A program made the position numbers and the translations under genes. Below are positions 1-39,086 of a stretch of DNA of 39,086 nt, in pieces; positions within the stretch are counted from its first letter, which is position 1; each line of letters opens with the position of its first letter. The notes below the pieces were generated by a model, which did not search any database, had not been told where the DNA came from, and saw nothing but the letters and a program-made list of their open reading frames with translations. The stretch lies in contig JAFZSK010000092.1 in NCBI GenBank assembly GCA_017620915.1, positions 1-39,086 of the forward strand. Direction: 5' to 3'. Source of the DNA: Clostridia bacterium (GTDB taxonomy: Bacteria; Bacillota; Clostridia; UBA1212; UBA1255).

Positions 1-1033
1 CCGTGAGTACGGCCTGCTGGGCAAGGACATCTTCGGCACAGGCTTCGATTTCGACATCGACGTGCGTCTGGGCGCCGGCGCCTTCGTGTGCGGCGAAGAG
101 ACCGCGCTGCTGACCTCCATCGAGGGCAACCGCGGTGAGCCCAAGACCAAGCCGCCGTTCCCCGCCAATAAGGGTCTCTTCGGTCAGCCCACCATCATCA
201 ATAACGTGGAAACCCTGGCCAACATCCCCCAGATCATCCTCAAGGGCGCCGAGTGGTTCTCTTCAATCAGTTCCGAAAGATCCAAAGGCACCAAAGTGTT
301 CGCGGTAGGCGGCAAGATCAACAACACCGGTCTTGTGGAGATCCCGATGGGCACCACGTTGCGCGAAGTCGTTTACGATATCGGCGGCGGTATCCCCAAC
401 GGCAAGAAATTCAAAGCTGCCCAGACCGGCGGTCCTTCCGGCGGCTGCATCCCGGCCAGCCTGATCGACACCCCGATCGAATACGATACGCTCATCGAGA
501 TCGGTTCGATGATGGGTTCCGGCGGTCTGATCGTTATGGACGAAGATACCTGTATGGTAGACCTGGCCAAGTTCTTCCTTTCCTTCACGGTAGAGGAATC
601 CTGCGGCAAGTGCCCGCCGTGCCGTATCGGTACCAAGCGCATGTACGACATCCTCGAGAAGATCACCAGCGGCAAAGGCGAGCTGTCCGATATTGACGAC
701 CTGTACGCCCTGGCCAGCGCCATCAAGAATTCCGCGCTGTGCGGCCTCGGCCAGACGGCGCCCAACCCGGTACTCAGCACGCTGCGCTACTTCAAGGACG
801 AGTACGTTGCCCACGTAGTGGACAAGAAGTGCCCCGCCGGCGTCTGCAAGAACTTGCTTCAGTACAAGATCATTGCCGACAAGTGCAAAGGCTGCAGCGC
901 CTGCTCCAGAAAGTGCCCGGTCGGCTGCATCAGCTGCGAGCTCAAGAAGCCGTTCGTCATTGACCAGTCCAAGTGTATCAAGTGCGGAACCTGTATGGAT
1001 ACGTGCAAGTTCGGCGCTATCGTTAAGGAATAA
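1..1033 (+). CDS. hydB: HydB, NADH-binding (NuoF-like) subunit of bifurcating [FeFe] hydrogenase, 5'-truncated
   Basis: The reading frame is open from base 2, so the gene starts before the window; the GTG at 62 is internal, because the family sequence continues upstream of it. It carries the NuoF signature: a glycine-rich [13 protein letters not shown] stretch for FMN/NADH binding, the [20 protein letters not shown] stretch, and the SCGKCPPCR motif (bases 597-624) that ligates a [4Fe-4S] cluster. The C-terminus adds a two-cluster ferredoxin domain with CxxCxxCxxxC motifs at about 892-927 and 973-1008, as in HydB of trimeric electron-bifurcating hydrogenases and unlike respiratory NuoF. In that family the subunit passes electrons between NADH, ferredoxin and HydA in the cytoplasm. 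HydA follows after 12 bases with its own GGAGG site. HydC would be expected just upstream. Bifurcation itself is inferred from the family. Confidence 0.93.
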
Positions 1034-1045
1034 TGGAGGCCGATC

Positions 1046-2800
1046 ATGAATACAGTAAATATTAAAATTGACGGTGTCGCCCTGACTGTTCCCGCCGGTA
1101 TCACCGTGCTGGAAGCCGCCAGAATGGCCAACATCACTATCCCGACCCTTTGCTTCCTGAAAGACATCAACCAGATCGGCGCCTGCCGTATGTGCGTGGT
1201 GGAGATCAAAGGCGCGAGAGCGCTGCAGGCTGCCTGCGTTTACCCGGTCTCCGAAGGGCTGGAAGTCATCACCAACTCCGAAAAGGTGAGAGATGCGCGC
1301 AAAGTAACGCTGGAACTGATCCTGTCCAACCACGACCGTCAGTGCCTTACCTGTGTGCGTTCCGAGAACTGCGAACTGCAGAAACTGTCCAAGCAGCTGA
1401 ACGTCAAAGATATCCGCTTCAAGGCGCTTACGGACAAAGAGACGCTGCCTATCGACAACAGTTCTCCGAGTATTGTCCGCAATAACAACAAGTGCGTGCT
1501 CTGCCGCCGCTGCGTTGCCGTCTGCCAGAAAGTGCAGACCGTGTCCGTCATCGAGACCATCGAGCGCGGTTTCCGCACCCGCATCGGCTGCGCGTTCGAC
1601 AAGCCTCTGGGCGAGACCTCCTGCGTCAACTGCGGCCAGTGCATCGCGGTCTGCCCCGTGGGCGCCCTCACTGAAAACACTCATATCCCGCAGGTCTGGG
1701 CGGCTATCTCCGATCCCGACAAATACGTGGTATTCCAGACTGCTCCCGCGGTCCGCGCCTCCATCGGCGAAGCGTTTGGTCTGCCTATCGGCACCCGATG
1801 CACCGGCAAGATGGTCTCCGCGATCCGCCGTCTGGGCGTGGACAAAGTGTTCGACACCGACACCGGCGCCGACATGACCATCATGGAAGAAGGCACCGAG
1901 CTGATCGAGCGCATCAAGAACGGCGGCAAGCTGCCGATGATCACTTCCTGCAGCCCCGGCTGGATCAAGTTCTGCGAGCACAACTATCCCGACTTCCTGG
2001 ACAACCTCTCCACCTGCAAGTCGCCGCACGAGATGTTCGGCGCGATGCTGAAGACGTACTACGCCAAGAAGATGGGCATCGATCCCGCCAAGATGTATGT
2101 TGTCTCCGTAATGCCCTGTACCGCGAAGAAATTCGAGGCGCAGCGCGAGGAAATGAAGAATTCTTCCGGTTTTGTGGATGTTGACGCCGTGCTGACCACC
2201 AGAGAACTGGCCAAGATGATCGAAGAGGTCGGTATCGACTTCAATTCTCTGCCCGACAGCGATTACGACGATCCCATGGGCAATGCCACCGGCGCTGCCG
2301 TTATCTTCGGCGCTACGGGCGGTGTTATGGAAGCGGCGCTGCGTACCGTTGCCGATGTGCTCACCGGCGAATCCGCTCCGATGGAGAAGATCGACTACCA
2401 CGCCGTTCGCGGTATCGAGGGCATCAAGGAAGCTACCGTGGAAGTCGCGGGCCTGACTGTTAGACTGGCTGTGGCCAGCGGTCTGGGCAACGCGCGCAAG
2501 CTGCTGGATTCTATCCGTGCGGGCAAAGCGCAGTACGACTTCATCGAGATCATGGCCTGCCCGGGTGGCTGCGTCAACGGCGGCGGTCAGATCATCCAGC
2601 CCTCCAGCGTACGCAGCTGGACCGACCTGCGCACCGAGCGCGCCAAGATCCTGTACGAGGAAGACCTGGCGCTGCCGATCCGCAAATCTCACGACAACCC
2701 GGCCATCACCGAGATGTACAACGAATTCTACGGCAAGCCCGGCAGTGAGATCGCGCACCATGATCTGCACACGCACTACATTGCGAGAGGCAAGTATTGA
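1046..2800 (+). CDS. hydA: HydA, catalytic subunit of [FeFe] hydrogenase
   Basis: 584 residues, a usual size for bifurcating group A HydA. Domains in order: N-terminal [2Fe-2S] ferredoxin fold (Cys36, Cys47, Cys50, Cys64); a His-Cys [4Fe-4S] site (His96, Cys100, Cys103, Cys109); two bacterial ferredoxin clusters (Cys150/153/156/160 and Cys193/196/199/203); then the H-cluster domain. All three H-cluster motifs are intact: TSCSPGW (Cys302), MPCTAKK (Cys358) and MACPGGCVNGGG (Cys505, Cys509). It makes H2 from protons, probably using NADH and reduced ferredoxin together through HydB, and so disposes of fermentation electrons. ATG 1046 is preceded by TGGAGG. It is followed by an intrinsic terminator. 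The very long antisense frame over this gene is a codon-bias shadow. Confidence 0.96.
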   Translation: MNTVNIKIDGVALTVPAGITVLEAARMANITIPTLCFLKDINQIGACRMCVVEIKGARALQAACVYPVSEGLEVITNSEKVRDARKVTLELILSNHDRQCLTCVRSENCELQKLSKQLNVKDIRFKALTDKETLPIDNSSPSIVRNNNKCVLCRRCVAVCQKVQTVSVIETIERGFRTRIGCAFDKPLGETSCVNCGQCIAVCPVGALTENTHIPQVWAAISDPDKYVVFQTAPAVRASIGEAFGLPIGTRCTGKMVSAIRRLGVDKVFDTDTGADMTIMEEGTELIERIKNGGKLPMITSCSPGWIKFCEHNYPDFLDNLSTCKSPHEMFGAMLKTYYAKKMGIDPAKMYVVSVMPCTAKKFEAQREEMKNSSGFVDVDAVLTTRELAKMIEEVGIDFNSLPDSDYDDPMGNATGAAVIFGATGGVMEAALRTVADVLTGESAPMEKIDYHAVRGIEGIKEATVEVAGLTVRLAVASGLGNARKLLDSIRAGKAQYDFIEIMACPGGCVNGGGQIIQPSSVRSWTDLRTERAKILYEEDLALPIRKSHDNPAITEMYNEFYGKPGSEIAHHDLHTHYIARGKY

Positions 2801-2844
2801 ACTGATCCGTTACCGGTTCGCGATGCGGTACTAGACTACTGACT

Positions 2845-2877
2845 AAAACCCCGGAGATATTTTCTTCGGGGTTTTTC
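2845..2877 (+). terminator. Intrinsic terminator after hydA
   Basis: AAAACCCCG at 2845-2853 pairs with CGGGGTTTT at 2867-2875, followed by a T-rich end. It lies about 45 bases after the hydA stop and closes the hyd transcript. The flanking A/T runs let it work in both directions. Confidence 0.85.
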
Positions 2878-2910
2878 TAAAAAACTCGGGTGATTTTCGA
2901 GGATCCGGAA

Positions 2911-4665
2911 ATGTCAAACAATAAAACTATAATTAATAAAATTGCTGCGTTACTGCTGTCTGTATTGACAATACTGCCGCTTATTGCTCCTGCCGGTCCG
3001 GCGGTTTTCGCGGCGGAGAACGGACGGCGCATGAGCGTTTCAAAGACCGAATTTGAGTACGGCGAACCGATCCTGATCACGGCCGAAGGGACCGGAAAAG
3101 ACTGGGTTGGACTGTACAAGCCTGACGGCAAAGCCTCGCTGCTGTGGGTATATATTGACCGCGCTGCCGGGGGCGTCGGTTCCGGAACGGAGTTCGATAT
3201 ATTAACCGAAGGCGTGATCAACGACGGTTCGGCGTATATTGACATCACGCCCGGAACGTACGTCCTGCGCCTGATGCCGGACGATACATCCGACCTGTCG
3301 CGGGCGATCAAAACGGTCGAGATAACCGTAATAGAGAAAAGCGGTGCGCCGGCGGCTCCGGCAGTCATCGAATCGGCAGAATATGCGCCTTCTGGTGCGG
3401 GCTTCGGCGGCGGGACGCTAACCGTAAAGCTGGAAGACGGCAGTTCGGCAGCGGCGGTAGTACCTTACTGGGCAAACGACAGCGGCATTCTGGAAGACTA
3501 TACTTCGCTTCCGAAATTCAGGATCCGCGGCGGCAAAGCAGCGTACACGTATCCGGAGTCGATGATAATACCGGCCGGCGCCACCGAACTGCGTGTATTC
3601 ACCGCGGATAAGAAGGGCAAACTCTCCGAAACATATTATTCAATACGGCTCCCCGAAGGCAGCGCGTTCCGGCTGCCCGAAACGGAGCCGCTGGAATTCC
3701 AGGTCATCAGCGATATCCATATAACCAAAAACGACGCTCACATACACAACACTCATTTCCTCGGAGTAATGACAGACATCGCGATATTGTCCCCGAAAAG
3801 CAAGGGCATATTCGTGGTAGGCGATATGGCGGACACGGGCAGTGAAGAAGAGTATGCAAAAATGAAGCAGATCCACGACGCTGTGAAGGACCTACCACCG
3901 CTGTACCTCGCCATAGGCAACCACGATCTGTACGGAGGCTCGCTTCAGGACCAGAATGAGCTTTTTCTGAAATATGCCGTATTGCCCGGCGGCGGCCGGC
4001 CGGGATCGGTCCATTACGACTTCTGGCTCAAAGGCTATCATTTCGTGTTTTTAGGCAATGACGGCCTCGAAAGGGGTGTCGATACCACTCTCGGTCAAAA
4101 CACGATTAAATGGCTCGAGAAGACGCTTAACGAGGACCGGAATGAGTCGCGGCCCGTGTTTCTGTTCATCCATCAATCGCTTTACGACACCGTCGCGGGC
4201 AGCCTCCCGGGGCAGGGCTGGAACGGCGTGGTCAATGACGCCGAATTCCGCGACATCCTGTTCCGTTATCCCGAAGTGATAATGTTCAACGGACACAGTC
4301 ACTGGACGATGGATTCCGAAAGCAATATGTGGCACGAACCGGACAGACCGTACATTTTCAACACGGCGGCAACGGCTTATCTCTGGACGAGCTACAACAT
4401 TGTCACCGGCGAGAACCTCGACGGCAGTCAGGGGTATTACATATATGTGTATGACGACATGGTCGTTATCCGCGGGCGCGATTTTGCCGCGGGGAAGTGG
4501 ATCCCGGCGGCGCAATACTGCCTCTCGGGTTTCTCCGGCGGGGGCAGAACAGCGCGGCTCAGCGCGTCGAAACTGACGGTCATTATCGTCTGCGCTTCAG
4601 TCGCTTTTGCAGCCCTTCTTGCCGGGATTATTATAGTTGCAATCAGAAGACGAAAAAGTGTATAA
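2911..4665 (+). CDS. Secreted, membrane-anchored calcineurin-like metallophosphoesterase
   Basis: ATG 2911 is chosen over an in-frame GTG at 2890 because GAGGA lies 7 bases before it. The 584-residue protein opens with a signal peptide (about residues 10-35). One or two beta-rich, Ig-like segments follow, up to about residue 255. The phosphoesterase domain has a complete metal set: D268xH270, GDMAD (Asp305), GNHD (336-339), His421 and GHSH (461-464). The C-terminus has a hydrophobic helix (about 550-575) followed by RRRK, so the enzyme should face outward while anchored in the membrane. Family members hydrolyse phosphomono- or diesters with a two-metal centre; the substrate here cannot be read from sequence. 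No promoter is obvious between the hydA terminator and the start. Confidence 0.87.
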   Translation: MSNNKTIINKIAALLLSVLTILPLIAPAGPAVFAAENGRRMSVSKTEFEYGEPILITAEGTGKDWVGLYKPDGKASLLWVYIDRAAGGVGSGTEFDILTEGVINDGSAYIDITPGTYVLRLMPDDTSDLSRAIKTVEITVIEKSGAPAAPAVIESAEYAPSGAGFGGGTLTVKLEDGSSAAAVVPYWANDSGILEDYTSLPKFRIRGGKAAYTYPESMIIPAGATELRVFTADKKGKLSETYYSIRLPEGSAFRLPETEPLEFQVISDIHITKNDAHIHNTHFLGVMTDIAILSPKSKGIFVVGDMADTGSEEEYAKMKQIHDAVKDLPPLYLAIGNHDLYGGSLQDQNELFLKYAVLPGGGRPGSVHYDFWLKGYHFVFLGNDGLERGVDTTLGQNTIKWLEKTLNEDRNESRPVFLFIHQSLYDTVAGSLPGQGWNGVVNDAEFRDILFRYPEVIMFNGHSHWTMDSESNMWHEPDRPYIFNTAATAYLWTSYNIVTGENLDGSQGYYIYVYDDMVVIRGRDFAAGKWIPAAQYCLSGFSGGGRTARLSASKLTVIIVCASVAFAALLAGIIIVAIRRRKSV

Positions 4666-4666
4666 T
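4637..4666 (+). promoter_or_regulatory. Probable sigma-A promoter for the flavin reductase/exporter run
   Basis: TTGCAA at 4637-4642, an 18-base spacer, then TATAAT at 4661-4666. The elements overlap the last codons of the metallophosphoesterase and point toward the gene at 4745. Confidence 0.6.
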
Positions 4667-4744
4667 ATAAGGTAGTAGTCGGCAGGGCACAGCGATATGC
4701 CGTGCCGCGGTATACCGGGGAACGTACGAACACTGGAGGTGGGA

Positions 4745-5374
4745 ATGATGAAAAAAACGGCAGCTGGAGCCGATCTTTCGCCGAATCTGGCCAAAGATAC
4801 GCTTAAGCCTTCCGCGTTTTTGAATCCCGTTCCCGTCGTTATGTGTTCTGCGCAGCACGCGGGCGTATCTGATATCATTACGGTGGCCTGGTGCGGTACG
4901 GTCAATTCCGATCCGCCCATGATCTCCGTTTCCATCAGAAAGAGCCGTTATTCCTACGACCTGATCAAAAACAGCGGCAAGGTCTGCGTCAATCTGGTCT
5001 CGGAAGCGCTGCTCAAAGCCTGCGACCTGTGCGGCGTCAGATCCGGTCGGGATATTGACAAATTTGCCGCGACCGGGCTCACTCCGGTCAGTTCGCCGAT
5101 TCACGGAATACCCATGATCGGCGAATCGCCGGTGAATCTTGAGTGTTCCGTTGACCGCGTTATCGAACTGGGCTCGCATGATATGTTTCTGCTGAACGTG
5201 GACGGTGTATATGTTTCCGGGGCGATCATTGACGCCGGCGGCAAAGCGGACCTCAAAAAAGCGGGATTGGTGGCCTACTGCCACGGCGAGTACTACGCAC
5301 TGGGTGAAATATTGGGATTTTTCGGTTATTCCGTCGCGGGCGCAGACGCGCTGGCCCGGCGGACAAGAAGATAA
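4745..5374 (+). CDS. Flavin reductase family protein (FMN-binding split barrel)
   Basis: 209 residues from ATG 4745, which has GGAGGTGGG just upstream; an in-frame ATG at 4697 lacks such a site. The sequence follows the flavin reductase-like split-barrel family: an N-terminal NPVPVVMCSA strand, the TVAWCGTVNSDPPMISVSI core that contacts the flavin, and the YSYDLIKNSGKVCVNL stretch. Such proteins bind FMN and reduce it or transfer its electrons; in anaerobes many are oxidoreductases of unknown partner. There is no signal peptide, so it is cytoplasmic. It has its own promoter and lies 18 bases before the HlyD-like gene, so co-transcription is possible, although a functional tie to the exporter is not obvious. 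Confidence 0.87.
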   Translation: MMKKTAAGADLSPNLAKDTLKPSAFLNPVPVVMCSAQHAGVSDIITVAWCGTVNSDPPMISVSIRKSRYSYDLIKNSGKVCVNLVSEALLKACDLCGVRSGRDIDKFAATGLTPVSSPIHGIPMIGESPVNLECSVDRVIELGSHDMFLLNVDGVYVSGAIIDAGGKADLKKAGLVAYCHGEYYALGEILGFFGYSVAGADALARRTRR

Positions 5375-5392
5375 AGCATAGAGGTATCACAA

Positions 5393-6505
5393 ATGAAAAA
5401 GGGTATCATCGTAAAACTGGTCTTACTGGTGTTGACGGCGGCGACAGTGCTGGCTGCCGCGGGCTGCGGATTGTTCCCGAAGGAGGACAACATCAAAGCG
5501 CCGGCGCTCAAAACGCCCAAACCCGTCGAATACACTTTTTACCAGGTAGTAAAAGGCGATATTATCAAGGGCTCTTCCGGCACCGGCAGCATGACCTCGA
5601 TATACTACTATAAGCATGCGTTCCCGTCTTCAGGCGGTATTATCAGCGCCATCCATGTTTCGCTGGGACAATATGTTAACAAAGGCGATCTGCTGGTGGA
5701 AACGGACAATTCCTCGCTGGAACTGGAATACCTGGAGGCCACGATCGATTACACCGAATCCAAGGACAAGTTTGACGCCATCGCGGCACAATACAACCGC
5801 GGCGAGATCGGCGAGACCGAGTTCCGCATCGAACAGCTCAAGTTTCAGTATGTGGAGACCAAGTACAGGAACCTCAAAAACGCGTACGAGAATACTAAAC
5901 TGGTGGCGCAGGTCTCCGGCAAAGTCGTTTATATCAATACGGAGTATACCACCAACACCAATAAAGAGATCGTAGCCGGCGAGACCATCGTTGCCATCGA
6001 CTCCGCCGACGAAAAATATATGTATCTGGTATTCGACAAATCCGTCGAGGCCATGAAGGATTCTTCCGCGACGCCGCAGCAGTTCCGCGTGGGTACGGTG
6101 CTGACATTGTCCCTGAATCCCACTAAAGCGGACCCCGATCCGATCAAGTTCGAAGGTGTTATCGTAGGCACCGACCAGATAATCAAAGATACAGGTATCG
6201 GATATATTGACACCGCCAAATATTATTGCAAACTGACTTCATATCCGGATTACGGCGGCGATGAATCCAGACAGATCACCTCCGGCACGCTGATCCGCTA
6301 CACATATGTGGAAGACTCCCGTGAAGATGTGCTCATGATCCCGCTCAGCGCGTGCTACGAGTACAACGGCAAGCATTACGTGTACATGCTGGACTACTCC
6401 ACGAACCTCAAGAAAGAAGTCTACGTGGAACTCGGGCTTGCCAACGAAACGTACGTAGAAGTGGTCTCCGGCCTGCGCAAAGGCGACCGGATCATTACCG
6501 GCTGA
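5393..6505 (+). CDS. HlyD/MacA-like efflux adaptor lipoprotein
   Basis: 370 residues. It opens with a lipoprotein signal peptide ending in a lipobox (LAAAGC, lipidated Cys25). A short barrel-sandwich/lipoyl-like segment follows (GGIISAIHVSLGQYVNKGDLLVETD, about residues 80-105), split in the usual way by a helical hairpin of about 60 residues, and then beta-barrel and membrane-proximal segments ending with the common LRKGDRIITG close. In diderms such adaptors bridge to an outer-membrane channel. In this probable monoderm the protein would sit on the outer face of the membrane and hand substrate away from the permease encoded next. The partner permease follows after 45 bases, consistent with a MacAB-like system. 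The substrate is unknown. Confidence 0.85.
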   Translation: MKKGIIVKLVLLVLTAATVLAAAGCGLFPKEDNIKAPALKTPKPVEYTFYQVVKGDIIKGSSGTGSMTSIYYYKHAFPSSGGIISAIHVSLGQYVNKGDLLVETDNSSLELEYLEATIDYTESKDKFDAIAAQYNRGEIGETEFRIEQLKFQYVETKYRNLKNAYENTKLVAQVSGKVVYINTEYTTNTNKEIVAGETIVAIDSADEKYMYLVFDKSVEAMKDSSATPQQFRVGTVLTLSLNPTKADPDPIKFEGVIVGTDQIIKDTGIGYIDTAKYYCKLTSYPDYGGDESRQITSGTLIRYTYVEDSREDVLMIPLSACYEYNGKHYVYMLDYSTNLKKEVYVELGLANETYVEVVSGLRKGDRIITG

Positions 6506-6550
6506 GGCGCGGGAAAACGCGGTCAACAGGCTGTTTGGAGGATTTGATAA

Positions 6551-9385
6551 ATGATAAAGTCAGTTCTCAGTAAAATGGCGAACAATATATGGCTGTTTAT
6601 CTGTCTGACTCTGGGTTCTCTTCTGATCACCTCGGTTCTATCGAGCATACCGATCTACACTGACGGCGCACTCAGAAAAATGCTGAATTCGGAACTGGTG
6701 AATTTCCAGTACGATACCGGCAATACGGCGGGGGAGTACTATACCCGGATCAATCTTGCCAGCGACTACAGTTCGGCCGGCGCGCTGGATCTGTTTGATA
6801 CCGCCCGGGACAAACTGCATTACTCATTTGACAACAATAACATTCCATATACGGATTCATACGAAAGCGGCATCCTGAGGCTGCGCAGCGAACGCGGCAA
6901 CGGCATGATTTACACGACGCAGTACCAGATGCGGTACATGACCGGGATGCTCAACCATATTGATATTATCGAAGGGCGCAGATACCGCGACTCGTTTGAC
7001 GGCGTGTATGAGGCAATCATATCGGAACAGGCGTACAATTCCAATGTTATCCACCTGAACCAGGTCTATTATTTCGGCATGCCGCTGATCCACGGCGACA
7101 GCTCGCCCGCGATCGCGATCCGTTTTGTCGGCGTGTTCCGGATGCACGGCGACGCGGCCGGATACTTCTATGATTCCGACGAAGGTTATCCGATGGATTT
7201 CTTCGTTTCTCCGGAGAGCTTCAAAGCCGGAATGTTTACGTACGCCAACGCCCAGTATGTGACTTCGATCGAGTTTTATCACAACATCGAATTCCGCGAC
7301 ATGGACCGGAAGGACCTGAACCGGTTCAATAAGGTGCACACCGAGATCAAGGAGTACCTCAAAACATTCGAATCCGGCCATAAAGAACTCTACTTCCCGC
7401 TCAATAAAACGATCGTGAACTTCGTGGACAAAGGCTGGGAAATGGAACTTACCATGTGGGTGTTCAACGCGCCGATCATTATTATGCTGGCGTATTACCT
7501 TTTCATGGTTTCAAAGCTGATAATCGAAGAGGACAAAAACGAGATATCGTCGCTGCGCAGCCGCGGCGCGACGTCCCGTCAGATCTTCTCGCGGTATATA
7601 ATCGAGTGCGGTATTATTATCGGATTTTCACTGATCTTGGGTCCGCCGCTCGGCCTGGTGCTGGCGCAGGTAATAGGCAGCGCCAACGGATTCCTGGAAT
7701 TCGTCAACCGCTCCGGCCTGGTCCTGAGGCTGGTGCCGGCGGCTTATCTGTACGCGCTGCTGGCCGGGGTGCTGTTTATGGTAATGGTGCTTATTCCGGC
7801 GTATACCGCTACGCGCAGTACTATCGTTCAGCACAAGCAGAAAAAAGCGCGCAAGAATCAGAAGCCGTTTTGGGAAAAAGCGTTCCTGGACTTTATATTC
7901 CTGGGTATCTCCATCTATCTGCTGATCACATACACCACTCACGGCCAGATGGTCCTGAAGTCCAGCGGAAGTGTAGACCCCTCGATATACTTTATCTCCA
8001 CGCTGTTTATCATATCCGCCGGACTGGTGTTCATGCGGATCTATCCGTATATCCTGAAGCTTATATTCGGCATATTCAAGCGCCGTATGTCGCCGCCGGT
8101 ATACGCGACTTTTGTACAGGTCTCCCGCGGTACCAACGATAACCGGTTCCTTATCATGTTCCTGATCATGACGGTGTCGATCGGCATATACAGTTCCGCT
8201 TCCGCGCGCATCATAAACAACAATGTGGAAGAAGTCGCGGCATACAAATGCGGCGCCGATCTGGTGATATCTCCCGATTGGGGCGGTCTGGAAGACAATA
8301 CATCCGCCAAAACCACTTCATCGGATATCACGCGCATCCCGCTGTCGGATTATATGACGATCGGCTGCTTTGAGAATTTTACCCAGGTCTCGGAAGTGCA
8401 TTACGCCACCGTTAAAGGCCTGTACGATTTTGAGTGGTACGACGGTATCCGCGTGATGGCGATCCAGCCGTATGAGTTCTCTCAGGTCGTTGACTTCCGC
8501 TCCGGCTTGCTGGACACCCATACTAAAGATGTGATCCACTGGTATCACTATATCAACCTGATGCAGGATTATCCTACCGCGGTGCTGGTATCGCGCGGTG
8601 TTGCCGACATGTTCGATCTGGTGGTGGGTTCGACGCTGGAAGTTGACATCAATGCCTGGGGCACGCCGGAAGATCAGAAAGTGCCGGTGATGAACTGCTA
8701 CGTGCTGGCAATATTTGACTACTGGCCCAATTACTACGACGGTGCAGTCAACACCGACGTGGTCAACCAGCTGGTCGTAATGAACTATTCATACCTGAAT
8801 TCCGTCAAAGCCAACGCTACATACAACATGTGGATCGATCTTAAAGACGGCACCACAAAAGACGATGTGCTGAATGCACTCAAAGAGCGCGGTCTGGAAG
8901 ACGGTATTTCCGCGATCCGGTTCAAGACCGAGTATATAAGCCGCGGCAAAGGCGATTCGACGACTATGGCGCTCAACGGCTCGCTGTCCATGGGATTCGT
9001 GGCGACAATGATGATCACGCTGATCGGCTTCCTGCTGTACTGGATCATGAATATGCGCAAGCGCAAGCTTCAGTTCGGTATCCTGCGGGCAATGGGTCTC
9101 TCCCGAGGCAAGACCATATTTATGCTCGCATTGGAGCAGCTGCTTACGACCGGTGTCGCCGTGTTGGTAGGCATCTTCCTGGGCAACCTGGCCACGCGCC
9201 TGTTTATGCCGATCCTGAGCCAGACGTACATCAGTCTGCTGCCGCTGCACCTTACTTACAGCATTGTCGACACGCTGCGTATCATGGCGGTCGTACTGGT
9301 GATGATCATTATCGGTCTGGTGGTCCTGGGCGTGTTTATCAAGAAACTGAAGATCAACGAAGCGGTAAAGATTGGAGAAGAGTGA
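6551..9385 (+). CDS. Large FtsX/MacB-type ABC transporter permease
   Basis: 944 residues. An N-terminal membrane helix (about 10-30) is followed by a large outward domain to about residue 300, then a block of roughly six helices (about 303-550), a second outward domain (about 555-815) and a C-terminal three-helix FtsX block (about 815-935) with the typical RKRKLQFGILRAMGLSRGK turn. This is the duplicated permease layout of lipoprotein- or peptide-exporting ABC systems, in which both halves of the pump lie on one chain. A TGGAGG site precedes ATG 6551. The stop at 9383 lies one base before the ATG of the first ATPase. A single duplicated permease next to two different ATPases suggests a heterodimeric motor. 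Confidence 0.9.
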   Translation: MIKSVLSKMANNIWLFICLTLGSLLITSVLSSIPIYTDGALRKMLNSELVNFQYDTGNTAGEYYTRINLASDYSSAGALDLFDTARDKLHYSFDNNNIPYTDSYESGILRLRSERGNGMIYTTQYQMRYMTGMLNHIDIIEGRRYRDSFDGVYEAIISEQAYNSNVIHLNQVYYFGMPLIHGDSSPAIAIRFVGVFRMHGDAAGYFYDSDEGYPMDFFVSPESFKAGMFTYANAQYVTSIEFYHNIEFRDMDRKDLNRFNKVHTEIKEYLKTFESGHKELYFPLNKTIVNFVDKGWEMELTMWVFNAPIIIMLAYYLFMVSKLIIEEDKNEISSLRSRGATSRQIFSRYIIECGIIIGFSLILGPPLGLVLAQVIGSANGFLEFVNRSGLVLRLVPAAYLYALLAGVLFMVMVLIPAYTATRSTIVQHKQKKARKNQKPFWEKAFLDFIFLGISIYLLITYTTHGQMVLKSSGSVDPSIYFISTLFIISAGLVFMRIYPYILKLIFGIFKRRMSPPVYATFVQVSRGTNDNRFLIMFLIMTVSIGIYSSASARIINNNVEEVAAYKCGADLVISPDWGGLEDNTSAKTTSSDITRIPLSDYMTIGCFENFTQVSEVHYATVKGLYDFEWYDGIRVMAIQPYEFSQVVDFRSGLLDTHTKDVIHWYHYINLMQDYPTAVLVSRGVADMFDLVVGSTLEVDINAWGTPEDQKVPVMNCYVLAIFDYWPNYYDGAVNTDVVNQLVVMNYSYLNSVKANATYNMWIDLKDGTTKDDVLNALKERGLEDGISAIRFKTEYISRGKGDSTTMALNGSLSMGFVATMMITLIGFLLYWIMNMRKRKLQFGILRAMGLSRGKTIFMLALEQLLTTGVAVLVGIFLGNLATRLFMPILSQTYISLLPLHLTYSIVDTLRIMAVVLVMIIIGLVVLGVFIKKLKINEAVKIGEE

Positions 9386-9386
9386 C

Positions 9387-10094
9387 ATGGAAACAGGCGA
9401 ATTCATTTTGCGCGCGGAAGATGTTACACGAGATTTTTACCGTAAATCCGAGGTCATTCACGCGGTGCGCGGGGTCAACGTCAATATCAAACGCGGCACG
9501 TTCAACATATTGTGCGGACGTTCCGGTTCCGGTAAAACGACATTCATCAACATGCTGGCGGCGATCGATACTCCGACCTCCGGCAAGATCTATTTCGAGG
9601 ATGTGAACATTGCGCTCCTCAACGAGCGCAAACGCGACGAACTGCGTCGCAAAAACATAGGGATAATATTCCAGAATACCGCGCTGCTGGCGCAGATGTC
9701 GGCCGTGGAAAACGTGGAGTTCTCGCTCTCCGTTTCCGGCAAAAAAGTGAAAAATAAACGCGATATCGCTGTAGAATGGCTGGACAAACTGGGCATTCGC
9801 GAACGGCGCAATCATATGCCCGCGGAAATGTCCGGCGGCGAGCAGGCGCGTGTGGCCATCAGCCGCGCGCTGGTGCACAGCCCGAAACTGGTGCTGGCGG
9901 ACGAGCCCACGGCGGAACTGGATTCAAAGACTTCATTCAGAGTCGTTGACCTCTTCCGCGAACTGGTGGACAAGCAGGGATTGACCATCGTGATGACCAC
10001 GCACGACGTCAACATCATGGATGTGGCCGACACGATCTACACAATGGAGGACGGTGTAATTGTCAGTGAAAGAAAAGGAAACAGATCTTTATAA
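9387..10094 (+). CDS. ABC transporter ATP-binding protein (MacB/LolD type), first of two
   Basis: 235 residues from ATG 9387, with TTGGAGAAG just upstream; the earlier in-frame TTG at 9372 lies inside that ribosome site and is rejected. All nucleotide-binding motifs are intact: Walker A GRSGSGKTT, the Q-loop IIFQNTALLAQMS, the signature MSGGEQARV, Walker B LVLADEPTAELD and the H-loop MTTHD. The EPTAELDSKTS form is typical of the MacB/LolD/FtsE branch that drives FtsX-type permeases. It begins one base after the permease stop, and its last 35 bases overlap the start of the second ATPase, so the three genes are translationally coupled. It hydrolyses ATP on the cytoplasmic side of the exporter. 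Confidence 0.93.
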   Translation: METGEFILRAEDVTRDFYRKSEVIHAVRGVNVNIKRGTFNILCGRSGSGKTTFINMLAAIDTPTSGKIYFEDVNIALLNERKRDELRRKNIGIIFQNTALLAQMSAVENVEFSLSVSGKKVKNKRDIAVEWLDKLGIRERRNHMPAEMSGGEQARVAISRALVHSPKLVLADEPTAELDSKTSFRVVDLFRELVDKQGLTIVMTTHDVNIMDVADTIYTMEDGVIVSERKGNRSL

Positions 10095-11223
10095 TTCCAT
10101 CGGCGATACTACCGGACTCAGCAAGAAGGAACGGGCCGAACTTATAAAGCGCGCGAAGCAGGAGGCAAAAGAGGCCGCCATGCGCAAGCGTACCGAAGAA
10201 CGGGAAGCGGCCGAAAAGATCAAAGCCGAGAAATTCCAGAACGAGCGCAAGGCCGGAAAACATAAGACGCTGGCGGAGATCACCGAGGGCAAGGACGACT
10301 ACGAGCAGGACTTCAAGGTGCCCGAAGGCGTCGTGGTGTACTGTGAGAACCTGATCAAACTGTATAAAGTCGGCGATATCGAGGTCATGGCGCTGCAGGG
10401 CCTGGATCTGTCCGTTAAAGACGGCGAGATGGTGGCGATCATCGGCAACAGCGGCAGCGGCAAATCCACGCTGATGAACATCATCGGCGGGCTGGACCGT
10501 CCCACCGCGGGCCGGATTTACGTCAACGGCATTAACCTGCTCAAACTGGACGACAATCAGATGCTGCAGTACATGCGCGAGACCGTGGGCTTTGTGTGGC
10601 AGAACACCGCCCGCAATATGATCCCGTACCTGAACGCGCTGGACAACGTGAAGCTCGTGATGCAGATGGCGGGGCGCCTGGACTCAAACCGGGCGAACGA
10701 ACTGCTGGAGATCGTGGGCCTTGAACACCGCAAAAAAAGCAAGATGCACGAGCTTTCCGGCGGCGAGCAGCAGCGCGTTGCCATCGCGATCGGACTGGCC
10801 AACAATCCGCGCATATTGCTGGCGGACGAGCCGACGGGCGCCGTTGACACCAAGACCACCGCACAGATAATGAGCGTGTTCCACAAACTGAATACCGAGA
10901 TGGGTGTTACCGTCATCATCGTTACTCACGACCGCCAGCTTTCGCATATGGTTCCGCGCGTGGTGACGATCAGCGACGGCCGTATTGGTACCGAGTTCAT
11001 CCGCCGCGAAGAGATCGACGTCAACTCTGATGAGATGATGAACGCCACCGCCGGCCACGATTCCGGTTCCCACATCGAGTACGGCTTCATCGACGGCCGC
11101 CGGCGTCTGTTTATTCCCGAGTATTACCTGTCCAAAGTGGGACTCCACGAAAAATGTAAAGTGGGCATCGACGTTAAAGACGACCGCCTGGAACTGTTTA
11201 AACCTGAGGACGAGAGCATCTGA
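10060..11223 (+). CDS. ABC transporter ATP-binding protein with coiled-coil N-terminus and AbrB-like tail, second of two
   Basis: 387 residues, about 150 longer than its neighbour. The start is TTG 10060, nine bases after GGAGG; GTG 10066 is an alternative. Residues 1-85 form a Lys/Glu/Ala-rich extension likely to be a coiled coil. The nucleotide-binding domain is complete: GNSGSGKST, VWQNTARN, LSGGEQQRV, LLADEPTGAVD and VTHD. After the H-loop about 70 extra residues follow; residues ~345-383 read like an AbrB/SpoVT swapped-hairpin (RRLFIPEYYLSKVGL, then a basic/acidic beta pair ending in LFKPED). It overlaps the first ATPase by 35 bases and touches the next gene through TGATG. It probably pairs with the first ATPase under the single permease. 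The tail assignment is by eye. Confidence 0.88.
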   Translation: MSVKEKETDLYNSIGDTTGLSKKERAELIKRAKQEAKEAAMRKRTEEREAAEKIKAEKFQNERKAGKHKTLAEITEGKDDYEQDFKVPEGVVVYCENLIKLYKVGDIEVMALQGLDLSVKDGEMVAIIGNSGSGKSTLMNIIGGLDRPTAGRIYVNGINLLKLDDNQMLQYMRETVGFVWQNTARNMIPYLNALDNVKLVMQMAGRLDSNRANELLEIVGLEHRKKSKMHELSGGEQQRVAIAIGLANNPRILLADEPTGAVDTKTTAQIMSVFHKLNTEMGVTVIIVTHDRQLSHMVPRVVTISDGRIGTEFIRREEIDVNSDEMMNATAGHDSGSHIEYGFIDGRRRLFIPEYYLSKVGLHEKCKVGIDVKDDRLELFKPEDESI

Positions 11224-11885
11224 TGAAGCGTAAGATATTTTCCGCCGTACTGGCTCTGGCAATCATAATAATTGCATGCGCGAGCGGCTGCACCGACATG
11301 AGCAACCGCAATCCGGTGGTGACGTTTACGCTGGACCCGGACGCCAGTTCGCATATCGGCGGTACGTTTGTAATAGAACTGTTCCCGGATAAAGCGCCGA
11401 ATTCGGTCAACTACTTTATCAACCTGGTGATCGAAGGCTATTACAATAAATTCAACGTGTCTCAGGTACACGAAGATGCGATGGTGGTGTTCGGCGATCC
11501 GTGGTATAAGGGCGGCAACAACCGCGTCATTAAAGGCGAGTTCGCGGACAACGGCTTTACGCAGAATGATGTTGACTTCGTGCGCGGCACAGTGGGGCTG
11601 GCGCTGGATGAGGGAGACCCGGATTCGAATTACGGCGATTTCTTCATTATCCTTGACGATTCGGCCAAGGACTCGATGAACGGCAAATTCTGCGCGATCG
11701 GCCGCGTTACCGAAGGTCTCGAGATCCTGGATGAGATCAGCCGGCTGCAGACGACCTCATCGCTTAAATACCAGCCGTACGCGTCGGTGCGTACGCTTAC
11801 CGCTACTGTAGAATTAAAAGGACGCGTATACCCCACGGCGGAAACGCTGGAACGGAAAAATAAACCCGGTTACTGGGATGAATGA
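11223..11885 (+). CDS. Cyclophilin-like peptidyl-prolyl isomerase lipoprotein, active site degenerate
   Basis: 220 residues, with ATG overlapping the preceding stop (TGATG). The signal peptide has two possible lipidated cysteines (Cys19, Cys23). The rest follows the cyclophilin fold: GGTFVIELFPDKAPNSVNYFINL, GYYNKF, GDFFIIL and MNGKFCAIGRVTEGLEIL. The catalytic stretch that normally reads FHRVIxxFxxQGG is replaced by VSQVHEDAMVVFGD; the catalytic arginine aligns with Gln81 and the substrate-binding Gln with Val. Isomerase activity is therefore doubtful. It may serve as an extracytoplasmic binding or folding factor for whatever the exporter sends out. The family call is secure; the loss of activity is an inference. 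Confidence 0.83.
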   Translation: MKRKIFSAVLALAIIIIACASGCTDMSNRNPVVTFTLDPDASSHIGGTFVIELFPDKAPNSVNYFINLVIEGYYNKFNVSQVHEDAMVVFGDPWYKGGNNRVIKGEFADNGFTQNDVDFVRGTVGLALDEGDPDSNYGDFFIILDDSAKDSMNGKFCAIGRVTEGLEILDEISRLQTTSSLKYQPYASVRTLTATVELKGRVYPTAETLERKNKPGYWDE

Positions 11886-11909
11886 CCCCCGACAGAGGAG
11901 GAGTTTTTT

Positions 11910-13214
11910 ATGAGAACAAAAAGCGCATTTACGCTTAAAACACGGTTGCTTTTGCTGCTGCTCGCGCTGGCGATGGTATTGCCCGCGGCCGGCTGCACCG
12001 GAGGCGGCGACCCTGAAAGCACATACCGGCCCGGCATGGAAGTTGACGAAAAATACGCCAACAGCTACCAGCCTGTCTTCGACGGTAAATCCGTGCTGAA
12101 TATCGAAGTCACGCTCAACGCGGGCCATTACGCGGAGATTCTGGAAGCGCCGGAAGCCGAACAGTTCTACAGCGCGGACATCAAACTGGGCAGCGACACG
12201 GTCAGCAAAGTCGGATTCCGCACTTCGGGCAACACGGATCTGTCCGAGTATTCGGGCGACGTGGGTGACCGCTATAATTTCAAAGTGAAATTCGACAAGT
12301 ACGTGGACAAGCAGAAGTACCGCAAGCTTGACGAGATGTACCTGCTCAACTTCAACGGCGACCCGTCCTATATGCGCATGTTCCTCGCGTTCGGCGCGTT
12401 TCGCGCGATCGGCGGCGCCGCACCGCTGTGCACTTACGCCACGCTTTCCATCAACGGCAAATCGCAGGGCCTGTACCTGGCGGTGGAGAGTATCGACGAC
12501 GCGTTCCTGAAGCGCGTTTTCGGAGACAACAACGGCGTGAATCTCTACAAAGCGGCCGAAGGTACAGATCTGCTTACCACAGCCTCGCTTGCGCTCCTGG
12601 ATCAGAAAAACGGCGATGATACGACTAAAGACGACGTCGACCGCCTTATCCGGGTGCTGAACACGATGCCAGACGGCGGAAAAGGCGATATCGAGAGCGT
12701 GCTGGACGTTGACAGCGTGCTGCGCTACATCGCTGTGTGCACCGGCCTGGGGATCTACAAGAGCTACCTTGCCAAGAATCCGGACAACTTCTATCTCGCG
12801 GCCAAAGACGGCAAATTCACCATCGTGCCCTGGAAGACCGTGAGCGCGTTCGGCGGTGCCAGCAAGGACAACGGCGCAACTGCCGAATTGTCCCCGTACG
12901 AGCCCGTTTACCGCGTTACGATGGCGGAGCGTCCGCTCGTATCAAAGCTTCTGGCTGTTGACGAATACGTCACGCGCTATGAAGGTTACGTTACCGCAGT
13001 GCGCGAATATCTCGACGGCATCAGCGCGGCCATCGATACGCTGGACGGTCTCATCGGCGACATCATCAAAAACGATCCCGCGCCGTTCTATCCGTACGAG
13101 CAGTATCAGATCGCCATCGGCAAGGCGGACGGGCAGGGCAACACCACCGGCATCATCTCCGCCGCCGAATACGCCTCGCTCCGCGCGGCGTACCTCAAGG
13201 GGCTGAATTTTTGA
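11910..13214 (+). CDS. CotH-family protein (atypical protein kinase-like) lipoprotein
   Basis: 434 residues with GAGGAGG before ATG 11910. A lipoprotein signal ends in LPAAGC (Cys29). The conserved CotH landmarks follow in order: a GFRTSGNTD turn near residue 101, RYNFKVKFDKY, GDPSYMRMFLAFGAFR near 150, SINGKSQGLYLAVESIDD near 187 and the NLYKAAEG strand. CotH of Bacillus is a spore-coat kinase, but many anaerobes carry secreted or lipid-anchored CotH proteins that phosphorylate or scaffold surface proteins. It is separated from the cyclophilin-like gene by 24 bases and is probably the last gene of the exporter run. No terminator is evident after it. Kinase activity is not shown by the sequence alone. 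Confidence 0.85.
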   Translation: MRTKSAFTLKTRLLLLLLALAMVLPAAGCTGGGDPESTYRPGMEVDEKYANSYQPVFDGKSVLNIEVTLNAGHYAEILEAPEAEQFYSADIKLGSDTVSKVGFRTSGNTDLSEYSGDVGDRYNFKVKFDKYVDKQKYRKLDEMYLLNFNGDPSYMRMFLAFGAFRAIGGAAPLCTYATLSINGKSQGLYLAVESIDDAFLKRVFGDNNGVNLYKAAEGTDLLTTASLALLDQKNGDDTTKDDVDRLIRVLNTMPDGGKGDIESVLDVDSVLRYIAVCTGLGIYKSYLAKNPDNFYLAAKDGKFTIVPWKTVSAFGGASKDNGATAELSPYEPVYRVTMAERPLVSKLLAVDEYVTRYEGYVTAVREYLDGISAAIDTLDGLIGDIIKNDPAPFYPYEQYQIAIGKADGQGNTTGIISAAEYASLRAAYLKGLNF

Positions 13215-13225
13215 TCTCAGCGCCG

Positions 13226-13250
13226 AAAAATCGCGTAAAATCGCGCAAAA
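13226..13250 (+). promoter_or_regulatory. Phased A-tracts upstream of the pta promoter
   Basis: Three A-tracts end at 13230, 13240 and 13250, exactly one helical turn apart, separated by TCGCGT and TCGCGC. Such phasing bends DNA. The block ends 15 bases before the -35 of the pta promoter, where an UP-like or bent element can help RNA polymerase. A close copy precedes the rpmF promoter. Confidence 0.5.
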
Positions 13251-13265
13251 CAGCATCTTCCGCGC

Positions 13266-13294
13266 TTGCCGAAACCGGCGCGTTGTGGTAGAAT
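13266..13294 (+). promoter_or_regulatory. Probable sigma-A promoter for pta-ackA
   Basis: TTGCCG at 13266-13271, a 17-base spacer and TAGAAT at 13289-13294. The start site would fall near 13301, inside a small inverted repeat (13299-13317). Confidence 0.6.
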
Positions 13295-13298
13295 ATCC

Positions 13299-13317
13299 GG
13301 CGGATTTTTTATCCGCC
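13299..13317 (+). repeat. Inverted repeat at the pta transcription start
   Basis: GGCGGAT (13299-13305), a TTTTT loop, then ATCCGCC (13311-13317). At the 5' end of the predicted pta-ackA mRNA it could be a stabilising hairpin or an operator. Confidence 0.5.
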
Positions 13318-13341
13318 ACTTATTGCGAAAGGAAATGATAG

Positions 13342-14337
<996 letters not shown>

Positions 14338-14349
14338 GGAGGACGCTCC

Positions 14350-15567
14350 ATGAAAATACTGGTCATCAACTGCGGCTCCAGCTCCCTTAAATACCAGCTC
14401 ATCGACATGAGCGACGAATCCGTTATCTGCAGCGGTATCTGCGACCGCATCGGCAACCCCGACGCCAGCAGCATCAGCTACAAAGCCAAAGGCGAGAAAT
14501 GTAAGCTGGAAGTGCCGTTCCCGACGCACACCGAGGCGTTCCTCAAACTGGTGGAACTTATGACTTCCGGCGATACCGCCGTGATCGCGGACAAAAGCGA
14601 GATCGACGCTATCGGCCACCGCATAGTCCAGGGCGCGGAATTCTTCAAACATTCCGAACTGGTCAATGAGGCTGTAATCCAGAAGATCGACGAGATCTCG
14701 CCGCTGGCGCCGGTGCACAACCCCGCGCACGTGCAGGGCCTGCGCTGTGCCGAGCAGATCTTCGGTGATATTCCGAACGTCGTGGTATTCGACACTACGT
14801 TCCATCAGACCATGCCGCCCAAGGCGTATATGTTCGGCATTCCGTACGAGTATTATGAAAAGTACCACATCCGCCGCTACGGCGCGCACGGCACCAGCCA
14901 TAAATACGTCGCGGGCATCGCGTCTGAACTGATGGGCCGCAAAGACCTTAAGATCGTCACCTGCCACCTGGGCAACGGCTCTTCGATCTCCGCCGTTAAG
15001 AACGGTCAGTGCATTGACACCTCCATGGGTCTCACGCCTCTCGGCGGTGTGACAATGGGCACCCGCACCGGTGACCTTGACCCCAGCGTAGTGTGCGAGA
15101 TCAGCAAGATCACCGGCCTTTCGGGCAACGACCTCAGCAACTACCTCAACAAGCAGTGCGGCTTCCTGGGCATGACCAAAGGCTTCTCGTCTGACAAGCG
15201 CGATCTGGAACTGGCCGTAGCCGATCCCGATGATCCGCACAACGAATTGTCCACCATCGCCAGCGATGTGTACGATTACCAGATCAAGAAATACATCGGC
15301 GCGTACGCGGCGGCAATGGGCGGCCTTGACTGCGTGGTATTTACCGGCGGCATCGGCGAGAACGACATCAACGTCCGCAAAGACGCCTGCGAAGACATGG
15401 AATTCCTGGGCATCAAGATCGACCTGGAAAAGAACAACCGCAAGGCCAGGGGAGAGATCCTCGACCTCTCCGTGCCGGGGTCCCGCTGCAAGGTGTACGT
15501 CATCCCGACCAACGAGGAGCTGGCAATTGCCCGTGAGACGCAGGAACTGGTGCTCGCCGGCAAATAA
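14350..15567 (+). CDS. ackA: Acetate kinase
   Basis: 405 residues, standard length for the ASKHA-fold acetate kinase. It transfers the phosphoryl group of acetyl phosphate to ADP, giving ATP and acetate. Visible signatures are the N-terminal phosphate loop (INCGSSSLKYQLID), VVFDTTFHQTMP, RRYGAHGTSHKYV, THLGNGSS-like CHLGNGSSISAV, the TSMGLTPLGGVTMGTRTGDLDP segment and the GGIGEND adenosine loop. A GAGGAGG site lies before ATG 14350. It forms an operon with pta. The usual Firmicute neighbour yceD (DUF177) is absent: rpmF comes next with its own promoter. Confidence 0.97.
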   Translation: MKILVINCGSSSLKYQLIDMSDESVICSGICDRIGNPDASSISYKAKGEKCKLEVPFPTHTEAFLKLVELMTSGDTAVIADKSEIDAIGHRIVQGAEFFKHSELVNEAVIQKIDEISPLAPVHNPAHVQGLRCAEQIFGDIPNVVVFDTTFHQTMPPKAYMFGIPYEYYEKYHIRRYGAHGTSHKYVAGIASELMGRKDLKIVTCHLGNGSSISAVKNGQCIDTSMGLTPLGGVTMGTRTGDLDPSVVCEISKITGLSGNDLSNYLNKQCGFLGMTKGFSSDKRDLELAVADPDDPHNELSTIASDVYDYQIKKYIGAYAAAMGGLDCVVFTGGIGENDINVRKDACEDMEFLGIKIDLEKNNRKARGEILDLSVPGSRCKVYVIPTNEELAIARETQELVLAGK

Positions 15568-15595
15568 TCGCGTAAAAATGCGCAAAAACTGAAAA
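15566..15595 (+). promoter_or_regulatory. Phased A-tracts upstream of the rpmF promoter
   Basis: Starting at the ackA stop codon, A-tracts begin at 15574, 15584 and 15592, separated by GCG-containing turns. The first two-thirds nearly repeats the block at 13229-13252 (AATCGCGTAAAA, then TGCGCAAAA). It lies directly before the -35 at 15602. Confidence 0.5.
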
Positions 15596-15601
15596 TAATT
15601 G

Positions 15602-15630
15602 TTGACACGGGCCGGAACATACTGTATAAT
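15602..15630 (+). promoter_or_regulatory. Consensus sigma-A promoter for the rpmF operon
   Basis: Perfect TTGACA (15602-15607), a 17-base spacer and perfect TATAAT (15625-15630), 52 bases before the rpmF start. It is among the strongest promoters in the window, as expected for a ribosomal protein gene. Confidence 0.9.
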
Positions 15631-15682
15631 GTTTTGGTCTGTGTAAGACAAGGGCGTTTAGGCGCACAGGAGGTGTATACAA

Positions 15683-15865
15683 ATGATTTGTCCTAAGAGA
15701 AGATGGTCCAAAGCCAGAACGCGCTCCAGAAGAGCCAACTGGAAACTTGAGACTCCGAATATAGTGAGATGTCCGCATTGCCATGAGTTCAAACTGCCCC
15801 ATACCGTATGCGGAAACTGCGGCTACTATAAGGGACGCGAAGTCGTTGCTATGGGCGAAGAATAA
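15683..15865 (+). CDS. rpmF: 50S ribosomal protein L32
   Basis: 60 residues, the usual size for L32. The N-terminal basic tail, the RRANWKL stretch and the zinc ribbon (Cys30, Cys33, Cys43, Cys46 in CPHC and CGNC pairs) ending in GYYKGREVV identify it. It is a structural protein of the large ribosomal subunit. An AGGAGGTG site lies before ATG 15683. The N-terminus reads MICPKRRWSK where most L32 proteins have MAVPKRK, so there is an extra Cys3. Four cysteines mark the zinc-binding paralogue. It probably leads the operon that runs through der and plsY to the DAHP synthase gene. Confidence 0.96.
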   Translation: MICPKRRWSKARTRSRRANWKLETPNIVRCPHCHEFKLPHTVCGNCGYYKGREVVAMGEE

Positions 15866-15883
15866 AACTGCTTTTTCTTCACT

Positions 15884-17218
15884 ATGAAAAAAGGGTTAAT
15901 AAGTTACGTGGAACCCGGCAGTGCTGCCTACGAGGGCGGCATATTGCCGGGTGATTGTTTATTGTCGGTAAACGGCCACAAGATCAAAGATATATTCGAT
16001 TACCGGTATTATACTACCGAGGATACCGTATCGCTCCTTCTGGAGGACGCAGAGGGGGAGGAATATATCGTTGACATCGACAAGGATCCCGACGAAGACC
16101 TGGGCATCAGCTTCGCGGAACCGATGATCGACGCGGATCGGGGCTGCTGCAATAAATGCATGTTCTGCTTTATTGACCAGCTGCCGCCCGGAATGCGGGA
16201 TACGCTGTATTTTAAAGACGACGATACGCGGCTTTCGTTCCTGACGGGCAATTACGTAACTCTGACCAATATCGGCTACGCCGAGCTGAACCGGCTGGTG
16301 AAGTACCGGCTGTCGCCGATCAACGTTTCCGTGCATACCACCAACCCCGATCTGCGCTGCAAGATGCTCAGGCATAAAGGCGCCGGGGATATACTTAAAA
16401 AGCTGGATGTGCTGCGCAAAGGCTGCATCACCGTCAACGCGCAGATCGTGCTGTGCCCCGGGCTCAATGACGGCGCGGAACTGGAGCGCACGCTGCGGGA
16501 TCTGCTGGAGTTTTCGGAGTGCGTTGCCAGCGTATCCGTCGTACCGGTAGGATTGACCAAGTACCGGGAAGGGCTGCCGGAACTGCGGCTGCCCACGCGC
16601 GAAGACGCGATCAACGTGCTGGATACGGTTGCGCGGTTTCAGAAAGAAGCGCTGGAAAAAGCCGGTACGCGGTTCGTTTACGCCGCGGATGAGTTCTATA
16701 TCTATGCGGGCCGGGAACTGCCGGAATACGAAGAATACGAGGAGTTCCCGCAGCTGGAAAACGGCGTGGGCATGCTGCGGCTGCTGGACTTTCAGGTGTG
16801 CGAATACGTACGCTCCGACGGCAGCCGGCTGCGCAAAAATCTGGGCAAACGATTTACACGCACTGTAGACGTGGCCACCGGCGTAGCGGCGTTCGATTTT
16901 ATAGAAAAATTGTGCCGGTTTGCAGAGACCGAATTTCCAGGCCTGGAAGTGCGCGTTCACCGCATCGTCAACGATTTCTTCGGCCATTCGGTCACGGTGT
17001 CCGGCCTGATCACCGGCGGCGACCTGGTGAAGCAGCTCGAGGGCAAACTGCTCTCCGGCGAACTACTGATCACCGAAAACATGCTGCGCAGCGGCGAGAC
17101 CGTGTTCCTGGACGACCTGACTATTGAAGACGCCGCTAATAAACTGAACATAACCATAACGCCGGTGCCCGACAGCGGCGCCGAATTCGTGAAAGCATTG
17201 CTGGGAGTAAAAAAATGA
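15884..17218 (+). CDS. DUF512-family putative radical SAM protein (PDZ plus radical SAM)
   Basis: 444 residues. The N-terminus is PDZ-like (ISYVEPGSAAYEGGILPGDCLLSVNG, residues 6-31). The radical SAM cluster motif CxxxCxxC is at Cys88, Cys92 and Cys95, in the family setting RGCCNKCMFCFIDQLP. The C-terminal third, with GITGGDLV-like LITGGDLVKQL, EMLRSGETVFLDDLT-like and PDSGAEF stretches, matches the DUF512 family that sits before der in many Clostridia. The reaction is unknown. It starts 18 bases after rpmF without a clear Shine-Dalgarno sequence, so coupling to rpmF translation is possible. Its stop overlaps the der start by four bases (ATGA). Confidence 0.9.
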   Translation: MKKGLISYVEPGSAAYEGGILPGDCLLSVNGHKIKDIFDYRYYTTEDTVSLLLEDAEGEEYIVDIDKDPDEDLGISFAEPMIDADRGCCNKCMFCFIDQLPPGMRDTLYFKDDDTRLSFLTGNYVTLTNIGYAELNRLVKYRLSPINVSVHTTNPDLRCKMLRHKGAGDILKKLDVLRKGCITVNAQIVLCPGLNDGAELERTLRDLLEFSECVASVSVVPVGLTKYREGLPELRLPTREDAINVLDTVARFQKEALEKAGTRFVYAADEFYIYAGRELPEYEEYEEFPQLENGVGMLRLLDFQVCEYVRSDGSRLRKNLGKRFTRTVDVATGVAAFDFIEKLCRFAETEFPGLEVRVHRIVNDFFGHSVTVSGLITGGDLVKQLEGKLLSGELLITENMLRSGETVFLDDLTIEDAANKLNITITPVPDSGAEFVKALLGVKK

Positions 17219-18549
17219 GTAAACTGCCTGTGGTTGCCGTCATCGGCCGCCCGAATGTGGGAAAATCATCGTTTTTTAATTTCGTCACCGGCCGGCGCAT
17301 CTCCATAGTGGAAGATACGCCCGGGGTGACGCGTGACCGTATATACGAAAAAGTCGAGTGGCGGGGACGGTATTTTACGCTGATCGATACCGGTGGCCTG
17401 GAAGTCGGCTCGGACGATCCGATCACTGTACAGATGCGGCGGCAGGCGGAAGTCGCGGCCGAACTGGCGGATGTGATACTGTTCATGGTGGACGGCAAGC
17501 AGGGCCTCACCGCGGGCGATCAGGAAATTGCCGCGCTGCTCCGGCGCGTGCAGAAACCGGTGCTGGTGGCGGTCAATAAAGTTGATACCGTAGGCGATGT
17601 TCCGCCGGAAGTATATGAGTTTTACAACCTGGGTTCAGGCGATCTGTTTCCCGTTTCCGCGGCGCACGGACTGGGCATCGGCGAGATCCTGGACGCGATA
17701 TTTGAAGTACTGCCGGAACCGGGGGAGGCCGCGGAAGACGGGGACTGCATCAGCGTGGCTATCGTGGGCAAACCAAATGCCGGCAAATCGTCGCTGGTCA
17801 ACAAGATCCTGGGCGAACAGCGCGTGATCGTCAGCAATGTGCCCGGGACCACGCGGGACGCCATTGACACCTACACGGAAGTGGACGGACAGAAGTACTG
17901 TTTTATTGACACCGCGGGCCTGCGCAAGCGCGGCCGTATTTTGGACAACGTAGAAAAGTACAGCACGATGCGGAGCCTCGGGGCCGTTGACCGTTCACAG
18001 ATCGTGGTATTGATGATCGACGCGGTGGACGGCGTGACCGAACAGGACACCAAGATCGCGGGCTACGCGCTCGAGCAGGGCAAGGCGATGATCATTGCGG
18101 TCAACAAATGGGACCTTGTGGAAAAAGAGACCAACACCATGGAGAAATACCGCCAGGACGTGCTTAACAAGTTTAATTTCATCATGTTCGCGCCGGTAGT
18201 GTTCTTTTCCGCGTTGACCGGCTCCCGGGTGAACAAGCTGTTCGACACCATTCTGAAAGTCCGCGAGGCTTCGACCCGCCGCATCTCCACCGGCATGCTG
18301 AACGACTGCCTGGCGGAGGCAATGATCACCCAGCAGCCCCCGTCCGACAAAGGCAAGCGCCTGAAACTGTATTATATGACGCAGATCGGCACCGAGCCGC
18401 CCACGTTCGTAATCAAGTGCAACTCTAAAGCGCTGTTCCATTTTTCGTACCTCCGCTACCTGGAAAACCAGCTCCGCAAAAAATTCGACTTTACAGGAAC
18501 GCCGATTAGGTTTAAAATCAGGGAGAAGGACGAAGAAAGCGGGGATTAA
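17215..18549 (+). CDS. der: Ribosome-associated GTPase Der (EngA)
   Basis: 444 residues with two tandem GTPase domains, the hallmark of Der: G1 loops GRPNVGKSS (residues ~11-19) and GKPNAGKSS (~185-193), G3 DTGG and DTAG, and G4 NKVD and NKWD. A C-terminal KH-like domain follows. The protein acts in 50S subunit assembly. The start ATG overlaps the preceding stop and the preceding GGGAG serves as ribosome site. plsY begins two bases after the stop. The tight packing is typical of a single transcript. Confidence 0.97.
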   Translation: MSKLPVVAVIGRPNVGKSSFFNFVTGRRISIVEDTPGVTRDRIYEKVEWRGRYFTLIDTGGLEVGSDDPITVQMRRQAEVAAELADVILFMVDGKQGLTAGDQEIAALLRRVQKPVLVAVNKVDTVGDVPPEVYEFYNLGSGDLFPVSAAHGLGIGEILDAIFEVLPEPGEAAEDGDCISVAIVGKPNAGKSSLVNKILGEQRVIVSNVPGTTRDAIDTYTEVDGQKYCFIDTAGLRKRGRILDNVEKYSTMRSLGAVDRSQIVVLMIDAVDGVTEQDTKIAGYALEQGKAMIIAVNKWDLVEKETNTMEKYRQDVLNKFNFIMFAPVVFFSALTGSRVNKLFDTILKVREASTRRISTGMLNDCLAEAMITQQPPSDKGKRLKLYYMTQIGTEPPTFVIKCNSKALFHFSYLRYLENQLRKKFDFTGTPIRFKIREKDEESGD

Positions 18550-18551
18550 CC

Positions 18552-19223
18552 ATGGATTGGCTGATCATATGTCTGGGGGCCGGGATCGGCTACCTGCTCG
18601 GCAGCCTTAACGGCGCCGTAATCATATCCAGAGGCATATATAAATCCGATATCCGCGAGCACGGCAGCGGCAACGCGGGCACTACCAATATGCTCCGCAC
18701 GTTCGGCAAGCGCGCGGCGCTGCTGACGCTGGTGTTTGATTTTGTTAAGGGCATCCTCGCGTGCGTGTTGGCCGGACTGCTGGTCAAGTACTGCAGTACG
18801 CGGTTCAGCTATTTTGACGGCGTCTGCACCGGCGGTCTGTTTGCGGTGTTCGGGCACAACTGGCCGATCTACTTCGGTTTCAAAGGCGGCAAAGGTGTGC
18901 TCACCGGCTTTGCGGTAATGCTGATGATCTCGCCGTACGCGGCGTTGTGCGCACTGGGCGTGTTCATCATAATCGTCGCGCTCACTCGCTATGTTTCGCT
19001 GGGTTCGGTGCTGGCTGCGTTTTCGCTCCCGCTGTTCGTGCTGATGTTCCGGCTGCTGGAACACAAGACCGCGTTTTCGTATTCGCTGGTGGTCAGCATC
19101 ATTTTTGCGCTGCTGATAATCGTGCGCCATCATACTAATATCGCGCGGCTGATCAAGGGCACGGAGTCAAAACTCAGTTTTAAATCACACAAGCCCGCGG
19201 CAGGGCAGGGAGAGCAGTTATGA
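18552..19223 (+). CDS. plsY: Glycerol-3-phosphate acyltransferase PlsY
   Basis: 223 residues with about five membrane helices. The three conserved cytosolic loops are present: GSLNGA near the N-terminus, GSGNAGTTNMLRTFGK (residues ~38-53) and GHNWPIYFGFKGGKGV (~98-113). PlsY transfers an acyl group from acyl phosphate to glycerol 3-phosphate, the first membrane step of phospholipid synthesis. It follows der by two bases and overlaps the next start by four (ATGA). In related genomes gpsA, which supplies the substrate, often comes next; here a DAHP synthase is found instead. Confidence 0.95.
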   Translation: MDWLIICLGAGIGYLLGSLNGAVIISRGIYKSDIREHGSGNAGTTNMLRTFGKRAALLTLVFDFVKGILACVLAGLLVKYCSTRFSYFDGVCTGGLFAVFGHNWPIYFGFKGGKGVLTGFAVMLMISPYAALCALGVFIIIVALTRYVSLGSVLAAFSLPLFVLMFRLLEHKTAFSYSLVVSIIFALLIIVRHHTNIARLIKGTESKLSFKSHKPAAGQGEQL

Positions 19224-20233
19224 TTATCATGATCCGAAAAGGCGCCGAGCCGGAAAAGGTCGAAGCGCTCAAACAGTGGCTTTCCCGGTACGACGTGACG
19301 ATCGACTCCGCATACATCTGGGGCAGCGAAGTGCTGCGCATGGAAGGGGATCTGTCTAAAGTTGACACCTCGCTCATTAAACGCTTTGACTGCGTTGCCA
19401 TGGTCACCAGCACCGGAGAGCCTTACAAATTTGCCTCCCGCCGCAATTTCCCGGAGAATACGGTGATCCGCGTGGGCAACCGGGTGATTGGGGACAATAA
19501 TTTCACTGTTATCGCCGGCCCGTGCTCGGTGGAATCGCCGGAGCAGATCCGCGAAGTGGCGCAGGCGGTCAAGACCAGCGGCGCGTCGATCCTGCGCGGC
19601 GGTGCGTTCAAACCGCGCACCTCGCCGTACGCGTTTCAGGGGCTTAAGAGCCGCGGTATCGAAATGCTGCTGGAAGCCAAGAAGGCGACCGGGATGCCCA
19701 TCGTGTCTGAGATCGTTGACATATCCGCGCTGCCGTTTTTCGAAAACGTTGACATCATACAGGTCGGCGCCCGCAACATGCAGAACTTCGAACTGCTAAA
19801 AGAACTCGGGCAGATCCGCAAACCGATCCTGCTGAAGCGCGGCCCCGCCAACACGATCCAGGAGTTCCTGCTTTCCGCGGAATATATACTGGCCGGCGGC
19901 AATAAAGACGTTATTCTCTGCGAGCGCGGCGTGCGCACATTTGAAACGCTCACCCGCAACACGCTGGATATTTCCGCGATACCGATGCTGAAGAAATTGA
20001 CGCACTTGCCGGTGTTTGCCGATCCCAGCCACGCGTGCGGGATCGCCGATATCGTGCCGGATATTGCCTTCGCGTGCGCCGCGGCCGGGGCGGACGGCGT
20101 AATGATCGAAGTGCATAACGACCCGGTCAACGCCTTCTCCGACGGCGCCCAGTCGATAACTCCGGCAAGCTTTGCGGCAATGATGCCGAAACTCTCCGCG
20201 ATCTGCGGCATACTCGGCAAGACCCTCGGCTGA
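19220..20233 (+). CDS. aroF: 3-deoxy-7-phosphoheptulonate (DAHP) synthase, type I-beta
   Basis: 337 residues. The N-terminal ~75 residues form the ferredoxin-like domain (MIIMIRKGAEPEKVEALKQWL) found in the Bacillus/Thermotoga type. The barrel carries VIAGPCSVES, RGGAFKPRTSPYAFQGL, IVSEIVD, IQVGARNMQNFELL, ILLKRGPANTIQEFL, ILCERGVRTFE, VFADPSHACG and MIEVHNDP, covering PEP, erythrose 4-phosphate and metal ligands. It catalyses the first step of the shikimate pathway. The N-terminal domain often mediates feedback control. Its start overlaps plsY by four bases, so it is the last gene of the rpmF operon, closed by the terminator at 20252. The symbol aroF is by family convention. Confidence 0.95.
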   Translation: MIIMIRKGAEPEKVEALKQWLSRYDVTIDSAYIWGSEVLRMEGDLSKVDTSLIKRFDCVAMVTSTGEPYKFASRRNFPENTVIRVGNRVIGDNNFTVIAGPCSVESPEQIREVAQAVKTSGASILRGGAFKPRTSPYAFQGLKSRGIEMLLEAKKATGMPIVSEIVDISALPFFENVDIIQVGARNMQNFELLKELGQIRKPILLKRGPANTIQEFLLSAEYILAGGNKDVILCERGVRTFETLTRNTLDISAIPMLKKLTHLPVFADPSHACGIADIVPDIAFACAAAGADGVMIEVHNDPVNAFSDGAQSITPASFAAMMPKLSAICGILGKTLG

Positions 20234-20251
20234 CCGCATATAAACCAGTAT

Positions 20252-20292
20252 AAAAAACGGGATCTTCGGAACTGTACCGGAGATCCCGTTTT
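20252..20292. terminator. Bidirectional terminator between aroF and mgtE
   Basis: CGGGATCTTCGG (20258-20269) pairs with CCGGAGATCCCG (20277-20288) with one G-U pair and a 7-base loop, flanked by A6 on one side and T4 on the other. It serves the two converging genes. Confidence 0.9.
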
Positions 20293-20316
20293 CTGTTTGC
20301 TGTTGTGCCAAATGCG

Positions 20317-21720
20317 CTATATGCCCAGCAGCCACTTAGCTACGCTGAAGTAGATCAGCAGCGACACCGCGTCAACGATCGTAGTGATGAACGGGCTCGC
20401 CATTACCGCCGGGTCAAATCCGATCTTCTTTGCGAACAGCGGCAGCGTGCAGCCGATGAACTTCGCGATGATGATGGTGAAGCACATCGTGATGCAGACA
20501 ACAAATGCAACCATGAACGAGACGTGCTCATGCAGCAGCAGTCTGTTGATCAGCAGTATCTTCAGGAACGTGGCTACCGCCAGCGAGATTCCGCATAATA
20601 TTGACACCCTTGATTCTTTCCATATTACTTTGAGTATATCGCCGAATTCGATCTCGCCCAGCGACAGTCCGCGGATGATAGTAACAGAAGCCTGGCTGCC
20701 GGAGTTGCCGCCGGTGTCCATCAGCATCGGGATGAAGGCGGTCAGCACGACCTCCGCCTGCAGCGCGTTTTCAAAGCCCGAAATGATCATGCCGGTGAAG
20801 GTGGCCGACACCATCATCAGCATCAGCCAGGGGATACGGCTCTTCCAGATGTTGAACACGGAAGTTTTGAGGTACGGCTTCTCCATGGGCGTGATAGCGG
20901 CCATTTTCGCGAAGTCTTCTTCCGCCTCTTCCTGGATGACGTCGATGGCGTCGTCAACCGTTACGATACCCACCAGCCTGTGTTCGCGGTCCACGACCGG
21001 CACCGCCAGCAAGTCGTACTTTTCAATCAGCTTCGACACGTCCTCTTTGTCCGAGTCGGTGGTGGTGTAGATGACATTGTCATCCATAATGTCCGCGATC
21101 ACCGCGTCCGGCGGGGAGGTGAGCAGCGTCATAACGGTCACCAGACCCAGCAGTTTACGGTTGCGGTCGATCACGTAACAGGTGTAGATGGTCTCTTTGT
21201 TTAATCCGGTCTCGCGAATCTTGGTGAATGCCTCCGCCACCGTCATGCTTTCGGTGAGGTCAACGTACTCGATGGTCATTATACTGCCCGCGCTGTCTTC
21301 GGGGTAGTGCATAATGTCGTTGATCTTCGCGCGGCGTTCGGGGGAGATACTGCGCAGAATACGGCGGACAACGTTGGCGGGCATTTCTTCGATGATGTCG
21401 ACAGTATCGTCAACGAACACATCACTCATGACCCGCTCCAGTTCTTCGTCGGAGAACGCGCGTATCAGCACTTCCTGCTGATCGGTGTCCATTTCTACGA
21501 AGGTGTCCGCGGCCAGTTCTTTGGGCAATATCCGGAAAATAAGAGGTACGTTCTCGATAGGCACCTCTTCCAGCATCATGGCAATATCTGCCGGCTCCAT
21601 ATCTTCCAGTAGTTCTTTGAGTTTTGAGTAATCTTTCTTTTCGATCAGTTCGTAAGCGTGTTCGATCTTTTCTTCCAGCAGATCTTCCGCTTCGGTCGCA
21701 AATTCGATTTCGTCCTGCAT
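20317..21720 (-). CDS. mgtE: Magnesium transporter MgtE
   Basis: 467 residues from ATG at 21720, preceded on the minus strand by AAAGGAAGGAAG; an in-frame upstream ATG at 21783 lacks a ribosome site. The layout is the MgtE family's: an N-terminal superhelical domain (to about residue 130), two CBS domains (about 135-260) that sense cytosolic Mg2+, a plug helix and five membrane helices. The pore signature DTGGNSGSQASVTIIRG is intact. It is a Mg2+-gated channel of the cytoplasmic membrane. The 5' leader of about 245 bases is unusual (see the leader ORF and inverted repeat); the classic M-box core is not recognisable there. Confidence 0.95.
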   Translation of the reverse strand: MQDEIEFATEAEDLLEEKIEHAYELIEKKDYSKLKELLEDMEPADIAMMLEEVPIENVPLIFRILPKELAADTFVEMDTDQQEVLIRAFSDEELERVMSDVFVDDTVDIIEEMPANVVRRILRSISPERRAKINDIMHYPEDSAGSIMTIEYVDLTESMTVAEAFTKIRETGLNKETIYTCYVIDRNRKLLGLVTVMTLLTSPPDAVIADIMDDNVIYTTTDSDKEDVSKLIEKYDLLAVPVVDREHRLVGIVTVDDAIDVIQEEAEEDFAKMAAITPMEKPYLKTSVFNIWKSRIPWLMLMMVSATFTGMIISGFENALQAEVVLTAFIPMLMDTGGNSGSQASVTIIRGLSLGEIEFGDILKVIWKESRVSILCGISLAVATFLKILLINRLLLHEHVSFMVAFVVCITMCFTIIIAKFIGCTLPLFAKKIGFDPAVMASPFITTIVDAVSLLIYFSVAKWLLGI

Positions 21721-21817
21721 AGGCTCTTCCTTCCTTTCGTTCCGGGCATGCCGGTGATCAAGTAAAGGGGGCAGACTGTGCATACGGGACCCTGATGATC
21801 GGTTTCAGAATGCTTAT

Positions 21818-21922
21818 TCAGCAGAAAAGGGCAAAGTGAAACAGATCTGCGCATGGGTGATAAGCGGTGTCGTTGTCAACACTACTTCGCCCGGGTACCG
21901 CACTACTACCTCCGGTATCCAT
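21818..21922 (-). CDS. Candidate 34-codon leader ORF in the mgtE 5' UTR
   Basis: On the minus strand GAGGTG is followed six bases later by ATG (21922-21920) and an open frame of 34 codons ending TGA at 21820-21818. The peptide begins MDTGGSSAVPGRSS, continues with an acidic DNDT segment and ends HPCADLFHFALFC. It lies between the predicted mgtE start site (~21966) and mgtE (ATG 21720), 97 bases upstream of the latter. The start codon and part of the ribosome site are in one arm of an 11-bp inverted repeat whose other arm lies in codons 26-29. A regulatory leader peptide, by analogy with mgtL of enteric bacteria, is an inference; chance occurrence is possible. Confidence 0.4.
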   Translation of the reverse strand: MDTGGSSAVPGRSSVDNDTAYHPCADLFHFALFC

Positions 21923-21931
21923 CTGTTTCAC
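21836..21931 (-). promoter_or_regulatory. Structured mgtE leader RNA: 11-bp inverted repeat enclosing 74 bases
   Basis: On the minus strand GTGAAACAGAT (21931-21921) and ATCTGTTTCAC (21846-21836) are perfect reverse complements. The enclosed segment contains a second hairpin, GUGUUG-ACAA-CGACAC. The arms cover the leader ORF start and codons 26-29. No known riboswitch consensus that I can recall fits. Confidence 0.55.
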
Positions 21932-21972
21932 CTCACAATATGATTGAATTCCACGGTTTGACCGTTGCTCAA

Positions 21973-22002
21973 ATTATAATCTATTTATTAAATTAGTGTC
22001 AA
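21973..22002 (-). promoter_or_regulatory. Strong sigma-A promoter for mgtE
   Basis: On the minus strand TTGACA (22002-21997), an 18-base spacer and TATAAT (21978-21973). The predicted start site is near 21966. The octamer ATTATAAT at 21973-21980 is self-complementary, so a TATAAT is also readable on the plus strand toward the ABC exporter gene, though without a good -35. Confidence 0.8.
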
Positions 22003-22045
22003 CCCCGGATTTTATTAATTGGAGAATTGCGGGAACGCCGGCCTT

Positions 22046-24391
22046 ATGTTATACTATGAACCGTCCGGAGCCGTATTGACCGACCCGGCCGGACACGGAA
22101 ACATGATCGAGATTTCGAAATTCAGAGAAGAAGCGAGCGCGGCACTGCTGAAGCGCGGGATACGGCCGGAAGATATCGTCGTTTTTGCGGAGACGGATCT
22201 TGCCCTTGACCTGAACCACGCAAGTGTTTATATTGTCCTGACGGAAACAAAGCTGTACGTGCTCGAGGGCCAGACCGCGATCTCCGGCCGGCCCGGCAAA
22301 CTGCGCAAAAAAGCCGCGGTGACGCGGACGTTTATTGAAACGGATCTTGCCGAATATGAAAAAGAGCAGGTCAAAAGCCCCGCGATAGAGGAACTGATCT
22401 CCGCGGGATATCTGACAATAGAGTATTCCGGAGGTACGCGGCGGATCGCGGCAATGACCCGCACGGCTATGCGCGATATGCGCCTGTTCGTAAAGTACGC
22501 GGGCAAATATCTGGAAGACGGCAGCACCGAAACCGATCCCGAAGATTTTAAAGATGACCGGTTCTGCCCCAAATGCGGCCGGCGCTACCCGGATCCTAAC
22601 CGCAAGATCTGCCCGGTCTGCATGGAGAAGACTAAAATATATAAACGGCTCCTGCAGTTCTACAAAAAGTACCGGTGGCAGATGCTGGCGGTGCTGTTGT
22701 CCATTACCGCGCTGTCGGCGCTGGGCGTGATCGCGCCGTACGTGTCCACGTCGTTTTTCTACGATAAAATATTGACTCCGGGCACCGGCTGGTTCGGACA
22801 GATCGCGTTCGTACTGGCCCTTATAGTGGGACTGCGGCTGCTCAGCACACTGGTGACGTCACTCACCGGCGTCATTTCCGCACGGGTGTCCGCATACGTG
22901 ACCTATGACCTGAAACGCACGATTTTTACTGCGATCGAGCGGCTGTCGCTGTCGTTTTTTACGGCGCGGCAGACCGGCGGTCTGATGAATCAGATCAATA
23001 ACGACGCCAATACGATCTACTGGTTTTTCTGCCAGGGCGTGCCGGATTTTCTTAAAAATGTGGTGCAGCTCATCGCGGTCTTCGTGATCATGTTTATTAT
23101 GAATCCGCTGCTGGCGGGCTGTGCGGCGGTGATAATGCCGTTGTTCGCTTACGTGGTGTGGCGGATCTACCGGCGCATGACGACGCTGCATCAGCGGCGG
23201 TACGCGAGTTCGCGGTCAATGAACAGCGCGCTCTCCGATGCGTTGTCCGGCTTCCGTGTGGTCAAGACTTTTGCACGTGAAAAGGACGAGACCGAACGCT
23301 TCGACAAACGCTCCCGCCGGCTGGCGAATGATGCCCGCAACGTCACGATCTTCAATAATACGGCGTTTCCGTTCGCGTCGTTTATAATGTACCTCTCGAA
23401 CATCATTATCTGGGCGCTGGGCGGCTGGATGGTGATCACCGGCGCCGGCGGAATGACGTACGGCAAACTGATGGCGTTTATTGCCTACGTGGGGCTGATG
23501 AACGAGCCGATGTTTATGTTCGTTGACATGATCTACTGGTTCTCGGACTGTACCAACGCCGCGGGCAGGCTGTTTGAAATTGCCGATGCCGAACCGGACG
23601 TGACCGAAGCGGAGCAGCCGGTAAGCCTCGGAGAAATGCAGGGCGAAGTGGAATTCCGCGGTGTGGAGTTTTCGTACGACAAAGCGCGCAAGGTGATCGA
23701 CGGCGTTTCGTTTACGGTGGAGCCCGGGGAAACGCTGGGACTGGTCGGTCATTCCGGCGCGGGCAAAAGCACGCTGGCCAATCTGCTCATGCGGCTGTAC
23801 GATGTCAATGCCGGCGAGATACTTATTGACGGCGTCAATATCAAAGAGCTCTCGTTTTCCGAACTTCGCGCTAATGTGGGCATCGTGTCCCAGGAAACGT
23901 ATCTGTTCGTGGGTTCCATTGCGGACAATATCCGGTACGCGCGTCCGGACGCGTCGTTTGAAGAAGTATTGACCGCGGCCCGGATCTCCGGCGCGCATGA
24001 TTTCATCGTCAAGCTGCCGGACGGCTACGATACCAAGATCGGCTTCGGATATAAAGATTTATCCGGCGGTGAACGGCAGCGGCTGTCCATTGCCCGGGCA
24101 GTGCTGCTCAATCCCAAAATACTGATTCTGGACGAGGCTACGGCGGCCATGGACACGCAGACCGAACGCCGTATCCAGGAGGCACTCACACTGCTCTCAA
24201 AAGACCGTACGACGATAATGATCGCACACAGACTGTCGACGCTCCGGGACGCGGACAAACTAGTCGTGATCGAAAACGGCAAGGTGCAGGAGACCGGCAC
24301 GCATAACGAGCTGCTGATCCAGAAGGGCGTTTACAGCAAACTATACACGCTTCAATTAGAAGCGCTCAAGAATATAGGAGTTGAAGAGTGA
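22046..24391 (+). CDS. ABC exporter (membrane domain fused to ATPase) with N-terminal zinc ribbon, first of pair
   Basis: About 781 residues from ATG 22046 (GGGAA ten bases upstream); TTG 22019 would add nine residues. Residues are numbered from 22019. Residues ~30-170 form a beta-rich, possibly PH-like cytosolic domain; a zinc ribbon follows (Cys183, Cys186, Cys198, Cys201); then a six-helix type I exporter domain (about 220-500) and an ATPase with GHSGAGKST, LSGGERQRL, LILDEATAAMD and IAHRLST, all consensus. Exporters of this type pump lipids, peptides or drugs outward. The zinc-ribbon extension is not part of a standard exporter. It is followed one base later by a DUF1854 gene and then a second exporter of the same design, so a heterodimer is likely. 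Substrate unknown. Confidence 0.9.
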   Translation: MLYYEPSGAVLTDPAGHGNMIEISKFREEASAALLKRGIRPEDIVVFAETDLALDLNHASVYIVLTETKLYVLEGQTAISGRPGKLRKKAAVTRTFIETDLAEYEKEQVKSPAIEELISAGYLTIEYSGGTRRIAAMTRTAMRDMRLFVKYAGKYLEDGSTETDPEDFKDDRFCPKCGRRYPDPNRKICPVCMEKTKIYKRLLQFYKKYRWQMLAVLLSITALSALGVIAPYVSTSFFYDKILTPGTGWFGQIAFVLALIVGLRLLSTLVTSLTGVISARVSAYVTYDLKRTIFTAIERLSLSFFTARQTGGLMNQINNDANTIYWFFCQGVPDFLKNVVQLIAVFVIMFIMNPLLAGCAAVIMPLFAYVVWRIYRRMTTLHQRRYASSRSMNSALSDALSGFRVVKTFAREKDETERFDKRSRRLANDARNVTIFNNTAFPFASFIMYLSNIIIWALGGWMVITGAGGMTYGKLMAFIAYVGLMNEPMFMFVDMIYWFSDCTNAAGRLFEIADAEPDVTEAEQPVSLGEMQGEVEFRGVEFSYDKARKVIDGVSFTVEPGETLGLVGHSGAGKSTLANLLMRLYDVNAGEILIDGVNIKELSFSELRANVGIVSQETYLFVGSIADNIRYARPDASFEEVLTAARISGAHDFIVKLPDGYDTKIGFGYKDLSGGERQRLSIARAVLLNPKILILDEATAAMDTQTERRIQEALTLLSKDRTTIMIAHRLSTLRDADKLVVIENGKVQETGTHNELLIQKGVYSKLYTLQLEALKNIGVEE

Positions 24392-24392
24392 T

Positions 24393-24899
24393 ATGGACAA
24401 CGCGCTGACCGATATAGTAAAGATCGAATACCTGCAGCCCGATAAAGCGGAGTTTTCGCTGAAGAACGGCTATATCGCGCTGAAGAACGACCAGACGGAG
24501 TACGATCGGGTCTTTCTGCACCGGTGTTTCCCCAATGAGCTCACGGAGGAGTATCTCTCCGTGCTGGACCGGGACAACAACGAGATCGGCGTGATCCGGC
24601 GCATCGATGATTTCCCGGAGGAAACGCGCGAGCTGCTGCGGGGGGAACTGAAACGCAAATACCATATCTACACTATTAAAGCCATTCTTTCCATCAATGA
24701 GAAGTACGGTTACTCGTACTGGAAGATCAAAGACAGTGAGGGCGAACGCGATTTCACCGTCCGGGACACGTACCGCAGCATCAACCGGATCACCGGCGAC
24801 CGGGTGACGGTCACGGATGTGGACGGCAACCGTTTTGAGATCCCTTCGCTGGAGGCGCTGGACCGCCGAAGCCGCAGAAAGATAGAGCAGTATCTGTAA
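24393..24899 (+). CDS. DUF1854-family protein
   Basis: 168 residues from ATG 24393, one base after the exporter stop, with ATAGGAG upstream. There is no signal peptide or membrane helix, so it should be cytoplasmic. The pattern fits DUF1854: an N-terminal beta segment, a strand ending in SVLDRDNNEIGVIRRIDDFP, the helix EETRELLRGELKRKYHIYTI, a YSYWKIKDSEGERDF segment and a closing SLEALDRRSRRKIEQYL. In proteobacteria DUF1854 genes lie beside ABC exporters, some of them in cyanophycin clusters; its molecular role is unknown. Placement between two exporter genes suggests it is a subunit or regulator of the pump. No cyanophycin synthetase or cyanophycinase lies in the window. Confidence 0.82.
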   Translation: MDNALTDIVKIEYLQPDKAEFSLKNGYIALKNDQTEYDRVFLHRCFPNELTEEYLSVLDRDNNEIGVIRRIDDFPEETRELLRGELKRKYHIYTIKAILSINEKYGYSYWKIKDSEGERDFTVRDTYRSINRITGDRVTVTDVDGNRFEIPSLEALDRRSRRKIEQYL

Positions 24900-24933
24900 A
24901 CGCAGGACTCAGAGCAAGACAGAGGCAGGAACC

Positions 24934-27216
24934 ATGGGCAAACTCAGGAACGCATTAAAACGCGTGCTAAAAAAAGAGAAGCGCAAGACCCCGGCGGAGA
25001 TCCGGCGGGCGTTGTATGCCGCGCTGCCCCATGAGGACCTGGACGGGACGCTGATAACCGCGTTTGCGTACAATATTGACAACGACGGAAATCCCGTAAA
25101 CGGCGCCGTGATCGTGTCCGATAAAGCGGTGGCGGTGTATGCGGACAAGGCGGAGATAGCCCGCTATAACATCAGCGAGTGTGAAAAATACGAATACCGT
25201 GCGCTGGTAGGCGCCTGTGAGATCTCGGTCACCGACCGCGACGGCGAACATATCGTCTGCCGCGGCGACAATTCCAAGTGCGAACTGTTTGCCAAAAACG
25301 TCCGCCGTCTTGAACGGCTGCGGGAGACGGGCTGTTTTTCCGACGACGAGACGCTGGAGGTGTACCGTATCTGTCCCAAATGCGGCCGTAAGCTGCCCAA
25401 AAGCATGCAGACCTGCATGCACTGCGCGGATAAGAAATCGATGCTGAAACGCCTGCTGGCTATCGCCAAGCCGTTCCGCTGGTATATTCTGGCCTCGGCG
25501 CTGCTGTTTTTCATCAGCTTTGCGGTACAGCTGGCGGGACCGTATGTCAACAAACTGCTGGTGGACGGGTATATTGACAGCGCAGATGCCAAAGCACAGG
25601 CCTCGGCGGGCGGCGCGTCGTCAAATATCATTTTGCGGGGCTTTTTATTGATAATACTGCTGATGCTGGGGCTGCGGGTCGCTTCGTACGTGATCACTTC
25701 GCTCCGGAATCTCTCGGTTATGCAGGCGGGCACCGGGTTTATTATTGAACTGCGCAGAAGAGTGTTCGAAAAGATACAGGAATTGTCCGTACGCGCGGTG
25801 TCAAAACGCACCTCCGGCGAACTGATGCGCCGGGTGACCGGGGACTCGTCGCAGTTGGAGAATTTCATCATAGGTCAATTGCCCAACATAATCGAGCAGA
25901 CAGTCCTGCTGGTATCGATCACGGTGATCCTGATCGTGTACGATCCGCATTTGGCGCTGCTGATCCTGATCCCGATGCCGGTGTGCCTGGCGGGCTGGAG
26001 ATTTCTGCGGCGGTTTTTCCACCGGATGTACGGCAAACAGTGGGAGGCGGAATCGCGCACAGGCACGGTGCTGTACGATATCTTTTCGGGTATTCGGGTA
26101 GTAAAGGCATACCGGACCGAGAAAAAGGAGTTTGAGCGTTACGACAAGGCGGCGTACGAAGAAAAGCAGATCGCGGTCAAGAACGAGACGGTGTTCAATC
26201 TGGTAGATCCGATGTTCGGGTTTATAATGAACCTGGGGGCAATGTTCCTGCTGTACTACACCGGCACACACATTCTGAGCGGCGTTATGTCGCTGGGCGA
26301 CGCGGCGATGCTTTCCTCATATGTAACGCTGCTGTACGGCCATATCGGCTGGGTGGCCAATCTGCCCCGGATCATCACGCGCGCGTTTACGTCAATGGTC
26401 AAGATCTTCGACGTCATTGACGAAAAGACCGATGTGGCGGACGCGGCGGAGGCAAAAGAGCATACGATCCGCGGAGATATTGACATAGAGGATCTGACTT
26501 TCGGATACGAAGAGGGCACCGACGTGCTGAAAAAGGTCGATCTGCACATACCCGCGGGCAAAATGGTGGGTATCGTCGGCAGATCCGGCGCCGGCAAGTC
26601 AACGCTGATCAACCTGATCATGCGCCTGTACGATCCCGACGGCGGCCGTATATGTATTGACGGTACTGACCTGAAAGATATTTCCCAGAATTCGCTGCGG
26701 TCGCAGATCGGCGCGGTGCTGCAGGAAACATTCCTGTTCAAGGGCACGATCTATGATAATATTGCCTATGCGCTGCCCGGGTGTTCCAAAGAGAAAGTGC
26801 TGTCCGCCGCCAAAGCGGCCGGCGCGCACGATTTTATTATTAAATTGCCCGACGGTTACGATACGGTGATAGGAGAGAACGGCCATACATTGTCCGGCGG
26901 CGAGAGGCAGCGGGTGTCGATCGCCCGGGCGCTCTTGCGGGATCCCCGCATTCTGATTCTGGACGAGGCAACGGCGTCGCTGGATACCGAAACTGAAAAG
27001 AACATCCAGGATACGCTGCAGAAACTGATCCGTGACCGCACGACGATCGCTATCGCGCACCGGCTGTCCACGCTTCGGAACGCGGATTTTCTGGTGGTGC
27101 TGGACAAGGGCTCCGTATCGGAAGTCGGTACGCATGAGGAACTGATGCGGACCAAAGGCATTTATTACGAGCTGGTAATGGCGCAAAGGCAGATGTCCAG
27201 CCGTTCCAGAAAATGA
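24934..27216 (+). CDS. ABC exporter (membrane domain fused to ATPase) with N-terminal PH-like domain and zinc ribbon, second of pair
   Basis: 760 residues, ATG 24934 after GGCAGGA. Residues 1-20 are strongly basic. About 35-140 form a beta-rich segment resembling bacterial PH domains. A zinc ribbon (Cys147, Cys150, Cys161, Cys164) precedes six membrane helices (about 180-470). The ATPase is complete: GRSGAGKST, LSGGERQRV, LILDEATASLD and IAHRLST. Neither this protein nor its partner shows the degenerate catalytic glutamate of many heterodimeric exporters. It is the third gene of the exporter-DUF1854-exporter set, 34 bases after DUF1854. No convincing terminator follows it. Substrate unknown. 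Confidence 0.9.
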   Translation: MGKLRNALKRVLKKEKRKTPAEIRRALYAALPHEDLDGTLITAFAYNIDNDGNPVNGAVIVSDKAVAVYADKAEIARYNISECEKYEYRALVGACEISVTDRDGEHIVCRGDNSKCELFAKNVRRLERLRETGCFSDDETLEVYRICPKCGRKLPKSMQTCMHCADKKSMLKRLLAIAKPFRWYILASALLFFISFAVQLAGPYVNKLLVDGYIDSADAKAQASAGGASSNIILRGFLLIILLMLGLRVASYVITSLRNLSVMQAGTGFIIELRRRVFEKIQELSVRAVSKRTSGELMRRVTGDSSQLENFIIGQLPNIIEQTVLLVSITVILIVYDPHLALLILIPMPVCLAGWRFLRRFFHRMYGKQWEAESRTGTVLYDIFSGIRVVKAYRTEKKEFERYDKAAYEEKQIAVKNETVFNLVDPMFGFIMNLGAMFLLYYTGTHILSGVMSLGDAAMLSSYVTLLYGHIGWVANLPRIITRAFTSMVKIFDVIDEKTDVADAAEAKEHTIRGDIDIEDLTFGYEEGTDVLKKVDLHIPAGKMVGIVGRSGAGKSTLINLIMRLYDPDGGRICIDGTDLKDISQNSLRSQIGAVLQETFLFKGTIYDNIAYALPGCSKEKVLSAAKAAGAHDFIIKLPDGYDTVIGENGHTLSGGERQRVSIARALLRDPRILILDEATASLDTETEKNIQDTLQKLIRDRTTIAIAHRLSTLRNADFLVVLDKGSVSEVGTHEELMRTKGIYYELVMAQRQMSSRSRK

Positions 27217-27273
27217 TCATACCATTTTTGGCCGGGTAAACTGAGAGTAGAGTCCGGGAAATCGGGAAATATG

Positions 27274-27302
27274 TTGATTGCCGCTTCCGGCGCCGCTATA
27301 CT
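27274..27302 (+). promoter_or_regulatory. Probable sigma-A promoter for the prepilin peptidase gene
   Basis: TTGATT (27274-27279), a 17-base spacer and TATACT (27297-27302). A 7-bp inverted repeat, TGACCGA (27304-27310) and TCGGTCA (27323-27329), sits at the expected start site, just before the ribosome site. Confidence 0.65.
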
Positions 27303-27342
27303 CTGACCGATGAAGTTTCAATTCGGTCAGGGGGTCCTTTTT

Positions 27343-27810
27343 ATGCTGGTCAGAACAGTGTATTATCTGGTATTGACCGCGCTGCTGGGCGCGGCCGCGG
27401 TGACGGATATAAAGAAAAGGGAAATACCAAACGCGGTACCGCTGCTGATACTGGCGGCGGGAACGGCGAAAGTGATCATTGATATCATGACCGGTGAATA
27501 TGCCGTTCGAATTGTGATCTCTGCTGTTTTCGGAGCGTTTCTGGGTATCGCGTTGATGCTTATTCCGGCGATGAAGCATAAAATGGGGGGCGGCGATGTA
27601 AAGCTGTCGGGTGCCGCGGGACTGGGCATCGGCTTTCCGTATGTTCTGCATTTTCTGCTGATCTCGCTGCTGATCGCCGCGCTGTACGGCCTGATTCAAT
27701 ATTTGCATACACGCCGGAAAGAACTGACGGTACCGCTGGCGCCGTTCCTGGCGGGCGGCGCATTGTGCCTGACCGTTTCCGGAGCGGTCGATTTACTTTT
27801 ACATTATTGA
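27343..27810 (+). CDS. A24-type prepilin peptidase (TadV/CpaA-like), short form
   Basis: 155 residues from ATG 27343, which has AGGGGG eight bases upstream; the ATG at 27310 lies at the predicted transcription start without a ribosome site and is rejected. About six membrane helices are visible. Both catalytic aspartates of A24 peptidases are present: Asp22 in TDIKKREIPN and Asp85 in GGGDVK. There is no N-terminal methyltransferase domain, as in TadV/CpaA. Such enzymes cut the leader of type IV or Flp pre-pilins at the inner face of the membrane. No pilin, ATPase or secretin gene lies nearby, so the substrates must be elsewhere. Confidence 0.87.
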   Translation: MLVRTVYYLVLTALLGAAAVTDIKKREIPNAVPLLILAAGTAKVIIDIMTGEYAVRIVISAVFGAFLGIALMLIPAMKHKMGGGDVKLSGAAGLGIGFPYVLHFLLISLLIAALYGLIQYLHTRRKELTVPLAPFLAGGALCLTVSGAVDLLLHY

Positions 27811-27826
27811 CCGTTTGTGATATAAT
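27798..27826 (+). promoter_or_regulatory. Sigma-A promoter for dCMP deaminase
   Basis: TTTACA (27798-27803), a 17-base spacer and TATAAT (27821-27826). The -35 overlaps the last codons of the prepilin peptidase gene. Confidence 0.75.
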
Positions 27827-27901
27827 CGGATGGATATTGACCGGAATGGCGCGAGAACGCTGATGCCCGGTACAGTATTTATTGTCTGGAGGTCACAAGA
27901 C

Positions 27902-28381
27902 ATGAAAAGATCCGATTATCTGAGCTGGGACGAGTATTTCATGGGTATTGCGCTGCTATCCGCGCGGCGCAGCAAAGATCCCAACACCGGCGTAGGCGCC
28001 TGCATCGTGGATAAGGACAACCGCATTTTGTCCCTGGGTTACAACGGCATGCCCTTCGGCTGCTCCGACGATGAATATCCCTGGGAGCGCGAAGGCGAAC
28101 CGCTGGACACTAAATATCTGTACGTCTGCCACGCTGAGCTCAACGCGATCCTGAATTATAACGGCGGCTCGCTGCGCGGCGCGCGTGTTTACGTGACGCT
28201 GTTCCCGTGCAATGAGTGCACCAAGGCGATCATTCAGAAGGGCGTCGCAGAGGTCATCTATCTGAGCGATAAATACGCGGGCACGGATTCGACGCTGGCG
28301 TCCAAAAGAATGCTGAAAAGCGCGGGCGTTAAGGTGCGGCAGTACAAGCCTTCGGGCAAACAGATTGATTTACAGCTCTGA
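27902..28381 (+). CDS. dCMP deaminase (ComEB/deoxycytidylate deaminase family)
   Basis: 159 residues from ATG 27902, which has TGGAGGTC eight bases upstream; an earlier in-frame ATG at 27830 is rejected. The zinc site of the cytidine deaminase fold is complete: His77 and the catalytic Glu79 in CHAELNAI, and Cys103 and Cys106 in PCNEC. The SxDPNTGVGACIV substrate stretch and the YNGMP turn match dCMP deaminases. It converts dCMP to dUMP, feeding dTMP synthesis in the cytoplasm. It has its own promoter inside the preceding gene. The length is typical. Confidence 0.92.
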   Translation: MKRSDYLSWDEYFMGIALLSARRSKDPNTGVGACIVDKDNRILSLGYNGMPFGCSDDEYPWEREGEPLDTKYLYVCHAELNAILNYNGGSLRGARVYVTLFPCNECTKAIIQKGVAEVIYLSDKYAGTDSTLASKRMLKSAGVKVRQYKPSGKQIDLQL

Positions 28382-28393
28382 TTATAGTAAAAT
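28365..28393 (+). promoter_or_regulatory. Possible promoter for serA
   Basis: TTGATT (28365-28370), a 17-base spacer and TAAAAT (28388-28393), overlapping the end of the dCMP deaminase gene. Weaker than the other promoters listed. Confidence 0.45.
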
Positions 28394-28450
28394 ATACGGA
28401 AGCGGCAGGGCAGACTGCCGCGATAAAAGGAAGCACGGAAGGGTAGTATC

Positions 28451-30064
28451 ATGAAGATCATTGTTACCGAAAGCATCGCAAAAGAAGGAATCGATTATCT
28501 CAGGGAGTCCGGGTTTGAAGTTGATGTAGTATTTGGTATTTCCGGCGAAGAACTGTTGAAGATCATTGACCGGTATGACGCGCTGATCGTCCGGAGCGTG
28601 ACGAAGGTCAACGCCGAACTGCTGGAAAGAGCGGTGAACCTGAAGGTCGTGGGCCGCGCGGGCAACGGCGTGGACAATATTGACCTCAAACTCGCGACCC
28701 GCAAAGGTATTATTGTTGTCAACACCCCCGAAAGCAACACCATGGCCGCCGCCGAACTGGCGATCACGCTTTCTTACGCGATCTTCCGCAACCTGGTGCA
28801 GGCGGTCTCCGCCGGCCGGGTGCACGATTTCCGCCGCGGCAAGTTCATGGGCTATGAGCTGGACGGCAAGACCGTAGGCATCATCGGCATGGGCCGCATC
28901 GGCAGCATCGTCGCCAAAAAACTGATCGGCGCCGGCATGAACGCCATCGCGTACGATCCGTACATCAGTGATGACCGGTTCGTGAAGCTGGGTGTCAAAC
29001 GCGCACATACGCTGGACGAACTGCTGGCGGTCGCGGATCTTATCACTATACATACACCTAAAACACCGGAAACTATCGGCATTATCGGCGCTAAAGAGAT
29101 CGCCAAATGCAAGGACGGAGTGCGGATCGTCAACGCGGCCCGCGGCGGGCTGGTGGACGAGAAAGCGCTGTATGACGCGCTGGTGTCCGGCAAGGTTGCC
29201 GCCGCCGGTCTCGACGTGCTAAGCCCCGAACCTAACTATAACAAAAAGCCCGAAGAGCAGGATTACGTGAACCCGCTGCTGACGCTGGACAACTGCATCG
29301 TCACGCCGCATCTCGGCGCCTCAACGCGTGAGGCGAATTTCAACGTCGGCACGGCAGTGGCGGAACTGGTGGCCAAAGCGCTTAACGGCGAGATGGTGCC
29401 CGCGGTCAACATGCCGCCCGTCGGCGCGTCCGATATCGCGGAACTGCGGCCGTACCTGACGCTTTCGGAGGATCTGGGCAAGATATACTACCAGACCGAA
29501 AAAACTCCGGTCAAAAAGATCAAGATCAAATACAGCGGCGATCTGGCCGCTGCGGATGTGGCGACGGACATCTTTACGCTGTCGTTTATCAAAGGTTTCC
29601 TGGAGCCTATCGTTAAAGACCGCGTGAATTACGTCAACGCCAAGGTCATGCTGGACAGCATGGGCATCGAACTGGTGGAGAGCCGATCTACCGAACTCGA
29701 TAAGTATACAAACCTGATCACCGCGGATTTTGTCAGCACTTCCGGCAAACAGCTGTCGGTGTCCGGCACAGTGTTTGCCAAAAGCGAGATCCGCATCGTG
29801 GAGTTTTTCGGGTACAAGCTGGATTTCGAGCCGACCGACTACGTGCTGGCGATCCAGAACCGGGACGTACCCGGTATCGTCGGCAAGATCGGTACTGTGC
29901 TGGGCCGGAACTCCATCAACATCGCGGCAATGCAGTGGAGCCGCAAGATCCGCGGCGACAAGGCGGAAGCGTTCGTCAGCGTTGACCAGGCGGTGGACAA
30001 CGCGATAATCGACGAGCTCAAGTCGATGGAAGGCGTGCTGCGCGTATCGCTGATCTGCTTCTGA
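28451..30064 (+). CDS. serA: D-3-phosphoglycerate dehydrogenase
   Basis: 537 residues, the long form. In order: substrate-binding segment, NAD-binding Rossmann domain with GMGRIGSIVAKKL (residues ~145-157), the NAARGGLVDEKAL catalytic stretch, the catalytic HLGAST-region histidine, then the extra ASB domain (about 320-455) and a C-terminal ACT domain (VLAIQNRDVPGIVGKIG). It oxidises 3-phosphoglycerate to phosphohydroxypyruvate, the first step of serine synthesis; the ACT domain usually gives serine feedback control. ATG 28451 follows GGAAGGG. serC and serB are not in the window. Together with gpmI downstream it draws on the same glycolytic pool. Confidence 0.96.
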   Translation: MKIIVTESIAKEGIDYLRESGFEVDVVFGISGEELLKIIDRYDALIVRSVTKVNAELLERAVNLKVVGRAGNGVDNIDLKLATRKGIIVVNTPESNTMAAAELAITLSYAIFRNLVQAVSAGRVHDFRRGKFMGYELDGKTVGIIGMGRIGSIVAKKLIGAGMNAIAYDPYISDDRFVKLGVKRAHTLDELLAVADLITIHTPKTPETIGIIGAKEIAKCKDGVRIVNAARGGLVDEKALYDALVSGKVAAAGLDVLSPEPNYNKKPEEQDYVNPLLTLDNCIVTPHLGASTREANFNVGTAVAELVAKALNGEMVPAVNMPPVGASDIAELRPYLTLSEDLGKIYYQTEKTPVKKIKIKYSGDLAAADVATDIFTLSFIKGFLEPIVKDRVNYVNAKVMLDSMGIELVESRSTELDKYTNLITADFVSTSGKQLSVSGTVFAKSEIRIVEFFGYKLDFEPTDYVLAIQNRDVPGIVGKIGTVLGRNSINIAAMQWSRKIRGDKAEAFVSVDQAVDNAIIDELKSMEGVLRVSLICF

Positions 30065-30107
30065 TATTTGTTGACGACGAAATACTGTTTCCGGGGGGAA
30101 CAACAGC

Positions 30108-30974
30108 GTGAAGATCGCGGTCATTTCTGATATACACTCCAACCTGGCGGCGCTGAATGCCTGCCTTGAAGACAGCCGCGCGTTAGGCGCAGAGAAATAC
30201 ATCGTGCTGGGGGATATCGTTTCCGACTGGCACAAACCCAACGAGTGTCTCTCCACCGTGCGTGATCTGACGGATCTGGTCATTGCCGGCAACCGTGAGC
30301 AGTACATGAAGTCCGCGCCGGAAATGCTGGACTACTGGATCCTGTATGATCAGTTTTCATCGCTGCTGTGGACGTACCGGCAGTTGACCGCGCGCAATCT
30401 GATGTATATCCGCCGGCTGCCGCCGTGCCTGGTGATTGCCGGGGACAAGTATTCCATCCGCGCAGTGCACGGTTCGCCGTTTTCCGCTACGGAGCTGTGT
30501 TATAAATCCTCCGGGCTTACACCGGTGAACGACTGGCTGGACGCGATCGACGAAGATATACTGCTCTGCGGCCACAGCCACGAACAGTGGAAATGGGAGC
30601 ACAACGGCAAGATCGCGGTCAATCCCGGTTCCTGCGGCTCGCACTTCAATAAGCGGCACTGTGCGGAATACGCGATTCTGGATATAACGGATACGGTGAA
30701 CGTCGATCTGCGGCTGGTCAAGTACAATATCGAACTCAATTTCCAGTCGCTGATGCAGTCTGAATTATATGAAAAAGCATACGACTGGGTGCTTATCAAT
30801 TATCTCGGCATGGTAAAAGGCGAGAACGAACTGAAGCTGTTTCTGGATGCGCTCGAAGCAGAGCGCCGCCGCAGCGATCTGGCGGGCGCGGGTCCGATAC
30901 CGAATGATATTTATTCCAAAGTGTTTGAGGAGCAGTTCTCGGAAAAGATCAAGGCATATCTGTTTACAGAGTAA
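30108..30974 (+). CDS. Small cytoplasmic metallophosphoesterase family protein
   Basis: 288 residues, start GTG 30108 after a run of six G. The N-terminus MKIAVISDIHSN gives the DxH metal pair, followed by LGDIVSD (GDxxxD), AGNREQY in place of the usual GNHD, a VHGSPF histidine, GHSHEQW and VNPGSCG. This is the layout of cytoplasmic calcineurin-like phosphodiesterases and phosphatases of the YfcE/ApaH-like group. The GNRE variant is common in this group and need not mean loss of activity. The C-terminal ~90 residues form a helical extension without a recognisable domain. It lies between serA and gpmI on the same strand. Substrate unknown. Confidence 0.85.
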   Translation: MKIAVISDIHSNLAALNACLEDSRALGAEKYIVLGDIVSDWHKPNECLSTVRDLTDLVIAGNREQYMKSAPEMLDYWILYDQFSSLLWTYRQLTARNLMYIRRLPPCLVIAGDKYSIRAVHGSPFSATELCYKSSGLTPVNDWLDAIDEDILLCGHSHEQWKWEHNGKIAVNPGSCGSHFNKRHCAEYAILDITDTVNVDLRLVKYNIELNFQSLMQSELYEKAYDWVLINYLGMVKGENELKLFLDALEAERRRSDLAGAGPIPNDIYSKVFEEQFSEKIKAYLFTE

Positions 30975-31001
30975 TAATATAATCGTTTCAGGAGGCAATT
31001 T

Positions 31002-32615
31002 ATGAATTATCGCGGACCCGTGGTGGTCATTGTTATGGATGGCGTCGGACTTACCGACAGAGTAGAAGGAAACGCCGAGAAAGCCGCATACAAACCGAAT
31101 CTCGACCGTTTATACGCAGAGTATCCGTGGACCAAGATCAAGGCGCACGGCACGGCGGTGGGATTGCCCTCCGACGACGACATGGGCAATTCCGAGGTCG
31201 GGCACAACGCCATCGGCGCCGGCCAGGTATACAGCCAGGGCGCGAAGCTGGTCAACGAATCCATCGAATCCGGCGACATGTTCCGCGCGAGCGGCTGGCA
31301 GGAGATCGCGGCAAACGTATTGGCAAACGATTCTACGCTGCACTTCATCGGCCTGTTCTCCGACGGCAACGTCCATTCTCATATCAACCACCTCAAGGCC
31401 ATGATAAAGGAAGCCAAAGCCGAGGGGATCTCCCGCGTGCGCGTGCATATCCTGCTGGACGGCCGCGATGTGGGCGAAACGTCTGCGCTCGATTATGTGA
31501 TCCCGTTCGAGGCGTTTTTAGCCGAACTCAGAGATCACAGTTTTGATGTCAAGATCGCCAGCGGCGGCGGCCGCATGTTCATTACCATGGACCGCTATAA
31601 AGCGGACTGGTCGATGGTAGAACGCGGCTGGAACACCCACGTGCTGGGCGAGGGCCGCACGTTCGCTTCGGCGCAGGAAGCCATCGAAACGTACCGCACC
31701 GAGACCGGCTGCATCGACCAGGATCTGCCGGCGTTCGTAATTGCCGATGAAAACGGCCCGGTGGGGCGGATCACCGACGGCGACAGCGTTGTCTTCTTTA
31801 ACTTCCGCGGCGACCGTGCGCTGGAGATCAGCCAGGCATTCATTGACCCCGAGCTGAATACCTTCAACCGCCGCTATTTTCCGAAAGTCTGCTACGCGGG
31901 CATGCTCCAGTACGACGGCGACCTGAAACTGCCGCCGCGCTTCCTGGTAGAACCGCCGAAGATCTCCAACACCATGGGCGAGTTCCTGGCCAAGGCCGGG
32001 ATCGACCAGCTGGCAGTGGCGGAGACCCAGAAATTCGGTCACGTGACGTATTTCTGGAACGGCGACCGCAGCGGCAAGTTCAGCGATGAACTTGAAACAT
32101 ATATCGAAGTAAAATCCGACGTCGTGCCTTTTGAACAGCGTCCCTGGATGAAAGCGGCGGAAGTCACGGACCGCATGATCGAAGAGCTGCGCACCGGCAA
32201 ATACGGTTTTGCCCGGGTCAATTTCGCCAACGGCGACATGGTCGGCCACACCGGCAGCTTCGCGGCGGCGCGGGTGGCTATGGAGACCGTTGACCTCTGC
32301 CTCGGCCGGCTCCTGCCCGTGATCGATGAACTGGGCGGCATGGCGATCATTATCGCGGACCATGGCAACTGCGACGAAATGTACGAGATCAAGAAGGGAA
32401 AGGTCGTGCTGAACGCAGACGGCCGGCCGAAGGCCAAGACGTCGCATACGCTCAATCCCGTGCCGTGTATCTTCTATGACAATACGCCGGAACGCGGCAA
32501 GTATTACATCAAAGAAGGCAGTTTCGGTCTTTCCAATGTTGCCGCCAGCGCCGTAAAACTGCTGGGTTTGGAGCCGCCCGCCGGTTGGGACGAGAGCATC
32601 ATCGAGTATAATTAA
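31002..32615 (+). CDS. gpmI: 2,3-bisphosphoglycerate-independent phosphoglycerate mutase
   Basis: 537 residues, slightly longer than the usual ~510. The alkaline-phosphatase-superfamily metal ligands are visible: DGVG near the N-terminus, the catalytic serine in DDDMGNSEVGHNAIGAGQVYSQG (about residue 64), the DGRDVG and RMFITMDRY stretches, NFANGDMVGHTG, ADHGNCDEM and the final SHTLNPVPCI. It interconverts 3- and 2-phosphoglycerate in glycolysis using Mn2+. A strong CAGGAGGC site lies before ATG 31002. It converges with the minus-strand gene ending at 32629, 13 bases away, and no separate terminator is visible between them. Confidence 0.97.
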   Translation: MNYRGPVVVIVMDGVGLTDRVEGNAEKAAYKPNLDRLYAEYPWTKIKAHGTAVGLPSDDDMGNSEVGHNAIGAGQVYSQGAKLVNESIESGDMFRASGWQEIAANVLANDSTLHFIGLFSDGNVHSHINHLKAMIKEAKAEGISRVRVHILLDGRDVGETSALDYVIPFEAFLAELRDHSFDVKIASGGGRMFITMDRYKADWSMVERGWNTHVLGEGRTFASAQEAIETYRTETGCIDQDLPAFVIADENGPVGRITDGDSVVFFNFRGDRALEISQAFIDPELNTFNRRYFPKVCYAGMLQYDGDLKLPPRFLVEPPKISNTMGEFLAKAGIDQLAVAETQKFGHVTYFWNGDRSGKFSDELETYIEVKSDVVPFEQRPWMKAAEVTDRMIEELRTGKYGFARVNFANGDMVGHTGSFAAARVAMETVDLCLGRLLPVIDELGGMAIIIADHGNCDEMYEIKKGKVVLNADGRPKAKTSHTLNPVPCIFYDNTPERGKYYIKEGSFGLSNVAASAVKLLGLEPPAGWDESIIEYN

Positions 32616-32628
32616 TACGATGCTCCGG

Positions 32629-33117
32629 TCAGACCGCTTCACGCAGCGGTTCCGCTTCCGCGCCGGATTCTGAAATATGTGCTTGTACTTCCGCCGGTAC
32701 TCTCGGTGCTTCCGTGGGTGCCGGCGGTGTTTCTGTACTTTCCGCGGCCGTTTCCGCCTGCATGAACGGATCGTCCGCCGGCCCGGCGGGCGCGGTATGA
32801 TCCTGCGGTGCCGTGTTCCGCACCGGTATGTTGTCTCTGCTCTCCGACGGATACTCTTCGATGAGATTCATATCCAGGATCATCAGTATATCGCGCACTT
32901 TTATCGCTTCGGCGCGGGAAAAAGTGATTCCCTTGGTTGACCGCGTCATGTCTCTGTTCCAGTCGCGGATATCGAGTTTGTATTTGCCCGTGCCCCAGCG
33001 GGTAACTGTCATAACACGTTTCCAGCCGGTCGCTTCGTTTTCGCGCAGTACGGCGAGCGTGGCTTTAACATGCCTTTCAACGGGTTTGAATTCTGTATTG
33101 TCGTTTTTGGTATCCAT
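32629..33117 (-). CDS. PC4/YdbC-like ssDNA-binding protein with Pro/Glu/Ala-rich tail
   Basis: 162 residues; ATG at 33117 with AAGGAG ten bases upstream. Residues ~15-85 match the small YdbC/PC4 coactivator-like fold: a strand ending in ENEATGWKRVMTVTRWGTG, the KLDIRDWNRD motif and KGITFSRAEAIKVRDIL. YdbC-type proteins bind single-stranded DNA or RNA as dimers. The remaining ~75 residues are rich in Pro, Glu, Ala and Thr and look disordered, like the acidic tails of single-strand binding proteins that recruit partners. Most family members stop after the PC4 fold. The gene has its own promoter with a palindrome just upstream of the -35. Confidence 0.78.
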   Translation of the reverse strand: MDTKNDNTEFKPVERHVKATLAVLRENEATGWKRVMTVTRWGTGKYKLDIRDWNRDMTRSTKGITFSRAEAIKVRDILMILDMNLIEEYPSESRDNIPVRNTAPQDHTAPAGPADDPFMQAETAAESTETPPAPTEAPRVPAEVQAHISESGAEAEPLREAV

Positions 33118-33176
33118 ACTTTTCTGACTCCTTTTTAGTTATTGCGTACCGTCTGCAGTCCGGCCCGGCAATACAA

Positions 33177-33205
33177 ATGATACAGAAGCAATACGGAGTT
33201 GTAAA
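33177..33205 (-). promoter_or_regulatory. Sigma-A promoter for the YdbC-like gene
   Basis: On the minus strand TTTACA (33205-33200), a 17-base spacer and TATCAT (33182-33177). It lies between the gltS terminator and the gene start. Confidence 0.65.
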
Positions 33206-33208
33206 CAT

Positions 33209-33222
33209 ATTTCCCGGGAAAT
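33209..33222. promoter_or_regulatory. 14-bp perfect palindrome upstream of the YdbC-like promoter
   Basis: ATTTCCCGGGAAAT is fully self-complementary and lies three bases upstream of the -35, a position typical of activator sites. Confidence 0.4.
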
Positions 33223-33233
33223 GGCATATTCAG

Positions 33234-33270
33234 AAAAAACCGTCCGGATCGTATTCCGGACGGCTTTTTT
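33234..33270 (-). terminator. Intrinsic terminator after gltS
   Basis: A perfect 9-bp stem, CCGTCCGGA (33240-33248) with TCCGGACGG (33255-33263), loop of six, flanked by A6 (33234-33239) and T6. On the minus strand the U-tract follows the stem directly, so it ends the acyltransferase-gltS transcript. Confidence 0.9.
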
Positions 33271-33313
33271 CATATCAAAATCGGTTGATTTTTGGCAATT
33301 TAAAATCCTATGC

Positions 33314-34771
33314 TCAGGTAGGCAATTCGATCGTCGCGGGATCCGGATCATTTTCAAGGTTCGGCTCCGGGTCTGACCCCGTGCTTAGACCGGGATTGCG
33401 GCGGGAGGTGATGAACAATACCGTGGTGTACACTGCGAACAGCACGAAGAATATTGCCAGCGCGATCAGGCAACCTTTAAATGACTTTGCACTCATATTG
33501 AGCAGCAGGAGCAGCGGCGCCACCGCCAGCGTAGCGGGAAACTGCGAAAGAATAAATATACCGCTCGTAGGGGTAACGTAATCCGGGTCGATCTCACGGA
33601 GCAGGATCATGCCGTTGCTGGCGGTGCCGGTGAGGGTACCGAAATTGACCAGGAACGCTTCGTGTTCGAAACCTTTGAAGCAGCGGCGGCAGATCATACG
33701 CACATATAAAAGCGTAACGATCGCACCGACGGTGCAGAGGATAGCGATTATCCAGGCGTATTTTGCCACGACTTTGATGTCGATCGCCGCCACGCCCGCG
33801 ATGATCATCATATCGAACGCGAAGCCGGAAATACGGTCCATCTGGTAGTTGTTGATGTATTTCTGCTTGACCACGCGGTGCTGCTCAAATTTGCGCATTA
33901 CGACGCGGATCAGCGTTGCCGTTATGACGCCCCAGATGAAGTTGAAGCCCCAGGCGATGTCATTGAACAATTTGACACCGGTCCAGTCGGTCAATTTCGC
34001 GAAGAAGCACATTATACCGAAGGACAGCGCGTACGCCACCGCCACGAACGCCACCTGCACAGAGGTCTTGTCCACGGATTCGCAGTCGTCTATCTCATTA
34101 TTGTCCTCGAAATCGCTGACCATGCGCACCCGCTCGGAACGGCGTTCCTGAATTGCCCCTTTGCGTTTATAAAAGTTGATATACAGCACGCCCACCACGG
34201 ATGCTACGATAAATCCGATCGACGCGATTGTGAGTCCGAAACTTCCGCCGCCGTCAAATCCGTAGTCCGTGAAATTGATGTCCCAGGTGAGCGCGTTGCC
34301 CGGGCCCTGGCCGAAGCCCAGCGGCAATATCACGCCGGAATCGTAGAACAGCCCGGAACCCAGTTTAAAGAACAGGATCGAGATGCCCAGTCCTACCACC
34401 GCCTGCAGCATGTACGTGCCTCCGGTAAGCAGACCGTTCTGCACCGAACGCAGACCTTTCTTGCTGCTCTTGGCTTTTTCTACGGACTTCAGCGACATGG
34501 CGATGAAACCGACGCACAGCGCGTGATACGTGATTATCTGCATCAGCCGCGCGTCGATGAGCGCGAAGTCCAGCACATGTACGGTGAACAGATTCGCCAG
34601 GAAGAGCAACAGGCCGCCGATCAGCGCGCTGGGAATGAACGCTTTCCGGAGGAACGGAATGAGCCGCCGGAGTGCATTGCCGATGAGCAGCGCGATAAGC
34701 AGGAGCCCGATGTTGACCGCGACGCTCCAAACGGAAGCGTACTGTGTTAGATCAAACTTCCATAAGTTCAT
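33314..34771 (-). CDS. gltS: Sodium/glutamate symporter (GltS family)
   Basis: 485 residues, longer than E. coli GltS (about 400). Roughly 10-12 membrane helices form two inverted halves, each with a GxG-type re-entrant loop: the first in GFGQGPGNALTWD, the second in NFGTLTGTASNGMILLREIDP, both typical of the ESS/GltS family. A charged cytosolic loop (about residues 205-235) separates the halves. It imports glutamate with Na+. GAGGT eight bases before the start lies inside the end of the acyltransferase gene, so the two are coupled. The last ~25 codons contain a REP-like repeat, which makes the C-terminus (NPGLSTGSDPEPN) unlike the rest. Confidence 0.9.
   Translation of the reverse strand: MNLWKFDLTQYASVWSVAVNIGLLLIALLIGNALRRLIPFLRKAFIPSALIGGLLLFLANLFTVHVLDFALIDARLMQIITYHALCVGFIAMSLKSVEKAKSSKKGLRSVQNGLLTGGTYMLQAVVGLGISILFFKLGSGLFYDSGVILPLGFGQGPGNALTWDINFTDYGFDGGGSFGLTIASIGFIVASVVGVLYINFYKRKGAIQERRSERVRMVSDFEDNNEIDDCESVDKTSVQVAFVAVAYALSFGIMCFFAKLTDWTGVKLFNDIAWGFNFIWGVITATLIRVVMRKFEQHRVVKQKYINNYQMDRISGFAFDMMIIAGVAAIDIKVVAKYAWIIAILCTVGAIVTLLYVRMICRRCFKGFEHEAFLVNFGTLTGTASNGMILLREIDPDYVTPTSGIFILSQFPATLAVAPLLLLLNMSAKSFKGCLIALAIFFVLFAVYTTVLFITSRRNPGLSTGSDPEPNLENDPDPATIELPT
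33365..33390. repeat. REP-like repeat copy inside the 3' end of gltS
   Basis: Twenty-six bases centred on GTCTGACCCC match 36108-36133 at 23 positions, in the same orientation. With its flank it forms an imperfect hairpin (CCGGGTCT with AGACCGGG). Confidence 0.55.
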
Positions 34772-34774
34772 AAG

Positions 34775-35989
34775 CTATACCTCGAGATTGAAATATTTAT
34801 CGGCGGCTTTTTCACGCATCGGCGTGTCCAGCCGGTTTAACAGGAATATGTATTTGAGCGGGTTGAAGCGCTTGCCGCCGCGGATGGTGTAATCGGTGCC
34901 GTCGCAGACGAAGGTGAGATTGCGGCCGGAGACAACGGAGGCGCTGCTGATCTTGTCCAGCGGAAACTCTTTATCTCCGCAAACGATCCGTCGGTCGTCA
35001 ATGAACACGCGCCCTTTAGCCAGCAGCACGCGCGCCCTGAAGGGCTCGGAAATGAACAGTTTGGCGTCAGCGTCTTCAAAAATGATCTTATCCGGTTCGA
35101 TGTGCATCTCCCGGATAACGTTTTTTTGATGGTTCCACCAGTCGATCATTCGGCTGAAGCAGAAACGCGGGTCTTCGGAATGCAGCTTCAGGTCTTCGCC
35201 GTATTCGACTTTCAGACCGCAATTTGCGCAGCTGATAAACTGCTTTTTAGAGGACAATGTTTCCAGCCCGCCGCATACGGGGCAGGCAAACAGCACGCGC
35301 TCCAGATATTCGGCGCGGTGTTTGCTCTTATATAAATTGCCGCTGTCACTGTCGTAAACGCGCAGATTGTCAACGATCTCCTTGAGCAGGGTGTCGTTGT
35401 CCATTTCGGCGTACTCTTCGGGTGTGATCACGCGCCGGATCGCGCCGCTGAACGGGCCGCGCCGGTTAGAACGTTTGAACCGGGGAGAGACGCCGCTGCC
35501 GCCGCGCATGTTGAACAGTACCAGCGTGGCTCCGGTCTTTTTAATAAACGGCGCGATGGTAGGGGAGATGAAATATTGAAATTCGGCATAGTAGCGGTTG
35601 CCTTCGATGAACAACAGCGCGGAACCGCCGTGTTTGAGCACATTGCTGATCTTAAGTGTGGAGCGGATGTCCACGACGCCCTTTTTTTTAGGGATCACGC
35701 CCAGTGATGAGAACAGTTTTGAACGGAATTTGCCGGCGAAGATGTTGTCGGTGGCGACCGGATATACGGGCCGGTTAAACGAGGGCAATATGCAGAACGG
35801 ATCGGCGTCGGTCTGATGGTTGCTCAGCACCAGCACGCGCTCGCCTTTTTTGATCTTGTATTTGTCGCGGCAGCGGTAGCCGAGAAAGATGCGGGTATAC
35901 AGGAAGGAAAGACCGCGGATGAGCCGGAAGGCAATACTATGGGATTTCCTGACAGGGTTCTTATCTTGCTTTTTATCTGGTTGTTTCAT
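34775..35989 (-). CDS. PlsC-like acyltransferase fused to zinc ribbon and PH-like domain
   Basis: 404 residues. Residues ~45-190 are a PlsC/LPLAT acyltransferase: the catalytic Hx4D motif at His58-Asp63 (NHQTDAD) and the EGNR motif at 129-132 in place of the more usual EGTR. A zinc ribbon follows (Cys236, Cys239, Cys254, Cys257), then a C-terminal beta-rich segment (about 300-380; RVFIDDRRIVCGDKEFPLD) like a bacterial PH domain. The enzyme probably acylates a lysophospholipid or related acceptor at the cytoplasmic face of the membrane. The fusion is unusual, and the zinc ribbon/PH combination recurs in the ABC exporters of this window. It is co-transcribed with gltS, three bases downstream. 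The ribosome site is weak. Confidence 0.83.
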   Translation of the reverse strand: MKQPDKKQDKNPVRKSHSIAFRLIRGLSFLYTRIFLGYRCRDKYKIKKGERVLVLSNHQTDADPFCILPSFNRPVYPVATDNIFAGKFRSKLFSSLGVIPKKKGVVDIRSTLKISNVLKHGGSALLFIEGNRYYAEFQYFISPTIAPFIKKTGATLVLFNMRGGSGVSPRFKRSNRRGPFSGAIRRVITPEEYAEMDNDTLLKEIVDNLRVYDSDSGNLYKSKHRAEYLERVLFACPVCGGLETLSSKKQFISCANCGLKVEYGEDLKLHSEDPRFCFSRMIDWWNHQKNVIREMHIEPDKIIFEDADAKLFISEPFRARVLLAKGRVFIDDRRIVCGDKEFPLDKISSASVVSGRNLTFVCDGTDYTIRGGKRFNPLKYIFLLNRLDTPMREKAADKYFNLEV

Positions 35990-36016
35990 ATATGTCCGGT
36001 TTATGTCCTTCGTTCG

Positions 36017-36033
36017 GCGGTCATCCTGACCGC
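36017..36033 (-). repeat. Inverted repeat in the acyltransferase 5' UTR
   Basis: GCGGTCA, a TCC loop, then TGACCGC: a perfect 7-bp stem about 20-35 bases after the predicted start site. It could stabilise the 5' end of the mRNA or bind a regulator. Confidence 0.45.
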
Positions 36034-36061
36034 GCTCGTCAATAAAATGATATCCTCTTTA

Positions 36062-36090
36062 ATTATATAATAATCTATCCGCCGCGTCAA
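36062..36090 (-). promoter_or_regulatory. Sigma-A promoter for the acyltransferase-gltS operon
   Basis: On the minus strand TTGACG (36090-36085), a 17-base spacer and TATAAT (36067-36062). The start site would be near 36055. Confidence 0.75.
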
Positions 36091-36168
36091 TAATCCCCGT
36101 GTCTAATCTCCGTGTCTGACCCCTTGCTTAAACATGGCCCTTGAACACGGGTCTGTCCCCGTGTTCAA
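36091..36168. repeat. REP-like intergenic repeat with 11-bp hairpin
   Basis: Between two divergent promoters lie repeated CCCGTGTCT / CCGTGTCTGACCCC units, including the 26-base match to gltS at 36108-36133. It ends in a perfect inverted repeat: TTGAACACGGG (36141-36151), loop of six, CCCGTGTTCAA (36158-36168). This style of GGGTCTGTCCCC/GTCTGACCCC palindrome resembles REP elements mobilised by RAYT transposases. No transposase is present here. Confidence 0.6.
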
Positions 36169-36169
36169 C

Positions 36170-36198
36170 TTGATTTTGGCGGGCTTGTGTGGTATACT
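36170..36198 (+). promoter_or_regulatory. Extended -10 promoter for the M50-like/GH78 pair
   Basis: TTGATT (36170-36175), a 17-base spacer and TATACT (36193-36198) preceded by TGG (extended -10). It starts one base after the REP-like hairpin. The leader to ATG 36285 is about 80 bases. Confidence 0.7.
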
Positions 36199-36284
36199 GA
36201 TAAGAGCGGTGTTGACGCCGAAATCAGGTGTTTTGCTGCCGCTAAAACGGGCTCCGCTACGTCCGATCATCCAAGGAGAGACCG

Positions 36285-37013
36285 ATGCCGCATTTTACGC
36301 TGTTATCATCGTTTTTTATGAATTATTCGTCAGCCGACTACTGGCTGGAAAAAATATTGTCCATTCCGGGCATGGTGCTGTTCTTTTCGTTCCGCGGCTT
36401 TTTCCAGGCCTGGGTCGCCAAAAAACTGGGCGATCATCTGCCGGAGCAAAACGGGTTCCTGACCATGAATCCCAAGGCGCATCTGGACCCGCTCGGTTTC
36501 ATCATGCTGGTGCTGGTCGGATTCGGCTTCGGTAAACCAATGCAGTTCGACGGCCGCTTCTATAAGCATCCGAAGCGGGATGGGGCAATTCAGATATTGT
36601 CCGCGCCGGCAGCCGGTATCATACTGGCCTTCGCGGAATATACGGTCTATTATATTTTGCTGCTGATCGGTTTTTTCACCGGGATATTGTCAAATTCGAT
36701 ATACACCATAATTATGCAGATATTTGAGTTGGCATTTTGGATCTCTCTGACGCTGACTGTATTTCTGTTCCTGCCGCTGCCCGGCTTCGATTCATACCGC
36801 CTGATCGTAAACTTCCTGCCGTATAAGACCTATCGCAAACTGTATAACATTGAAAAATACAGCATGTGGATCTTTCTGGGTTTCATACTGCTGCTGCGGC
36901 TGCCGGTCATAGGTGATTTTCTCTCCAAATATCTGATTGAAATACCGGTCAGTGCCCTGGCGTGGCTCGTGACCAGACCGCACACATTGATATATTGGCT
37001 GTTATCCAGGTGA
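36285..37013 (+). CDS. M50 (site-2 protease)-like membrane protein without the HExxH motif
   Basis: 242 residues, ATG 36285 after AAGGAGAG. It has about six membrane helices and the YwhC-type M50 framework: AWVAKKLGD, FLTMNPKAHLDPLGFIMLVLVGFGFGKP, SAPAAGI and FLPLPGFDSYR. The zinc motif HEFAH, which should stand just before AWVA, reads R37-GFF-Q41, so both histidines and the glutamate are gone. The distal aspartate is kept (Asp169), but the usual PPLDG is PGFDS. The frame is otherwise intact, so this looks like a retained pseudoprotease rather than a decaying gene. A binding or chaperone role in the membrane is inferred. The rhamnosidase gene starts four bases after its stop. Confidence 0.85.
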   Translation: MPHFTLLSSFFMNYSSADYWLEKILSIPGMVLFFSFRGFFQAWVAKKLGDHLPEQNGFLTMNPKAHLDPLGFIMLVLVGFGFGKPMQFDGRFYKHPKRDGAIQILSAPAAGIILAFAEYTVYYILLLIGFFTGILSNSIYTIIMQIFELAFWISLTLTVFLFLPLPGFDSYRLIVNFLPYKTYRKLYNIEKYSMWIFLGFILLLRLPVIGDFLSKYLIEIPVSALAWLVTRPHTLIYWLLSR

Positions 37014-37017
37014 CGAA

Positions 37018-39086
37018 ATGAGCAGAAGCGCAAAGATCCTCTGTATTGTATTTGGAATAATAATTGCCGCCGGACTGCTGTACGCGGTATTGACATTTAT
37101 ACCGGACTACCGCACTGAGTCCCGGACTTTCCGGCCGCTTGATCTACGCGTGAACTACCGCGACGACCCGGTGGGAACCGACCTGCGCGAACTTACATTC
37201 AGCTGGCGGTCCGAATCGGAAACGAACGGCATGTTCCAGTCCGCCTACCGCATAGTAGTGAGCGAGCGGCCGGACATGAAGAAATCATACTGGGACAGCG
37301 GCAAAGTCAGTTCAGACTTATCCGCATGTGTTGCGTACGGCGGTCGGATGCTGCAGCCGGAGACAAAATATTACTGGCAGGTCACCGTATGGGATCAGAA
37401 TGACGAATACCGGGCCAGCGAAGAGATAGGCAGTTTCGAGACCTGCGCCGACAGCGCCAAGCTGGAAAAGGCACAGTTCATCGCCGAATATGAAGAATCC
37501 GAGGATGTTAAAGAATACACGATAGAGTTTGACGCTTCGATCCGGTCGGAGGCGCTGGGACTGATGCTGGACGCCCGAAACGATTCGGATTATCTGTTGT
37601 GGCAGTTCAATATCGTAGAGCACGGACGGCTGTATCTGCGCAAGCATGTGTTCTCCGGCGGCGGGTATACGCTGGAGGAAGTGGATATTTCCAACAAATG
37701 CGGCGGCGAGATCGGATACGGCGATACATTTCACGTTGCCGTTAAGTCCGACATGGATGACGTGGTAACGTACGTCAACGGTAACGTCATTGACACTACG
37801 CCCCGCACCCAGGACGCTCCCGGCGGTTTCGGCTTCCGGCAGGCGGGTTATGAAAAAGCTGTCGTGGATGGACTGGTGACCACGGTCCGTTTTGCGGACG
37901 GCTCTCAGAAGACTATTGCTTATAATTATGAACAGGCAGAGAAACCGTTCAGTTTTGACTCAGAAGGCAGCAGCCTTGTTTTGAGTACAAACGGCGGCGA
38001 GCATCATTCGTATGTTTCACTGGTCTCCGGCAGAAGTACTGACAAAAGCGGCGCCGTCATGTTCCGCAAAAGTTTTGAGACCCGGTACGCGCCGGAGGAT
38101 ATCGTCTGTGCCCGCGTATACACGACCGCGCTGGGCAACTTCAACCTGTTCATCAACGGCGTGCGCGTAGGTACCGACGAATTGAAACCCGGCTGGACCG
38201 ATTATCGCAACCGCGCGCAGTATTTTTCTTACGATGTGACCGAACTTGTGCGTCAAAAGGACAATACGCTCTGCGCCTGGGTCACTTCCGGCTGGTGGAA
38301 CGGCGCCGTGTCCTTTGGAACCTACGGGAACCTTGATAACGCGTTCCTGATGCGGCTGGTCATCGAGTACAAAAACGGCCGGACGCAGGAGATACTCACG
38401 GACAATACCTGGGAATGGAACCGCTCGCTGTCCCCGGTGCGGGAAGCGTCAATATATGACGGCGAGACGTACGACGCGGCGTTGACCGACGTTGCCCTTA
38501 ATGCCGGCGGCAGCGATGCTGATTGGCACCGCGTGCGGATCTTTAAAGGGTTTGACGGCGTGTTGTCCCCGGCGGACGGCCCGGAGATCGCGGTGCGCGA
38601 GGAGTACACCCGCATGCCGGGATCCGTCACGATCTATAACGGCACCGAGGACAACGGCTCCGACTACGGCAAGATCAATATCATTTCGCAGCCCGAGCCT
38701 TGCGGCACGTTCACACTAAACGCCGGCGAGACCGCTGTGATCGATCTGGGGCAGAACATGGTAGGCTGGCCGCAATTCACGGTGGATGGTGCGAAAGGCA
38801 CGCTGCTGACGCTGCGCTTCGGCGAGATGCTGAACGATTCCGGCAAAGCATCCCGGGGCAACGACGGCCCCGAAGGCTCTGTCTACACCGCCAACTATCG
38901 CAGCGCGCGCTCCACGAACAAGTATTATCTCGCCGGCGGCGGTCCGGAAACCTATCACACCGAGTACTCCTTCTACGGCTTCAGATACGTGTCGATCACT
39001 GCGTCGGATACCGTTACATTCACGGATTTCCGGGGCATGGTGGTGGGTTCGGTCAATGACGTCACCGGCGGCATCGTGACCTCCGA
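37018..39086 (+). CDS. GH78 alpha-L-rhamnosidase family protein, 3'-truncated by window end
   Basis: The frame is open from ATG 37018 (AGGTG five bases upstream) to the last base: 689 complete codons, no stop. It opens with a hydrophobic segment (about residues 7-27), a signal anchor or signal peptide. A fibronectin-like segment follows (to ~145; ETKYYWQVTVWDQ), then a concanavalin/lectin-like insert (~150-290). The GH78 N-terminal domain comes next (~330-480; LFINGVRVGTDELKPGWTDYRNR and TSGWWNGAVSFG), then the start of the second beta domain (AVIDLGQNMVGWPQF, FYGFRYVSI). The catalytic barrel lies beyond the window. Such enzymes release rhamnose from plant or bacterial glycans outside the cell. 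Translational coupling to the M50-like gene is likely. Confidence 0.88.
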   Translation, partial: MSRSAKILCIVFGIIIAAGLLYAVLTFIPDYRTESRTFRPLDLRVNYRDDPVGTDLRELTFSWRSESETNGMFQSAYRIVVSERPDMKKSYWDSGKVSSDLSACVAYGGRMLQPETKYYWQVTVWDQNDEYRASEEIGSFETCADSAKLEKAQFIAEYEESEDVKEYTIEFDASIRSEALGLMLDARNDSDYLLWQFNIVEHGRLYLRKHVFSGGGYTLEEVDISNKCGGEIGYGDTFHVAVKSDMDDVVTYVNGNVIDTTPRTQDAPGGFGFRQAGYEKAVVDGLVTTVRFADGSQKTIAYNYEQAEKPFSFDSEGSSLVLSTNGGEHHSYVSLVSGRSTDKSGAVMFRKSFETRYAPEDIVCARVYTTALGNFNLFINGVRVGTDELKPGWTDYRNRAQYFSYDVTELVRQKDNTLCAWVTSGWWNGAVSFGTYGNLDNAFLMRLVIEYKNGRTQEILTDNTWEWNRSLSPVREASIYDGETYDAALTDVALNAGGSDADWHRVRIFKGFDGVLSPADGPEIAVREEYTRMPGSVTIYNGTEDNGSDYGKINIISQPEPCGTFTLNAGETAVIDLGQNMVGWPQFTVDGAKGTLLTLRFGEMLNDSGKASRGNDGPEGSVYTANYRSARSTNKYYLAGGGPETYHTEYSFYGFRYVSITASDTVTFTDFRGMVVGSVNDVTGGIVTS

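Follow-up and report, generated by a model that had tools for sequence, protein, structure and literature searches.

How is the magnesium transporter gene mgtE controlled in a Clostridia bacterium (contig JAFZSK010000092.1) that carries no recognizable magnesium riboswitch before it? Enteric Mg2+ transporters are tuned by leader peptides, and the textbook answer for Gram-positive-type bacteria is the M-box riboswitch. The window, that is, the whole 39,086-nucleotide stretch that was analysed, contains mgtE on the minus strand (20317-21720), encoding a Mg2+ transporter of 467 amino acids (TIGR00400, E=3e-140). Screening of the whole window with 4227 Rfam models at gathering thresholds detected neither an M-box (RF00380) nor any other family, and a permissive search (E<=10) over 21680-22080 yielded no match to the M-box or to another RNA. 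The failure of a first-pass annotation to find an M-box core was thus borne out.

The region upstream of mgtE contains a sigma-70/A-type promoter (TTGACA-18-TATAAT, 22002-21973, minus strand) that matches the consensus at 12 of 12 bases. A leader ORF of 34 codons (uORF; 21922-21818, minus strand; MDTGGSSAVPGRSSVDNDTAYHPCADLFHFALFC), supported by comparison of a family of 53 leaders, begins with an ATG at 21922-21920, 3' of the Shine-Dalgarno (SD) sequence GAGGTG (21934-21929), and ends with a TGA at 21820-21818. The start of this uORF is enclosed in a perfect 11-bp stem, S1, in which the 5' arm GTGAAACAGAT (21931-21921, minus strand), extending from the end of the SD to the AU of the leader AUG, is complementary to the 3' arm ATCTGTTTCAC (21846-21836) near the end of the ORF. 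Promoter, uORF and stem were all as the first-pass annotation had described them. The comparison with relatives indicated that the finding is real and more general than was proposed there. The leader, which precedes Mg2+ transporter genes in about 50 bacterial genomes, has the appearance of a ribosome-operated switch for magnesium uptake that has not been described before.

Two further minus-strand segments define the element. Segment A, the 5' arm of a second pairing (S2), is a conserved block formed by leader codons 4-14 (GGAGGTAGTAGTGCGGTACCCGGGCGAAGTAGT, 21913-21881) that pairs with segment B across families. Segment B (GGGTCCCGTATGCACAGTCTGCCCCCTTT, 21792-21764), recognized by its conservation and by family pairing, is the 3' arm of S2. 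The most informative part of the locus, and absent from the first-pass annotation, B is, across the family, both a partner of the leader codons and an anti-Shine-Dalgarno for the transporter. The translation start region of mgtE (21737-21718, minus strand) comprises the SD AAAGGAAGG at 21737-21729 and the ATG at 21720-21718, as judged by the start frame in relatives. ORF finders would call an in-frame ATG at 21783 (488 amino acids, minus strand). In G001, G002 and G006 this upstream ATG is either separated from mgtE by stops or no longer in frame; the start at 21720 is more likely because relatives lose the frame from 21783. The folding energy of the element was -44.6 kcal/mol (z=-3.3 versus shuffles). 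Just 3' of the promoter lies a small hairpin (ACGGT-CAA-ACCGT, 21953-21965, minus strand) that is conserved in the genus with differing loop bases and is perhaps a 5'-end stabilizer.

Seven genomes of the same genus were compared. Five of these contained mgtE, and the leader was present in all five; in another genus of the same family (G008, G011), mgtE was present without this leader. Two blocks stood out in the otherwise poorly alignable DNA of the same-genus leaders: the uORF start region with codons 2-15, and block B, of which 24 nt (21787-21764) were identical in five species amid diverged DNA and occurred once per genome. The frame of the leader ATG was kept within the genus, with the indel inside the conserved part being three bases long and the sole single-base insertion lying 5' of the ATG. 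An in-frame GTG three codons 5' of the ATG was discarded as the start, since G006 has one extra base between the two and the ATG frame is the conserved one. By eye, block B could itself encode a second leader peptide (MHSLPPL..). The frame was not conserved, and this reading was rejected because pairing with both the leader core and the SD accounts better for B across the family.

The wider search proceeded from a uORF-start pattern to a class-wide pattern and then to sequence-only models, R1 followed by R2. The uORF-start pattern gave one more leader in a different order, again before mgtE. Model R2 identified 34 of 391 genomes of the class at E<=6e-7, followed by a gap to 5e-5, and 12 further genomes at E<=1.4e-6 among 398 genomes of the phylum. 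All R2 matches at E<=1e-4 lay upstream of mgtE or of a Mg2+ P-type ATPase gene, with 20-350 nt between the uORF stop and the transporter gene. Nearly all inspected matches with E>1e-4, and L027, fell inside unrelated genes and were discarded. The resulting family numbered 53 leaders, spread over 52 genomes that represent several orders and extend outside the class. The downstream gene was mgtE in 42 cases, an mgtA-type Mg2+ P-type ATPase gene in 11 and another gene in none; transporter identity was checked by HMM in a sample of ten, among which L101 had no match at the strict threshold and was assigned by eye. As judged from its presence in five of five same-genus genomes with mgtE and its recurrence before Mg2+ transporter genes in other orders and beyond the class, this predicted leader is more than a chance arrangement. 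A mobile element was rejected as its origin, since it occurs in one copy per genome (two in G404) and always before the same genes; a search of viral contigs for the leader gave no match. Within the open-access papers searched, the family was undescribed.

Because the search models covered only the first ~48 bases after the ATG, ORF length, the S1 3' arm and segment B were not selected for by the search. All 51 non-identical leaders encoded uORFs of 22-43 codons, and all 51 had an SD. The probability that every uORF would reach at least 22 codons was ~1e-18 against dinucleotide shuffles, a comparison that is weak for a single leader (p ~0.25) and decisive for the set alone. Among 42 distinct N-termini the peptide start followed the consensus M[DE][AST]G[SG][SN]S, and the mean entropy of codons 2-6 was 0.53, 0.51 and 1.33 bits at positions 1, 2 and 3, respectively. 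Asp or Glu occupied position 2 in 41 of the 42, mostly as a single acidic residue, and there was no proline run. Conservation spanned only ~7 N-terminal residues and did not extend to the C-terminus. Searches of seven leader peptides against Pfam and NCBIfam profiles (E<=10) returned no match. On these comparative grounds, coding selection on the predicted uORF was shown, and throughout the family a conserved uORF with the marks of translation precedes one kind of gene, as is required of a uORF attenuator.

The stem over the leader start was equally general. In each of 51 leaders, the stretch between the SD and codon 3 found its partner in a segment beginning 45-93 nt downstream (mean z -3.7), and S1 covered the SD and AUG in all clades. 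Own arms fitted better than foreign arms (p=6e-10, with related leaders treated as independent). Compensation was evident as a G-C to A-U double change, the 3' arm being ATCTGTTTCAC in the window and ATTTGTTTCAC in G003, and RNAalifold returned S1 unaided in two clades. The first-pass annotation had made its proposal depend on the ORF frame and compensatory pairs in relatives, and both were conserved. Measured from where the S1 3' arm ends, the uORF stop fell at -11 to +35 nt, with a median of 5 nt. Since the stop tracks this arm, ORF and structure are nearly coextensive, and any ribosome that translates the ORF must open S1.

Segment B had two alternative partners. Pairing of leader codons 4-14 with B just 3' of the uORF (A:B) was found in many lineages, with own segments fitting better than foreign ones (p=8e-13 with related leaders treated as independent; p=1.2e-7 over 24 families). 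Lineage-specific compensation was seen as CATAAGCC/GGCTTATG in G337, CACAAAT/ATTTGTG in G133 and CACAAAATCTGA/TCAGATTTTGTG in G404. Comparison of B with the SD/start region of the transporter gene gave the same preference for own partners (p=5e-5 with related leaders treated as independent; p=0.003 over families). The two pairings competed for at least 5 bases of B in 44 of 50 leaders. Unguided RNAalifold of ten related leaders returned S1 together with B paired to the transporter SD/AUG, with compensatory changes. Several clades with 300-nt spacers (e.g., G234 and G191), and G078, had no convincing A:B or B:SD pairing. By comparison across leaders, the S1 and A:B pairings predicted here were shown to covary.

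At the family level, then, the leaders contain mutually exclusive pairings, one of which closes the ribosome binding site of the main gene, whereas in the window alone neither pairing beat shuffles (A:B z -0.7; B:SD z +0.8). Both pairings are plausible in the window, where they are supported by the invariant B block and by the family. These duplex energies ignore geometry, and S1 and A:B may hinder each other sterically, as hardly any linker separates the 5' arm of S1 (S1a) from A. One leader (L039, in G150) has a terminator-like hairpin, GCGGCTATGCGGGTATTTTATACCCATACAGCCGCTTTT, between the uORF stop and B; this copy may also act on transcription.

Rfam was also used to scan 40 loci of relatives. 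The uORF region itself was unmatched, and an M-box was present upstream in some loci only. Of the mgtA-type loci, 9 of 9 had it immediately before the uORF, as did 1 of 31 mgtE-type loci; some of the loci scanned included only ~400 nt of upstream sequence, so that a distant M-box could be missed there. The M-box-bearing leaders were L110, L107, L038, L116, L051, L052, L101, L113, L105 and L109, and the sole mgtE-type copy behind an M-box among those scanned was G404b. The order in these loci was M-box, usually a terminator-like hairpin, and then the uORF. The M-box before mgtA-type copies strongly supports a magnesium link of the leader. Together, M-box and uORF leader would constitute tandem control by two unrelated Mg2+-linked leaders. 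Before most mgtE genes the uORF switch seems to work on its own, whereas before mgtA it seems to form a second stage that follows the M-box. Genome G404, which carries two leader copies (L051, L116), one before mgtA and one before mgtE and both behind M-boxes, is convenient for testing. Of the peptide-plus-structure Mg2+ control suggested by the first-pass annotation, the conserved uORF and structure stood, only mgtE or mgtA follows, and many copies lie behind M-boxes; the Mg2+ response itself is the presumptive part.

We consider it probable that the uORF leader is a leader-peptide translational attenuator of Mg2+ transporter genes. The order of segments, S1a (uORF SD and AUG), A (codons 4-14), S1b (uORF end) and B (3' of the uORF), and the shared use of B point to such a device, and this predicted switch architecture is well supported by comparison. 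S1a:S1b pairing would close the start of the uORF itself, and B would pair with one of two partners, A or the SD/start region of the transporter gene (mgtE or mgtA). Translation of the uORF would melt S1 and cover A, leaving B free to shut the transporter start (OFF). If the uORF were untranslated, or if the ribosome aborted early, A would capture B and the transporter would be translated (ON). S1 and A:B might form together as a pseudoknot or alternate. Since B is complementary to the transporter SD/start, the output is probably translation of mgtE and goes beyond re-initiation on the leader.

The direction of the switch, the role of the peptide and Mg2+ as the signal are what we infer from this architecture and its setting. 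The likely abort trigger at low Mg2+ would be the N-terminus, M-[D/E]-x-G-[S/G]-[S/N]-S, with its acidic second residue. That low Mg2+ halts leader translation through this acidic, Gly/Ser-rich N-terminus is suggested by the target genes, by the enteric leaders mgtQ and mgtL, and by the tandem M-boxes. A tentative extension of the attenuator reading is that the nascent M[DE]xG[SG][SN]S makes the ribosome abort or stall according to Mg2+, with a pseudoknotted leader converting this event into MgtE or MgtA translation. The family might then represent a widespread undescribed class of ribosome-based sensor, sometimes forming a second layer behind an M-box.

Among the alternatives, an ion or ligand riboswitch survives best, although we regard it as unlikely. 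In this reading S1 and A:B would fold into an H-type pseudoknot aptamer for Mg2+ or another ligand, which would pass B to the transporter SD or withdraw it, the reading frame being incidental. The order S1a-A-S1b-B is that of an H-type pseudoknot, the core nucleotides of A are strongly conserved, and the M-box is a precedent for the control of these genes by Mg2+ riboswitches. However, an aptamer needs neither third codon positions that are far more variable than the first and second, nor 51 of 51 frames open across the element with an SD before each, nor a uORF stop that tracks the S1 3' arm.

Self-limiting initiation, in which S1 forms after the first ribosome, was the function that the first-pass annotation had proposed for the stem. 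Taken as the whole explanation, with the peptide as the product, a small protein whose target would be MgtE or the membrane, it appears improbable. The start-sequestering S1 was conserved over the SD and AUG in every clade, and the N-terminus is conserved at the protein level, as this reading would have it. The restriction of that conservation to ~7 residues is unlike MgtR/MgtS-type small proteins, and a stem acting as a mere limiter of initiation leaves B and its complementarity to the transporter start unexplained. Transcription attenuation or Rho-dependent termination under uORF translation, as in enteric mgtA or corA, in place of control of transporter translation, is about as doubtful, for despite the terminator-like hairpin between uORF and B in G150 and the M-box copies with a terminator before the uORF, no terminator-like site was found between uORF and mgtE in the window, and B is complementary to the transporter SD/AUG.

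In function, the closest analogue of the proposed attenuator is mgtQ of Salmonella (PMC8092293), an 8-codon uORF between mgtC and mgtB with Asp2 and Glu5. It has been found in enterobacteria and a few relatives, and ON requires that mgtQ be translated (PMC8092293). Like mgtQ, the leader is a short uORF before a Mg2+ transporter gene with an acidic residue at position 2, and an anti-RBS segment has two partners, an upstream segment or the transporter RBS. Unlike this leader, mgtQ lacks the MDAGSS peptide, differs in the layout of its competing segments and occurs in different taxa. In the leader described here, moreover, the uORF start is itself sequestered and the ORF contains the anti-anti-SD; under the proposed model the untranslated state would be ON.

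Translation attenuators of the erm/cat type respond to ribosome-binding antibiotics. They share with the leader a leader peptide, start sequestration and an anti-SD with two alternative partners, whereas the targets here are Mg2+ transporters only. The enteric leaders mgtL, mgtP and corL act mainly on transcription, by attenuation or Rho, and rely on Pro codons. As in these, a uORF and alternative RNA structures precede Mg2+ transporter genes, and the acidic second residue recurs in MgtL; unlike them, the present leader lacks Pro runs and points to SD sequestration. The mgtCBR leader is an enteric leader-peptide example (PMC3641672). Among enteric leader peptides, the leader has no recognised relative.

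Like the M-box (RF00380), the leader would exert cis-acting RNA control of Mg2+ transporter genes, and the mgtA-type copies share the order M-box-uORF with Mycobacterium tuberculosis, in which the M-box controls a uORF that is the regulated product (PMC12810186). The uORF element is distinct from the M-box and is conserved as a module in its own right. The mgtE motif, a riboswitch candidate described only in Thioalkalivibrio, resembles it as a structured RNA upstream of mgtE that includes the SD and AUG, with a stem holding the start of the main gene and no uORF reported (PMC11109978); it is a different RNA. By sequence comparison, the family indicates that, across a wide range of Clostridia-type genomes, mgtE or mgtA would be under the control of a leader peptide that carries its own switchable RNA, either alone or together with an M-box. 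Here is a small and testable instance, outside enterobacteria, in which the ribosome itself would sense magnesium, and it draws attention to a conserved motif at the N-terminus of the peptide with a putative ribosomal effect.

In four leaders (L055, L073, L076 and L117), a second, proline-rich short ORF ([MV]DPVPLP.. or MDSGPLP..) was noted, by eye only, ~200 nt after the first uORF. A CCATAACTACTCCTCC-like stretch further downstream is complementary to the SD and start of this second ORF, GGAGGTGGTAGTTATGG, and the peptide resembles MgtL (..PTPLP..).
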